62,534 nt of DNA from the NCBI GenBank assembly GCA_029243595.1, contig JAQWRQ010000047.1:1-62534 (forward strand), given 5' to 3'. The translations under genes and the position numbers were made by a program. The notes below the pieces were generated by a model that saw only the letters and a program-made list of their open reading frames with translations, ran no database searches and was not told the origin of the DNA. This document shows, one piece after another, positions 1-62,534 of the stretch. How positions within the stretch are numbered: position 1 is the stretch's first letter; the number at the start of each line of letters is the position of its first letter. This stretch comes from Gammaproteobacteria bacterium (GTDB taxonomy: Bacteria; Pseudomonadota; Gammaproteobacteria; PS1; Pseudothioglobaceae).

Positions 1-669
1 GTTCGTCGTGTGAAAAAACCACTTAAGGCAGGTGATGAAGTATTTATCTACTTTAATGAAAAAATCTTATCTTCTGTTGTTGACAAACCTGAATTATTAC
101 TCGATAAAAAGGATTATAGTATTTGGTTCAAACCCGCGGGTGTGTTCGCCCAAGGGTCAAAATGGGGGGATCACTGCGCACTAACACGATTGGTAGAAAA
201 ATCACTTGATAGGAATAGCTTTTTGGTACATCGACTCGATCGCGCTACCAGTGGCATTATGATGGTTGCCCATACTAAGCACGCCGCAAGAGATCTATCA
301 AAAATTTTTGCTGATCGAAAAATCAATAAAACTTATCTGGCCATTGTTGAGGGAAAATTGAGCGATGACGCTTTAACAATCGATGAAAAAATTGATGGAA
401 AACATGCGGTTAGTCACATTAAATTATTAACCCATACCAACGATAAATCACTGCTTAAAGTGCATATTGAAACTGGTAGAAAGCATCAAATAAGAAAGCA
501 TTTAAGTGGGGCTGGTTACCCTATTATCGGCGATAGACTCTACGGCAATGCGACTAAAAATTACCCAGAAGATTTACAATTACAAGCAATTCAACTTGAG
601 TTTAACTGCCCTATTAATCAGCAATTTATTCAAATTGAATTAGAGGATCAAAGAAAAATAAAGCTTTAA
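1..669 (+). CDS. RluA-family pseudouridine synthase (5' end outside window)
   Basis: Isomerises uridine to pseudouridine in rRNA or tRNA. The reading frame is open to base 1, and the codons before the GTG at position 10 (V-R-R) continue naturally into VKKPLKAGDEV, which looks like the end of an S4 RNA-binding domain. I therefore treat this as a C-terminal fragment rather than a gene starting at 10. The catalytic signature HRLDRATSG is at about residues 75-83 counted from the GTG, with its Asp as the expected nucleophile. The later GRKHQIRKHL block is the usual conserved RluA segment. Substrate (RluC-, RluD- or TruC-like) cannot be assigned from this part. The gene ends 4 bases inside the convergent lipoprotein gene. 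Confidence 0.85.
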   Translation, partial: VRRVKKPLKAGDEVFIYFNEKILSSVVDKPELLLDKKDYSIWFKPAGVFAQGSKWGDHCALTRLVEKSLDRNSFLVHRLDRATSGIMMVAHTKHAARDLSKIFADRKINKTYLAIVEGKLSDDALTIDEKIDGKHAVSHIKLLTHTNDKSLLKVHIETGRKHQIRKHLSGAGYPIIGDRLYGNATKNYPEDLQLQAIQLEFNCPINQQFIQIELEDQRKIKL

Positions 670-902
670 GAGCAATCCCTCTCAATTTCACGATCCCAAA
701 TTGCAGGAATAATAATAGTTAGACATTCAGCAACACTGAGATTTTCACAAATAGCAGGCTCATCATCTCCAAGCGGGTGTTTGTGCTTCTGCATGGTTGA
801 TTCATTGGTGTCTTTCACAACCCCATTTTGACCATTCTTCTGATCTTCACAGCCAGAAAATAGTAAAACCAATAGTAAAAAAACTTTTATCATTGTGTTC
901 AT
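666..902 (-). CDS. Small predicted lipoprotein, function unknown
   Basis: A 78-residue protein with a short hydrophobic signal segment (about residues 5-16) ending in LFSGC, a plausible lipobox with the lipidated Cys at residue 18. The mature part is short and polar, with an HKHPLGDDEPAIC stretch and three further Cys residues, one of them near the C-terminus. I do not recognise a family. The start could be the ATG at 902 or the in-frame ATG at 893. It converges on the upstream pseudouridine synthase gene with a 4-base overlap and is divergent from htpX. A real gene is likely because of the signal peptide and lipobox. Confidence 0.6.
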   Translation of the reverse strand: MNTMIKVFLLLVLLFSGCEDQKNGQNGVVKDTNESTMQKHKHPLGDDEPAICENLSVAECLTIIIPAIWDREIERDCS

Positions 903-916
903 TGTAACCCAATAGA

Positions 917-945
917 CTTGAATCTAGTTGATAATGTCCCTATCT
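917..945 (+). promoter_or_regulatory. Sigma-32-like (heat-shock) promoter before htpX
   Basis: CTTGAAT at 917-923 and CCCTATCT at 938-945, 14 bases apart, fit the sigma-32 pattern CTTGAAA - N11-16 - CCCCATNT with a C-to-T change in the -10. htpX is a known sigma-32 target in enterobacteria. The same -10 variant occurs before dnaK in this window. Confidence 0.6.
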
Positions 946-976
946 ACTAATCATTGATTAATAAACATAAAAAACC

Positions 977-1867
977 ATGAAACGAATCTTTCTATTTCTA
1001 CTGACTAACATTGCTATTATTGTTTTACTAAGTATTACGTTGAGCCTGCTTGGTGTTGAGGGTATTTTAAAAGAAAATGGCTCTGATCTTGACTTGCAAG
1101 CGCTGCTTATTTTCTCTGCTGTTTTTGGCTTTGGTGGTGCTTTTATTTCGCTACTGATTTCTAAATGGATGGCAAAACGCATGACCGGTGCCGTTGTTAT
1201 CGAATCACCGAATAATAACTTGGAAAAGCGGTTAATCGAAACGGTTGAAAAGCAGGCTAAAATTGTTGGCATTAAAATGCCAGAAGTGGCAATTTTCCCA
1301 TCCGCTTCAATGAATGCTTTTGCCACTGGTGCCAGTAAAAATAAAGCATTGGTTGCTGTCTCTCAAGGTTTATTAGACTCAATGAGTCAGGGTGAGATTG
1401 AGGCAGTGGTTGGCCATGAAATGAGCCATGTGGCGAATGGTGATATGGTGACTTTGACTTTAATACAAGGTGTGGTAAATACGTTTGTAATTTTCTTCTC
1501 ACGAGTGATTGGTCATATTGTTGATCGTGTTATTCTGAAAAACAATCGAGGCCATGGTATTGGTTATTTTATAACCACCTTATTTGCGCAAATTGTTCTA
1601 TCAATCTTGGCATCTACTATTGTTATGTATGTTTCTAGAAAGCGTGAGTTTGTCGCTGATACGGGCGGTGCAGATTTAGCCGGCCATCAAAACATGATTA
1701 ATGCACTCAAGCGCTTAGGCCAAGTAGAGCCAGAAGCGTTGCCTGAGCAAATGGCAGCCTTTGGTATTGATGATAAAAAAGGCTTTGTTTCATGGTTTTC
1801 ATCGCATCCACCGATTGAAGACAGAATTGCAGCATTAGAAAAGCGCGCAATGAACGAAAAAGGATAA
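977..1867 (+). CDS. htpX: Membrane zinc protease HtpX
   Basis: Integral-membrane M48 zinc metalloprotease that degrades misfolded membrane proteins, partly overlapping in role with FtsH. At 296 residues it has the usual length. Two N-terminal membrane segments (about 3-25 and 42-62) precede the zinc motif HEMSH at 147-151. Two further membrane segments follow (about 160-180 and 195-220), and then the third zinc ligand Glu224 in RKREFVAD. The C-terminal SSHPPIEDRIAAL block is typical. It lies 3 bases upstream of map, so the two are probably co-transcribed. A sigma-32-like promoter lies 32 bases upstream, which matches the heat-shock role. Confidence 0.96.
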   Translation: MKRIFLFLLTNIAIIVLLSITLSLLGVEGILKENGSDLDLQALLIFSAVFGFGGAFISLLISKWMAKRMTGAVVIESPNNNLEKRLIETVEKQAKIVGIKMPEVAIFPSASMNAFATGASKNKALVAVSQGLLDSMSQGEIEAVVGHEMSHVANGDMVTLTLIQGVVNTFVIFFSRVIGHIVDRVILKNNRGHGIGYFITTLFAQIVLSILASTIVMYVSRKREFVADTGGADLAGHQNMINALKRLGQVEPEALPEQMAAFGIDDKKGFVSWFSSHPPIEDRIAALEKRAMNEKG

Positions 1868-1870
1868 ATA

Positions 1871-2647
1871 ATGGCTATTGATATTAAATCAGCAGATGAG
1901 ATTGAAAAAATGCGTGTAGCTGGCCGACTGGCTGCTGATGTACTTGACATGATCACACCACAAGTTAAGGCTGGTATTACTACTGATGAGTTAGACAAGA
2001 CGTGTCATGACTATATTGTCAATGTGCAAGACGCCATTCCAGCACCGCTTAACTATCACGGCTTTCCAAAGTCAATTTGTACCAGTGTTAACAACGTGGT
2101 GTGCCACGGCATCCCAGGTGATAAAAAACTCAAAAAAGGTGATATTGTTAATATCGATATCACTGTGATTAAGGACGGCTACCACGGTGATACCTCAAAG
2201 ATGTTTATCATTGGTAAGTCAAGTGTTAAGGCGCAACGTATTTGTAGAATTGCACAAGAGTGTTTATATATCGGTATTAAAAAAGTTAAGCCAGGTGCTA
2301 ACTTAGGTGAGATTGGCAAGGCTATTGGCGCACACACGACTCAAAATAACTGCTCTGTGGTGCGTGATTACTGTGGTCATGGCATTGGTTCAAAGTTTCA
2401 CACTGAACCGCAAGTGATACATTACGATGATGGCGCTGTTGATAAAAGCCCAGTCTTAGAAGCGGGAATGACCTTCACTATTGAGCCAATGGTTAATCTG
2501 GGTGGGTTTGAAGTTGCCACCTCTAAAGTTGACGGTTGGACAGTTACTACTAAAGATCGCTCACTTTCTGCACAATGGGAGCATACTATTTTAGTCACTG
2601 AAGATGGTTATGAAATACTCACTCTTAGAGAGGAAGAGTCGGTATAA
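1871..2647 (+). CDS. map: Type I methionine aminopeptidase
   Basis: Removes the initiator Met from new proteins after deformylation. It has 258 residues, about the length of the E. coli enzyme. The five metal ligands are all present: Asp96, Asp107, His170, Glu205 and Glu237. The catalytic His region YHGF is at 62-65. It follows htpX by 3 bases. In gammaproteobacteria map more often sits with rpsB-tsf or glnD, so the htpX linkage is a local feature. I see no sign of an N-terminal zinc-finger extension. Confidence 0.97.
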   Translation: MAIDIKSADEIEKMRVAGRLAADVLDMITPQVKAGITTDELDKTCHDYIVNVQDAIPAPLNYHGFPKSICTSVNNVVCHGIPGDKKLKKGDIVNIDITVIKDGYHGDTSKMFIIGKSSVKAQRICRIAQECLYIGIKKVKPGANLGEIGKAIGAHTTQNNCSVVRDYCGHGIGSKFHTEPQVIHYDDGAVDKSPVLEAGMTFTIEPMVNLGGFEVATSKVDGWTVTTKDRSLSAQWEHTILVTEDGYEILTLREEESV

Positions 2648-2664
2648 AAACACTGTCATGTCTG

Positions 2665-2673
2665 TGCTAAAAT
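2665..2673 (+). promoter_or_regulatory. Extended -10 promoter element before the DUF502 gene
   Basis: TGCTAAAAT at 2665-2673 in the map-DUF502 gap matches an extended -10 (TGN-TAAAAT). The start codon is 28 bases after it. The same element recurs before rnd and, on the minus strand, before the asnB-like gene. No good -35 is visible. Confidence 0.4.
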
Positions 2674-2701
2674 AATGCTTTTGTTATTAAGTGACTAAGC
2701 G

Positions 2702-3295
2702 TTGAAAAACCTAAGAAACTATTTTATTTCTGGCTTACTTTTTTGGATTCCATTAGGGTTAAGTATTGTTGTTATTAAATTCTTTTTAGAATTGGTTAAT
2801 GACATTGTTCCGCCTGAATATCTACCTGAAGCGTTATTCAATCTAGAAAATGTTATTCCTGGTTCTGGCATTGTTTGGGTAATCCTAATTATGCTCATTA
2901 CTGGTGTATTGGTTAATAATTTTATCGGCCGAAAAATATTAGAACTTTGGGATAAATTACTCAATAAAATCCCAGGTTTTAGGGGGGTCTATAATGCCTT
3001 AAAACAGCTTTCAGATACGGTTCTTAGTCCATCTGGGGATAGCTTTAAAAAAGCAGTATTGGTTGAGTACCCGCGTAAAGGGCTATGGACGATTGCCTTT
3101 CAAACAGGCAATTATCGTGGTGAGGTTGAGAAAAAAATTGGTGAAGAGATTATCAATATTTATGTACCGACTACGCCCAACCCAACCTCTGGTTTTTTTA
3201 TCATGCTACCAAAAGATGATGTAATTGAGCTAGATATGAGTGTTGATGAAGCATTTAAACTAATTATTTCTACTGGTGTTGTTGCACCAAACTAA
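2702..3295 (+). CDS. DUF502 family membrane protein
   Basis: A 197-residue inner-membrane protein of the DUF502 family, function unknown. It has two hydrophobic segments (about 7-30 and 52-73), separated by a short loop with PPEYLPEAL. A soluble domain follows, with the conserved-looking GFRGVYNALKQL, VLVEYPRKG and TTPNPTSGFFIMLP blocks. The start is TTG at 2702; there is no upstream in-frame ATG and the N-terminus KNLRNYFISGLL is typical of the family. DUF502 genes commonly sit directly before aspS in gammaproteobacteria, as here (30-base gap), so co-transcription is likely, but this does not reveal a role. Confidence 0.85.
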   Translation: MKNLRNYFISGLLFWIPLGLSIVVIKFFLELVNDIVPPEYLPEALFNLENVIPGSGIVWVILIMLITGVLVNNFIGRKILELWDKLLNKIPGFRGVYNALKQLSDTVLSPSGDSFKKAVLVEYPRKGLWTIAFQTGNYRGEVEKKIGEEIINIYVPTTPNPTSGFFIMLPKDDVIELDMSVDEAFKLIISTGVVAPN

Positions 3296-3325
3296 ACAAA
3301 ATTAAATAAAGGTAAAAGACAAGTT

Positions 3326-5077
3326 ATGAGAACAAATTATTGTGGTGAACTAAGTAAGGACAATATCGATCAAACCGTTGAAATTTGCGGCTGGGTAAAT
3401 CGTAGACGTGATCATGGCGGTGTGATCTTTTTAGACATGCGTGATAAGCGCGGTATTGCGCAAGTGGTTATCAACCCTGATAATGCTGATTTTGAACTGG
3501 CTGAATCTATTCGTAATGAGTTTGTCTTAAAAATTACTGGTCAAGTTATTGCCAGAGGCGAAGGCTTGGTTAACCCAAAATTAGCCACTGGTGAAATTGA
3601 AATTGTTGCTGATCGTATTGAGATTCTCAACGCTTCAAAGCCGGTTCCATTTCAGATTGACTCAACAGATACTTCGGAAGAGGTTCGCCTTAAATATCGT
3701 TACTTAGATTTACGACGTGATGAAATGCAACAGCGCTTGCGCTTGCGTTCAAAGGTGACTCACTTCATGCGTGAATTTATGGATGAAAACGATTTCTTGG
3801 ATATTGAAACGCCTTTTTTAACCAAAGCCACACCTGAAGGTGCACGTGATTATTTAGTGCCTTCACGTACTCACCCGGGTGAATTTTTTGCCCTACCGCA
3901 ATCACCGCAGTTATTTAAACAATTGTTAATGATGTCGGGTTTTGAGCGTTATTATCAAATTGTTAAATGTTTTAGAGATGAGGATTTGCGCGCTGATCGC
4001 CAGCCAGAATTCACCCAGCTTGATGTTGAAACTTCATTTATGAATGAAGATGAAATCATGGCGATGATGGAAGAGATGACACGCGGTATGTTTAAGTCTG
4101 CAATTGATGTTGATTTGCCTGCTGAATTTCCAACCATTACTTATGCAGATGCCATGCACCTATATGGTGTTGATCGCCCTGATATGCGTATTCCAATGCA
4201 AATTACCGATATGGATGAGCTAATGCAAGGTGTCGATTTTAAAGTATTCTCTGGCCCTGCCAGTCATGATGACTCTCGAGTTGCCGCATTACGCGTACCA
4301 GGTGGTGCAACTATCAGTCGTAAGCAGATTGACAAGTACACCAAATACGTCAGTATTTATGGTGCTAAAGGTTTGGCTTATATCAAGCTGAATGAAGATG
4401 GTCCAGCCTCACCAATTTTAAAATTCTTAGGCGATGAGGTTACTGCTAAAGCAATTGAAATGACAGGCGCACAAACGGGTGATATTATTTTCTTCGGTGC
4501 TGATAAAACCAAGATTGTAAATGAAGCTTTGGGTAATTTACGTGAACAGTTGGCTAAAGACCTAGATCTATTTGATAAACAATGGGCGCCAATCTGGGTA
4601 ATCGACTTCCCAATGTTTGATGCTAATGATGATGGCTCTTTAAGCGCTATTCACCATCCGTTTACCGCACCAAGTGTTGATGCTAAAACCTTAGAGGGTA
4701 CGGCTGCTACTGCACTTTCTCGCGCTTACGACTTAGTTATTAACGGCTCTGAAGTAGGTGGTGGCTCTATTCGTATCCATCAGGTTGAAATGCAACAAAC
4801 CGTATTAAAGCTTTTAGGTATTTCTGATGACGAAGCTAAGGACAAATTTGGCTTCTTACTCGATGCACTTGAATATGGTTGCCCTCCTCATGGTGGCATG
4901 GCATTTGGTCTTGACCGCTTAGTGATGATTATGACGGGTGCAGACTCGATTCGTGAAGTGATTGCTTTCCCTAAAACTCAAACAGCTGCTTGCTTATTAA
5001 CCGATGCACCTGCTAGCGTACCAAGAAAAGTACTTAGAGAACTTAGCGTTAAAGTAAGTCTGCCAGAAAAAGACTAA
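3326..5077 (+). CDS. aspS: Aspartyl-tRNA synthetase
   Basis: Charges tRNA-Asp with aspartate. The 583-residue bacterial-type enzyme has an N-terminal OB-fold anticodon-binding domain (about 1-105, [10 protein letters not shown]). The class II catalytic core follows, with motif 2 in [19 protein letters not shown] (about 216-235), the bacterial GAD insertion (about 290-400) and motif 3 [10 protein letters not shown] near residue 530. The window also encodes GatCAB, so this enzyme could be non-discriminating and also make Asp-tRNA-Asn for transamidation. That depends on whether the genome has asnS, which cannot be judged here. nadA follows 16 bases later. Confidence 0.97.
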
Positions 5078-5093
5078 ACAATAAACAAGTAGC

Positions 5094-6041
5094 GTGTCAA
5101 TTCAAGATCAAATAAAAGCCGAGCTCAAGGCTCGCAACGCTGTATTGGTTGCGCATTATTATGTTAGTGGTGATTTACAAACCCTAGCAGAAGAAAGTGG
5201 TGGTTTTGTTTCTGATTCATTAGAAATGGCGCGCTTTGGGCAAAACTGCGATGCAGATACTATCATTGTTGCGGGTGTTAAATTTATGGGTGAAACGGCC
5301 AAGATCCTCTCTCCTGAAAAAACCATTTTAGTACTTGATGAGGCCGCTACTTGCTCTTTAGATGAAGATTGCCCAATCGATGAATTTTCTAAATTTTGTG
5401 ACCAGCATCCCGATCGAAAAGTGGTGGTTTATGCCAACACATCAGCTGAGGTAAAGGCGCGAGCAGACTGGGTGGTCACTTCAGGCAGTGCGTTAACGGT
5501 TGCCAAGCATTTACGCAAACAAGGTGAAAAAATTCTTTGGGCGCCTGACAAGCACCTAGGCAACTATGTGCAAACACAAACTGGTGCTGATATGCTTTTA
5601 TGGCAGGGCTCTTGCGTAGTGCACGAACGCTTTAAAGCAGACGCCTTACAAGCTTTAAAAAACAAACATCCCGAAGCGGCTATATTAGTACACCCAGAAT
5701 CACCACAATCAGTGGTTGATTTAGCCGATGTAGTAGGCTCTACCACTGCACTCATTAACGCTGTAAAAGATAGAGAAGAATCTACTTTTATCATTGCCAC
5801 TGACAATGGTATTTTTCACAAAATGCACGAAGTCGCGCCACACAAAAAACTGATTGAAGCCCCTACCATGGGGGCAGGTGCAGACTGTGAATCTTGCGCC
5901 CATTGTGAGTGGATGGCAATGAATACTTTAGACAACTGTCTTGATGTTTTAAAAACTGGTAAAAATGAAATATTAATTGAATCCAGTATTGCTAAAAAAG
6001 CACAACAATCTATACAAAAATTACTCGACTTTACTGCATAA
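5094..6041 (+). CDS. nadA: Quinolinate synthase
   Basis: Condenses iminoaspartate with dihydroxyacetone phosphate to quinolinate in de novo NAD synthesis. The protein has 315 residues and starts at a GTG. The [4Fe-4S] cluster ligands can be placed by family comparison at Cys87 (AATC), Cys174 (GSC) and Cys271, the last Cys of a CxxCxxC (265-271). The substrate-binding AHYYV (20-24) and the AxTSAEVKA segment are present. It follows aspS closely, and nadB and nadC are not in the window. The Fe-S cluster makes it one of several oxygen-sensitive enzymes here, with IspG, LeuC, RlmN and DinG. Confidence 0.96.
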
Positions 6042-6083
6042 AAGGTAAAATCTCAATTACTCATATTCCCGGAGACATCGAAC

Positions 6084-6824
6084 ATGGCAGGACACTCTAA
6101 ATGGCACAACATTCAACACCGAAAAGGTGCGCAAGATGCCAAGCGTGGTAAGGTATTTACCAAATTAATTAAAGAAATTGTAATTGCTGCTAAAGCTGGT
6201 GGTGGTGTTATTGAAAACAACCCTGGGTTACGCATGGTGATTGACAAAGCCTTAGCCGCTAACATGAAACGAGACACCATCGAAAACGCAGTTAAGCGTG
6301 GTAGTGGTGATTTAGAAGGTGAAAACTACGATGAGGTGCGTTATGAAGGTTACGGCTTAGGTGGTACAGCCATCATGGTTGACACCTTAACAGATAATCG
6401 TAACCGAACTGTGGCTGATGTGCGCCATGCATTTACTAAGCATGGTGGCAACTTGGGAACAGACGGTTCAGTGGCTTATTTATTCAACAAGCAAGGTTTT
6501 ATCAGCTTCGCCTCAGGTGATGAAGATCAAATTATGGAAGCCGCACTAGATGCAGGCGCAGAAGATGTAATTAGCAATGACGATGGTTCAATTGATGTAA
6601 TTACAACACCTGAAGATTTCTTTACGGTTAAAGATGCATTATCTGATGCAGGGCTTGAGGCAAGCCATGCTGAAGTAACCATGGAGCCAGCCAACCGTGT
6701 TGAGCTTAATTTGGGCGATGCAGAAAAATTCATGAGACTGATTGACCGCTTAGAAGACTTAGACGACACTCAAGAGGTTTATCACAATGCTGATATTTCA
6801 GATGAGGTAATGGCGCAATTATGA
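6084..6824 (+). CDS. yebC: YebC/PmpR family protein
   Basis: Member of the YebC/TACO1 family, described as a DNA-binding regulator (PmpR) in some bacteria and as a translation factor helping ribosomes through difficult sequences in others. The 246-residue protein begins with the family hallmark [20 protein letters not shown], followed by the three-domain pattern to the end. A reasonable ribosome-binding site (GGAGA) lies 9 bases before the ATG, and TAAAAT at 6045-6050 could be a -10 box. In E. coli yebC sits with ruvCAB. Here it instead overlaps purL by 4 bases (ATGA), suggesting translational coupling. Confidence 0.95.
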
Positions 6825-9800
6825 TCCATATTCACCAAGGCATTAGCGCACTTGGTGCGTTTAAAGCCCAAGCTCTACAAGTAAAAATATCTCAAGCACA
6901 ATCTGGGCTAAAGCTATTGGGTGCTGAATTTATTCATTTATCTAACCTTGATGAAGCACTAACAAGTAAAGAGAGTGATCATTTAGATCACTTGCTTTCT
7001 TATTCAGCCAATTTATCTGTTGATAATGCGAAATCAAGCATTGTTATTATCCCTAGATTGGGCACGATATCCCCTTGGTCATCTAAGGCGACTGATATTA
7101 TGCATTTGTGTGATATCAATAAAATTAACCGTATCGAGCGTGCAACTGCTTATCACTTTAACGATACCATTAATCAAAAATCAGAAGTTTTGGCTATTAT
7201 CATGGACAAGATGACTGAATCAGTTTTGGAGTCAATGAGTGATGCTCACAGTATTTTTGATAATTTCGAGCCAAAACCATTTTCCAGTGTTGATATCCTT
7301 ACACAAGGAAAATCAGCCCTAGAACACACAAACACCGAATTAGGCTTGGCACTCAGTGTTGGTGAAATTGATTATTTAGTTGATAGCTTTACTCAGTTAG
7401 AACGCAACCCAACCGACATTGAACTAATGATGTTTGCTCAAGCCAATTCTGAGCATTGTCGCCACAAGATTTTTAATGCTGATTGGACCATTGATAATAC
7501 CGAGCAAGCTAAGAGCTTATTCTCGATGATTCGCAATACTTACCATAAACATCCTGAAGGGCTTTTGAGTGTTTATTCAGACAACTCTGCCGTTATGGCA
7601 GGCTATGATGGTGAGCGTTTTTATGCCGACCAAGATGGCAAATATGTCAGCTCAAACGAACATCGTGCCATTTTAATGAAAGTAGAAACTCACAATCACC
7701 CTACCGCTATTGCGCCGCATCCAGGTGCGGCAACTGGGTCAGGTGGCGAGATTCGTGATGAAGGCGCAACTGGTCAGGGTTCAAAACCTAAAGTTGGCTT
7801 GTGTGGTTTCAGTGTGTCAAACCTTAAAATTAAAGACGCTGAACAGCCTTGGGAAGTTGAGCACGGCAAGCCTTCTCAAATTGTATCAGCACTTGATATT
7901 ATGCTGGAAGGCCCTATTGGTGCCGCCGCCTTCAACAATGAATTTGGCCGTCCAAATACCTTGGGCTACTTTAGAAGCTATGAACAGCAAACTCCTGATG
8001 GTGATGTACGTGGCTATCATAAGCCAATTATGCTTGCCGGTGGCCTTGGACACATCCAAGAGCAACATATTATAAAAGGTGAGATTCCTGTTGGTAGTAA
8101 GATTATTGTCCTCGGTGGCCCGGCTATGCTGATCGGCTTAGGCGGTGGTGCTGCATCATCCATTAAGAGTGGTGAACAAAGTGAAGATTTAGACTTTGCC
8201 TCAGTTCAACGTGCCAACCCTGAAATGGAGCGACGCGCCCAAGAGGTGATTGACCGATGTGCCAACCTAGGTAGTGACAACCCTATTATTTCAATTCATG
8301 ATATTGGCGCTGGCGGATTATCAAACGGCCTTCCAGAATTGGTTAATGACTCTGGACGTGGTGGTCGGTTTGAGCTGCGCAACATTCCTAATGATGACAA
8401 CCAAATGTCACCACTTGAAATTTGGTGTAACGAATCACAAGAGCGCTATGTTCTTGCCATTGCCCCATCTAGCTTGGAATTATTCAACGACATTTGTGAG
8501 CGTGAACGCGCACCATTTGCCGTATTAGGTGAATCTACCAAAGAGCAAGAATTGGTTCTTAGTGATGAGCTATTTGCAGACACACCCATTGATATGCCAA
8601 TGTCTGTTTTATTAGGTAATCCACCTAAGGTGAGCATTGACGCCGTCACACAAGATATCAACCTTAATCCATTAGACACCAGCAACATCAACCTTAGTGA
8701 TGCAGTTAGTAGGATTTTACAACTACCCACTGTAGCCAGTAAAAACTTCCTAATCACTATTGGTGATCGCAGTGTTACCGGTATGGTGGCACGTGATCAG
8801 TTTGTAGGTCCGTGGCAAGTGCCAGTGGCTGATTGCGCTATTTCTGTTTCTGATTATGTTGGTTTTAAAGGCGAGATTATGTCTTTGGGTGAGCGTACGC
8901 CACTTGCTTTATGCGATGCTAACGCTGCAGCACGTATGACCATTGGTGAATCGTTAACCAATATGATGGGCGGCTATGTTGAAGATATTCACGATATTAG
9001 CCTAAGTGCTAACTGGATGAGTGCCAGTGGTCATAAAGGTGAAGACGTTAAATTATTTGAAGCAGTCAAAGCCGTTGGTATGGACTTGTGCCCAGACCTA
9101 GGTTTAACGGTACCGGTTGGTAAAGACTCTATGAGCATGAAAAGCTCGTGGCAAGATGACAATGGTAACGACCAATCAGTCACCTCACCTTTATCACTGA
9201 TTGTTACCGCTTTTTCAAAAACGCCTGATGTTAGATTACAACAAACCCCACTGCTCGATACAGAGTCAGATTCTGCATTACTACTAATTGATTTAGGCTT
9301 GGGTCAAAATAGAATGGGTGGTTCATGCTTGGCACAAGTTTACAATCAAGTGGGTGATATCGCGCCAAACCTTGATGACAGCGCCGCATTCAAATCATTC
9401 TTCACGGTCATTAATCAGCTAAATAAAGATGGCTTAATTAGTGCTTATCATGATCGAAGTGATGGTGGTGTAATCACCACTTTATTAGAAATGGCCTTTG
9501 CCTCACATTGTGGATTAAACATTACAACAGACGCTAGCATTGAAAATTTATTCAATGAAGAATTGGGTTGTGTTATTCAGGTTAAGTCTAAAAATAAACA
9601 AGCGGTTAATGATGCACTGACTGCTGCAGGGCTTGAGTCTTACACGCATGCAATTGCAACTATTAATGATTTAGATACAATTGAAATCATCACTGATGGA
9701 AAATCTGTTTATAGTCAATCTCGATCTGAATTACACTCACTTTGGTCATCAACTTCATTTGAGATTGCCAAACTAAGAGACAATCCAGAATGTGCACAGC

Positions 9801-10654
9801 AAGAATTTGACAGTGTTAGTCAAACTACAGATGGCATTAAAACTGATCTAAGCTTTGACCTAAATCAATCTATTGTTGCACCTTATATTAAAACCAACGT
9901 TAAACCTAAAATTGCCATCCTTAGAGAGCAAGGTGTTAACGGACAAGTTGAAATGGGCGCTGCCTTCACTAAGGCTGAATTTGATGCGATTGATGTGCAC
10001 ATGAGTGATATCCTCTCTGGCAGGGTATCGTTAGCAGAATTCAAAGGTTTGGTGGCTTGTGGTGGCTTTTCGTATGGTGACGTACTCGGTGCTGGTAGAG
10101 GTTGGGCAAGTTCGATTTTATATAATGCTCGCGCTAAAGATGAGTTTGAGGCCTTCTTTAACCGTGAAGATAGCTTTGCATTAGGCGTGTGTAACGGCTG
10201 TCAGATGATTTCGAATTTAACGCAAATTATCCCTGGCGCACAAAATTGGCCAAGTTTCTCTCGCAATGTGTCTGAGCAATTTGAAGCGCGCTTTTCAAGC
10301 GTTAAAATTGGTGAATCAAATTCAATTTTCCTAAATGGTATGGCAGGTTCAACCATGCCAATTGCCATTGCACATGGTGAAGGTAGAGCGAGTTTTAATG
10401 GCGATAGTGCTAATAATATAGCGTTGCAATACGTTGATCACAGTGGTGACATTACTCAAAATTACCCTCATAATCCAAATGGATCAGACTTGGCAACTGC
10501 CGGTGTGACTAATGATTCTGGACGCGTTACCATCATGATGCCGCATCCTGAGCGAGTGTTCAGAGCCGTGCAAAACTCACACCACCCTAAAGATTGGGAT
10601 GAGCGTAGCCCATGGATGAGAATGTTTGAGAATGCTAGAACTTGGGTTGATTAA
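6821..10654 (+). CDS. purL: Phosphoribosylformylglycinamidine synthase, single chain
   Basis: Fourth step of purine synthesis: converts FGAR, glutamine and ATP to FGAM. At 1277 residues it is the large proteobacterial form. It has an N-terminal PurS-like region (about 1-150), then two AIR-synthase-like halves with the ATP-site segment [19 protein letters not shown] (about 290-310), and a C-terminal class I glutamine amidotransferase. The glutaminase triad can be placed at Cys1124 (GVCNGC), His1242 and Glu1244 (HPER). The start overlaps the yebC stop. It is followed by a 209-base gap that holds a strong hairpin but no gene. Confidence 0.97.
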
Positions 10655-10767
10655 ATTTCTAAAATTTTGGAAATAATGCAAATCGAATAAATATCGCCTT
10701 GATACAAACCCTGTCTGCACTAAAAAACGCCAAAAATAGTAAAAAAATACCCTTAAAAACAGCTTGT

Positions 10768-10803
10768 ATTCCACTCCCAAGCCTTGCTTGGTGGGAGTGG
10801 AAT
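10768..10803. repeat. Perfect intergenic palindrome / hairpin after purL
   Basis: Arms ATTCCACTCCCA (10768-10779) and TGGGAGTGGAAT (10792-10803) are perfectly complementary, 12 bp, around a 12-base loop in which CCAAG/CTTGG offers an alternative inner pairing. No U-tract follows directly on the plus strand, so it is not a standard terminator. It may be a REP-like dispersed repeat or an mRNA 3'-end stabiliser for purL. The rest of the 10655-10863 gap is A/T-rich and shows no gene. TTGACA at 10823-10828 is a possible -35 for the next gene, with only a weak -10. Confidence 0.7.
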
Positions 10804-10863
10804 GGTGAAATTTTTGTAAATTTTGACAATGAACGATTTTTCTAATTTTTATCGGGTTAAATA

Positions 10864-11520
10864 GTGATTATGAATTATCAATTAATTCGCTCTAAACGCA
10901 AAACTTTGAGTCTGCAAATTAGCAGCAATGCTGAGCTCATTGTGCGTGCGCCGAATCGGTTATCAATTAAAAAAATAGATCAATTTATTAATGAAAAATC
11001 CAACTGGATTGAGAAAAAGTCAACATCTATCGATGCTAAAAAACCTCAAAAACATGGTTATATAGAGGGTGAAAAATTCTTATATTTGGGTGGTGAATAT
11101 CCGTTAAGTATTGATATCACCTATGCTAAAGGCTTGAGCTTTGATGGTCAAATATTCAGTCTTAATACCGGTGGAAAGCAGGAATTTTTGGCTTGGTATA
11201 AGACTGCTTTTAAAAATGTCGCCCTACCAAGACTGGATTATTATGCAGATCTTTATCAACTCAACTATCAACAAGTGCGCCTTAAGACGCAAATAACCCT
11301 ATGGGGTTCTTGTAGTGGTGTGAATAACATCAACCTTAACTACTTGCTTATTATGGCGCCAATGAGTGTTATCGACTATGTGATTGTGCATGAGCTTGCT
11401 CATACAAAGATTAAAAATCATTCGAAAGATTTCTGGCAATTGGTTGAATCAATATTGCCAAAATATAAAGTCAGCAAAAGCTGGCTTAAAGATAACGGCT
11501 ATAAGCTACATAACTTATAG
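10864..11520 (+). CDS. YgjP-like M48/DUF45 zinc metallopeptidase
   Basis: Predicted cytoplasmic zinc metallopeptidase of the YgjP / UTP pyrophosphatase-associated DUF45 group, in vivo substrate unknown. The zinc motif HELAH is at 176-180 in VIVHELAHTKIKNHSKDFW, and His186 is part of the extended family signature. An N-terminal beta-rich region starts with RSKRKTLSLQI, also typical. Length 218 residues is near the family norm. The start is GTG at 10864 with an ATG two codons later at 10870; neither has a clear ribosome-binding site. A 10-base tandem repeat (TAACTTATAG, 11511-11530) spans the stop codon. Confidence 0.85.
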   Translation: MIMNYQLIRSKRKTLSLQISSNAELIVRAPNRLSIKKIDQFINEKSNWIEKKSTSIDAKKPQKHGYIEGEKFLYLGGEYPLSIDITYAKGLSFDGQIFSLNTGGKQEFLAWYKTAFKNVALPRLDYYADLYQLNYQQVRLKTQITLWGSCSGVNNINLNYLLIMAPMSVIDYVIVHELAHTKIKNHSKDFWQLVESILPKYKVSKSWLKDNGYKLHNL

Positions 11521-11541
11521 TAACTTATAGCTGAAAACAAA

Positions 11542-11871
11542 TTACTTGTTATTAAACTTGTCTTGTGCTTCTTGCATTGCCGCTTCTAAAGTGCCCATTT
11601 CGGCCATTTCAACAATAATATCACCACCGCCCATTAACTCAGCATTGAAGTAAATTTGTGGGAAAGTTGGCCAATCTTGAAAATTGGGTAAATTTTGCAT
11701 CACCTCTTGATCTTCAAAAATATTCACATAAGCAAACTCAACACCCGTTGAAGCCAATGTTTGTGCTGCTTTAGCCGAGAAGCCACATTGTGGAAATTGT
11801 GGCGTGCCTTTCATATAAAGTACGATTGGTGCGCTATCTACTTGTGCTTGAATTCTTTCCATTATGTCCAT
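11542..11871 (-). CDS. grxD: Monothiol glutaredoxin, Grx4 type
   Basis: CGFS-type monothiol glutaredoxin that binds and transfers [2Fe-2S] clusters, often with BolA partners. It has 109 residues, with active-site CGFS at 29-32 in the context PQFPQCGFSAKA, a TFPQIY cis-Pro segment and GG(D) near residue 78, as expected for glutathione binding. The start ATG at 11871 is supported by AGGAG eight bases upstream, so the in-frame ATG three codons later is less likely. A dyad overlapping the probable -10 upstream resembles an IscR type I site, which would fit an Fe-S carrier. Confidence 0.95.
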   Translation of the reverse strand: MDIMERIQAQVDSAPIVLYMKGTPQFPQCGFSAKAAQTLASTGVEFAYVNIFEDQEVMQNLPNFQDWPTFPQIYFNAELMGGGDIIVEMAEMGTLEAAMQEAQDKFNNK

Positions 11872-11924
11872 TTGTATAACTCCTATTTTAATTTTTTTTA
11901 AACTTTGTTTAATGCTGAATGACC

Positions 11925-11937
11925 GAGTATTTTACTC
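11925..11937 (-). promoter_or_regulatory. Dyad over the grxD -10, possible IscR-type operator
   Basis: On the minus strand GAGTAAAATACTC is a near-perfect dyad whose core TAAAAT (11934 to 11929) can serve as the grxD -10, giving a leader of about 50 bases. TTGCGT at 11957-11952 is a weak -35 at 17 bases. The GAGTAAAATACTCGG layout resembles gammaproteobacterial IscR type I sites. The regulator assignment is inference. Confidence 0.4.
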
Positions 11938-11962
11938 TTATATTAATTATTACGCAATTGTT

Positions 11963-12553
11963 CTATTGTTTAATCGCCTGAGAAATTGTGTACTTTTGCC
12001 CTTGCTTCAGTTTTTTATAATTACCAAACACTGATTTAAAGTTATCTTTAATAAAATTACGCAAACCATTGATAGTAACAAAAGTAATCTTTCCGCCGGG
12101 TTTAAGTGCATCGTAAGCATCGTATAGAATAATACTAAGTTGCTCTCGCCCTACTTTAGCAGGCACATTTGAAATTATTTGATCGAAGTAATTATCTTTA
12201 TTGACACTTAAAAATGCATCAGATAAATAAGCCTCGGCATTATTAATATGATTAAGTTTGGCGTTTTTATTAGAGAGCTCTACCGCAATAAAATCTTTAT
12301 CCACCATGTGTACTTCACCCTGCGGACAAGACTTTGCCACACTAAGGCCAATTGGCCCATAACCACAACCAAGATCAAGACACTTATCCTCTGTAGCAAT
12401 ATCCAAATACTTCATTAGCAACAAAGTACCATCATCAATCGCACGCGGTGAAAAAACACCCCAACGCGTTTTAAGCGTTAGATCATGGCCCAATAAGTTA
12501 GTTTGAATGCTAAGGTCTTGCTTTAGCTTAGGAATATCTTGACGTGTAAACAT
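11963..12553 (-). CDS. Small class I SAM methyltransferase (MTS/RsmC-like)
   Basis: Predicted cytoplasmic SAM-dependent methyltransferase of the 'methyltransferase small' group (RsmC/RlmG/YbxB relatives), 196 residues. SAM motif I is CLDLGCGYGPIGL (about 58-70), followed by HMVDKD as the acidic ribose-binding strand. The motif IV position reads SNVPAK where N6/N2 methyltransferases usually have NPP, so the catalytic tetrapeptide is atypical. The protein has only the catalytic domain and lacks the duplicated N-terminal half of RsmC. It follows trhO by 6 bases in the same direction. Substrate unknown. Confidence 0.7.
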   Translation of the reverse strand: MFTRQDIPKLKQDLSIQTNLLGHDLTLKTRWGVFSPRAIDDGTLLLMKYLDIATEDKCLDLGCGYGPIGLSVAKSCPQGEVHMVDKDFIAVELSNKNAKLNHINNAEAYLSDAFLSVNKDNYFDQIISNVPAKVGREQLSIILYDAYDALKPGGKITFVTINGLRNFIKDNFKSVFGNYKKLKQGQKYTISQAIKQ

Positions 12554-12559
12554 AACGAA

Positions 12560-13519
12560 TTAACCTTGTTTTTTAAGCGCTTTTTTCTTAGCTTTGGTTG
12601 CGATTATTTGACTGGCGTTATCGCCAATGTGCTCTTCACCACGCGCTTTAGCTAATTGAACTTGGCGCTCTCTTTCACGGTATCGACTCACTTGATCGTT
12701 GCTTTTAGAGCCGTAACATCTTGGGCATGAGACACCTTTTTCGTAATGAGGATGGGCTTTATCTTCTTGTGTAATCGGGTAGCGACAAGCGTGGCATTGG
12801 TCGTATTGGCCTTGCTCTAAATTATGCTTAACCGCGACACGATCATCAAACACAAAGCACTCACCTTCCCAAAGGCTTTGGCTCTCGTCCATTTCTTCTA
12901 AGTATTTTAAAATACCGCCATGCAAGTGATAAACCGTATCAAAGCCTTGTGATTTTAAATAAGCCGTTGATTTTTCACAACGAATACCACCAGTACAAAA
13001 CATGGCTACTTTTTTGCCACGATACTGCTCTAAATTATCCTTAGTGTAAGTTGGAAACTCTCTAAAGGTTTCAGTGTTAGGGTTAATAGCGCCTTTAAAA
13101 CTACCAATTTCATATTCATAATTATTACGAGTGTCAATCAAGACCACATCAGGATCACTGATCAAATCATTCCAATCTTGAGGATCGACATAAGTACCTA
13201 CAGAAGACAAAGGATCAATATGTTCAACGCCTAGTGTTACGATTTCTTTTTTAAGTTTGACTTTTAAGCGCTTAAACGGAGTGTTTTCACTGTGTGAAAA
13301 CTTAACCTCCAGGTTATCAAATCGGCCATCATTATGCAAAAACTGAATAACACCATCAATTGATTTTTTTGAGCCTGAAATCGTACCGTTTAAGCCTTCT
13401 AAAGCCAAAAGAATTGTGCCTTTAACCTCTAATTCAACCATTAGCTCACGTAATGGAGTGCGAAATTCTTCAAAATCGTCTAATCGTACAAATTGATACA
13501 AGGCGCAAACAGTAAACAT
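12560..13519 (-). CDS. trhO: tRNA uridine(34) hydroxylase TrhO (rhodanese family)
   Basis: Oxygen-dependent hydroxylation of U34 in tRNA, giving 5-hydroxyuridine (formerly YceA). The 319-residue protein has an N-terminal acylphosphatase-like region (about 1-100). A rhodanese domain (about 115-215) carries Cys175 in FCTGGIRC, with Cys181 alongside. The C-terminal tail has paired Cys motifs (CHAC, CPRC) that could bind zinc. It is divergent from dxs across 125 bases containing a 16-bp palindrome with a TATAAT on each strand. The gene probably starts the trhO-methyltransferase-grxD run, although grxD also has its own candidate promoter. Confidence 0.93.
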
Positions 13520-13574
13520 AGTAAGATTATTAAATAAAAAATCACCATTTTACTGCATCAACCCAATATCAACA

Positions 13575-13590
13575 ATTGATTATAATCAAT
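13575..13590. promoter_or_regulatory. 16-bp perfect palindrome with -10-like boxes on both strands
   Basis: ATTGATTATAATCAAT is identical to its reverse complement. It contains TATAAT on the plus strand (13581-13586) and on the minus strand (13584-13579), positioned between trhO and dxs. It may be a shared operator or a bidirectional -10. A second TATAAT (13618-13623) lies nearer dxs. Neither box has a good -35. Confidence 0.4.
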
Positions 13591-13644
13591 GCCAATATTG
13601 CAAATAGATCAAGCACGTATAATAAGAAGCTTTAAATATTTGCG

Positions 13645-15453
13645 TTGCACGTGCTCGACTCCATTCAATCCCCACAAGACGTCAAACAACTGGATTTAGA
13701 CCAACTACAGTCCTTGGTGGATGAAATACGTGCATTTCTAATTGAAAACATTCAAAAAACAGGGGGGCACTTAGCGCCCAACCTTGGCACAGTTGAATTA
13801 ACAGTCGCCATGCATTACGTGTTTGACACACCTGATGATAGCTTTGTATTTGATGTGGGGCATCAAGCCTACACCCATAAAATACTAACAGGTCGAAAAG
13901 ACAGGATGCCCACACTAAGAAAGAAAGATGGCTTAAGTGGCTTTACTAAACGCAGCGAAAGTACACACGATGCATTTGGCGCTGGACACTCATCTACTTC
14001 AATCAGTGCGGCGCTAGGTATCGCTATTGGTAACAAAGTTAATCAAGTCGATAACAAATCTATTGCAGTTATTGGTGATGGTGCGCTGACCGGTGGCATG
14101 TCATTTGAAGCACTGAATCATGCCGGAGATTCAGATGCTGATTTACTCATTATCTTAAATGACAATGACATGAGTATTTCTAAGAACGTAGGTGCAATGA
14201 ATAAATACCTGACCAAGCTTATTTCTGGCAAGGTTTACTCCACCATGAAATCTAAGTCTCTAGGTTTTTTAGAAAAAATGCCAATAATCCATGAGTTTGC
14301 CAAACGTTCAGAAGAGCACCTTAAAGGTATGGTCTTGCCAAGTACTTTGTTTGAAGAATTGGGCGTAGATTACTTTGGTCCTATTGATGGTCACGACATA
14401 CCCATGCTGGTTAAAACCTTGCAAAATCTAAAGCAGCTGAAAATGCCAAGACTGCTACACATTATTACCAAAAAGGGTTACGGCTTAAAAACCGCAGAAA
14501 ACGATCCTTGCAAATTCCATGGTATCGCCCCTGCTCAAAGTAACAGCTCTACATTGCCAAGCTATAGCTCTGTTTTTGGCCAATGGTTACTTAATACTGC
14601 TACTAATGACTCTCAACTAATGGCTATTACCCCAGCCATGTGTACCGGCTCAGGTATGAATGAATTTGAGGTTAAGTTTCCTGAGCAATATTTTGATGTG
14701 GGTATCGCTGAACAGCATGCGATTACCTTTGCAGGTGGTTTGGCCACTCAAGGTTTAAAGCCTGTGGTTTCAATTTACTCAACTTTTTTACAAAGAGGTT
14801 ACGACCAGCTGATTCACGATATTGCGCTACAAAATTTAAATGTAACCTTTGCTATTGATCGTGCTGGTTTGGTGGGGGCTGATGGCGCAACTCACGCAGG
14901 CAGTTTTGATTTGAGCTTTTTAAGGTGTATTCCTAATTTGGTGATTATGGCACCGAGTAATGCCATTGAAATGTATCAAATGCTAAATACCGCTTATCAG
15001 TTTAATGGCCCGGTTTGCGTGCGCTACCCTCGAGGAAATTCATTAATTAAAGACTATACTTCTGATGTTGCACTAGAAATTGGTAAGGCTAACATAGCTA
15101 GAATTGGTCAAAAAATAGCCATCTTCGCTTTTGGTACAACCCTTGATCAAGCGCTGATTGCAGGAGAATCATTAGATGCAACCGTGATTGATATGCGCTT
15201 TGTAAAACCTTTGGATGAGAAACTAATTTTAGAAACCTCTAAAACACACCAGCAGCTCATCACTATTGAAGATAACGCGATTGCTGGTGGTGCTGGCAGC
15301 AGTGTTAGTGAATTATTGCATGCACACCACATCAATACACCACTCGCCTTGTTAGGGTTGCCAGATAACTTTACCGAGCAAGGCTCGCAAGAAGAATTGT
15401 GCACTTTATATGGTTTAGATGCAGATGGCATCATCCAGGCCGTTCAATCATGA
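13645..15453 (+). CDS. dxs: 1-deoxy-D-xylulose-5-phosphate synthase
   Basis: Thiamine-diphosphate enzyme joining pyruvate and glyceraldehyde-3-phosphate, the first step of the MEP isoprenoid pathway. It also feeds thiamine and pyridoxal synthesis. The 602-residue protein has the GHQAYTHK segment (His near residue 74), the ThDP motif GDGALTGGMSFEALN (about 145-160) to NDN, the transketolase pyrimidine domain with GVGIAEQHA-like DVGIAEQHAIT (about 352-362), and a C-terminal transketolase domain. Start is ambiguous: TTG at 13645 or GTG at 13651. The next gene overlaps the stop by 4 bases (ATGA). Confidence 0.97.
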   Translation: MHVLDSIQSPQDVKQLDLDQLQSLVDEIRAFLIENIQKTGGHLAPNLGTVELTVAMHYVFDTPDDSFVFDVGHQAYTHKILTGRKDRMPTLRKKDGLSGFTKRSESTHDAFGAGHSSTSISAALGIAIGNKVNQVDNKSIAVIGDGALTGGMSFEALNHAGDSDADLLIILNDNDMSISKNVGAMNKYLTKLISGKVYSTMKSKSLGFLEKMPIIHEFAKRSEEHLKGMVLPSTLFEELGVDYFGPIDGHDIPMLVKTLQNLKQLKMPRLLHIITKKGYGLKTAENDPCKFHGIAPAQSNSSTLPSYSSVFGQWLLNTATNDSQLMAITPAMCTGSGMNEFEVKFPEQYFDVGIAEQHAITFAGGLATQGLKPVVSIYSTFLQRGYDQLIHDIALQNLNVTFAIDRAGLVGADGATHAGSFDLSFLRCIPNLVIMAPSNAIEMYQMLNTAYQFNGPVCVRYPRGNSLIKDYTSDVALEIGKANIARIGQKIAIFAFGTTLDQALIAGESLDATVIDMRFVKPLDEKLILETSKTHQQLITIEDNAIAGGAGSSVSELLHAHHINTPLALLGLPDNFTEQGSQEELCTLYGLDADGIIQAVQS

Positions 15454-15944
15454 AAAAAACACTCAAACGATTTAGCCCTAACCAAGAGGATTTAAAAAAT
15501 CACAAAAATTTAGGCTGGCTATCTAAACACTTACACGACGCTAGTTTGTGGAATTTTAACAGGCGCTCTATCTCTAAAGCATTCGCGGTTGGCTTATTTT
15601 GCGCCTTTGTTCCCGTGCCTTTTCAAATGTTACTAGCAGCGCCGGCTGCAGTTATTTTCTCGGCCAATTTACCTTTATCAGTTGCTTTGGTATGGATTAC
15701 CAACCCAATTACTATGCCACCGATCTATTACGGTTGTTATAAATTAGGCGCTTGGATACTGAATGTTGAAGTTCAGCAAGACTTTGTTATGTCGCTAGAT
15801 TACGTTTGGGAAGTGTTTGGGGTTATTTGGCAACCTTTCTTGCTGGGCTGTATGGTTGTTTCTGCTGTCAGTGCGTTTGTTGGTTATTGGGCAATTCAGG
15901 CGATCTACCGGTTCAAAGCTTATAAAAGATCTAGTCGCTCTTGA
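15450..15944 (+). CDS. DUF2062 family membrane protein
   Basis: A 164-residue membrane protein of the DUF2062 family, function unknown. I chose the ATG at 15450, which overlaps the dxs stop as ATGA. A longer in-frame opening to 15399 lies entirely within dxs and adds no recognisable sequence. There is a basic N-terminus, then a [21 protein letters not shown] block (about 38-58) leading into two hydrophobic segments, the conserved [13 protein letters not shown] motif (about 82-94) and a final membrane segment (about 126-152). The last 14 bases overlap the convergent ispG gene. Coupling to dxs suggests an envelope or isoprenoid-related context only loosely. Confidence 0.85.
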
Positions 15945-17007
15945 TTTGCGAGCGTATTTGCGCCTCTAACTCATCAACCAAGTTAGCATTCTCAATTTTA
16001 GAATGCGTTTGACCATTAATATAAAGTAAGTTCGGGCTACCACCTGTTAAACCAACAGAAACAGCTTTCGCCTCACCTGGGCCATTTACCACACAGCCAA
16101 TCACCGCTACATCGATTGGGTCAACAATATCTTCAAGGCGCGATTCCAACTCATTAACCACTGAAATTACATCAAACTTTTGTCGTGAACAAGATGGGCA
16201 AGCAATAAGATTCACCCCCTTCTTACGCAAGTGTAGAGATTTCAAAATATCAAAACCCACTTTAACCTCATCTACCGGATCAGAGGCTAACGACACACGA
16301 ATAGTGTCACCAATACCTTCAGACAACAACAAGCCTAAACCAATAGAAGATTTCACCGTGCCTGCTCTAAATGAGCCAGCTTCTGTAATACCTAGATGCA
16401 GCGGATTGTCAATTTGTGAAGCCAGTTGTTTATAAGCGAATACGGTCATGAATATTTCAGAGGCTTTAAGCGATATTTTAAAATTATCAAAATTAAGCTT
16501 GTCTAAAATATCGATATGTCTAAAGGCTGATTCCACCATGGCTTCTGGTGTTGGTTCGGTGTATTTTTTCTGCAAGTCTTTTTCTAATGAGCCGGCATTC
16601 ACACCGATACGAATAGGGATGTTATGATCTTTAGCTGATGCCACCACCTCTCTAACTCGGTCTTCTCGACCGATATTACCAGGGTTAATACGCAAACAAT
16701 CAGCGCCATACTCTGCCACTTTAAGTGCAATTTTATAGTCAAAATGAATATCGGTAATCAGCGGAATATTGGCTTGCTGTTTAATGGCTTTAAAAGCTTC
16801 GGCAGCTTCCATGGTTGGCACTGAAACACGTACTAAATCTGCACCTGCGTCTGCAATTGATTGGATTTGAGCAAGCGTCGAATCAATATCACAGGTATCT
16901 GTGTTGGTCATACTTTGTACGGCTATTGGCGCATCACCACCAATAGCAACATCACCGACAAAAATTTGTCGTGATTTCCTTCGGGCTATAGTATGGATAG
17001 GTTTCAT
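15931..17007 (-). CDS. ispG: 4-hydroxy-3-methylbut-2-enyl diphosphate synthase
   Basis: Penultimate step of the MEP pathway: reductive conversion of MEcPP to HMBPP by a [4Fe-4S] enzyme. The protein has 358 residues. Cluster ligands Cys270, Cys273 (CPSC) and Cys305 ([10 protein letters not shown]) with Glu312 are at positions that match the E. coli enzyme. The N-terminal TIM-barrel region ([35 protein letters not shown]) is intact. It is the last gene of the ndk-rlmN-small protein-ispG run and overlaps the small membrane protein gene by 4 bases. A convergent neighbour overlaps its 3' end. Confidence 0.97.
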
Positions 17008-17294
17008 GGATTTTCTCGATTAAAGGTTTGCATTACTTCGTCTAAATTTTCTAACATTTGAGGTGTTTTTTGTTTACCTTGAATAGGGCTTACGACAATA
17101 GGAATTATCTCTATGGCTGGTTCAAGCTCAGGCTCGCTAATCACAATCAATGTTGAGCGAGGCTCTTTTGGGTTTTGTTTGTTATCAAAATACCAATAAG
17201 CAGCTACACCCGCCAGCAATAAAAATAAAATCCATAATTTGGATTTATTATTACTTTTTTTTTCTTTGGGATAGTAGTCAATTCCATCTATCAT
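17004..17294 (-). CDS. Small single-pass membrane protein in the rodZ position
   Basis: A 96-residue protein of unknown function. It has a basic N-terminus ([10 protein letters not shown]), one membrane segment (about residues 19-36, [17 protein letters not shown]) and a periplasmic tail rich in Pro and Glu (about 37-96). It overlaps rlmN by one base (TAATG) and ispG by four, so translation is probably coupled across all three. In enterobacteria the rlmN-ispG interval holds pilF and rodZ. Topology (cytoplasmic N-terminus, one TM, periplasmic tail) resembles RodZ without its helix-turn-helix domain, but I see no sequence match that proves descent. Confidence 0.7.
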
Positions 17295-18355
17295 TATTGT
17301 GTACGCTTAGTTTTATCTACTACTCGCCCTGCCAATTGACCACAAGCTGCATCTACATCTTCACCACGGGTTTTTCGAGTCATTGTGCGGATACCATTCT
17401 TAAATAAAACATCCTGAAAGGCTTCAATTGTAGCTGTTTTTGAAGTTTTATACTGACTTTCTGGAAAAGGGTTGAATGGAATTAAATTAACCTTAGCAGA
17501 AACACCTTTTAATAATTTTGCCAATTGCTTGGCTTGACGAATACTGTCATTCACCCCATCCAGCATGACATATTCAAATAAAATATGTCGCTCTTGGGTG
17601 CCGGCAGTCAGGTAGTTTTGACAAGCGGCCATTAGCACATCAATCGGGTATTTTTGGTTAATAGGCACTAATTCGTCGCGCAACACATCATCGGGTGCGT
17701 GCAGGGAAATAGCCAAGCTCACAGGCGTTGTGTCTGCCATACGTAATAAAGCAGGCACAACACCTGAAGTTGAAATCGTTACTTTGCGTCGTGATAATCC
17801 AAAAGCCCAATCATCCAAAAGCAAATCACAGGCGTCGTAAACTGCTTTTTCATTTAACAAGGGCTCGCCCATCCCCATAAACACAACGTTGGAAATACGC
17901 TTACCTTTGTCATTTAAGTATTGCTGGGCAACCATTACTTGGCCGATAATTTCAGCCGTTGACAAGTTTCGATTAAAGCCTTGTGCGCCGGTTGAGCAAA
18001 AAGTACAAGCCAAAGAACAACCCACTTGTGACGAAATACAAAGCGTACCTCGATCTTTTTCAGGGATATAAACCGTTTCAATATGGTTATTTTGACCCAA
18101 GTCAATCACCCACTTAACCACACCGTCTAATGAAAAGTTTTGCTTAGCAATCGTAGGTAGCTCCAAAGTCGCTGCTTCGTTTAATTTCTCCCTAAGGCCT
18201 TTGCTCAAATTTAACATCTGATTAAAGTCTAACTGGTTCTTATGGTAAACCCACTGCATAAATTGCTTAGTTCGATAGGGTTTTTCACCTAATTCAGCAA
18301 AGAAATTATTCAAATCTGATTGTGTTAGATTAAATAGATTTTGTTTGTTTATCAT
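17294..18355 (-). CDS. rlmN: Dual-specificity 23S rRNA/tRNA adenine-C2 methyltransferase
   Basis: Radical-SAM enzyme that methylates C2 of A2503 in 23S rRNA and A37 in some tRNAs. I start it at the ATG at 18355 (353 residues); the in-frame GTG at 18376 lies inside a hairpin and adds seven atypical residues. The radical-SAM cluster motif is CSLACTFC, with Cys113, Cys117 and Cys120. The methyl-carrying Cys near the C-terminus is Cys338 in DAACGQL. GEPLLN and SLHAPDD motifs are present. No clear Shine-Dalgarno precedes the ATG. A terminator-like hairpin lies just 11 bases upstream, separating it from ndk. Confidence 0.96.
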   Translation of the reverse strand: MINKQNLFNLTQSDLNNFFAELGEKPYRTKQFMQWVYHKNQLDFNQMLNLSKGLREKLNEAATLELPTIAKQNFSLDGVVKWVIDLGQNNHIETVYIPEKDRGTLCISSQVGCSLACTFCSTGAQGFNRNLSTAEIIGQVMVAQQYLNDKGKRISNVVFMGMGEPLLNEKAVYDACDLLLDDWAFGLSRRKVTISTSGVVPALLRMADTTPVSLAISLHAPDDVLRDELVPINQKYPIDVLMAACQNYLTAGTQERHILFEYVMLDGVNDSIRQAKQLAKLLKGVSAKVNLIPFNPFPESQYKTSKTATIEAFQDVLFKNGIRTMTRKTRGEDVDAACGQLAGRVVDKTKRTQ

Positions 18356-18366
18356 GTGTAGAAAAT

Positions 18367-18396
18367 AAATACGCACAGATCATGCTGTGCGTATTT
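18367..18396 (-). terminator. Terminator-like hairpin between ndk and rlmN
   Basis: Perfect 12-bp arms AAATACGCACAG (18367-18378) and CTGTGCGTATTT (18385-18396) flank a 6-base loop. On the minus strand the 3' arm runs into TTTATTTT. It should end or attenuate the ndk transcript 11 bases before the rlmN start, so some read-through must feed rlmN unless a promoter is hidden in ndk. Confidence 0.75.
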
Positions 18397-18424
18397 GTGC
18401 TTAAAAAAAGTTGATTATGGCCTT

Positions 18425-18850
18425 TTACCTTGTGCGTGGACAAACACCGTCTTTACCAAAGAAATACTCAATCTCAATTGCTGCATTCTCTAAAGAATCA
18501 GAACCATGCACGGCATTTTCATCTAAAGAATTAGCAAAGTCTGCACGAATCGTATCTGGGGCAGCCTCTTGTGGATTTGTTGCGCCCATAATTTCACGGT
18601 GTTTAGCGACTACATTATCGCCCTCTAATACCTGTACCATCACTGGCCCAGAGGTCATAAATTCCACTAATTCACCGTAAAAAGGTCTGTCCTTATGTAC
18701 TGCATAAAAACCACCAGCAAGATCATCGTCTAAATGTAGCATTTTAGCGGCTACAATTTTAAAACCCGCCTGCTCAAAACGAGAATAAATTTGACCAATA
18801 ACATTTTTTGCAACTGCGTCTGGCTTAATGATTGATAAAGTGCGCTCCAT
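18425..18850 (-). CDS. ndk: Nucleoside diphosphate kinase
   Basis: Moves the gamma phosphate from ATP to other (d)NDPs through a phospho-His intermediate. I start it at the ATG at 18850 (141 residues, close to the 143 of E. coli). The upstream GTG at 18862 would add MDTL before the usual [12 protein letters not shown]. The phosphate-accepting His115 is in NAVHGSDS, and the protein ends with the conserved CPRTR. It sits upstream of rlmN with a hairpin between, the same ndk-rlmN-ispG order as in E. coli. Confidence 0.96.
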
Positions 18851-18909
18851 TAGGGTGTCCACTAAATAAGTAAATCAGTCATTTTAACTTAATTCGAGTC
18901 TTATTTCAG

Positions 18910-18938
18910 GCATAAAAAAAGCACCCTAAGGTGCTTTT
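18910..18938 (-). terminator. Factor-independent terminator after hup
   Basis: AAAAGCACC (18917-18925), loop CTAA, GGTGCTTTT (18930-18938). On the minus strand the stem is followed by a run of T residues, giving a classic intrinsic terminator about 20 bases after the hup stop codon. Confidence 0.85.
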
Positions 18939-18957
18939 AAAATAAACGGTTAAATAA

Positions 18958-19233
18958 TTAACCGTTTACTGCGTCTTTAAGTGCTTTACCTGCTTTAAAA
19001 GCTGCCACTTTAGATGCTTTAATTTGAATAGCTGCACCCGTTTGTGGGTTACGACCTGTGCGTGCTGCACGATCTCTAACAACAAAAGAGCCAAAGCCCG
19101 TTAACTGTACACCGTCACCACTAGACATAGCACCAGTAATTGCATCTGTTGTTGCATTTAATGCACGACCTGCGTCTGCTTTAGAAAGGTTTGCTGCTGA
19201 TGCGATTGCATCGATTAATTCTGATTTGTTCAT
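18958..19233 (-). CDS. hup: HU-family nucleoid protein
   Basis: Histone-like DNA-binding protein that bends and compacts DNA as a dimer. It has 91 residues, the standard HU length. It starts [12 protein letters not shown] and has the [21 protein letters not shown] beta-arm region (about 47-67), including the RNPQTG tip whose Pro intercalates in the minor groove, and ends in [10 protein letters not shown]. The ribosome-binding site GAGGAGAG precedes the ATG. It is monocistronic: a strong terminator follows and about 170 bases of non-coding sequence precede it. Confidence 0.96.
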
Positions 19234-19405
19234 TTTCTCTCCTCGAAAAATTTATAAAAAAATACTAAATGCTAAAGGCTCACTCTACACAAGGAGGTGT
19301 CAATGAAAAACTAACGATCATTTGTTGCTAACCTCCAACATTTAGCTCGGTCAATTATAAGGAAATATTTGAGCAATATCAATAAATTGCAAAAAAAAAC
19401 TTACT
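19234..19405 (-). promoter_or_regulatory. Leader/promoter region of hup with a possible 13-codon ORF
   Basis: The 172-base gap before hup holds TTGACA on the minus strand (19303-19298) but no well-spaced -10. There is a short minus-strand ORF at 19321-19280 (13 residues, MIVSFSLTPPCVE) with GGAGG 10 bases before its ATG. I cannot tell whether it is translated. GGAGGT and ACCTCC copies in the gap could pair with each other. No RNA gene is recognised. Confidence 0.3.
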
Positions 19406-19891
19406 TTATTTGTTGTTTTCTTTTAAGGCTCTTTGTTTGTCTCTTTGCCAGTCTTTTGCTTTGATATCTTGGCGCTTGTCGTGGGCTTTTTTTCCTTTAG
19501 CTACGCCGATTTCAAGCTTAACTCTGCCTCTTACCCAATACAATTTAAGTGGTACAACAGTCGCACCTTTTTGGTTTACTTTGTCTTTAATTCGATTAAT
19601 TTCTAAACGATTTAACAGTAATTTTCTCGTGCGAGTTGGATCAGGATTAACATGAGTCGATGCATTCTTCATTGGAGTGATGTGTGCGCCGAATAAAAAC
19701 AACTCATTATTTTTTAAAATAACATAGCTTTCTTTAATATGTACTTTGTTATCACGCAGGCTTTTAACCTCCCACCCTTCTAAAGAGAGCCCTGCTTCGA
19801 GGCTTTGTTCGATAAAATAGTCGTGTCGTGCTTTTTTATTGACGACGATCGTATTTGAACTTGATTTAGATTTTTTGGATTTCTTAGCCAT
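19406..19891 (-). CDS. smpB: SsrA-binding protein SmpB
   Basis: Small basic RNA-binding protein that delivers tmRNA to stalled ribosomes for trans-translation. The protein has 161 residues. A basic N-terminus (KKSKKSKSS) is followed by [29 protein letters not shown] (OB-fold start). The later [26 protein letters not shown] segment and the basic, Lys-rich tail that folds in the decoding centre are typical. It is divergent from ratA with only 24 bases between start codons, so the promoters must extend into the neighbouring coding regions. No ssrA gene is in the window. Confidence 0.96.
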
Positions 19892-19915
19892 AATAGTTAT
19901 TAACTGATATTACCC

Positions 19916-20344
19916 ATGCATCATATTTCTAAAAGTGCAATCGTACCTTACTCTTGTGAACAAATGTACCAACTGGTTAATCAGGTTAATGACTATCCTG
20001 AGTTTCTTAATTGGTGCTCATCTGCTTGTATTTTAAATCAAACTGATGACGAGATTACCGCTTCGGTGAGTATTAAAAAAAGCGCTTTTAATCAGACCTT
20101 TACCACGGTTAACACACTAACGATCAATCAACGTATTGACATGCAGCTCAAAGATGGGCCTTTTAGTCACCTAAGTGGTGCTTGGATATTTATCGCGTTA
20201 AGCGACAATGCTTGCAAAGTCGAGCTTAAATTAGAATTTAGCTTCTCTTCTAAAATTGTTGATATGGCTATTTCCCCTATTTTTACTTCAATCGCTAATT
20301 CTCAACTAGATGCCTTTATTTCTAGAGCTAAGGCTGTTTATTAA
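19916..20344 (+). CDS. ratA: RatA / COQ10-like START-domain protein
   Basis: START-fold protein of the RatA/YfjG family. E. coli RatA was described as blocking 70S ribosome assembly, and the wider family (COQ10) binds ubiquinone intermediates and aids respiration. The protein has 142 residues with MHHISKSAIVPYSCEQMYQLVNQVNDYPEFLNWC at the start, the usual family signature, and a SFSSKIVDMAISPIFTSIA helix at the end. It is divergent from smpB, a linkage conserved in gammaproteobacteria. The next gene starts at its final base (TAATG), so the two are coupled. The usual partner rnfH is replaced here by a pseudouridine synthase gene. Confidence 0.9.
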   Translation: MHHISKSAIVPYSCEQMYQLVNQVNDYPEFLNWCSSACILNQTDDEITASVSIKKSAFNQTFTTVNTLTINQRIDMQLKDGPFSHLSGAWIFIALSDNACKVELKLEFSFSSKIVDMAISPIFTSIANSQLDAFISRAKAVY

Positions 20345-20868
20345 TGCTCTACGCTTTTAACAAGCCTTTTGGTGTATTGTGCCAATTTAGTGGCGAGGGA
20401 GATACGCTAGCCAATTATATTGATATTAAAAATATTTACCCTGCTGGTCGATTAGATAAAGATTCTGAAGGACTACTACTATTAACAGATGATGGAAAAT
20501 TACAACACAAGATCTCCCATCCAAAATTTGACAAAGAGAAAACTTATATTGTCCAAGTGGATGGTCAAATAACCACAGAAGCCATTAGTCAACTGAGTAA
20601 TGGTGTGATACTTAAAGACGGCCTAACCAAACCAGCTAAAGCCAAAATTATCGACAGTCCTAATTGGGTTTGGGGTAGAAATCCGCCAATACGAACAAGA
20701 AAGGACATTCCCACCTCTTGGATCGAGCTAAAAATTACCGAAGGTAAAAATAGACAAGTTCGTCGTATGACGGCACAAGTTGGCTTTCCCACGCTTAGAT
20801 TGATCCGCACTCAAATTGGTGATTGGAAGCTTGATGATATTAAAGCTGGAAAATATGAACGCCTTTAA
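20344..20868 (+). CDS. RsuA/RluE-type rRNA pseudouridine synthase
   Basis: Predicted 23S rRNA pseudouridine synthase, closest in length and form to RluE (which modifies U2457 in E. coli). It is 174 residues with no S4 domain. It opens with YAFNKPFGVLCQF and has the catalytic GRLDKDSEGLLLLTDDG with Asp38 as nucleophile. KPAKAKII and the GKNRQVRRM motif (about 139-147) follow. It overlaps ratA by one base and its 3' end overlaps the DUF455 gene by 14 bases. The specific target uridine is assigned by resemblance only. Confidence 0.85.
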   Translation: MLYAFNKPFGVLCQFSGEGDTLANYIDIKNIYPAGRLDKDSEGLLLLTDDGKLQHKISHPKFDKEKTYIVQVDGQITTEAISQLSNGVILKDGLTKPAKAKIIDSPNWVWGRNPPIRTRKDIPTSWIELKITEGKNRQVRRMTAQVGFPTLRLIRTQIGDWKLDDIKAGKYERL

Positions 20869-21643
20869 ACTGGCATTCAATGCGTTAATGTGCGCCAAAA
20901 CCATTGATAAAATCAACTTGGTCGACCAAATTCACACCTTAAAAAATCAATCCAAGCTTGATTACCAAGCCGAACACCCTATTACCTCTGTCAAAACACC
21001 TGGTAGGCCGAAAAAACCTGATTTGGTTAGGTTTCAGTCTATCCCTAAAAGAGATAAATCTGATATTGGTTTTATTAAAACCATTCATGCCATTTGTCAT
21101 ATTGAATTTAATGCCATTAATTTAGCGCTGGATGCAGTTTATCGATTTAGAAATATGCCTAATGCTTTCTATCAAGATTGGATTCAGGTGGCTTTTGAAG
21201 AGTCACAACATTTTCAATTACTTAATAACTACCTTATTGAGCTAGGCTATCAGTATGGCGACTTCGATGCGCATAATGGTTTGTGGAAAATGACCCATGA
21301 AACCGATTACGACGTACTTGCTAGAATGGCGCTAGTGCCTCGAGTATTAGAAGCCAGGGGCTTAGATGCCACACCTAAGATTCAAAGGCGTTTTAAAAAT
21401 TCTAAATTTGAAAAAATGGTGGATATTTTACAAGTGATTTTTAACGATGAAATTGGCCATGTGAAAATCGGCAATACTTGGTTTCACAAGCTTTGCCAAC
21501 AGCGAAATTTAGACCCGATTCAAACCTTTGATCAATTGGTACAAAAACACATTGGCGAGTCGCTACGTGGCCCGTTTAACATTGAAGCCAGGAAATTAGC
21601 CGATTTCTCAAAGCAGGAAATCAACTACTTGCAAGCGCTATAA
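20855..21643 (+). CDS. DUF455 ferritin-like protein
   Basis: A 262-residue protein of the DUF455 family, predicted ferritin-like four-helix bundle with a di-iron site, function not established. I start it at the ATG at 20855, which overlaps the preceding gene by 14 bases. An opening from 20816 adds residues that are merely the other frame of that gene. Probable metal ligands sit in HAICHIEFNAINLALD, FEESQHFQLL and FNDEIGHVKIG, matching the ExxH pattern of this fold. The family is sometimes compared to the tRNA hydroxylase MiaE, which would suit the neighbouring RNA-modification gene, but that is only suggestive. Confidence 0.8.
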   Translation: MNAFKLAFNALMCAKTIDKINLVDQIHTLKNQSKLDYQAEHPITSVKTPGRPKKPDLVRFQSIPKRDKSDIGFIKTIHAICHIEFNAINLALDAVYRFRNMPNAFYQDWIQVAFEESQHFQLLNNYLIELGYQYGDFDAHNGLWKMTHETDYDVLARMALVPRVLEARGLDATPKIQRRFKNSKFEKMVDILQVIFNDEIGHVKIGNTWFHKLCQQRNLDPIQTFDQLVQKHIGESLRGPFNIEARKLADFSKQEINYLQAL

Positions 21644-21645
21644 CT

Positions 21646-22530
21646 TTACTTTAGGCCACTTAACCAAGTATCAATCGTATCAGTTAAGGCTTGCGCAGAG
21701 TCACCTTCTTTATAGTAATGGTCAGCCCCTTTGATAATTTTTTGTGCGTTTTGAGCGTTTCCAGAAACACCCATCAACGCTTTTCTAGACTCTGACAAGC
21801 GAACCACACCTGGGAAATCTTTTTCACCATACACGTCCAATACCGGCTTAAGCATAATGTCTAATGGGAAGCGTTTAATGACTTTTTGCTTGTAATCTGT
21901 TGCACCCATACCAATACCAACATAAGCATCAACTTTGGCATCGCCATACTTGTCAAAATAACTCATTGACATATGAGCACCACAACCATGACTTGCTAGC
22001 ACAATATTATCTATACCGCGTTGATGATAAAATTCTATTGCAGCGTCAATACGCTCGTGCGCATAAGGGAAAATTGGCACATAGTCATAATAGGTTGCAT
22101 CCTTATCTAAGACTGGCATTTGCACCGAAATCGTATGCCAGCCTTTTTCTGCCAAACCTACTCTAAGTGGCTTGATAGTGCTATTCCAATTAGCATGATA
22201 ACCACGAGAATGCAGGATAATAACACCGCCTTTAGGGGTGTCAGCATCTGGCTCCATGTAAATACTAAACACCTCTTTATCACCAGAAATCGGTAAATAT
22301 TCAACATCGCCGTCCATTACCGCATCTTCGATCTCACTAATCATGCGCTCTTCTCTAGCGTAGTCTGGTTTATCATTGGTGAATTGATTAAAGGTCCTTT
22401 GTAAGGCAGAAGGATCAAAGTCGCCAATTTTTGACAAACTTGGAAATTTAGGAAAATCACTTAGACTAAATAAAGCAAAACTTGCTTGTGATAGTAATAA
22501 AGTTAAGGTTAATAATATTTTATTCAACAT
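21646..22530 (-). CDS. Exported DUF3530 alpha/beta-hydrolase-like protein
   Basis: A 294-residue protein with a signal peptide (about 1-19, cleavage near ASFA-LF), so probably periplasmic. The body has an alpha/beta-hydrolase pattern: GVIILHSRGYHANWN after a strand, WHTISVQMP, and the elbow region NIVLASHGCGAHMSM. The usual nucleophile Ser of GxSxG is not evident there (the sequence reads S-H-G-C-G). A possible acid is in VYGEKDFPGV and a His in KGADHYY. It overlaps the upstream Sel1-repeat gene by 11 bases and is the last of five exported-protein genes. Substrate unknown. Confidence 0.7.
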   Translation of the reverse strand: MLNKILLTLTLLLSQASFALFSLSDFPKFPSLSKIGDFDPSALQRTFNQFTNDKPDYAREERMISEIEDAVMDGDVEYLPISGDKEVFSIYMEPDADTPKGGVIILHSRGYHANWNSTIKPLRVGLAEKGWHTISVQMPVLDKDATYYDYVPIFPYAHERIDAAIEFYHQRGIDNIVLASHGCGAHMSMSYFDKYGDAKVDAYVGIGMGATDYKQKVIKRFPLDIMLKPVLDVYGEKDFPGVVRLSESRKALMGVSGNAQNAQKIIKGADHYYKEGDSAQALTDTIDTWLSGLK

Positions 22531-23062
22531 ATTGCTCTCTCAATTTATCCAACGCCATTTTAGCGTCAGGATGTTTATTATTGCTTGCTCGGTTAAACCA
22601 ATAGTAAGCTTGTTTAATGTCGTTTTGATCTAAAAATAAAGAAGCTAAATTAAATTGCGCATATTCATCTTCTTGCTTAGCAGCCATTAACCACCAGTCA
22701 TACGCCTTTTGCGTATCCTTCTCAACACCTATGCCTTCGTAATAAAACATAGCCAGCTCACTTTGTGCGTAAGGCAAACCTTGTTTAGCAGCTTTTTCAA
22801 ACCAAATGAATGCTGTTTTTTCATCCTTGGGTGCGCCAAGTGCATGTAAATAACTTAAGCCAATATTATTTTGAGCAGCTGCATGCCCTGCGTCTGCAGA
22901 CTTTAACATCCATTTAAAGGCGTCAGTATTACGCCCTCGTTGGGAGTAATCATAACCAATTTTATACCAAGTATTGGCTTTATCATCAGCGACAACACCT
23001 AAATTTAAGGCAAAAAAAAGGGACGCTATTAACGCCCCTCTTTTCAAACTAACGGTCAACAA
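22520..23062 (-). CDS. Exported Sel1/TPR repeat protein
   Basis: A protein of up to 180 residues with a hydrophobic signal segment (about 8-25, cleavage near VVADD) followed by about four Sel1-like repeats. Signature pieces are WMLKSADAGHAAAQNNIGLSY, WFEKAAKQGLPYAQSELAMFY, WWLMAAKQEDEYAQFNLASLF and WFNRASNNKHPDAK. Such repeats form protein-binding solenoids. The start is uncertain: TTG at 23062 directly abuts the rhodanese stop, and a TTG at 23047 gives a more typical signal peptide (KRGALIASLF). Immediate adjacency suggests co-transcription with the rhodanese gene. The binding partner is unknown. Confidence 0.75.
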   Translation of the reverse strand: MLTVSLKRGALIASLFFALNLGVVADDKANTWYKIGYDYSQRGRNTDAFKWMLKSADAGHAAAQNNIGLSYLHALGAPKDEKTAFIWFEKAAKQGLPYAQSELAMFYYEGIGVEKDTQKAYDWWLMAAKQEDEYAQFNLASLFLDQNDIKQAYYWFNRASNNKHPDAKMALDKLREQYVE

Positions 23063-23740
23063 CTATTTAGTTGTTAAGCCCAACAATTTCCAATCATTCA
23101 TACCACCGCGGTAGTATTTGATCTTGCTTTGTGGGTAACCCATCGTCAACAATGCTCTAATTGAAGCTGGAGACTGACCACACCATGCGCCATTACAGAA
23201 CAAGTATAAAGTCTTAGCGTTGTCATAATTTAATACGCCGTCCATATCTTTAACACCAAACGTGTCTGTTAAGATATCTACAACTGCCATAGGGTCTTTG
23301 GCTAACGCCTTAGAATTAAGCTTTGTAAATGGAACGTTTACTGAGTGTGGGATTGTGCCTTTCTTAACCCAACCTGGTGTACGCGCATCAACAACCAATA
23401 CTGAAGTGTCGCCACCAGCAGAATCACGTGCTGCATGAATTACGTCTAGTTCAGTTACTGTTTCAACTGCCGCTGGTGCAAATGGTTCAGTTGGCTGAAT
23501 ACAGAATGGTGGACAAGGACGTGAAGTCTTTGCAAATGCCGGATCAACTAAGTTGCCGTTATCTGCATTACGAGAAATACCCGCAACGTCCAACACACCT
23601 TTAACGATACCAACTGGTTTTCCAGCCTTCTTTACTGCAGAAGAACCGTTATTCCAGTTATGGTCCGCACCTAAATAGTCGGCTTGAGCGCCTAAAGCAA
23701 ATGTCGAAGCAATTGCCACTACTAATAATTTAGTTTTCAT
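23063..23740 (-). CDS. Exported rhodanese-like sulfurtransferase, copy 1
   Basis: A 225-residue protein with a clear signal peptide (about 1-20, cleavage AQA-DY), so periplasmic. A linker carries a CPPFC motif (Cys76, Cys80). The rhodanese domain (about 95-222) has the CH2A-like VVDARTPGWVKKGTIPHSVNVPF and the active loop FCNGAWCGQSP with Cys182 and a second Cys187. It should carry or transfer sulfane sulfur or act in thiol redox. It differs from the tandem copy at 23795 by 18 of 185 residues beyond the signal region (hand count). A unique 17-residue insertion follows its signal peptide. AGGAG lies 7 bases before the ATG. Confidence 0.88.
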   Translation of the reverse strand: MKTKLLVVAIASTFALGAQADYLGADHNWNNGSSAVKKAGKPVGIVKGVLDVAGISRNADNGNLVDPAFAKTSRPCPPFCIQPTEPFAPAAVETVTELDVIHAARDSAGGDTSVLVVDARTPGWVKKGTIPHSVNVPFTKLNSKALAKDPMAVVDILTDTFGVKDMDGVLNYDNAKTLYLFCNGAWCGQSPASIRALLTMGYPQSKIKYYRGGMNDWKLLGLTTK

Positions 23741-23755
23741 AATAATCTCCTAAAG

Positions 23756-23790
23756 TTAAAAAAGGTGCTTAAAGTAAGCACCTTTTTAAA
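23756..23790 (-). terminator. Terminator between the two rhodanese genes
   Basis: AAAAAGGTGCTTA (23759-23771) and TAAGCACCTTTTT (23775-23787) form a 13-bp stem with a 3-base loop. On the minus strand it is followed by T residues. It should end or attenuate transcripts from copy 2, so copy 1 may be expressed at a lower level or from a separate promoter. Confidence 0.85.
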
Positions 23791-23794
23791 TCAA

Positions 23795-24421
23795 TTATTT
23801 AGTTGTTAAACCTAAAGATTTCCAAGCGTTCATACCACCACGGTAGTACTTAATCTTGTTTTCAGGGTAACCCATCGTCAACAATGCTCTAATTGAAGCT
23901 GGAGACTGACCACACCATGAACCATTACAGAACAAGTATAAAGTCTTAGCACCGTCGTAATCTAATACGCCGTCCATATCTTTAACACCAAACGTGCCTG
24001 TTAAGATATCTACAACTGCCATAGGGTCTTTGGCTAACGCCTTAGAATTAAGCTTTGTAAATGGAACGTTTACTGCGTGTGGGATTGTACCTTTCTTAAC
24101 CCAACCTGGTGTACGTGCATCAACTACTAAAATTGAAGCATCACCACCAGAAGAATCACGTGCTGCATGAATTACGTCTAGTTCAGTTACTGTGTCAACT
24201 GCTGCAGGCGCGAACGGTGCTGTTGGTTGAATACAGAATGGTGGACAAGGACGTGATGTCTTTGCAAACGCTGGATCAATTAAGTTAGCGTTATCTTGGT
24301 TACGTGAAATACCTGCAACGTCCATAACACCTTTAACGATACCAACTGGCTTAGCTGTTACAGCCGTTGATGCTAATAATGCTACTGACGCAGCACTTAC
24401 TACTAATGTTTGAAGTTTCAT
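23795..24421 (-). CDS. Exported rhodanese-like sulfurtransferase, copy 2
   Basis: A 208-residue paralogue of the next gene, with a different signal peptide (about 1-23, cleavage VTA-KP) and the same mature core. The CPPFC linker motif is at Cys59-Cys63, and the rhodanese active loop FCNGSWCGQSP has Cys165 and Cys170. The ribosome-binding site GAGGAGAG is strong. An intrinsic terminator lies on either side, so it looks like a single-gene transcript with possible read-through. The very high identity to copy 1 (about 90%) against divergent N-termini points to recent duplication or ongoing gene conversion. Role in periplasmic sulfur handling is inferred from fold and location. Confidence 0.88.
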   Translation of the reverse strand: MKLQTLVVSAASVALLASTAVTAKPVGIVKGVMDVAGISRNQDNANLIDPAFAKTSRPCPPFCIQPTAPFAPAAVDTVTELDVIHAARDSSGGDASILVVDARTPGWVKKGTIPHAVNVPFTKLNSKALAKDPMAVVDILTGTFGVKDMDGVLDYDGAKTLYLFCNGSWCGQSPASIRALLTMGYPENKIKYYRGGMNAWKSLGLTTK

Positions 24422-24439
24422 ACTTCTCTCCTCTTTTTT

Positions 24440-24470
24440 TATATAAAAAATAACTCATTATTGAGTTGTT
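24440..24470 (-). terminator. Terminator after the small acidic exported protein gene
   Basis: AACTCA (24452-24457), loop TTAT, TGAGTT (24462-24467), followed on the minus strand by ATTTTTTA. The 6-bp stem is short but the U-rich tail is good. It lies about 50 bases after the stop of the small acidic protein gene and before copy 2 of the rhodanese. Confidence 0.6.
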
Positions 24471-24516
24471 ATTGTTAGCCCCTCTAGTAGACGAAGACTA
24501 AAAATTCTGTTGTTAA

Positions 24517-24747
24517 TTAATCGCAGCTCGGCTCTTCTTCCAAGTTATGATTAGCGAAGAAGTCCATTACACACTCTTCTTTTTCGTCGTCTTCTTTACC
24601 GTCACAAAAATCTTGTGCACCGTCACGAACTAAAACCTTTTGCGCCTCTGTTGCGCCTGCACCTAGTGCCGGAACAGTATCACCGTCCAGATGTGCAAAT
24701 GATGTTGCACTTAATAAAAATCCAAATAATATTGCTAGTTTTTTCAC
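24517..24747 (-). CDS. Small acidic exported protein, function unknown
   Basis: A 76-residue protein starting at GTG (24747) behind a strong AAAGGAGAGG ribosome-binding site. The signal peptide is KKLAILFGFLLSATSFA (cleavage near residue 18). The mature part of about 58 residues is very acidic, with runs such as DGKEDDEKEEC and NLEEEP, and has three Cys residues (in FCDGK, KEECV and the terminal SCD). I recognise no family. It could bind metal or form disulfides with other periplasmic proteins. It has its own candidate promoter upstream and a terminator downstream, and heads the run of exported-protein genes ending with DUF3530. Confidence 0.7.
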   Translation of the reverse strand: MKKLAILFGFLLSATSFAHLDGDTVPALGAGATEAQKVLVRDGAQDFCDGKEDDEKEECVMDFFANHNLEEEPSCD

Positions 24748-24784
24748 TTCCTCTCCTTTTGTTTTTTATGAGCTAAAAATTACC

Positions 24785-24812
24785 TTTATACCATGTATAT
24801 CAAGGATTACAA
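24785..24812 (-). promoter_or_regulatory. Promoter of the small acidic exported protein gene
   Basis: Minus strand TTGTAA (24812-24807), 16-base spacer, TATAAA (24790-24785) preceded by TGG as an extended -10. The predicted start lies about 30 bases before the GTG. The rest of the 24748-24876 gap is A/T-rich and shows no gene. Confidence 0.5.
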
Positions 24813-24876
24813 GTTTTTTTTGGTATATCTACTAATTATGATGTACTAATGTTATTTTTATTAAAATAGAAATTAC

Positions 24877-25332
24877 TTATTTTTTTAAACTGTTTTTCAT
24901 AATTTTATCCATTGCATGATTGGCAAGAAAGTCCGCCATTTCATTGCCTTCATCACCACTATGGCCTTTAACCCAATGCCAGTGCACATTGTGCTTAGTG
25001 TTGACCTCGTCAAGCTTTTGCCATAGGTCAACATTCTTCACTGGTTTTTTGTTAGCAGTCTTCCAGCCCCTTAATTTCCAGCCCTTGATCCACTCGTTAA
25101 TACCTCTCATGACATATTTAGAATCGGTATATAAATCTATATCGATCGTGCTTGACTTAATAGCCTCTAATGCTTTGATGGCTGCGGTGAGTTCCATGCG
25201 ATTATTGGTGGTGTCTTTCTCACTGCCTTTGAGCTTTTTGTCGTGATCACCATAGCGAAGCCATACACCCCAGCCACCAATACCAGGGTTGCCTCGACAA
25301 CCACCATCAGTGTAAATAATAATTTTATCCAT
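24877..25332 (-). CDS. rnhA: Ribonuclease HI
   Basis: Cuts RNA in RNA-DNA hybrids (R-loops, primers). It has 151 residues, close to the E. coli length. Catalytic residues are Asp9 (YTDGG), Glu47 (RMEL), Asp70 (YTDSK), His124 and Asp134 (NEMADFLA), all conserved. The basic handle region [18 protein letters not shown] (about 83-100) is present. Its start overlaps the 3' end of the upstream amidotransferase gene by 8 bases, so it is probably translated from the same mRNA. In E. coli rnhA is paired with dnaQ instead; dnaQ is not seen here. Confidence 0.96.
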
Positions 25333-27097
25333 TGCTATCCACGTTGGTTTGTAGCCAATATTCTAATAATGCCAAATGCCAAAGTCTCGATCCGTTAAGT
25401 GCGGTCATATATTGCTCAGGCTGATTAATCAGCTTTTGCACAAAAGCTTGATTATAAACACCACGATTAATGCACTGAGTTGAATTTAAAATATCACTCA
25501 TAAATTCTAAAAATTCACCACGTACATATTTTAAAGCCGGCATTGGAAAATAGCCTTTTTTGCGATCAATCACACTGTCGGGTAATAAGCCACGGGAAAC
25601 CTGCTTAAGTGGGTATTTACCCTCTTCACTCATCTTTAAACTCGGTGAAATACTGAGTGCATGCTCTACCAGTTGATAATCCATAAATGGTACTCGCGCC
25701 TCCAAACCCCAGGCCATGGTCATGTTGTCCACTCGTTTAACTGGGTCATCTACTACCAATCGGGTGATGTCGGTGCGAAAAACTTTATCCATAAACTCAT
25801 CAGCATTAGTTTTAGCGAACTCTTTGTTTAGCCAAGCCTCAGTATGATTGCCACTGTGATACTGATGATTAACAGTTTGCAAATACTCTTCATAAGGTCG
25901 ATCCACATAATGTTTTGTAAAGCGCTCTACCTCAGTACCTGATTCAGCTTGCATACGTGGGTACCAAAAATACCCTGCAAATGCCTCATCAGCACCCTGA
26001 CCTGATAACACCACTTTAATATGTTTAGACACTTGCTCAGAGAGTAAATAAAAGGCTACCGCATCTTGCCCCACCATTGGCTCTGCCATATTAGCCACCG
26101 CCTCACCTAAGCGCGGCAAGACTTGTGAGTTACTAACGACGTATTTTTCATGTGTGGTGTTAAATTGCTTAACAATTTGATCAGAATACTCAAACTCAGA
26201 TCCTGCTTCATCATCAATGTCTTCAAACCCAATTGAAAAAGTACGGATATCTTGATGCCCTGCTTCATGCAGCAAACCCACCAATAGTGAAGAATCCAAG
26301 CCACCGGATAACAATACGCCAATCGGCACGTCTGAGGCATTCATTCTTTTAAGTACGGCTTTGGTTAATAGCTCGTGTGTGCGTTCAATATGCTCGGCAT
26401 CACTTAGATTAGATCTTTGTGCTTTGGGTTGCCAATAAGTTTTTTCTACCACTTTACCCTTGGTGTCAATCGTCAAGGTAGTGGCCGGTTTGATTTTATT
26501 CACGCCATTTAAAATAGTATTGGGCGCAGGTACCACGCCATGCAAAGACAACTGTTGTTGTAATGCTACCGAATTAATACTACTATCAACACCAGCAGTT
26601 ACCAAAGCTTGAGTGTTGGAGGCAAAACTAAAGGCTTGGTCAGTCAAACTAAAATACAAAGGCTTAATACCCATACGGTCACGCGCAACAAACAACTGAT
26701 TGGTTTTTTGATTCCAAATACAAAAAGCAAACATACCATCTAAATGAGTAACGCAATCCTCACCCCAAAAATGGTAAGCCTTAATAATGACTTCTGTATC
26801 TGAATGCGAAAAAAAACTATAACCTTGTTTGATTAGATCTTGGCGCAGAGATTGGTAATTGTAAATCGTACCATTAAAAACCAACACCAAATCCAGTATC
26901 TCGTCTGTCATCGGCTGTGACGCGTAATTAGACAAATCAATAATACTAAGGCGCTGATGACCAAAGCCAATCTTACCCTCTGCCCATTGCCCAGAAGCAT
27001 CCGGACCACGACGAGCGATCTTAGACATCATTGTGCTTAATGCACTAGACTGAACTGGCTGATTATCAAATCTTAGCTGACCACAAATACCACACAT
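25325..27097 (-). CDS. Asparagine-synthase-like amidotransferase, N-acetylglutaminylglutamine type
   Basis: A 590-residue protein with an N-terminal class II glutaminase domain (Cys2 nucleophile in [19 protein letters not shown]). The C-terminal ATP-pyrophosphatase amidotransferase domain has SGGLDSS at 264-270. Details such as [53 protein letters not shown] and [15 protein letters not shown] recall the family that amidates N-acetylglutaminylglutamine to the osmolyte NAGGN, rather than ordinary AsnB. The usual partner synthetase (GNAT plus ATP-grasp) is not adjacent: neighbours are rnhA and divergent leuC. Plain asparagine synthesis remains possible. A TGCTAAAAT element upstream is the likely promoter. 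Confidence 0.8.
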
Positions 27098-27116
27098 ATC
27101 AAAGTTACAGAGAATG

Positions 27117-27137
27117 TAAAATAAGCCTATTTTAGCA
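27117..27137. promoter_or_regulatory. Overlapping divergent promoters of the amidotransferase gene and leuC
   Basis: TAAAATA (27117-27123) and TATTTTA (27128-27134) are perfect inverted arms around AGCC. The left arm gives a plus-strand -10 (TAAAAT) for leuC. The right arm gives the minus-strand extended -10 TGCTAAAAT (27137-27129) for the amidotransferase gene. Initiation in the two directions could interfere, or a regulator could bind both. Confidence 0.45.
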
Positions 27138-27161
27138 AGTAATAATTAGGACTTTGGCGTA

Positions 27162-28562
27162 ATGGCACAAACACTCTACGATAAATTAATGGCCGAACAC
27201 GTGGTACGCGAAGAAGCAACGACTTCACTTATCTATATTGACAGGCAGCTCATTCATGAAGTCACTTCGCCTCAGGCCTTTGAAGGTTTAGAGATAGCCG
27301 GTAGAAAACCTTGGCGTCTTGATGCCAACTTGGCTGTGCCTGACCATAATGTACCGACAACTGAGCGCTCTGCTGGCGTTAGCAGTATTAAAGATCCGAT
27401 TTCAAAACTACAAATCGAGACTTTAGATAAAAACTGCTCAGACTTTGGTATCAATGAAATTACCATGAACGATATTCGTCAAGGCATTGTGCATGTAGTT
27501 GGACCTGAGCAAGGTGCCACCTTACCAGGCATGAGCATTGTTTGTGGCGACTCACACACTTCTACTCACGGCGCACTCGGTGCATTAGCTTTTGGTATTG
27601 GTACTAGTGAAGTCGAACATGTATTAGCCACGGGTTGCTTATGGCAATCTAAATCTAAAAATTTAAAGATTGAAGTTAATGGCAAGCTAAATAAGTTTGT
27701 TAGCGCTAAAGATGTAGCGCTGTATATTATTGGTCAAATCGGCACCGCAGGTGGTACGGGTTTTGCGATTGAGTTTGCTGGCACAACCATTCAAGAGTTA
27801 AGTGTTGAAGGTCGTATGACACTTTGCAACATGGCAATTGAAGCTGGCGCACGCGTCGGCATGGTGGCTGTTGATGACAAAACCCTAGACTATGTTAAAG
27901 GCCGCCCAATGGCGCCAACGGGTGACGAGTGGAATAAGGCTGTTGAGTATTGGAACACCCTTCATTCTGACGAAGGCGCTCACTTTGATCAAGTTATTAG
28001 TATCAATGCAGATGACATCAAACCACAAGTAACTTGGGGTACATCCCCAGAAATGGTGATTGGTGTTGATGGTAATGTGCCTGATCCAGATAAAGAAACC
28101 GATCCAGTCAAAGCAGAGAGCATTCGTAATGCACTTAACTATATTCACCTAAAAGCCAACACACCAATCAATACAGTAAACATTGATAAAGTCTTTATTG
28201 GCTCTTGCACTAATTCTCGCATTGAAGATTTGCGCGTAGCAGCCATCGTTGCCAAAGGCAAGCATATTGCTGACAATATCAAATTGGCTTTAGTTGTACC
28301 TGGCTCAGGTTTGATTAAAAAGCAAGCGGAAGACGAAGGTTTAGACAAGATATTTACCGACGCAGGGTTTGAGTGGCGTGAGGCAGGCTGTTCAATGTGC
28401 TTGGCCATGAATGCTGACAAACTCGAAGTTGGCGAGCGTTGTGCATCCACTTCTAATCGTAACTTCGAGGGTCGACAAGGTCAGGGGTCATTTACCCATT
28501 TGGTTAGCCCTGCCATTGCTGCATCAAGCGCCATTGCTGGTCATTTTTCGGAGGTGAAATAA
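27162..28562 (+). CDS. leuC: 3-isopropylmalate dehydratase, large subunit
   Basis: Aconitase-family [4Fe-4S] enzyme that isomerises 2- to 3-isopropylmalate in leucine synthesis together with LeuD. It has 466 residues. Cluster ligands are Cys349 (GSCTNSR), Cys410 and Cys413 (GCSMCLAMN). The [12 protein letters not shown] block (about 130-141) and the late [14 protein letters not shown] are typical of the large subunit. It abuts leuD with overlapping stop and start codons (TAATG). leuA and leuB are not nearby. No leader peptide with Leu codons was seen in the 64-base upstream gap. Confidence 0.97.
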
Positions 28563-29179
28563 TGGAAAAATTTACCACTATAACATCTATCGCTGCACCG
28601 CTTGATCGCGCCAATATTGATACTGATGCCATTATTCCAAAGCAGTTTTTAAAATCAATTAAACGCTCTGGCTTTGGCCCAAATTTATTTGACGAATGGC
28701 GCTATCTTGATCACGGTGAAGTAGGCATGGACAACACCAAACGTCCACTTAACACAGATTTTGTTTTAAACAAAGCCCAGTATCAAGGTGCAAAAATCTT
28801 ACTAGCGCGTGAAAACTTTGGCTGTGGTTCTAGCCGTGAACATGCGCCTTGGGCATTAGAAGATTATGGCTTTAAAGTCATTATTGCACCAAGTTTTGCC
28901 GATATCTTTTATAACAACTGTTTTAAAAATGGCATCCTACCCATTGTGCAAGACAACAGCATAATGGATAAGTTATTTACTTTTGAAGGTGAAATCACCA
29001 TCGATCTTGAATCACAAAGTGTTCATGCCAATGATGAGAGTTATGCTTTTGAAGTAGATACAGAACGCAAACGTCGTTTAATCAATGGCTTGGATGATAT
29101 TGGATTAACCTTACAATATGCAGATGATATAAAATCATTCGAAACAACTTATTTTAAAAAATATCCTTGGCTAAACTAA
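28562..29179 (+). CDS. leuD: 3-isopropylmalate dehydratase, small subunit
   Basis: Swivel-domain subunit that completes the LeuCD active site. It has 205 residues. Family blocks seen are [15 protein letters not shown] (about 18-32), [20 protein letters not shown] (about 80-99, with the substrate-binding GSSREHA), and [22 protein letters not shown]. It starts at the last base of leuC (TAATG), consistent with matched expression of the two subunits, and is followed 4 bases later by ruvA. Confidence 0.97.
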
Positions 29180-29183
29180 CAAC

Positions 29184-29771
29184 ATGATTGGACGACTCAG
29201 CGGAAAAATTTTAGAAAAAAACCCACCTGAAATAGTACTTGAGGTTGGTGGTATTGGCTATGAAATCCTATGCCCTATGTCGACCTTCTACGAAATGGGT
29301 GCTGGTACTGACCTAATGCTGCACACACATCTTCAAGTTAAAGAAGATGCGCACACGTTGTATGGCTTTATCTCTAAAGATGAAAAAACCTTATTTAGAG
29401 AATTAATCCGCGTTAATGGTATTGGACCCAAAGTAGCACTTGCCATTCTTTCACATTTAAACATCGCTTCGTTGATGAATGCAGTCGCCATGGAAGATGA
29501 TGTACTACTAGCAAAAACCCCAGGCATTGGCAAGAAAACCGCCCAAAAACTCATTGTAGAGCTTAAAGATCGCCTAGAAAAAATAGAGCTCAGCAATACA
29601 AAGTATCAAAAAATTACAGCAAGCAATACCAATCCAAACACTCAAAAAGCATCAAGTGCACTACAAGCGCTCGGTTTTAAAGTAAAAGAGGCTGATAGAA
29701 TGCTAAACGCTATTAATGATGACACATTAACAACCGAAGAATTAATTCGTCTAGCTTTACAAAACAAGTAA
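29184..29771 (+). CDS. ruvA: Holliday junction branch-migration protein RuvA
   Basis: Binds four-way DNA junctions as a tetramer and loads the RuvB motor. The protein has 195 residues. The N-terminal OB fold (MIGRLSGKI to about 65) is followed by two helix-hairpin-helix motifs (VNGIGPKVALAIL, about 76-88, and TPGIGKKTAQKLI, about 111-123). A C-terminal domain (about 150-195, ALQALGFK, TTEELIRLAL) contacts RuvB. It sits behind leuCD rather than with ruvB or ruvC, and yebC, often linked to ruvC, is 22 kb away in this window. Confidence 0.96.
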   Translation: MIGRLSGKILEKNPPEIVLEVGGIGYEILCPMSTFYEMGAGTDLMLHTHLQVKEDAHTLYGFISKDEKTLFRELIRVNGIGPKVALAILSHLNIASLMNAVAMEDDVLLAKTPGIGKKTAQKLIVELKDRLEKIELSNTKYQKITASNTNPNTQKASSALQALGFKVKEADRMLNAINDDTLTTEELIRLALQNK

Positions 29772-29787
29772 GCCCTCACAAAATTTA

Positions 29788-29806
29788 AGCTTGCTATAAT
29801 CAAGCT
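29788..29806 (+). promoter_or_regulatory. Extended -10 within a 6-bp dyad, directly before the start codon
   Basis: AGCTTG (29788-29793) and CAAGCT (29801-29806) flank TATAAT (29795-29800), which is preceded by TGC as an extended -10. The expected transcription start, about 7 bases downstream, coincides with the ATG at 29807, so the mRNA would be essentially leaderless. Confidence 0.55.
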
Positions 29807-32077
29807 ATGTTTAGAATATTCATGGCTTTGATTTTTCTACCCATCTTGGCATGGGCACATCCTGCAATGGAATTAGAACAGATCTACCTCGATAAAGATA
29901 AAGACTACACACCCAGAACTCAGCATCTTGATAAACAAGGTCGCGCTAAATTTGTCAATCATTTAATCTTAGAGTCTTCACCTTACTTATTACAGCATGC
30001 GCATAACCCAGTCAATTGGTATCCATTTTCAGATGAGGCCTTTGATAAAGCCAAAGCAGAAAATAAGCCAATTTTTATTTCCATTGGTTATGCCACTTGC
30101 CATTGGTGTCACGTCATGGAAGAAGAAAGCTTTGACGATGTCGAAGTGGCAAAATTCCTCAATAAACATTTTATTTCCATTAAGGTTGACCGTGAAATTC
30201 GCCCTGATGTGGATGCAACTTATATGAACGTGTCTCAATTGATTAATGGCTCAGGCGGTTGGCCACTTAATGCGGTGATATTGCCAGATGGTAAGGCGTT
30301 TTTTGCAGGCACTTATTTCCCTAAACCTAAATTATTAGACATACTTTCACAAATACAAACGCTTTGGAAAAATGAAAAAGACAGCGTTATTAATCAAGCT
30401 AATCAGATTGACAATATCTTAAATAAAGTCGAAACTAAAGCGCAGGGTGATATTGATAAATCTATTATCCCTAAAGCGATTCAAGCCTTACTGAGTAACT
30501 TCGATGAAATGGAAGGTGGTTTTGGAGAAGCGCCAAAATTCCCACATGAGTCTATGTTATTGTTGCTGATAGACGAGCAAAATCGCAACCCAAATGACGA
30601 GCAACTCAACGCTATCACCACAACGCTTGATATTATGGCTAGTGGTGGTTTCTACGATACAGTAGGCGGTGGTTTTCATCGTTACTCTACAGACAACACT
30701 TGGCTAATACCACATTTTGAAAAAATGCTTTATAACCAAGCACAACTATCATTAGTCTATACCCGCGCTTATCAACTCACACATAAGCCACTTTATAGAC
30801 GTATTGCACAACAAACATTGGATTATGTCTTAAAAGAAATGCAAGATAAAAATAATGGCTTTTTCTCAGCAACTGATGCGGACTCTGAGGGCGAAGAAGG
30901 CACTTTCTTTGTTTGGTCAATAGATGAGATAAAAAGGGTTCTGAATAATGATGAATTTAAGCACTTTAATCAGTGGTTTGACTTATCATCACACACTGAT
31001 TTTGAAGGCAATCATGTTATTCGTTTTAAGGATATTAATGACGTTAATGTAGATGACTATAAACAAATTGATGGGTTACTTGCTAAATTATATAACGTCA
31101 GAATTAAAAGAGAGCCCCCACTCACCGACAATAAAGTGTTACTTTCTTGGAATGCACTGATGGTTCCTAGCTTAATTGAAGCAGGAAAGGTTTTTAATGA
31201 AGAGAAATACACAACTGCGGGTTTAGCTTTAGCAAGTCGCTTAGAATCATTCAATAAATACAATCAACTTTATCGGGTATCCATTAACAATAAGCTTGAG
31301 ACAAACGCGCTATTCGAAGACTACGCTTATTTGGCTAATGCTTATCTGTCCGTATTCGATCAAAACAATGAAAAAAAATGGTTAAACAGAGCGGTCCAAT
31401 TAGTTAATACCATGAATGAGAAGTTTTGGGATAAAGAGCGGTTTGGTTACAATATGACCAACGATAACAAATACTTAAATACTCGCTACAAAGAATCTTA
31501 TGATGGTGCTATTCCATCTGCTAACGGCATAGCTTACCAAATATTGGTTAAACTAAACAACCGAACAACCGAGCCATCATTCATTCAACAAGCTGAACAA
31601 TTATTGAGTGCTTTTTCAGCTGATATTAACCAAGACCCTTATTCTTATAGCTCGTTTATTTTAGGCTTTAATAATGCTATTTTTACTGAGGCAGCCAATG
31701 TTCAATATGCTTATCAAGGTCGTATTCGTGTGCACACACAAACACTCGATAATGATGAATTACTCGTCAACATAAGTCTTAATCCACTTTGGCATATCAA
31801 CTCTAACCAGCCAATACAAGATTCATTAATTGCTACTAAAATAACCAATCTAGATACTCAAAATTGGACGCTTGAAGACTCAACCTATCCACAAGGTGAG
31901 CTGGCTAAATTGGGTTTTTCCAAAGACCAAATTTCAATTTATAAAGATCAAGCAAAAATTGGACTCAAACTAAAACAACACTCAAAAACCTACATAACAC
32001 CAACACTCTTATTGACTTTACAGGCTTGCAGTAACAAGGTGTGTCTACCGCCCACCACAATAACTTTAAAACCTTAA
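29807..32077 (+). CDS. Exported DUF255/YyaL-type thioredoxin protein with DsbD-like C-terminal domain
   Basis: A 756-residue protein with a signal peptide (about 1-17, LPILAWA-HP). The N-terminal thioredoxin-like DUF255 domain (about 45-190) holds [14 protein letters not shown] and the CHWC motif at Cys98-Cys101. It is followed by an (alpha/alpha)6-barrel YyaL/SPATA20-type region (about 215-600: [29 protein letters not shown]). The last 130 residues look like the DsbD alpha domain, ending in [12 protein letters not shown] (Cys741, Cys746). This suggests a periplasmic thiol-redox role. The stop overlaps the convergent RND gene by 4 bases. Function of the family is not established. Confidence 0.8.
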
Positions 32078-35000
32078 GTAGTCTTGCCTAAACGTTTTAC
32101 CCATCCAACAAAATCATGGTTAATCAAATATAAACAAGGTAGTAATACCAACGTCATTACCGTACCAAACAATAAGCCATAACCCAATGAGAGTGCCATC
32201 GGTTGTAAGATATAGTCAGTGCCACCAATACCATAAGCCAGTGGTATCACCCCTGCCAAAGTCGTGAGTGTTGTTAGTACGACAGCACGCAAACGATCCT
32301 TCGCACCTTTGATGATAAACCCATGCGCTGAAGCGGTTGCATCTGTCACTTTTTCTTTTAAATAATTAAGGTGTGAGACCAATACTAGCGAGTCATTTAC
32401 AATCACACCAACCAACGCCAACGTGCCTAAAATCGCAAAGAAGCTCAGTGTTTCACCATGTAAGAAAAATGCCCAAATCACACCAATCACCGAAAAAGGA
32501 ATGGCGCTAAGCACTAATAGTGGTTGCGTGTAAGAATTAAACAATAAGACCAACAACAAGAAAATACCAAAAATCGCCATCACAAATGCTCGCTTAAAGC
32601 TGTCCATTGATTTCGTAGTTTCTTTAGCGCCGCCTTCGCCAATCACACGAATATTGGGGAAATTATTACCCAAATCTAAACGCTCTAAAGCCTCATCCAT
32701 CACACTGCCTACCGTGGTAATTTCGTCATCAACACTGCCACTAACTAAGGTGGATCGCTGCCCGTTAAAGTGATTGAAATCTGGCTCGCCTTCGATTTGC
32801 CTAATGATGGAGAATTGCGAAATTGGTATTAAATGACCTTTTTTATTATTCACTTTTAAAGACTGAATAAAGTCTTGTGAGTGCTGTCCATCGCCAAAAT
32901 ATATCCTAAAATTCACATCATTTTGACCGTCACGCATGTCAGTTACATCGATGCCGGTAAAGGCTGTCTTGAGGTATTGATTAACCACTGGGAAGTCGAT
33001 TTCTAATCGGGCCATTTTTTCAAAATCAAGCACCACTTCAATACGCGCTTTACCCGGTTCATCATCACGATTAACATTATCCAAGCCATCAATCGATGAC
33101 AAAATTTGCTCCAACTGATTGGCGGCGGATTGACGCTGGATGTTGTCACTGCCCACCAAGTTGATCTCAACATCTTCGCCTTGTGGCGGACCAGGCCGTC
33201 TAATAGAAAATTTGAGTTTTTCTGCCAATGTAATTTCACCCGCTCTGGATTTAAGCTGTTTAAGTAAGACTTTAGAGGTTTGTGATCTTTCACTTGATGG
33301 GGATAATTCAATGGTAAATCTGGCCACGTGAGTAAAGTATTTGCCTACATTAGAGGTCACTGACTCTAGGTCTTCGCCCACCACTTCAGTGATTAGTGTT
33401 TCTATTTGCTCGCTAACTGACTCTGTGTGTTCGAGTGAACTGCCTGCTGGCATTTGTAATCTGGCACTAATAGTATCGACACCTATCGCGGGAAACAAAA
33501 CAAACTTCATGTTGGTTTTAGCAAAATACAAAGATGCCGCTAATAACAGTGCAAAGGTTATAACCACTACATAGCGCCATTTGAGTACGGCGCTTAAAAA
33601 TCCTTCAAACCAAACCCCTACCGTATCAAACCAGTGGCTACTTTTAATCTTTTCATGCGAACTTGCTAAGTGTGCCGGCAATGCAATAGACACCTCTAGA
33701 AATGACAATACCAAGGCAAAAATCACCACGATTGGAATCACATAGATAAACTTACCCATGGTGCCATCCATTAGGAACATCGATGAAAATGCCAAAATAG
33801 TAGTGAGGATAGTAGTGATTACCGGCATAATCACATGTTTAAAGCCACGCTTTGCGGACTCAAATCGGTCTTCGCCTTGTTGTTTGTGATGGTGAATACT
33901 CTCTGCCACAATGATAGAGTCATCTACCACAATACCCAACACCAAGATCATTGCTGCCAGTGAAACCAAGTTAATGGTTTCTCCACTTGCGCTGAGTAGC
34001 GCCACTGTACCGAGCAAGCTCACTGGTAAACTCACTGCCACCCAAAAAGCAGTTTTGAATGACAAAAAAGCACCCAATACAATTAGCACCAACAACAAAC
34101 CCATCATGCCATTATTGGTAACAATTTTTAGACGATTACGTACGTATTTAGATAAATCTGTCGAATAAAAAATTTGCAACTGATTGCCATACTTGGCATT
34201 AAGACTGGTGATTTTTTCCTTGACCAAGTCAACCGTGGTGATGACATCAGCCTGCTCTTGTTTTCGCACTCGCAAAATAAAGCCTTTTTTACCATTCACA
34301 CGAATGATAGATTTTTCCTCAACATTGCCACTCTCAATCTTTGCAATGTCTTTTAAACGTACAACTGGCCCCTGGAAGGTTGACTTAACAATGACATCAC
34401 CAACCGATTCAGCTTGGTCAAATTTGGCCAACACTACAATAATTTTTTCATCAGTTCTACTGTGATTTTGGCCAACGGTGTAGCGTGTATTTCGTTTGGC
34501 AATAGCATCTATAATTTGAGGCAAGGAAAGTTTGTGCTGATAGAGTTTTTCAGGGTTGATTCTGATTTTTATTTCCCGATCCAAATAACCATCTTTAGCC
34601 ACTTCAGAAACACCATCAACTAACTCCAGAGTATCGGCGATATTGTCGGTAATTTTTCTTAACTCAGCGTAAGACAAACCCTCAGCGCCAATGCTTATTT
34701 TAATAATGCTTTTTCTAGAGGTTTTTTGGTCACGTACACTAGGCAAACTAACCACCTCAGCTGGCAAAGACTTAATTCGATTCACTGCATTTCTAATGTC
34801 TTGTTTGAGTGTATCGATATCACTTACGTCTTGAGATAACGTTACGGTAATGCTTGAACGCCCTTCTCGAGAAACCGAAACAAACTTATCGATACCAGAA
34901 ATACTACTGAGCTCGTCTTCAATAAGGTTGGTTACGTTTTGCTCTACATCCTCAGGTGAGGCGCCAGGATAGGCCGTTGAGATAGACATAACCTCAAAAT

Positions 35001-35124
35001 CAACCGATGGAAACTGGTCTCTTTGAATACCACTAAGCGCCAATAGCCCTACCGCGATTACACTTACGGTAAAGACTAATGCTAGTTTTTTTTGTTTAAC
35101 AAAGAAATCAAGAATACTATCCAT
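32074..35124 (-). CDS. RND-family efflux permease
   Basis: Inner-membrane proton-driven pump of the AcrB-like RND superfamily, 1016 residues. It has an N-terminal membrane helix (about 10-30), large periplasmic loops and the repeated 6+6 helix layout. The helix-4 Asp pair used for proton relay is kept (GIVVDD, Asp401-Asp402). The helix-10 Lys of AcrB is replaced in [13 protein letters not shown], a variant seen in other marine RND pumps. No membrane-fusion or outer-membrane partner gene is adjacent, which is unusual. It follows typA by 37 bases, with a possible extended -10 (TGGTATACT) just upstream of the ATG. Substrate unknown. Confidence 0.9.
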
Positions 35125-35132
35125 AATGGATT

Positions 35133-35141
35133 AGTATACCA
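35133..35141 (-). promoter_or_regulatory. Extended -10 element for the RND permease gene
   Basis: Minus-strand TGGTATACT (35141 to 35133), TG-N-TATACT, ends 8 bases before the ATG at 35124. The leader would be about two bases. No -35 is visible. Confidence 0.4.
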
Positions 35142-35161
35142 ACAGTGGTGCGTTTTGTTTT

Positions 35162-36982
35162 CTAGTCGACTTTTTTATTGCGTGTTCTTTTACGCTCAGT
35201 TTCGCCTAGAATACGCTTACGAATACGCGTGAAGTTTGGCGTGATTTCTACCAACTCATCATCATCAATAAACTCTAGGGCTTGCTCTAAATCTAGCTTA
35301 ATTGCAGGCGTTAGCGATACCGCTTCATCTGTACCAGAGGCACGTACGTTAGTTAGCTGCTTACCCTTCATAACGTTAATCACCAAATCTTTGTCTCGTG
35401 CATGAATACCTACAACCATGCCTTCGTAAACATCCGTATTATGTTCAACAAAGAATTTTCCACTCTTTTGCAAGTTAAAAATCGCATAAGCAACTGCCTT
35501 GCCTTGGTTCATAGAAATTAGTGAACCATTAGAGCGCTGACCAATATCACCTGGCTTTTGTGGTTTATAAGCATCAAAAGTTGAGTTCATTAAGCCGGTA
35601 CCTGTGGTTGCGGTTAAGAATTCAGTTCTGAAGCCGATCAAGCCACGTGCTGGAATGTTAAAGTCTAGTTTTACTCTGCCATTACCATCAGGTGTCATGT
35701 TGGTTAGTTCGGCTTTACGCTCGCCCAATTTTTCCATAACAGTGCCTTGATGTTGTGTTTCTACATCAACACTCAGATCTTCAAAGGGCTCACAAACTAC
35801 ACCATCAATCTCTTTTAAGATAACTTGCGGTCGACCCACAGCCAACTCAAAACCTTCACGACGCATGGTTTCAATCAGAATTGATAAATGTAATTCACCA
35901 CGACCAGAAACAATAAATTCTGAAGGATCTTCTGTATTAGCTACACGTAGAGCAACGTTATAAATTAGCTCTTTGTCTAAGCGATCACGGATGTTTCTTG
36001 AAGTGATAAATTTACCATCTTGTCCTGCAAATGGAGAATCATTAACACGGAACGCCATCGATACGGTTGGTTCGTCTACGCTAAGTGGTGGTAAGGCTTC
36101 TGCATTGTCCACATCACAAATAGTGTCTGAAATAGAGATGCCTTCAATGCCTGTAATACAAGCAATGTTGCCCGCTTCAGCGCTATTTGTTGAGATTTTC
36201 TCTAAGCCCATAAAGCCCATCAAGTCAGCAATTTTTGCTTTGCGCTCAGTACCGTCAGCACCAACTACCATGACTTGTTGATTTTTCTTAATCGTGCCAC
36301 GAGTAATACGGCCAATACCAATTGCGCCAATAAATGAAGAGTAATCCAATGCAGTAATTTGCATTTGCAACGGCGCCTCAATGTCTACTTCTGGTGCTGC
36401 TACTTTTTCAATAATGGTTTCAAACATCGGTGTCATATCACCTTCACGAACATCGTCTTCTAATGAAGCATAACCATTAATACTAGAAGCATAAATAATA
36501 GGGAAGTCTAGTTGCTCGTCAGTCGCACCAAGTTGATCAAACAAATCAAATACTTGGTCAATTACCCAGTCAGGGCGGGCTGCGTCTTTGTCAATTTTGT
36601 TAATTACTACGATTGGGTTTAAACCTTGATCGAACGCTTTTTTAGTAACAAAGCGTGTTTGTGGCATTGGGCCTTCTTGAGCATCTACCAATAAAAGCAC
36701 TGAATCTACCATAGAGAGTACACGCTCTACTTCACCGCCAAAGTCAGCGTGTCCCGGGGTGTCAACAATATTAATATGATAATCATTCCACTTAATAGCT
36801 GTATTTTTTGAGCTAATGGTAATGCCACGCTCTTTTTCTAAATCGTTAGAGTCCATCATGCGATCAGTTGACTCAAAACGATCATCAAAGGTTTGAGACT
36901 GCTCAAGTAGCTTGTCAACCAAGGTAGTTTTTCCATGGTCAACGTGCGCAATAATAGCGATATTTCTAAGTTTGGTATTCAT
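35162..36982 (-). CDS. typA: Ribosome-associated GTPase TypA/BipA
   Basis: Translational GTPase related to EF-G, needed for 50S assembly and stress or cold adaptation. It has 606 residues. G motifs: [10 protein letters not shown] (G1, about 13-22), RGITISSKN (switch region), [16 protein letters not shown] (G3, about 71-86) and VINKID (G4, about 126-131). Domains II, III, V and the family-specific C-terminal domain (from about 480, [20 protein letters not shown]) follow. It is divergent from rlmE across 80 bases containing an 8-8-8 dyad. No terminator is evident before the RND gene. Confidence 0.97.
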
Positions 36983-37029
36983 ACGGATTAAGTGAATGCG
37001 AAAAAGGCACTATTATCCCGTAAAATAGC

Positions 37030-37053
37030 TATCAATATTAGAAATTATTGATA
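37030..37053. promoter_or_regulatory. 8-bp inverted repeat between typA and rlmE
   Basis: TATCAATA (37030-37037) and TATTGATA (37046-37053) are perfect arms with an 8-base spacer, ending 9 bases before the rlmE ATG. TAAAAT at 37021-37026 just upstream is a possible -10 for rlmE, so the dyad would lie in the early transcribed region. Operator function is a guess. Confidence 0.35.
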
Positions 37054-37062
37054 TAACTATTC

Positions 37063-37680
37063 ATGGGTAAAAAAAGCAGTTCTGGTCGTTGGATGAGTGA
37101 ACATTTGAGTGATGAATATGTAAAAAAATCTCAAAAAGAGGGGTACCGCTCACGTGCTGTTTACAAACTCACTGAAGCGGTTGAGAAAGACAAATTCATC
37201 AAGCCAGGTTCTCGTGTGCTTGATTTAGGCGCTGCACCTGGTGGTTGGAGCCAAGTCGCTATTAAAATGGTGGGTAAATCAGGTCAAGTGATTGCCAGTG
37301 ATATTCTTGATATTGAGCCCATCGATAATGTCGACTTTTTGTGTGGTGACTTTACACAAGATTCAGTTTACGAAGAATTACTAGCTTTAACTGCTGGCCA
37401 TAAAATGGATGTTGTACTCTCAGATATGGCACCTAACATGAGTGGGCAACTTTCTGTTGATATTCCTAAGTCTATGTATTTGTGTGAATTAGCACTTGAT
37501 ATGGCGATTAAAACACTCACACCAAAGGGTTATTTCTTTATCAAAGTATTTCAAGGTGATGGGTTTGATGGGTTTGTTAAGACTTGTCGAGAGGCATTTG
37601 TTAAAGTCACCATTCGCAAACCCAAAGCATCAAGAGCGCGCTCTAAAGAAGTATATCTTTTAGCAAATACGCTAAAATAA
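37063..37680 (+). CDS. rlmE: 23S rRNA (U2552) 2'-O-methyltransferase
   Basis: Heat-shock-related methyltransferase (FtsJ/RrmJ) that methylates U2552 of 23S rRNA. It has 205 residues. Key blocks: [11 protein letters not shown] (about 27-37, with the catalytic Lys), SAM-binding [14 protein letters not shown] (about 52-65), SDMAPNMSG with the catalytic Asp (about 124-132), and [13 protein letters not shown] with the second Lys. In E. coli the gene precedes ftsH, but here ispB follows after 6 bases. Confidence 0.96.
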
Positions 37681-37686
37681 CTGTCT

Positions 37687-38658
37687 ATGAAAAATTTTGA
37701 AGACATTCAAAACCTAGTCCATGACGATATTAAGAAGACTGATCAAGTATTAATTGATCATCTTAGCTCTGACGTGGCATTGATTAACCAAATGAGTGGT
37801 TATATTATCAACGCCGGTGGTAAACGATTACGCCCACTACTTTTGCTACTTTGCGCCCGTGCAACCAACTACCAAGGTGAACATCATCACTTAATGGCAG
37901 TGGTGATTGAGCTTATTCATACAGCTACCTTGTTGCACGATGATATTGTTGACGAGTCGAACACACGCCGAGGCAAGGAAACTGCCAATGAAGTTTGGGG
38001 TAATGCCGCCAGTGTTTTGGTGGGTGATTTTTTATACTCTCGTGCGTTCGAGATGATGGTTAAGCCTGATTCAATGCACATTATGAAACTTCTTTCTAAA
38101 GCCACTAATGAAATCGCCCAAGGCGAAGTCATGCAGTTGCTTAATTGCCAAAATTCTGAATTAACTGAAAAAGAATACTATCGAGTAATCGAGAGAAAAA
38201 CCGCTGTACTGTTCCAAGCAGCAACACAAATCGGTGCTATTTTATCCAATGCCGACGAACAACAAGAACTAGCACTGCGTGACTACGGCTTGCATTTGGG
38301 CAATGCTTTTCAAATTATTGACGATGTGCTTGATTATGAGTCCGATTTCGAGACCATGGGCAAAGAAGTTGGTGACGATCTTGCCGAAGGCAAAACCACG
38401 TTGCCGATGATTTACGCACTTGAAAACACCTCTGGCGACAAACGCGACATACTTATCAACGCCATTGAGAATGCTGACAACAGTCAGATTGACCAAGTTG
38501 TTGATATATTGTCATCAGTCAATGCTTTTGACTACACACGACAAAAAGCGCAAGAGTCAGCTGATTTAGCCAAACAATCTTTATCTATACTTCAAAATTC
38601 AGACTATAAAGAAGCCATGATCTTGCTTTGTGACTTATCTTTAGCACGTAAATCCTAG
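37687..38658 (+). CDS. ispB: Long-chain polyprenyl (octaprenyl-type) diphosphate synthase
   Basis: Makes the polyprenyl side chain of ubiquinone by adding isopentenyl units to a short allylic diphosphate. It has 323 residues. First Asp-rich motif HDDIVDES (about 82-89, preceded by ATLLH), second IIDDVLDYESD (about 214-224), and GGKRLRPLL (about 43-51) for IPP binding. Chain length cannot be read from the sequence by eye; octaprenyl is assumed from family. It lies between rlmE and dinG and shares one base with dinG (TAGTG). It uses products of the MEP pathway represented by dxs and ispG in this window. Confidence 0.93.
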   Translation: MKNFEDIQNLVHDDIKKTDQVLIDHLSSDVALINQMSGYIINAGGKRLRPLLLLLCARATNYQGEHHHLMAVVIELIHTATLLHDDIVDESNTRRGKETANEVWGNAASVLVGDFLYSRAFEMMVKPDSMHIMKLLSKATNEIAQGEVMQLLNCQNSELTEKEYYRVIERKTAVLFQAATQIGAILSNADEQQELALRDYGLHLGNAFQIIDDVLDYESDFETMGKEVGDDLAEGKTTLPMIYALENTSGDKRDILINAIENADNSQIDQVVDILSSVNAFDYTRQKAQESADLAKQSLSILQNSDYKEAMILLCDLSLARKS

Positions 38659-40715
38659 TGTTGTCTGACGAGCTCAAAGCTCAAATTCGCCAATCATTTG
38701 AAGCCGCCAAAAACGGCATGCCAGATTTTAAAATTAGGCAAGCGCAAAATAAAATGATTGCCGAAGTCTCCAAAACCTTGTCAGGTGAATACTCTGATAC
38801 CAATCCAATTTTGTGTGTTGAAGCGCCCACGGGTACCGGAAAAACCATGGCTTATTTACTTAGCGCTATACCCATTGCCAAAGCAAGAAAAAAGAAACTG
38901 ATTGTCTCTAGTGCCAATGTTGCCCTACAAGAGCAACTGCTCAACAAGGACATTCCTGAAATAAAAAAATACTGCCACGTTGACTTTGAATACGCATTGG
39001 TCAAAGGCCGATCTCGCTATCTATGTGTGCGTAATTTAATCAATTTGGTTGAAGACAATACTAGTGAAAGTGAGTTGTTTGATAACGCTGCGTTATGGGA
39101 TGCGCCACCTGGGAAATACCAACTTGATCAGCTTGGTGAGATGTTAGAGGGTTATTCAGCCAAAAAATGGAATGGCGAAATAGATGACTTAGACCAAACA
39201 CCAGATGGATCTTTATGGTCAAAAATTGCTTGTAATCGCTTTACTTGTACGGCCAAAAATTGTGAATTTTATAACGATTGTGCTTTTTTTAAAGCAAGAA
39301 AAAAAATCACTAAAGCTGATGTCGTCGTCGCTAATCATGATTTGATTTTGGCAGATTTAAGTACCGGCAATACAATATTGCCAGATGTTGATGAATCTAT
39401 CTATATCTTTGATGAGGCGCACCACCTTAACCATAAAGCTTTGTCGCATTTTTCACTCAGTACTGGTACTGAATTTATTAAAACCAGTGTCAGGCAAACC
39501 CAAGGTGCGGTTGATCAAGTGTGTAAATTAACACAGCAAGATGCTCTTGATATCCCAATTAAATCAATTGATGATTACTTAGATGACCTTATTCAGTTGT
39601 TGAAGAATCTCGAATTTGACGAAGACATCCATTTGTTTGACCAAGGTATTGTTGATGAATCAATACAAACCATTTGTCAAAACTTACGTACAACCATTAG
39701 TGGTGTTCACACGCAATTTAGCACTCTAAAAGAATCTTGGTCAGATTATCTTAAAATTAAAATGATCGACAAAACCATCGCCGACCCACTTAATAATGCT
39801 TTGGGTGAATGCGAACAACACTTGTCTTCTATTTTGTTGTTGCTTTCTTCTCTCTTGCAAGTAGATGAAGCTGGGCAAGCGCCGCATTCTCGCTGGGTTG
39901 AAAAAACCACGATGGCCAACAAGAAAACCAACTATATCCTTAGTAGTGCGCAAATCGATATTTCTAACAACTTAGATCAACTTATTTGGTCAAAAGTTGC
40001 CGGTGCAGTACTAACATCAGCCACCCTATCCTCACTCGGTAGTTTTAACCGACTCAATCAGCAGCTAGGATTGGTGAAAACAAAAAACCAATATCTACGC
40101 CTACCTTCACCCTTTAGCTTTGATCAAGTAGATTTTATTGTCGCAAACTTTAAAAACAACCCAACTCAAGTATATGAACACACGCAAGAAGTCGCCGCGC
40201 AACTGCTAGAGCGTATTGACCCTAGTGAAGGCTCATTGGTGTTGTTTGCCTCAAACAAACAAATGCAAATGGTGGCCGACCTTGTAGAGCAAAAACTTGG
40301 TTGTAATTTATTTGTTCAAGGGGAATTTTCTAAAAAACTCATTTTAGAAAAACACACCAACCTACGCAAACAAAACCAAGGTAGTGTGATTTTCGGACTC
40401 GATAGCTTTGCTGAAGGAGTTGATCTTAAAGGCGACAACCTCACCCATGTGGTGATTGTAAAACTACGCTTTAGTGTGCCAAATTCTCCGATTGAAAAAA
40501 CCACACAAGACTACTTGCAGTCTCAAAATCGCAATCCATTTATGGAAATCTCATTACCTGATGCATCACTAAGACTCATTCAAGCATGTGGAAGGCTGAT
40601 CCGTACCGAAACTGATACGGGAAAAATTACCATCTTTGATAATCGATTAACAACTAAGTTTTACGGCAAGCAATTACTTAATGCTTTGCCTGGATACAAT
40701 ATTGTGGTTGAATAA
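38658..40715 (+). CDS. dinG: DinG-type ATP-dependent helicase
   Basis: Superfamily 2 XPD-like 5'-3' helicase, 685 residues, starting at GTG overlapping the ispB stop. Walker A is in EAPTGTGKT (about 55-63). A cluster of Cys residues (CVRN near 115, then CNRFTC, C and CAFF near 193-212) fits the [4Fe-4S] domain of DinG. The Walker B/DEAH box is DEAHH (about 251-255). Helicase domain 2 carries LFASNK, FGLDSFAEGVDLKG and QACGRLIRTE. It probably resolves R-loops or forked DNA. The gene ends one base from the convergent trkH, with no terminator between. Confidence 0.93.
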   Translation: MLSDELKAQIRQSFEAAKNGMPDFKIRQAQNKMIAEVSKTLSGEYSDTNPILCVEAPTGTGKTMAYLLSAIPIAKARKKKLIVSSANVALQEQLLNKDIPEIKKYCHVDFEYALVKGRSRYLCVRNLINLVEDNTSESELFDNAALWDAPPGKYQLDQLGEMLEGYSAKKWNGEIDDLDQTPDGSLWSKIACNRFTCTAKNCEFYNDCAFFKARKKITKADVVVANHDLILADLSTGNTILPDVDESIYIFDEAHHLNHKALSHFSLSTGTEFIKTSVRQTQGAVDQVCKLTQQDALDIPIKSIDDYLDDLIQLLKNLEFDEDIHLFDQGIVDESIQTICQNLRTTISGVHTQFSTLKESWSDYLKIKMIDKTIADPLNNALGECEQHLSSILLLLSSLLQVDEAGQAPHSRWVEKTTMANKKTNYILSSAQIDISNNLDQLIWSKVAGAVLTSATLSSLGSFNRLNQQLGLVKTKNQYLRLPSPFSFDQVDFIVANFKNNPTQVYEHTQEVAAQLLERIDPSEGSLVLFASNKQMQMVADLVEQKLGCNLFVQGEFSKKLILEKHTNLRKQNQGSVIFGLDSFAEGVDLKGDNLTHVVIVKLRFSVPNSPIEKTTQDYLQSQNRNPFMEISLPDASLRLIQACGRLIRTETDTGKITIFDNRLTTKFYGKQLLNALPGYNIVVE

Positions 40716-40716
40716 T

Positions 40717-42165
40717 CTAAAAACGCCAGAAAACTTTATGTAATAACGCCATTAATGTCAATATTTCTAAACGACCGAGCAACATTGAGAAGCTCAAAAT
40801 CCATTTTGCAGAATCACTGACACCGCCATAATTAGCTGCCACTTCACCCAAGCCCGGGCCAAGGTTATTAATACTGGCAGCGGTAGCTGAAAAAGCACTG
40901 ACTTGGTCAAGACCGGTAAACATTAGTGCGATTAGGATGATAATAAAGGCAATTACATATAGTGAAAAGAAACCCCATACCGAAACCAATGTGCTTTCAG
41001 CTACACTACGATGATTAAGCTTAATGTTAATTTGTGCATTCGGGTGAATGAACTTTTTAATCTCTTTCATGGCTAATTTAAACATCAGTAGCACTCTTAC
41101 AACTTTAATACCACCACCAGTCGAACCTGCACAAGCACCAATAAAACTGGCAAAAATTAATAAAATAGGCAAGATAAATGGCCACTGCGAATAATCAGTA
41201 GAAGCAAAGCCTGTGGTGGTGGCAATCGAAACCGTTTGGAAGATGGCTTGTCGTGCCGACTCACTTGCACTTAGATAGTAGCCACTATCAAACAAATAAA
41301 AACCTACTACCAATGTCGTTGCCAACAAAATAAACAAATAAGTCTTAAATTCTGAATCTTGAGAATAGGTAAAGGCATTTTTCTTTTGCCAAACAAAGAA
41401 ATGCAGGGAAAAATTAACACCTGCTAATAGCATAAACACAATGGCTACCAACTCAATCGCGCCTGAGTTAAAGTAGCCAATAGACGCATCATGAGTAGAG
41501 AAGCCACCAATCGCCACGGTTGAATAACTGTGGCCAATGGCATCAAAGGCATCCATCCCTGCTAAATAATAGCCTAATGCACAAACAACGGTAAAACTAA
41601 TATAGATCTTCCATAATGCTTTGGCGGTTTGCGTGAGTTTTGGGGTGAGTCTTTCTTTAGAAATTCCGCTAGACTCTGCATGGTAAAGCTCCATACCACC
41701 CACACCAAGCATTGGCAATATTGCTACTGCTAAGACAATAATACCCATGCCACCGAGCCATTGTAGTTGTTGTCGGTAATACAAAATCGCTTTAGGCAAG
41801 TCATCCAGCCCCGCTAACACCGTAGCACCCGTGGTGGTAAGGCCTGACATTGATTCAAAAAAAGCATCACTAAATGACATTCTGAGCGATTCAGATAATA
41901 AAAATGGAATGGTCGCAAATAAAGACAAGACAAACCAAAAGCTCACCACCACCAAAATGCCTTCGCGAATTCTAAACTCTTTTTTGGTGTTTCTAAAAGG
42001 CACCCATAAGATAAAGCCACTCAACAATGTCAGTGAAAAAGCAGAAACAAAAGATTGCATTTCATTTTGTTGATAAATAAAATCAACCAACATTGGTGGT
42101 ATCTGGGTCAAACTAAATACCATTAGCAATAAACCAATGGTTTTGAAAACAATACTAAATTGCAT
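40717..42165 (-). CDS. trkH: Trk potassium transporter membrane subunit TrkH
   Basis: Potassium-translocating subunit of the Trk system, 482 residues, with the expected four repeated membrane-pore-membrane units. Filter-loop segments seen are SMSGLTTTGATVL (about 104-116), YSTVAIGGFSTHD, QTVSIATTTGFASTDY and NNLGPGLGEV near the end, with the conserved Gly of each filter. It lies 12 bases after trkA in the same direction, so channel and regulatory subunits are probably co-expressed, together with the NtrYX-like pair upstream. Confidence 0.95.
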   Translation of the reverse strand: MQFSIVFKTIGLLLMVFSLTQIPPMLVDFIYQQNEMQSFVSAFSLTLLSGFILWVPFRNTKKEFRIREGILVVVSFWFVLSLFATIPFLLSESLRMSFSDAFFESMSGLTTTGATVLAGLDDLPKAILYYRQQLQWLGGMGIIVLAVAILPMLGVGGMELYHAESSGISKERLTPKLTQTAKALWKIYISFTVVCALGYYLAGMDAFDAIGHSYSTVAIGGFSTHDASIGYFNSGAIELVAIVFMLLAGVNFSLHFFVWQKKNAFTYSQDSEFKTYLFILLATTLVVGFYLFDSGYYLSASESARQAIFQTVSIATTTGFASTDYSQWPFILPILLIFASFIGACAGSTGGGIKVVRVLLMFKLAMKEIKKFIHPNAQINIKLNHRSVAESTLVSVWGFFSLYVIAFIIILIALMFTGLDQVSAFSATAASINNLGPGLGEVAANYGGVSDSAKWILSFSMLLGRLEILTLMALLHKVFWRF

Positions 42166-42177
42166 GGCTATCCATTA

Positions 42178-43551
42178 TTAGTCAAAATGCCCTTCAAATA
42201 ACGCTTCAACTTCGTGAATCTTGCTAACATCACTTAGCACGATAAGCACATGGTCGCCTTCTTTGATTACGAGCTTACGTGAACCCATAATAACCTCATC
42301 ATCCCTCACTATAGAGCCAACGACTACGCCATCTGGTAGGTTAATTTCTTCAACCGTTTTACCCACTACATCAGAATGCGCTTCGTCGCCGTGAACAATC
42401 ACTTCAATGGCTTCAGATTTTCCTTGACGCAATGAATGTACCATCGTGGTATCACCTTTACGAATGTGTGCCAAAATACCGCTGGTAGTGATTTGGTCAG
42501 GTGAAATTACCATGTCCACATCCTCACTTTGCTTGGCCAAGTCTTCGTATACATTACGCTTAACCAAAGCAACGGTTTTGTGTGCGCCGAGGCGTTTGGC
42601 TAAAATAGACACAATCACATTGATTTCATCGGAATCTGTAAGTGCTAAAAATAAATCAGTATTTTCAATACCTTCTTCTAACAATAATTCTTCATCAGAA
42701 GCATTACCATGCAAAACTAAAGCATCTTCAAGCTCTTCTGCAATCTCAATCACACGCTCTTTGTTTAGCTCAATAATACGGATACGGTGATTTTTTTCTA
42801 AATGCTTAGCCAAACTCAAACCAATATGGCCGCCACCGGCAATAATGATATTTTTATAAGCTTTATCAAGTCGTCTAAATTCTTTTAGTACTTTAGATAC
42901 ACTTTCTCTTTTGGTTACAAAGTACACGCGATCACCATCTTTGATGACGGTATCGCCATAGGCTGGAATCACTCGGCCATTACGATACAGACTAACAATG
43001 CGTATGCGTGTTTTTGGCAAATGCTCATGTAAATCTTTAATCGGATGACCAACAATTGGGGTGCCAGCGTAAGCACGGGTTTCTACCAATTGTACCAAGC
43101 CATTTTCAAACTCAAATATTTGCTCTGCACCCGGCTCTTCCACTACACGTTTAATATAATTGGTTACTAAGCCTTCTGGGGTAATGACAAAATCAATCGG
43201 GATGGCATTGTCTGAAAACAACTCTTTACGATGTAAGTATTCAGCCGTACGAACACGGGCTACTTTCTTGTCTACTTGGTACAAAGTATGTGCCATCTGA
43301 CAAGCCAGCATATTGCCCTCGTCAGACTTAGTTACCGCGATCACCATATCCATGGTTTTAATGCCTGCTTCCTCCAGAATGTTGGGATAAGAAGCATGGC
43401 CACAAACGGTTTTAATATCTAAATGGCGTTGTAAAGAAGACAGATTAGTCTCATCTTTGTCAATAATGGTGATGTCATTTTCATCATCAGAGCCTAGATA
43501 TTTAGCCAATGATGAACCAACTTGACCTGCGCCCAAGATTAAGATTTTCAT
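42178..43551 (-). CDS. trkA: Trk potassium transporter regulatory subunit TrkA
   Basis: Cytoplasmic NAD(H)/nucleotide-binding regulator of TrkH, 457 residues. It contains two RCK units: RCK-N Rossmann motifs GAGQVGSSLAKYL (about 7-19) and GGGHIGLSLAKHL (about 239-251). Each is followed by an RCK-C domain, the last ending in GDHVLIVL. The start overlaps the stop of the NtrX-like gene by 4 bases (ATGA), which links potassium uptake to the two-component pair at the translational level. Confidence 0.96.
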   Translation of the reverse strand: MKILILGAGQVGSSLAKYLGSDDENDITIIDKDETNLSSLQRHLDIKTVCGHASYPNILEEAGIKTMDMVIAVTKSDEGNMLACQMAHTLYQVDKKVARVRTAEYLHRKELFSDNAIPIDFVITPEGLVTNYIKRVVEEPGAEQIFEFENGLVQLVETRAYAGTPIVGHPIKDLHEHLPKTRIRIVSLYRNGRVIPAYGDTVIKDGDRVYFVTKRESVSKVLKEFRRLDKAYKNIIIAGGGHIGLSLAKHLEKNHRIRIIELNKERVIEIAEELEDALVLHGNASDEELLLEEGIENTDLFLALTDSDEINVIVSILAKRLGAHKTVALVKRNVYEDLAKQSEDVDMVISPDQITTSGILAHIRKGDTTMVHSLRQGKSEAIEVIVHGDEAHSDVVGKTVEEINLPDGVVVGSIVRDDEVIMGSRKLVIKEGDHVLIVLSDVSKIHEVEALFEGHFD

Positions 43552-44108
43552 TTTTTATCAATCCCTAAATCTTTTAATTTTCGATATAGCGTTGTGCGCT
43601 CTAAACCTGCCAACTCCGCCACTTTGGCGATGTTGTTGTTGTTTTCTTCTAAATGATGTTTGAAATATTGTGATTCAAAAATGTTTCTGGCTGCCTTTAA
43701 AGGCAAGTCAAAATCAATACCGCTTATTTGCTGCTCTGACGTGGTTATTTGCCCAGACAAAAGCTTGCGTACTAATGGCAAAATATCATGCAAAGGTTTT
43801 TTTAAAAAATCAACCGCACCCATGCGAATAGCCTTAACCACATCTTGGTGTTCAGCATGGCCAGACATCATTACTACCGGCATTGAAAAGCCTTCACTCA
43901 TCCACTCTTCTAACAAAGACATACCGTCTTGACCAGGCATCCAAACATCCATCATCACCAAATCAAAAGTCTGGTCTTTAACAATGTTTTTAGCTTCGGC
44001 AGCATTTTTGGCCAAAACCACGTTATAACTCACATCTTCCAATGTGTCTTTTATTGTTTCAGAATTAATACTTTCGTCATCAATAATAAGAATATTACCA
44101 ATAATCAT
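43548..44108 (-). CDS. NtrX-like response regulator lacking the AAA+ domain
   Basis: A 186-residue regulator. The receiver domain (about 1-118) has Asp10/Asp11, the phospho-acceptor Asp54 (VMMDVWMPG), Ser82 and Lys103 (FLKKPL). After a linker of only about 20 residues comes a Fis-type helix-turn-helix (about 138-183: LKAARNIFESQYFKHHL to LERTTLYRKLKDLGI), which strongly resembles the NtrX C-terminus. The sigma-54-activating AAA+ domain (about 230 residues in NtrX) is entirely absent with no frameshift visible, so it cannot work as a sigma-54 activator. It overlaps ntrY and trkA by 4 bases each. Confidence 0.88.
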   Translation of the reverse strand: MIIGNILIIDDESINSETIKDTLEDVSYNVVLAKNAAEAKNIVKDQTFDLVMMDVWMPGQDGMSLLEEWMSEGFSMPVVMMSGHAEHQDVVKAIRMGAVDFLKKPLHDILPLVRKLLSGQITTSEQQISGIDFDLPLKAARNIFESQYFKHHLEENNNNIAKVAELAGLERTTLYRKLKDLGIDKK

Positions 44109-46279
44109 GTGCTCTCCTGTTGTGCATATTCAAATTCAATAGTAACGATGGCGCCATGTGGCTCTACATTGCCGGCAAAAATTCGCCCATCGTGTTGTTC
44201 AATAATATTTTGTACAATTGCCATACCTAGCCCGCTACCTTTAACTTTAGTCGTGACATACGGCTCAAACACACGATCAATCACCGTCTCATCAAACCCA
44301 TCACCATTGTCTGCAATACTTAAGCGCACTATACGCTCATCACTTAAATAGTGGGTAGCAACATTAACGACTAAATCACGGTCTTCTTCAACTGATTCAG
44401 CTGCATTTTTTACCAAGTTAATCAATACTCTAGAAATACTGTTCGCATCCAAGAGTAGTTCTGGCACATCGCCTGATAAATCATACTCAATGGTAATATT
44501 ACTTTGCGCATCGTACAATGCAATAGACTGATTAATCAACGCATTAAGATCCGTCAGCTTGCGCTCTATTTGCGGTGTATTAGCATAATCTGCAAATGCA
44601 CTCACCATGGCATCCATTGACTTCACTTGATCAATAATCACACGGGTAGTTTTATCAATAACCTCTAAATCTTTACCTTTGAGCGTTTCTAAAAATTTGT
44701 TTCTAAGGCGTTGAGCAGACAACAAAATCGGCGTTAATGGGTTTTTAATTTCATGCGCCATACGCACGGCTACTTCACCCCAAGCTGCTTTTTTCTGCGC
44801 CCTATTAAGCTTTGAGATATCTTTAATAATAATAACGTAGCCTAGCGCTTTATCACTGGCATCAAGTGCTGACCCTTGGCAAGACAATAAAACATGTCGG
44901 CCTGGCAACGACAAATCAATCTCTTCACTCCACTCACCTTGCTCTTGCTCAAACCGTTCTTGTACCATTGAAAATAAAGGCTCTAAATAAGTATTTTTTT
45001 CTGAGATTTTCTGACAAAAAGCACCCACAAATTGCTGCTCATCATCAATAGCCAGTATCTTGCTAATCACTGGGTTAATTAGTTGAATATTGCGATCTTT
45101 GTCTAGCCCGATCACACCAAAAGAATATTTTAAGATGGTTTCTAAATAGATGTTATGCGTATCTAAGCCTTGTCTTGAGGCTTTAATTTGCTTGGCCATT
45201 TCATTAAACTGGCCAATCAGTTGGAGCATGTCTTTACTTTCTTCTTGGTTATGCACCAATACATCGTAATTACCCTTGGCAATTTCTCTTGAGGCGACTG
45301 ATAAATTATGCATTGGACGCATGAGCTGATCAATCATTCTAAACACAATCAACAAAACACTAAGAATGGTTAGTAAAACGGTTGAAGAAAAATCTAACAA
45401 AAAGTTCTTTTGTGTGAGCGAGGTATTAACATCAAATTTAATCGCATTGGCATAATTATAGAAACCTTTTACCTGCCCTAAAAAGCTTAACAGATTAGGG
45501 TCAGTCGCATAAACAGCAACAATTTTCATGTATTTTTTAATAGGCTTTCTAGCCAGGTGCCGTGTTGACATTTGCACTTGGAATAACTTGGATTGTTCAT
45601 CTTCAAACATGACAAAAGACTGAATGTCGGCTAACGGCTGATTGTCTTCAACCACACAAATATGATTTTCTTTACTTCTTGCAATTACCTCGTCTTTTTC
45701 ATCAGTTAGCTCAATATAACAAGCCCACTTATCATCCACCAAACCTTGAACAAAAATTTGCATGATATTGAGATAGTCTTTTTCGTCTTTTTTGTATTTT
45801 GAGTAATTGTCAATTTGTTGTAATAAGATCTCAGTATGGTCGAAATAACGGTCGTTCCTTACAACTTGCACACCTTGGTATAGCGCATCTACTTGATCAA
45901 GAAAGACTTTATTAAAGTTATTGTAGGTGTGTTGAGAGCGATCAACATTGTCTTGAATCGTTTGAAATGAAAACAAGTAAAAAGACAACACCGGCACAAT
46001 CACCAATAATGGGACAATCTTAACAAAAGACCAAGTGAATTGCGTACCAACCACGCCATTTTCATTGTCTTTCTTAAGTTTTGAGATGGCACAAACAATA
46101 TAATAAATCGCCATAGAAGACATGAGCACGTTATATGAAGCTAAAACCCACCACCAGTCTTCAATTAAAACAGGGTTTAAACCTAGATAAGACAGTCCGG
46201 CTAATGAAGTTAAAAATACAGCCGACCAAAACCACTTATTTGGTGTTTTTTTGATCGCAAAATCTTGATTAAAAATCAT
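44105..46279 (-). CDS. ntrY: NtrY-like sensor histidine kinase
   Basis: Membrane sensor kinase of the NtrY family, 724 residues. There are membrane segments at about 17-35, 45-65 and 85-107, a large extracytoplasmic region (about 110-285), and another membrane segment (about 290-315). A HAMP-like linker (RPMHNLSVASREIAKGNYDV), a PAS region (about 380-485) and the HisKA domain with His509 (RMAHEIKNPLTP) follow. The ATPase domain shows NLVKNAAES, DNGDGFDE and GSGLGMAIV. It is the first gene of a ntrY-ntrX-trkA-trkH operon, an arrangement known in other proteobacteria. The signal may relate to redox or nitrogen in relatives; here it is unknown. Confidence 0.9.
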   Translation of the reverse strand: MIFNQDFAIKKTPNKWFWSAVFLTSLAGLSYLGLNPVLIEDWWWVLASYNVLMSSMAIYYIVCAISKLKKDNENGVVGTQFTWSFVKIVPLLVIVPVLSFYLFSFQTIQDNVDRSQHTYNNFNKVFLDQVDALYQGVQVVRNDRYFDHTEILLQQIDNYSKYKKDEKDYLNIMQIFVQGLVDDKWACYIELTDEKDEVIARSKENHICVVEDNQPLADIQSFVMFEDEQSKLFQVQMSTRHLARKPIKKYMKIVAVYATDPNLLSFLGQVKGFYNYANAIKFDVNTSLTQKNFLLDFSSTVLLTILSVLLIVFRMIDQLMRPMHNLSVASREIAKGNYDVLVHNQEESKDMLQLIGQFNEMAKQIKASRQGLDTHNIYLETILKYSFGVIGLDKDRNIQLINPVISKILAIDDEQQFVGAFCQKISEKNTYLEPLFSMVQERFEQEQGEWSEEIDLSLPGRHVLLSCQGSALDASDKALGYVIIIKDISKLNRAQKKAAWGEVAVRMAHEIKNPLTPILLSAQRLRNKFLETLKGKDLEVIDKTTRVIIDQVKSMDAMVSAFADYANTPQIERKLTDLNALINQSIALYDAQSNITIEYDLSGDVPELLLDANSISRVLINLVKNAAESVEEDRDLVVNVATHYLSDERIVRLSIADNGDGFDETVIDRVFEPYVTTKVKGSGLGMAIVQNIIEQHDGRIFAGNVEPHGAIVTIEFEYAQQEST

Positions 46280-46370
46280 GTTTTATCAGATTGCCTTTCA
46301 TTATCTCTCGTTGTTTTCTCATTTTCTGAGCTGATTATCTCATAAAAAAACATGTGTCATGTTTAATTGT

Positions 46371-46379
46371 TGCTAAAAT
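46371..46379 (+). promoter_or_regulatory. Extended -10 directly before rnd
   Basis: TGCTAAAAT (46371-46379) ends 6 bases before the rnd ATG (46386). The predicted transcription start falls on or next to the start codon, so the mRNA would be leaderless, and no Shine-Dalgarno is present. The remaining gap to ntrY (46280-46370) shows only A/T-rich sequence and a small ACATG/CATGT dyad. Confidence 0.5.
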
Positions 46380-46385
46380 ACAACA

Positions 46386-47423
46386 ATGATACAAACACAA
46401 GCGCAACTGCGCGATTTCCTTAACGCCATTCAGGGCGAAACTGAGCTTGCAATTGACACCGAATTTAAACGCGTCAGCACTTATTATCCGGTTTTGTGCT
46501 TGGTGCAAATCGCCACCGAAAGTGCCACCGACTGTATTGATGTCTTAGCTCTTGATGATCTTAAGCCTTTGTTTGACAAGCTCTACCAAGATGATTGCGT
46601 TTGGATTGTGCATTCTGCACGCCAAGATATCGAGGCTATGTATTGCCTTTCAGATCGACTTCCTAAACAATTATTCGACACACAAATTGCTGCCAGCTTG
46701 CTAAACCACCCAATGCAAGTTTCTTATCAAGCACTAACTGAAGCGCTGCAAAATGTCTATTTAGAAAAAGCCTACACCCGCCTTGATTGGACCACACGCC
46801 CATTACCCGAAGCCGCGATCGAATATGCACTAGACGATGTGCGCTACTTAATCAAAAATTACCATCAATTAAAAGCGCAACTACAAACCGAAAACAAATT
46901 AGATTGGATTATAGAAGAAGCTCAAAGTCTACTTAACATTGATCTATACCTGCCACCGATTAATCAAGCTTGGCAACGAGTCAAAGGCCTATCAAGAATC
47001 AATAAAAATGCACACAACTTGGCAGCGCAACTAGCCGCATGGCGAGAACATCGAGCACAAGCTAACAATAAGCCCCGAAAATGGGTACTAGCAGATGACG
47101 CATTGATTGCGCACGCCCTGGGTAAAGAAGACCTTTCAAACAAAGCGCAAAAAAGTTTTGACGATTTTCTGACTGAACATGTCAGTATTCAAAATATTAA
47201 AATTAATCTAGGTAAAAACAATCCACCCACAAAAACTGAAAAAGCGCAAAAAGTCGTTTTACAAAAACTCATCCAAGAAAAAGCAAATCAGTATAATTTG
47301 GCTGTAGAAGTAATGGCCAGCAGTAAGTCGTTACTTAAATATATTCGCGGCGACCAATCCGTTATGTTTTGTCAAGGTTGGCGTTATCATCTACTACAAG
47401 GGGATTTAGAAAATGCAAAATAG
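46386..47423 (+). CDS. rnd: Ribonuclease D
   Basis: 3'-5' exoribonuclease in tRNA and small RNA 3'-end trimming. It has 345 residues. DEDD-family motifs are ELAIDTEFKRV (Asp and Glu at about 23-25), the second Asp in WIVHSARQDIEAM (about 72-84) and the third motif YALDDVRYL (about 147-155). An HRDC domain follows (about 200-280, WQRVKG, LAAWREHRAQANNKPRKWVLAD). The 3' end overlaps ppa by 11 bases, so the two are likely co-translated. A leaderless promoter is suggested upstream. Confidence 0.93.
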   Translation: MIQTQAQLRDFLNAIQGETELAIDTEFKRVSTYYPVLCLVQIATESATDCIDVLALDDLKPLFDKLYQDDCVWIVHSARQDIEAMYCLSDRLPKQLFDTQIAASLLNHPMQVSYQALTEALQNVYLEKAYTRLDWTTRPLPEAAIEYALDDVRYLIKNYHQLKAQLQTENKLDWIIEEAQSLLNIDLYLPPINQAWQRVKGLSRINKNAHNLAAQLAAWREHRAQANNKPRKWVLADDALIAHALGKEDLSNKAQKSFDDFLTEHVSIQNIKINLGKNNPPTKTEKAQKVVLQKLIQEKANQYNLAVEVMASSKSLLKYIRGDQSVMFCQGWRYHLLQGDLENAK

Positions 47424-47943
47424 TTTAAAACCAGTATCAGCAGGTAATTTGCCTGACGAAGTCAACGTTATTATTGAAATTCCGGCAATGTCGTCACCCG
47501 TTAAATACGAAATTGATAAAGAAACCGGCGCCATGTTTGTGGATCGTTTTATCTCTACACCAATGTTCTACCCGTGTAATTATGGCTTTGTGCCAGAGAC
47601 ACTGGCAGATGACGGCGACCCAGCTGATGTTTTGGTGATTACACCTTATCCTTTAATTCATGACTCAGTGATTACCGCTCGCCCAATCGGTGTATTGCTA
47701 ATGACTGACGAAGCAGGTAAAGACTCTAAAATCTTAGCGGTACCGACTGACAAGCTATGTAAATCTTATCATGATATTAAATGTATTGACGATGTGGGTG
47801 CAACACTTAAAGATCAAATCGAGCATTTCTTCCGTTACTACAAAGACTTAGATGACGGAAAGTGGGTGAAAATTGACGGCTGGGGCGATGCTGCGCAAGC
47901 CAAAAAAGAATTGCAAGAATCATTCGACGCTTATCAGAAATAG
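47413..47943 (+). CDS. ppa: Inorganic pyrophosphatase, family I
   Basis: Hydrolyses pyrophosphate to drive biosynthetic reactions forward. It has 176 residues, like the E. coli enzyme. The family signature DDGDPADVLVI (about 66-76) carries the metal-binding Asp residues. IEIPAMSSPVKYEIDKETGAMFVDRF, YPCNYGFVPETL and KDLDDGKWVKI are all as expected. It overlaps rnd and is 3 bases from rsmD. No sign of a membrane-bound or family II enzyme. Confidence 0.97.
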   Translation: MQNSLKPVSAGNLPDEVNVIIEIPAMSSPVKYEIDKETGAMFVDRFISTPMFYPCNYGFVPETLADDGDPADVLVITPYPLIHDSVITARPIGVLLMTDEAGKDSKILAVPTDKLCKSYHDIKCIDDVGATLKDQIEHFFRYYKDLDDGKWVKIDGWGDAAQAKKELQESFDAYQK

Positions 47944-47946
47944 CTT

Positions 47947-48519
47947 TTGGCCAATAGCAATAGCTTTCAAATCATTGGCGGTGAATATCGGGGCAGAAAA
48001 TTCAGCTTTCCTGATGCTGAGGGCTTAAGACCTACGCCAAGCAAGGTGCGTGAAACACTGTTTAATTGGATTCAATTCGAATCTTTTAATAAAACTTACT
48101 TAGATTTATTCGCTGGTAGTGGCGCTCTAAGTTTTGAGGCTTTATCTCGTGGCGCAAAACAAGTTATCAGTGTTGAGAAAGATTTAAACGCTTTCAAAAG
48201 TCTAGAAAAAAATCGGAAATTATTAAAATCAGAAAAAATTCGTTTTTTTAACCGAGATGCACTGGATTTTTTAAAGCAAAAAAGCACCGAGACCTTTGAT
48301 TTTGTCTTATTAGACCCGCCATTTAACAAAAACTTCATCTCAAAAGCACTGAAAGCACTAAAAAACGGCGATTTTGTAACAAGCGAGAGCAAAATCTATA
48401 TAGAATCTGAATTTGAGATAACACAAGATTTCTTAAAAGAAGAAACTTCGGAAAAAATCGAAATCATTAAACAAAAGCAATCTGGTGCGGTTAGCTACTG
48501 CTTATTAAAAATATTATGA
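47947..48519 (+). CDS. rsmD: 16S rRNA (guanine966-N2)-methyltransferase
   Basis: Methylates G966 of 16S rRNA in the 30S subunit. It has 190 residues and starts at TTG (47947), as no ATG precedes the conserved IIGGEYRGRKFSFP. RPTPSKVRETLFNWI (about 28-42), SAM motif I DLFAGSGALSFEALSRGA (about 54-71) and the catalytic LLDPPFNK (about 119-126) are present. It overlaps coaD by 4 bases, the same rsmD-coaD pairing seen in many bacteria. Confidence 0.94.
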   Translation: MANSNSFQIIGGEYRGRKFSFPDAEGLRPTPSKVRETLFNWIQFESFNKTYLDLFAGSGALSFEALSRGAKQVISVEKDLNAFKSLEKNRKLLKSEKIRFFNRDALDFLKQKSTETFDFVLLDPPFNKNFISKALKALKNGDFVTSESKIYIESEFEITQDFLKEETSEKIEIIKQKQSGAVSYCLLKIL

Positions 48520-48992
48520 AAAAAATTGCAATTTACCCCGGTTCTTTTGATCCCATCACCAACGGTCATATTGATTTGGTTCATCGTGCCAGTAAGTTGT
48601 TTGATAAAGTGATTGTCGGTATTACACAAAATAGTAAAAAATCCTCGTTTCTTAATATTGACGAGCGCATTCAAACCACCAGTACCGCACTCAAAGATAT
48701 TGGCAATGTCGAGGTATTGAGCTTTAATACTTTACTGGTTGACTTTGCTAATGCACAAAATGCGCAAGTTATTCTACGTGGGCTTAGGGCGGTTAGTGAC
48801 TTTGAATACGAATTCCAACTTTCGGGCATGAACAAACATCTTAACCCTAATATTGAAACCTTGTTTATGACCCCTGCTGAACAATACGCTAATATCTCAT
48901 CCTCACTGGTACGAGAAATTTTGTCACTTGGTGGTGACATCAGTGCTTTTGTGCCTAAATCGGTGGAAACCCATCTAAAGACCAAGCTATAA
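48516..48992 (+). CDS. coaD: Phosphopantetheine adenylyltransferase
   Basis: Penultimate step of coenzyme A synthesis: transfers AMP to 4'-phosphopantetheine. It has 158 residues. The nucleotidyl-transferase motif PGSFDPITNGH (about 8-18) contains the TxGH-type signature. RGLRAVSDFEYEFQL (about 88-102) and ISSSLVREI (about 127-135, the ISSS ATP-binding motif) are typical. It is coupled to rsmD by an ATGA overlap. A heat-shock promoter for dnaK follows shortly after its stop. Confidence 0.96.
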   Translation: MKKIAIYPGSFDPITNGHIDLVHRASKLFDKVIVGITQNSKKSSFLNIDERIQTTSTALKDIGNVEVLSFNTLLVDFANAQNAQVILRGLRAVSDFEYEFQLSGMNKHLNPNIETLFMTPAEQYANISSSLVREILSLGGDISAFVPKSVETHLKTKL

Positions 48993-49010
48993 ATATTTTT
49001 GCATTAATTC

Positions 49011-49038
49011 CTTGAAAAAAAAATGACCATCCCTATAT
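49011..49038 (+). promoter_or_regulatory. Sigma-32-like promoter of dnaK
   Basis: CTTGAAA (49011-49017) matches the sigma-32 -35 exactly. CCCTATAT (49031-49038) follows after 13 bases. A ribosome-binding site AAGGAG lies 8 bases before the dnaK ATG. The gene is the classic heat-shock target. Confidence 0.8.
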
Positions 49039-49069
49039 AGAGGGTATATCAAACACAAGGAGTTAAAAA

Positions 49070-50983
49070 ATGTCAAAAATTATCGGTATTGACTTAGGTA
49101 CAACAAATTCATGTGTCGCTATTATGGATGGCGGCAGCGTTAAAATTATCGAAAATTCAGAGGGTGATCGTACTACCCCATCAATTATCGCCTACCCAAA
49201 AGACAGTGAAGAAGTCTTAGTAGGTCAACCGGCAAAACGCCAAGCAGTTACTAACCCTGAAAACACATTGTATGCAATTAAGCGTCTAATCGGTCGTCGA
49301 TTTGATGAAGAAGCTGTACAAAAAGACATCGATCTTGTGCCTTACAAAATTGTCAAAGCTGACAATGGGGACGCCTGGGTAGAGGTTAAAGGTAAAAAAA
49401 TGGCTGCACCTGAAATCTCAGCAAAAGTAATCGAAAAGATGAAAAAAACAGCTGAAGATTACTTAGGCGAAACAGTGACTGAAGCAGTGATCACAGTTCC
49501 AGCTTACTTTAACGACTCACAACGTCAAGCAACTAAAGATGCTGGCAAGATTGCAGGCTTAAATGTTAAACGTATTATTAATGAGCCAACGGCAGCAGCA
49601 TTGGCTTATGGTGTAGACAAGCTAACTGGTGACAAAACCGTTGCTGTATATGACTTAGGTGGTGGTACATTTGACGTTTCAATTATTGAAATGGAAGATA
49701 TTGATGGTGAAAAACACTTTGAAGTATTGTCAACTAATGGTGATACATTCCTAGGTGGTGAAGATTTTGACCAGCGCATTATCAGCTATTTAGTTGAAGA
49801 ATTCAAAAAAGACCAAGGTGTTGATTTAACTAAAGACCCAATGGCACTACAGCGCTTAAAAGAAGCAGCTGAAAAAGCTAAGATCGAGTTATCATCGTCA
49901 GAACAAACAGAAGTTAACTTACCTTATGTGACTGCTGATGCCTCTGGCCCTAAACACCTTAACATTAAACTCACACGTGCTAAATTAGAATCATTAGTTG
50001 ATGACTTATTAAAGCGCACTATTGAGCCTTGCAAGATAGCACTTAAAGATGCTGATCTTTCAAGTGGCGACATTGATGAAGTAATCTTGGTGGGTGGTCA
50101 AACACGTATGCCTAAGGTCGGCCAAATGGTGCAAGATTTCTTTGGCAAAGAGCCAAAGCGTGATGTTAACCCTGATGAAGCAGTTGCCATGGGTGCAGCG
50201 ATTCAAGCGGGTGTATTGGGTGGCGACGTTAAAGACGTATTATTACTTGATGTAACGCCATTGTCTTTAGGTATTGAGACTATGGGTGGTGTAATGACGA
50301 AGTTGATTGAAAAAAATACAACCATTCCAACCAATGCGTCGCAAATTTTCTCTACAGCATCTGATAACCAGGCTGCAGTAACTGTACATGTACTGCAAGG
50401 TGAGCGTGAAGTGGCTAGTGCAAACAAATCATTAGGTCAATTCAACTTAGAAGGTATTGACGCAGCACCTAAAGGTCAGCCGCAAATTGAGGTAACTCTA
50501 GATATTGATTCAGATGGTATTTTAAATGTATCTGCTAAAGACAAAAACACGGGCAAAGAGCAGTCGATCACCATTAAAGCTTCATCAGGTTTAAGCGATG
50601 AAGAAGTAGAAAAGATGATTAAAGATGCTGAAGAAAATGCCGAAAGCGATAAAAAATTCCAAGAGTTAGTGACTTCACGCAACATGGCAGACTCATTAAT
50701 ACACTCAACCAAACAAACCATGGAAGAGTTAAAAGACGAAGTTTCTGATGATGAAAAATCAGCCATTGAAACTGCAATTACCGATCTTGAAGAAGCGATG
50801 AAAGGTGAAGATAAAGAAGCAATTGACGACAAAGTACAAGCCTTAAGCGAAAAAGCACAGCCTTTAGCTGAAAAAGCACAAGCCAAAGCCGGTGCTGCTG
50901 AAGGCGGTGCTGAAGCAAATACAACTGACGCAGGTGATGATGTTGTTGACGCAGACTTTGAAGAGGTCAAAGACGATAAGTAA
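49070..50983 (+). CDS. dnaK: Hsp70 chaperone DnaK
   Basis: ATP-driven chaperone of cytoplasmic protein folding, working with DnaJ and GrpE. It has 637 residues. The nucleotide-binding domain (about 1-380) starts [19 protein letters not shown] and has [15 protein letters not shown] (about 192-206) and VGGQTRMP. The substrate-binding beta domain (about 390-505, [14 protein letters not shown]) and the helical lid follow. The acidic tail ends [16 protein letters not shown] sigma-32-like promoter lies upstream and a strong terminator separates it from dnaJ. grpE is not adjacent. Confidence 0.98.
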
Positions 50984-51008
50984 TTCACTTATTGATCATT
51001 TACAAACT

Positions 51009-51046
51009 AACCTCCTTCAAATCTGTTGATTTGGAGGAGGTTTTTT
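51009..51046 (+). terminator. Strong intrinsic terminator between dnaK and dnaJ
   Basis: AACCTCCTTCAAATC (51009-51023) pairs with GATTTGGAGGAGGTT (51028-51042) through a TGTT loop with one T-G pair, then TTTT. It lies 26 bases after the dnaK stop and 18 before dnaJ, so it should lower dnaJ expression relative to dnaK. Confidence 0.88.
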
Positions 51047-51060
51047 AATATAAGGCAAAT

Positions 51061-52170
51061 ATGTCACAAAAAGATTACTACGAAGTACTAGGGGTTGATA
51101 AAGGCGCAGAGACCAAGCAAATTAAAAAGGCTTATAAGCGTTTAGCAATGAAACACCACCCTGATCGTAATGCAGACAACAAAGAGGCAGCTGAAACAAA
51201 ATTTAAAGAAATCCAAAAAGCTTATGCTATTTTGTCAGACGATCAAAAACGTCAAGCTTATGATCAATTTGGTCATGCAGGTGTTGATGGCAGTGCTGGT
51301 GCTGGCGGATTTGGCGGTGGCAACCCTTTTGGTGGCGGTGGATTTGGCGATATATTTGGTGATATCTTTGGTGGCGGTGGACAGCAACAAGCTGATAACC
51401 GTGGATCGGACCTACGCTATGATTTAGAAATTGACCTTAAAGAAGCTGCCGAAGGCACAACCGTTAAAATTCGCATTCCTAAAAACGAATCTTGTGACAC
51501 TTGTTCGGGCACGGGTGCTAAACCGGGTACATCGGTTAACACTTGTGGCACTTGTGGCGGTCATGGTCAAGTGCAAATGCAACAAGGCTTCTTTGCAGTA
51601 CAACGCCCTTGTCATGACTGTTCTGGCACTGGTCAAAAGATTGAATCTCCTTGTGGAACTTGCCGTGGAAAAGGCGTGGTGCGTAAGCAAAAAACCTTAT
51701 CTGTTAAGATTCCTGCTGGTGTTGATACTGGCAATCGCATTCGCTTAAGTGGCGAGGGTGAAGCTGGTTTGCGTGGCGGCCCAAGTGGTGATTTGTATGT
51801 GCAAGTCCATGTGAAAAAACACAATATTTTCCAACGAGAAGGTAATGACCTTTACTGTGAAGTGCCAATCGATTTTGCTACAGCAACACTCGGTGGTTCT
51901 ATCGAAGTACCTACACTGGGTGGAAAACTTAAAATTAAAGTGCCAGCAGGTACGCAAACAGGTAAATTATTCCGTCTGCGTGGTAAAGGAATAACGGCCA
52001 TCAGAGGTAGTAGTGCTGGCGATTTGCTTTGCCAGGTCAAGATTGAAACTCCAGTTAATTTAAACAAAAAGCAACAACAATTACTTAAAGATTTTTCTGA
52101 GTCTTGTGGCAAGAAACAACACCCCGAGTCCGACTCCTTCTTTGGTAAAATGAAGTCATTTTTTGAATAA
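51061..52170 (+). CDS. dnaJ: Hsp40 co-chaperone DnaJ
   Basis: Delivers clients to DnaK and stimulates its ATPase. It has 369 residues. The J domain (about 1-70) has HPD at 33-35. A Gly/Phe-rich linker (about 75-110, with [17 protein letters not shown]) and four CxxCxGxG zinc repeats ([32 protein letters not shown]; about 140-205) follow, then the C-terminal peptide-binding domains. No separate promoter is obvious, so it probably depends on read-through of the upstream terminator. eno follows 17 bases later. Confidence 0.97.
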
Positions 52171-52184
52171 TTAAACAAGGATAA

Positions 52185-53468
<1,284 letters not shown>

Positions 53469-53502
53469 ACTAATCAGTAATTAATTCAATCTAAACAATT
53501 TA

Positions 53503-54753
53503 TTGGAAACACTTTCAACCTTTTGGCTAGGTATTATCCTTCTAGGTTTAATCCTGGCTTCTGCTTTTTTCTCTAGCAGTGAAACCTCAATGATGGCGAT
53601 TAATCGCTATCGTCTAAAAGCGTTGAGCAATCAGAACAACGCACAAGCCAAACGCACTGAAAAGTTGCTTGGTGATCTCGATCATCTAATTGGTACTATT
53701 TTACTGGGTAACAACTTTGTTAATATCTTTGCCTCATCTATTGCCACCATACTAGCCATTAAGCTTTGGGGTGAAGGGTCTATTGTTTATGCATCCATAC
53801 TACTGACTTTTGTTATTTTAATTTTTGCAGAAACCACACCCAAAACCTTTGCAGCTAAAAATCCAGAAAAAATCGCCCTACCTGCTTCGATTATCATTAG
53901 TGGTTTAATCATACTTTTTAAGCCTTTTGTCTGGCTGATCGCCAAGCTTTCAAACTTAATTCTAAAACTATTAGGTGTCAAGAACGAATCACAGGCCAAT
54001 AGTGTTAGCTCAGAAGAACTTAGAATGGTGGTCAATGATGCCAAGCCGGTCATTGCCTCCAACTATCAAAAAATGCTGCTCAATATTATTGACTTGGAAA
54101 AGGTCAAAGTAGAGGATATTATGATTCCTCGCCACGAACTCATTAGTGTTGATATTAATAATCATGATGACATTTTGTCACAATTAGAGCGTATCCAACA
54201 CACACGATTATTAACCTTTGATGGCTCGCCTGACAATATAACTGGTGTACTACATATGCGTGATGTGGTTAACTTATACGCCAAAGGTGAGTTCAGTATA
54301 GAGGCAACATTACAATTGGTTCGTAAGCCTTATTTTGTACCAGAAGGCACTTCTTTGGCGCACCAATTGGCGCACTTCCAAACACAAAAAAGGCGTCTTG
54401 GTCTAGTGGTTGATGAGTATGGAGAAGTGAGAGGTTTGGTGGTTTTAGAAGATATTTTAGAAGAGATTGTAGGTCAATTTACTTCCAATCAAAATGAAAC
54501 CATTGACGAGGTGATTCAACAAAAAGATGGGAGTTATTTAATCGACCCTAGGATTAGCATTCGCGAGCTCAACACTTTATTAAAAATCAACTTATCGGTT
54601 GCTAAGGCAAAAACACTCAACGGACTTATTTTAGAAACCTTGCAAAGCATCCCTAAGCGAGACATTAGTTTAAAAGTAGATAATATATTAATTGAAATTA
54701 TGCAGATTTCAGACCAAACTATTAAATTGGTCAAGTTAACAAAATTAGATTAA
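53503..54753 (+). CDS. CNNM/CorB-type membrane protein (DUF21-CBS-CorC)
   Basis: A 416-residue protein of the CorB/YfjD (CNNM-like) family, linked in other bacteria to magnesium or cobalt export and resistance. It starts at TTG (53503). The N-terminal DUF21 transmembrane domain (about 1-185) has FFSSSETSMMAINRYRL and TILLGNNFVNI. Two CBS repeats with IMIPRHEL (about 205-325) and a C-terminal CorC/HlyC domain (about 340-416) follow. The DUF21 domain distinguishes it from soluble CorC. The last 9 bases overlap the convergent psd gene. Ion specificity is unknown. Confidence 0.88.
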   Translation: METLSTFWLGIILLGLILASAFFSSSETSMMAINRYRLKALSNQNNAQAKRTEKLLGDLDHLIGTILLGNNFVNIFASSIATILAIKLWGEGSIVYASILLTFVILIFAETTPKTFAAKNPEKIALPASIIISGLIILFKPFVWLIAKLSNLILKLLGVKNESQANSVSSEELRMVVNDAKPVIASNYQKMLLNIIDLEKVKVEDIMIPRHELISVDINNHDDILSQLERIQHTRLLTFDGSPDNITGVLHMRDVVNLYAKGEFSIEATLQLVRKPYFVPEGTSLAHQLAHFQTQKRRLGLVVDEYGEVRGLVVLEDILEEIVGQFTSNQNETIDEVIQQKDGSYLIDPRISIRELNTLLKINLSVAKAKTLNGLILETLQSIPKRDISLKVDNILIEIMQISDQTIKLVKLTKLD

Positions 54754-55557
54754 CGCTTGCCCCATTTGAACCACTTCTAATTCGCTCAAATTAAACGGGT
54801 TGTCTTGATTAGACGATAGCATAATAATGGTTGAACCCATATTAAATCGACCCAACTCTTCACCTTTCTTTAAAGTAATATTTTGATCTTGGTAGTCAAA
54901 GTGTTGTACTTGTTTTTTGTACGGCGGATTAATCTGACCATGCCATACGGTTTGCATAGAGCCTACAAATATAGCACCCACCAAGACAAAGGCGCAAAGG
55001 CCAAATTCTGTTTCAAAATAACACACCACGCGCTCATTGCGAGCAAACAGATTATCAACATTTTGCGCTGTTTGTTGATTGACTGAAAATAAATCACCTG
55101 GGATATAATCCATTGAAATCAACTTGCCATCATAAGGCATATGAATACGATGATAATCCTTAGGCGACAGGTAAATCGTGGTGAAAAAACCATTGGAAAA
55201 TTCAGCTGATCTTGGATCACTTCCCAACAATTGTTCAACGCTGTAATCACGACCTTTTGCTTGCAAAATTTTCGTATTGTTGATTGTCCCTACTTGAGAA
55301 ACAGCGCCGTCTACCGGGCAAATGATAGCGCTGTCAGCAACAGGTCTAGCACTGAGTTTGAGTGATCGGGTAAAAAAATCATTAAAGTGCGTGTAATCTT
55401 CTACCTGTTCACGATTTGCCTCAGACAAATCAACTTTATAAGATTTAACAAACCAGTGAGTAAAGGTGTTTTTCAGCCAAGTATTTTCAATTCTGGCAAA
55501 GCGAAACATGAGCTTTGAGAGCCAATGCTGTGGCAAAAGGTATTGTAGCCAGACCAT
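54745..55557 (-). CDS. psd: Phosphatidylserine decarboxylase proenzyme
   Basis: Membrane-associated pyruvoyl enzyme making phosphatidylethanolamine. It has 270 residues. The self-cleavage site is the GST of FNMGSTIIML, giving an alpha chain that starts with the pyruvoyl from Ser242. Asp83 (CPVDG) and His139 (HRIHMP) complete the usual processing triad with Ser242. RSLKLSARPV and SPKDYHRIHMP are typical. The start codon shares a base with the proS stop, so it is the downstream gene of a proS-psd pair. Confidence 0.95.
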   Translation of the reverse strand: MVWLQYLLPQHWLSKLMFRFARIENTWLKNTFTHWFVKSYKVDLSEANREQVEDYTHFNDFFTRSLKLSARPVADSAIICPVDGAVSQVGTINNTKILQAKGRDYSVEQLLGSDPRSAEFSNGFFTTIYLSPKDYHRIHMPYDGKLISMDYIPGDLFSVNQQTAQNVDNLFARNERVVCYFETEFGLCAFVLVGAIFVGSMQTVWHGQINPPYKKQVQHFDYQDQNITLKKGEELGRFNMGSTIIMLSSNQDNPFNLSELEVVQMGQALI

Positions 55558-57239
55558 TAACCAATCCTACCTTGAATGAAAGACAAAGCCTCTTCAAATC
55601 TAACTTCAATTTTATCTGGGTTGTTTCTAGCTTTATACTCAACATTACCATTATCGGCATGGGTATCACTGAGCACCATTCGATGTGGGATGCCTAAAAG
55701 CTCACTATCAGCAAACATAATGCCAGCGCGTTCTTTGCGATCATCAAGTAACACTTCAATGCCGGCTTTTGAACATTGCTGGTACAAGTCATCTGCTAGG
55801 GCTTTAACGCGAGTGGATTTGTTGTAATTAATAGGCACAATCACCAATTGAAATGGCGCGATGCTTTGTGGAAAGATAATGCCACGATCATCGTAATTTT
55901 GCTCAATTGCCGCTGCGATTACACGTGTTACACCAATACCATAACAGCCCATAGTGGTTACCACTGCCTTACCCGATTCACCAATGACATTCGCCTTCAT
56001 AGATTTTGAGTATTTATCACCCAATTGAAATATATGGCCAACCTCAATGCCTCGTTTAATCACCAATTTACCCATGCCATCAGGAGACGTATCGCCTTCA
56101 ACTGCATTGCGTAAATCCGCTTCATCAAACTCAACCCCTTGCCAGTTAGCGCCAATTAAATGCTGGTCCCATTCATTAGCACCACATACAAAATCACACA
56201 TAACACTAGCTGAATAATCAACCACTAGCTCAATATCTAATTCTTTAATACCGATAAAGCCTTTTTTCAATCCGAGAGATTTAATCTCATCGTCAGTAGC
56301 CAACTCAAACTCACCAAATAAATTATGCGCCTTGATTTCGTTTAATTCATGATCGCCTCGTAGCGCTAATGCTTTAAAACCCTTGTCAGTCTTAATAATT
56401 AACGTTTTAAGACATTCAGACTGATTCACATTTAGGAAGTCGGCAACTTGCTCGATGCTGGTCTTTTTCTTAGTGAGTACGCTTTCTTCTACAGCCTGAG
56501 CAGTGCATGTAGCTTTTTGCTTTGAAAATGCTACTTTTTCAACATTAGCTGCATAGTCAGATTCATCAGAAAAACAGATAGCATCTTCGCCACTATCTGC
56601 CAACACATGAAATTCATGAGAGGCATCACCACCAATAGAGCCTGAATCAGCTAATACAGGGCGGTAATCTAAGCCCAGTCGATCAAAAATATTGCAATAA
56701 GCTTGATGCATTAAATCATAAGTTTGTTGCAACGAATCTTGATCTAAGTGAAAAGAATACGCATCCTTCATGATGAATTCCCGCGAACGCATAACACCGA
56801 ATCTTGGGCGAATTTCATCTCTAAATTTTGTCTGCACTTGATAAAAGCTCATTGGTAACTGCTTATAACTACGAATATATTGAGCAGCTAAATTAGTAAT
56901 AACTTCTTCATGTGTTGGGCCCATGCAAAACTCACGGCCATGGCGATCATTAAAACGTAATAGCTCAGGGCCATACTCATCCCAACGCCCTGATTCCTGC
57001 CAAAGCTCTGCGGGCTGAGTAACTGGCATTAATACTTCTTGCGACCCCACTCTATCCATTTCTTCACGAATAATGGCTTCAACTTTTTTTAAAATTCTCA
57101 CACCCATTGGTAGATATGAATACAAACCTGAGGCTAACTTGGAAATTAAACCCGCTCGAATCATTAACTGGTGTGAAATAATCTGCGCATCGTTTGGCGC
57201 CTCTTTCTGGGTCGGAATTAACAGCTGAGTAGTTTTCAT
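55557..57239 (-). CDS. proS: Prolyl-tRNA synthetase, bacterial type
   Basis: Charges tRNA-Pro. It has 560 residues and is of the bacterial form with an INS editing domain. Class II motif 1 region ([27 protein letters not shown]), motif 2 ([28 protein letters not shown], about 136-163), the insertion (about 225-400), motif 3 ([17 protein letters not shown], about 437-453) and the anticodon-binding domain (about 465-560) are all present. It is divergent from the site-2 protease gene over 57 bases, where TATAAT (minus, 57271-57266) and TATACT (plus, 57268-57273) overlap as possible -10 boxes. Confidence 0.97.
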
Positions 57240-57296
57240 ATAAAATGAAGGTGTGGTTTTAAATAATTATACTAATTTTACCCGAGAGACTTTATT

Positions 57297-57926
57297 ATGA
57301 TTGATGTTCAAACACTATTAATTTACGCCATTCCTGTTTTATTTGCCATTACCGTACATGAAACTGCACATGGTTGGGTTGCCTCCTTATTAGGAGACCA
57401 TAGTGCCCGCATGATGGGCAGACTAACACTCAACCCTATCAAGCATATTGATCCAATCGGCACCATTGTTGTGCCCGCATTTTTATATTTTACCTCTGGG
57501 TTTATTTTTGGTTGGGCCAAGCCAGTCCCAGTTAATTTCAATGCATTACGATCGCCCAAGCAAGACATGCTATGGGTAGCTATTGCTGGACCTGTGAGCA
57601 ACCTTATTATGGCTATTTTTTGGCTACTAATCCTTTGGCTATCGATGAATAACAACTCTTTATTTTTGGGTGGCATGGCACAAGTTGGCATACAAATCAA
57701 CTTATTGCTTGCAGTACTAAACCTTCTACCTCTCCCGCCACTTGACGGGGGTCGTGTGATGAGTTCACTCTTGCCACCCAAAATATCTTATCAATATGAT
57801 CAATTAGAACCATACGGATTGTTCATTCTACTTGGCTTGTTATTTCTAGGAATTTTTCAGACTGTCATATTGCCGATTGTACAATCGATTCAAGACTGGT
57901 CCTATTCATTGATAGGTCTGATTTAA
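57297..57926 (+). CDS. Site-2 protease family (M50) membrane metalloprotease
   Basis: Predicted intramembrane zinc protease of the small YwhC-like M50 group, 209 residues. The zinc motif HETAH is at 21-25 within the first membrane segment. The third ligand is Asp150 in [13 protein letters not shown]. Other membrane segments lie at about 55-75, 92-116 and 170-195. It has no PDZ domain, so it is not RseP. Substrate unknown. It is divergent from proS and its last 4 bases overlap the end of gatB. A GAGAG sequence 9 bases before the ATG may serve as ribosome-binding site. Confidence 0.88.
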
Positions 57927-59353
57927 GACAACTTCTTTCTAAGCAATTCGTTTAATAATTTTGGATTCGCCTTGCCTTGTGAGACTTTCATTGCTTGACC
58001 AACAAAAAATCCTAAGATTTTCTCATTGCCTGACTTAAATTGCTCAACTTGAGGGGCGTTATTAGCAATAATTTCATCAACAATCGCCTCTATTGCGCTG
58101 GTATCTGTCATTTGCTTAAGACCTTTGGCCTCAATGATTTCATCAGCACTACCTTCGCCATCCCACATGGCTTTAAACACGTCTTTGGCGATCTTACCAG
58201 AAATGGTGTCATCACCAATACGACTCACCAATAAAGACAAATCATCAGCAGTGATTGGCGCATCAACTAATTCAAGTTGGTGTTTATTAAGAGAGGCGCT
58301 AAGTTCACCCATAATCCAGTTGGCGCATAACTTGGCGTGATCGGCGTTATTAACAATCATTTTCTCAAAATAATCTGCCATTGGCTTTTGTGAAGTGAGC
58401 ACATCAGCATCATATTCACTTAAACCAAACTCTTTGATGAATCTGGCTTTTTTCTCTTGTGGCAGTTCAGGTAATTCTTGTTTGATTTGCGCCATCAACT
58501 CATCTGAAATCTCTACAGGAAGTAAATCTGGGTCAGGAAAATAGCGATAATCATTTGCCTCTTCCTTTGAGCGCATAGAGCGTGTTTCATGCTTAACCGC
58601 ATCATAAAGTCGAGTTTCTTGCACAACCTCACCACCCTCTTCAAGGATGTCTTGTTGTCGCTCTACTTCTAGATTGATCGCACGCTCTAAAAACTTAAAT
58701 GAATTAATGTTCTTTAATTCAGCACGCGTGCCTAATTTTTCTTGACCCATTGGACGAATAGAAACGTTTGCATCGCAACGGAAAGAGCCCTCTTGCATAT
58801 TACCATCACAAATTTCTAAATACTGCACTAATGCGTGAATTTTTTTAGCATAGGCAACCGCCTCTTTAGCGCTACGCATATCAGGCTCTGATACGATTTC
58901 AAGCAAGGGGGTGCCGGCTCGATTAAGGTCAACCGCAGTAAAATCATCATACAAATCATGAATTGATTTACCTGCGTCTTCTTCTAAATGTGCACGAGTA
59001 ACGCCGATAACTTTGGTTTTGTCACCTAGCGTAATCTCAATTTCGCCTTCACCAACAATTGGCCAATCAAGCTGAGAGATTTGATAACCTTTGGGTAAGT
59101 CGGGGTAGAAGTAATTTTTACGATCAAACACATTACGCTGATTAATGTGCGCATCTACCGCCAAACCAAATTTAATAGCCTTACTAACAACTTCTTTGTT
59201 TAAAACAGGTAATACGCCTGGTAAGCCCAAATCTACCGCACAAGCTTGTGAATTTGCTTGCGCACCATATTGAGTCGCCGCTGCTGAAAAAATCTTAGAT
59301 TTTGTATTTAACTGAGCATGAATCTCAAGACCGATGACCGTTTCCCATTCCAT
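57923..59353 (-). CDS. gatB: Asp-tRNA(Asn)/Glu-tRNA(Gln) amidotransferase subunit B
   Basis: Kinase/transamidase subunit of GatCAB, which converts mischarged Glu-tRNA-Gln or Asp-tRNA-Asn to the amide form. I start it at the ATG at 59353 (476 residues), which overlaps the gatA stop as TGATG. A longer opening to 59386 lies inside gatA and precedes the usual [15 protein letters not shown] start. The core has [14 protein letters not shown]-like [13 protein letters not shown] (about 80-92), and the C-terminal YqeY-like tail ends [15 protein letters not shown]. It is the last gene of gatC-gatA-gatB. Confidence 0.97.
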
Positions 59354-60804
59354 CAGCCTTTCTCCTCTGGCGTTTGTGTATGCCAATCAGTTTGCTGTTG
59401 GAATTGGTGTGCAATATTAAGTAGTTTTGACTCAGACCAGTAATTACCGATCAACTGTAAGCCTACAGGCAGATTCTGCGAGAAGCCTGCTGGAATACTC
59501 ATGCCTGGCAAGCCAGCCAAATTTGCACTTAAAGTATAAATATCAGCCAAATACATCGATACTGGATCTTTAACCGAGCCTAAATCAAACGCCGTTGTTG
59601 GCGATACTGGGCCCATAATTACATCAACGTCTTTAAAGGCTTTTTTAAAGTCTTCACTAATTAAGTGACGGGTTTTCTGTGCCTTTAAATAATAAGCATC
59701 ATAATAACCAGCAGAAAGCGCATAAGCACCAATCATAATACGGCGTTTAACTTCCTCACCAAAACCTTCTGAGCGAGAGCGCAAATATAAGTCTTCTAAA
59801 TCTTTTGGATCATCACAACGATAACCGTAGCGCACACCATCTAAACGTGAAAGGTTAGATGAACATTCACAAGGGGCGACAATATAATAAGTTGGAATTG
59901 CATAAGCTGAATTTGGTAATGACACTTCTTTAACAGTTGCACCCATGGATTCAAACTCTTTCACAGCAGCCATTACCTGGGAGGCAACTTCATCATCTAA
60001 GCCCTCTGAGAAAAACTCTTTTGGCAAGCCAATAGTCAACCCTTTAATCGAATCATTTAATGATGCAGTGTAATCTTCCACATCACGCTCAGTGCTAGTG
60101 GAATCTTTCTCATCAAAGCCGGCCATCACATTTAATACTAGCGCTGCATCATGTGCTGTTTGTGTCATTGGCCCTGCTTGATCTAGGCTTGAAGCATAAG
60201 CAATCATGCCGTAACGTGACACACGGCCATAAGTAGGTTTTAGCCCAGTAATACCGCACAGACTTGCTGGCTGTCGAATGGATCCACCGGTATCTGTACC
60301 AGTAGCAAAAGGCGCCAGTCGCCCTGCTACTGCAGCAGCTGAGCCACCTGAAGAACCACCTGGAATCTTATTCTCATTCCAAGGGTTTTTAACATCGCCA
60401 AAATAAGAGTTTTCATTTGACGAACCCATGGCAAATTCATCCATATTAGCCTTGCCCAACATCACCAAATCAGCCTGATTAAGCTTGTGACTCACTGTTG
60501 CATCGTAGGGGGAAATAAAGTTATCTAACATCTTGGAACCGGCAGAAGTCTTTACCCCGTTAGTACAAAAAATATCTTTATGTGCGTAAGGAATGCCGGT
60601 CAAAATATTTCCAGCACCTTTGGCAATTTTATCGTCCGCTGCTTGCGCTTGCTTCATAGCCAGCTCATCAGTCACTGTAATAAATGCATTAAGATCTGAT
60701 GTGTTAATACGGTCAAGATAATGCTGAGTCAGTTCAACTGAAGAAAAGTCACCTGCTTTTAAACCTTGCGACAATTGTGCAATGGTTTTATTGTGAATAC
60801 TCAT
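59353..60804 (-). CDS. gatA: Asp-tRNA(Asn)/Glu-tRNA(Gln) amidotransferase subunit A
   Basis: Glutaminase subunit of GatCAB (amidase-signature family), which generates ammonia for the GatB site. I start it at the ATG at 60804 (483 residues), one base after the gatC stop; a TTG at 60813 would overlap gatC. The amidase Ser-cisSer-Lys triad lies in PYAHKDIF (Lys, about 75) and [13 protein letters not shown] with [14 protein letters not shown] (about 148-178). The C-terminal [11 protein letters not shown] block is typical. It is within a gatC-gatA-gatB operon preceded by the methionine-rich membrane protein and aroB. Confidence 0.97.
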
Positions 60805-60805
60805 A

Positions 60806-61093
60806 TTACTCAATCACCGTTGGCACTAAATAGTGTCTTTTACCTGTCTGAGGCGCAATTTCTTGAAAGGATTCTGACTGATCCTCTTCAGTGACTTTAT
60901 CCTTACGCAGACGCTGAGTCATATGTAGCGGATGTGCCATTGGTGTAATATTGTCAGTATCAATCTGTGCTAGCTGCTCAGCCAAACTAAGGATAGAATT
61001 TAAATCTTTGGTGTTGCTTTGAAGCTCATCACTACTTAAAGATAAGCGCGCTAGATAAGCAATTTGACCAACTTGCTCCTCACTTAAAGACAT
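60806..61093 (-). CDS. gatC: Asp-tRNA(Asn)/Glu-tRNA(Gln) amidotransferase subunit C
   Basis: Small belt subunit that wraps and stabilises GatA-GatB. I start it at the ATG at 61093 (95 residues, typical length, [20 protein letters not shown]). The longer opening to 61126 overlaps the upstream gene. [26 protein letters not shown] is the usual mid/C-terminal signature. One base separates its start from the stop of the upstream methionine-rich protein gene, so the two are probably translated from one mRNA. Confidence 0.95.
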
Positions 61094-61094
61094 A

Positions 61095-61682
61095 TTAGAA
61101 CGGGAATGGCATTTTATTAATGACACTCATCGGCTTAGAGAATGAAGCGCGTAGGATAGATAAATCACGCTGCATCCATGTCATTGAGTCTTGCATGGTT
61201 GTCATATTTTTATTCATTTCTTCCATGTTTATTAACATCGGCTCTAGTGCATCCATCTTAGCGCTAACGCGTGTTAGATCAGTGGAAATTGAATCTAAAT
61301 TATCAAGTTTAGAGGCGATTGTTGTCATATTATTATTCACTTGATCAATATTCTTTTGCATGTAAGCTACTGAATTTGTCATCTTGACAACGCTGCCAGA
61401 CATCTTCTCAACACTTCCAACCATTGAAGTCATGTTGTCGCCCATATTGGGGTCCATTGAATTTGCTAAACGACTCATGTCAGTGGTAATGGAGTAAATA
61501 ATAGTAAACATACCAATAATAATCGCACTAAAGACGGCTAAAGATGGCAGAAAAAAACGTTCAAATTTTGAGTTGGTATTTTTTTCAACTCCTTCAAGCA
61601 TTTTTTCTAAATCACTAATGCTTGAAGTAATCATCACCTCATCGTCTTCAACATTTTTTGATTTTTTATTTGTGTCTGTCAT
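61095..61682 (-). CDS. Methionine-rich single-pass membrane protein with coiled coil
   Basis: A 195-residue protein that I do not recognise. It has an acidic cytoplasmic N-terminus (about 1-42), one membrane segment (about 44-66, FFLPSLAVFSAIIIGMFTIIY) and a long helical tail (about 68-180) with heptad-like spacing. Met makes up 23 of 195 residues by my count, many in NMTT, KM-S and DM-S steps. The end is PFPF. It lies between aroB (6 bases) and gatC (1 base), all in the same direction, so it is probably part of the operon. It could oligomerise at the inner membrane; function unknown. Confidence 0.7.
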   Translation of the reverse strand: MTDTNKKSKNVEDDEVMITSSISDLEKMLEGVEKNTNSKFERFFLPSLAVFSAIIIGMFTIIYSITTDMSRLANSMDPNMGDNMTSMVGSVEKMSGSVVKMTNSVAYMQKNIDQVNNNMTTIASKLDNLDSISTDLTRVSAKMDALEPMLINMEEMNKNMTTMQDSMTWMQRDLSILRASFSKPMSVINKMPFPF

Positions 61683-61688
61683 ATTGTC

Positions 61689-62534
61689 CTATTGGCAAAA
61701 GTCATTGATTACTTGATCTAAAAGCTGGCTTTGATAGTCATCACAAATAAATGCGTCGCCTAATTCTTTTAACAAAATCAAACGAATATTACCATCAATC
61801 ACTTTCTTATCAACTGACATTGCTGCCATGAAATCAGAAGCAGTAATTTTACCGCTAATAGAGATTGGTAAATTAGCTTTTTCTAATAAATGTTGAATCT
61901 CACCAACCTCATTAACCGAAAGGAAATCTTCAAGTTGTGAGAGTTTTGCCGCCATCAACATGCCGACAGAAATCGCCTCACCATGCAGATAATTACCATA
62001 CCCGAGTGTATTTTCAATCGCATGACCAAAGGTATGACCTAAGTTAAGCAGTGCGCGTTTTCCGGCTTCTAGCTCATCTTGTGCAACAATATCAGCCTTG
62101 TCTTCACAAGATCGGTATACCGACTCAATTATCATTAGCTTATCTCTAGACATTAATCCATCAATGTTATTTTGTAGATAATGCAAGAAATCAATATTAC
62201 CCAACAAGCCGTATTTAATTACTTCAGCCATGCCGGCTGAATACTCACGGTCTTCCAAGGTGTCTAATGTATCTACATCAATCACCACACATTTTGGCTG
62301 ATAAAAAGCACCAATCATATTCTTACCCAACACATGGTTAACGCCTGTCTTGCCACCCACACTTGAATCAACTTGCGACAATAACGTGGTTGGAATTTGA
62401 ATAAAACTAACCCCACGCTGATAGCTTGCCGCTGCAAAGCCAGTCATGTCACCAACCACACCACCACCTAATGCGATGAGCGTACAAGAGCGATCAAAAC
62501 GCGCTTCTAACAAAGCACTAAAAATTAGATTAAC
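61689..62534 (-). CDS. aroB: 3-dehydroquinate synthase (N-terminus outside window)
   Basis: Second step of the shikimate pathway: converts DAHP to 3-dehydroquinate with NAD+ and a divalent metal. The frame continues to the window end (VNLIFSA precedes the TTG at 62513), so about 280 of some 360 residues are seen. Present are the NAD-binding [14 protein letters not shown], the [21 protein letters not shown] block, the metal-binding Glu and His residues in EVIKYGLL and [12 protein letters not shown], and HGEAISVGM. The C-terminal [18 protein letters not shown] is typical. aroK, the common upstream partner, may lie outside the window. Confidence 0.95.

Follow-up and report, generated by a model that had tools for sequence, protein, structure and literature searches.

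The regulator encoded beside ntrY in the window (the whole stretch of DNA that was analysed, 62,534 nucleotides) is, as judged by tree, sequence signature and synteny, an NtrX that lost its AAA+ domain and was vertically inherited across the whole family. NtrYX systems are widespread. The source organism (genome G000), a small sulfur-oxidising marine bacterium, has a genome of 1.1 Mb that is 93% complete. The full explanation that we consider probable is that this domain-loss descendant of NtrX is a phosphorylation-switched regulator of sigma-70-type promoters, and that its AAA+ domain was already off sigma-54 before it was deleted. The features of the locus are listed in Table 1.

Table 1. 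Genes and candidate regulatory elements of the ntrYX-trkAH locus, with positions in the window.
Feature	Position	Strand	Description
Short ntrX	43548..44108	-	ATG start, 186 aa; receiver and Fis-type HTH, without AAA+
ntrY, membrane sensor histidine kinase	44105..46279	-	724 aa; HAMP, HisKA, HATPase_c; 4 bp overlap with ntrX
trkA, K+ uptake NAD-binding subunit	42178..43551	-	457 aa; 4 bp overlap with ntrX
trkH, K+ transporter	40717..42165	-	482 aa
Candidate operator, palindrome TTGTTG-N8-CAACAA	46367..46386	.	Upstream of ntrY, conserved
Candidate sigma-70-type promoter of ntrYX-trkAH, extended -10-like TGAGATAAT	46334..46342	-	27 nt downstream of palindrome; no conserved -35

In the Pfam search, the short NtrX contains a Response_reg domain (residues 6-107, 1.1e-26) and an HTH_8 domain (residues 144-180, 3.8e-9). 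There is no match to Sigma54_activat (PF00158) and there is nothing between the receiver and the HTH. This is the arrangement described in the earlier note, a receiver joined to a Fis-type HTH with the sigma-54 AAA+ domain missing; the coordinates given there are right and the strand is minus. The 4-base overlaps with both neighbours and the intact ntrY, also recorded there, are seen in the open reading frame coordinates and, for ntrY, in the Pfam matches. In the AlphaFold model, which was built from 16 relatives and has a mean pLDDT of 80, the final receiver helix spans residues 110-118 and three helices lie between residues 137 and 180. The tether between the domains is approximately 18 residues long in this model (linker at about 119-136), so that a first reading of about 20 residues was a fair one, and 36 residues long by the Pfam bounds. 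Confidence is very low at residues 122-131. The phosphorylation pocket (D10/D11, D54, S82 and K104, with D54 as the phospho-acceptor) is invariant in the short NtrX family, as expected of a two-component response regulator.

The best NCBIfam match of the short protein is NtrX (NF051870), with 113.5 bits versus 75 for the next model. This score is far under the 600-bit whole-protein cut-off for NtrX because the middle of the protein is missing. The protein has an NtrX-type receiver and an NtrX-type Fis HTH with the ERTxLYRKL helix, and its gene adjoins ntrY and then trkA-trkH as in Gammaproteobacteria. The three-domain length and the central AAA+ domain are lacking, and the protein is therefore labelled an NtrX orthologue lacking AAA+ and not a standard member. 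NtrX proteins of the Alpha- and Gammaproteobacteria (e.g., Brucella abortus NtrX, PDB 5m7n) resemble it in the receiver, the Fis HTH signature and the partner NtrY, and gammaproteobacterial NtrX also in the trkA/trkH neighbours. They differ from it in the AAA+ region of about 265 residues between the receiver and the HTH, which is the segment deleted in the short NtrX. No description of an AAA+-less NtrX was found among the open-access papers that were searched, which is weak evidence of absence.

In the tree built from the receiver and the HTH (17 short, 51 NtrX, 12 NtrC and 11 RegA-like rows), the short proteins form one clade (100/100) inside the NtrX side, and NtrX together with the short proteins is divided from NtrC (93/95). 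The RegA-like proteins form a separate clade (100/100). The HTH signature of the short NtrX (ERTTLYRKLKDLGID) matches that of NtrX (ERTHLYRKLRALGID) and is unlike that of NtrC (GRNTLTRKIKEL) or RegA (HRRTLQRKL). These results bear on an alternative that the earlier note had named, in which NtrX at the locus was replaced by a receiver-Fis protein from the RegA/PrrA/ActR group, to which it is unrelated. Proteins of this group have the same length (about 180 aa) and the same domain order, a receiver and a Fis-type HTH without AAA+, but they fall in their own clade, their recognition helix (MHRRTLQRKL) differs, and the PrrA model is outside the 25 best matches of the short protein, among which NtrX is first. 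Such a replacement is extremely improbable and is refuted by the tree and the HTH signature, with synteny also against it. Descent from NtrX stands, and the architecture shared with the RegA group is convergent.

The conservation sample consists of 83 genomes of the order, all of which belong to one family. The short NtrX is present in 77 of these genomes with 58-97% identity, and the six genomes without it are 53-86% complete. Its open frames are 160-234 aa long in the family; the 160-aa case is a match over residues 55-186 only. The family covers SUP05/Thioglobus, Ruthturnera and Bathymodiolus symbionts (the named relatives with records are Ca. Ruthturnera, Ca. Thiodubiliella, Bathymodiolus thiotrophic symbionts and Ca. 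Thioglobus). In comparisons of short ntrX with genus relatives, dN is 0.02-0.07 at a dS of 0.24-1.1 (dN/dS about 0.03-0.09). The low dN relative to dS indicates strong purifying selection on the gene. The frame is intact, as it had appeared from the window alone, and an assembly or frameshift artefact is ruled out by the 77 genomes and the dN/dS values.

In all 40 other gammaproteobacterial loci, which were found through NtrY, a full-length NtrX adjoins ntrY, and trkA and trkH then follow in most. This is the outcome of the length comparison proposed in the earlier note: ntrX is short in those 77 family genomes and full-length in every one of these outgroup loci. A further 15 outgroup loci were picked largely because the genome was small or the NtrY match weak. 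Where NtrY is genuine, these loci for the most part show the same arrangement; in two of the 15 no NtrX adjoins ntrY, and another two probably encode different kinases. With trkA/trkH after ntrYX in most outgroups, the potassium-gene linkage is ancestral and inherited, not new, and the special tie to potassium uptake genes that had been proposed for this system does not hold.

The GAFTGA loop is the part of the AAA+ domain that contacts sigma-54. It is present in none of the 51 full-length gammaproteobacterial NtrX proteins, where the loop is deleted in the alignment, versus all 12 NtrC controls. Of the 51, 39 have the Walker A lysine and 16 have the Walker B DE pair, and two of the full-length proteins (L226 and L232) barely match the Pfam activator domain. 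Since GAFTGA is absent throughout and many of these proteins lack Walker residues, the direct ancestor of the short NtrX was very probably already no sigma-54 activator. As read from these alignments, gammaproteobacterial NtrX most likely parted from sigma-54 long ago; its AAA+ domain decayed, and this family then deleted the domain. Regulators of the NtrC group (bEBPs) without GAFTGA are reported to act on sigma-70 promoters, and Caulobacter NtrX is itself without GAFTGA (PMC10274813). The NtrC proteins without GAFTGA in Rhodobacter capsulatus and Caulobacter are alike in that they belong to the NtrC group of regulators, have parted from sigma-54 and work at sigma-70 promoters (PMC10274813). 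They are unlike the short protein in that the AAA+ domain is kept, with a loop deletion only, and in that they are NtrC and not NtrX.

In the source genome, there is no match to the RpoN DNA-binding domain (PF04552). The four weak PF00158 matches are, as read by eye, ClpB-, ClpA-, ComM/YifB- and CbbQ-like ATPases, and a split gene with its AAA+ domain encoded elsewhere is thereby ruled out. A full-length NtrX elsewhere in the genome, which the earlier note had named as a refutation, was not found. The loss of rpoN that it suspected is supported to the extent that neither rpoN nor a true sigma-54 activator is detected in the source genome. With no AAA+ domain bearing GAFTGA and no detectable rpoN in the genome, the short NtrX is not a sigma-54 enhancer-binding protein of the NtrC class.

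Within the family, rpoN is over the cut-off in 12 of the 83 genomes, in one of them by fragments only, and is absent from 71. All eleven intact copies sit in genomes with a strong sigma-54 activator domain. In G053, rpoN lies in a [NiFe] hydrogenase cluster with its own sigma-54 activator (L240, 4454-16480), and in G044 it lies in a molybdopterin oxidoreductase cluster, also with its own sigma-54 activator (L239, 9560-14118); neither copy is at the lptB locus. Hydrogenase-linked rpoN has been reported from Bathymodiolus symbionts (PMC9789115). Given the co-occurrence with activators and the two metabolic clusters that were read, the intact rpoN genes of the sample resemble cassette genes that come with activators of their own. 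Family genomes with a cassette rpoN still keep the short NtrX. At the lptB locus, where gene names other than lptB and rpoN were assigned by reading the sequences, the order is lptB-rpoN in outgroup G148, lptB-tsaD-comM in the source genome and G052, and lptB-tsaD in G040. In G079 (C209:918-1248), a member of the same genus as the source, there are rpoN fragments only, with an in-frame stop, and these are possibly a relic of an rpoN cassette. G015, which belongs to the family and is 99% complete, carries strong sigma-54 activator domains at two positions (C43:1168 and C66:8078) but no rpoN match.

The earlier note had read the system as rewired from sigma-54 activation. In such a history, the ancestral NtrX activated sigma-54, the loss of rpoN made the AAA+ domain useless, and its deletion left a simple binder. 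The absence of rpoN and of sigma-54 activators from most of the family agrees with this, as does the disappearance of lptB-linked rpoN from the three family genomes whose lptB locus was read. However, no outgroup NtrX carries GAFTGA, catalytic residues are often lost, including in the rpoN-keeping lineage of G148, and the short form persists beside cassette rpoN. A true rewiring is thus improbable and already largely refuted. The losses of rpoN and of the AAA+ domain both predate the sampled family, so their order is not assignable, and the loss of rpoN as the direct cause of the loss of AAA+ is set aside.

Upstream of ntrY, most family members contain TTGTTG-TATTTTA[GTA]-CAACAA and then TATGAGATAAT; the latter is an extended -10, and no -35 is conserved. 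The spacing between the palindrome and the -10 is 27 nt in 32 of the 38 distinct sites and 17 and 15 nt in two more, which is about one helical turn shorter. In L042 and L292 (G052), the palindrome stays near ntrY though the stretch towards rnd has changed. The palindrome TTGTTG-N8-CAACAA is the best candidate operator of the short NtrX, whose binding to it is put forward as a hypothesis from sequence, and the layout of a palindrome and an extended -10 would meet the needs of a dimeric regulator that works at a sigma-70 promoter. The NtrX proteins of Brucella and Sinorhizobium bind to CAA/TTG palindromes in the ntrY promoter (PMC9223101). The half-site order of the known alphaproteobacterial site (CAAN2-5TTG) is opposite to that of the present palindrome.

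The palindrome is missing ahead of ntrY in the genomes of genus g6 that were sampled, in G049 and in G057, and it is imperfect in L041, L047 and L336. All of these keep the short NtrX; the reader of the palindrome may therefore be another factor. In the source genome, the copy upstream of ntrY is the only exact one. When up to one mismatch is allowed, there are 9 copies versus 19 for a reversed-pattern control. The near-copies do not exceed the control, so that no wider regulon is predicted, and a wider palindrome regulon is rejected. A search of the outgroup loci with the palindrome trimmed by one base at each end found none. In genus g6 (L045 and L328-L332), some of the loci have a different inverted repeat above the same -10-like element; in L045 this repeat is AAGTTATT-N7-AATAACTT. 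Elsewhere, trkA in L039 (2956-4067) and ntrY in L041 (3831-6004) appear split by a frameshift or stop, which represents either decay or assembly error.

The divergent gene rnd begins on the final base of the palindrome (46386) with TAAAAT just upstream; it may therefore have no leader and use this same site. The overlap of the palindrome with the start region of rnd, its position against the start codon and the TAAAAT within it, a possible rnd -10, would be consistent with a short NtrX that is a repressor or roadblock at ntrY, and at rnd, and not an activator. There is also a precedent in Caulobacter NtrC, which is without GAFTGA and represses some genes (PMC10274813). This role is nevertheless unlikely: L042 and G052 keep the palindrome by ntrY despite the change on the rnd side, and an ntrY promoter without a conserved -35 favours activation.

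In the mechanism that we propose, NtrY would phosphorylate D54 of the short NtrX receiver. Phosphorylated receivers would then dimerise and place two Fis-type HTH domains on the palindrome. The short NtrX would act as an ordinary DNA-binding regulator of sigma-70-type promoters, and its first target would be its own ntrY promoter and hence the ntrYX-trkAH operon, probably in the direction of activation. The simple binding that the earlier note proposed is thus a likely part of its reading. As the loop for contact with sigma-54 would already have gone from the AAA+ domain by the time of the deletion, the deletion would have taken out a module that was structural or vestigial. That AAA+ is deleted naturally and under selection across a whole family, beside an intact kinase, indicates that the domain can be dispensed with. 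The short NtrX gives a direct test of which NtrX functions survive without AAA+, and it indicates that a three-domain activator can become a two-domain regulator of RegA layout by subtraction.

A profile of the short family was run over 370 genomes of the class and found two more short NtrX-like proteins, both of which are in other families. The best match of each is the NtrX model. In G290 (4.1 Mb), the gene order is rsmB-DUF4390-like-ntrY-ntrX, and the NtrX is 221 aa (L353:4355-5020) and has no AAA+. In G171 (2.1 Mb), ntrY is an orphan and the short NtrX, about 187 aa long, is encoded away from it (L352:4017-4613), also without AAA+. These two proteins suggest that AAA+ has been lost repeatedly and independently. 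A broader reading, plausible but held tentatively, is that gammaproteobacterial NtrX does not act as a sigma-54 activator and that its AAA+ domain, a decaying relic, was removed at least two to three times (in this family, in the rsmB-linked G290 and in G171). What is left would be a minimal sigma-70 regulator, switched by phosphorylation, with its own operon under its control through a fixed module of palindrome and extended -10. Pfam confirms the receiver and the HTH in the G290 protein, and the HTH match of the G171 protein is under the cut-off. The tether of the G290 short NtrX is longer than that of the source family.
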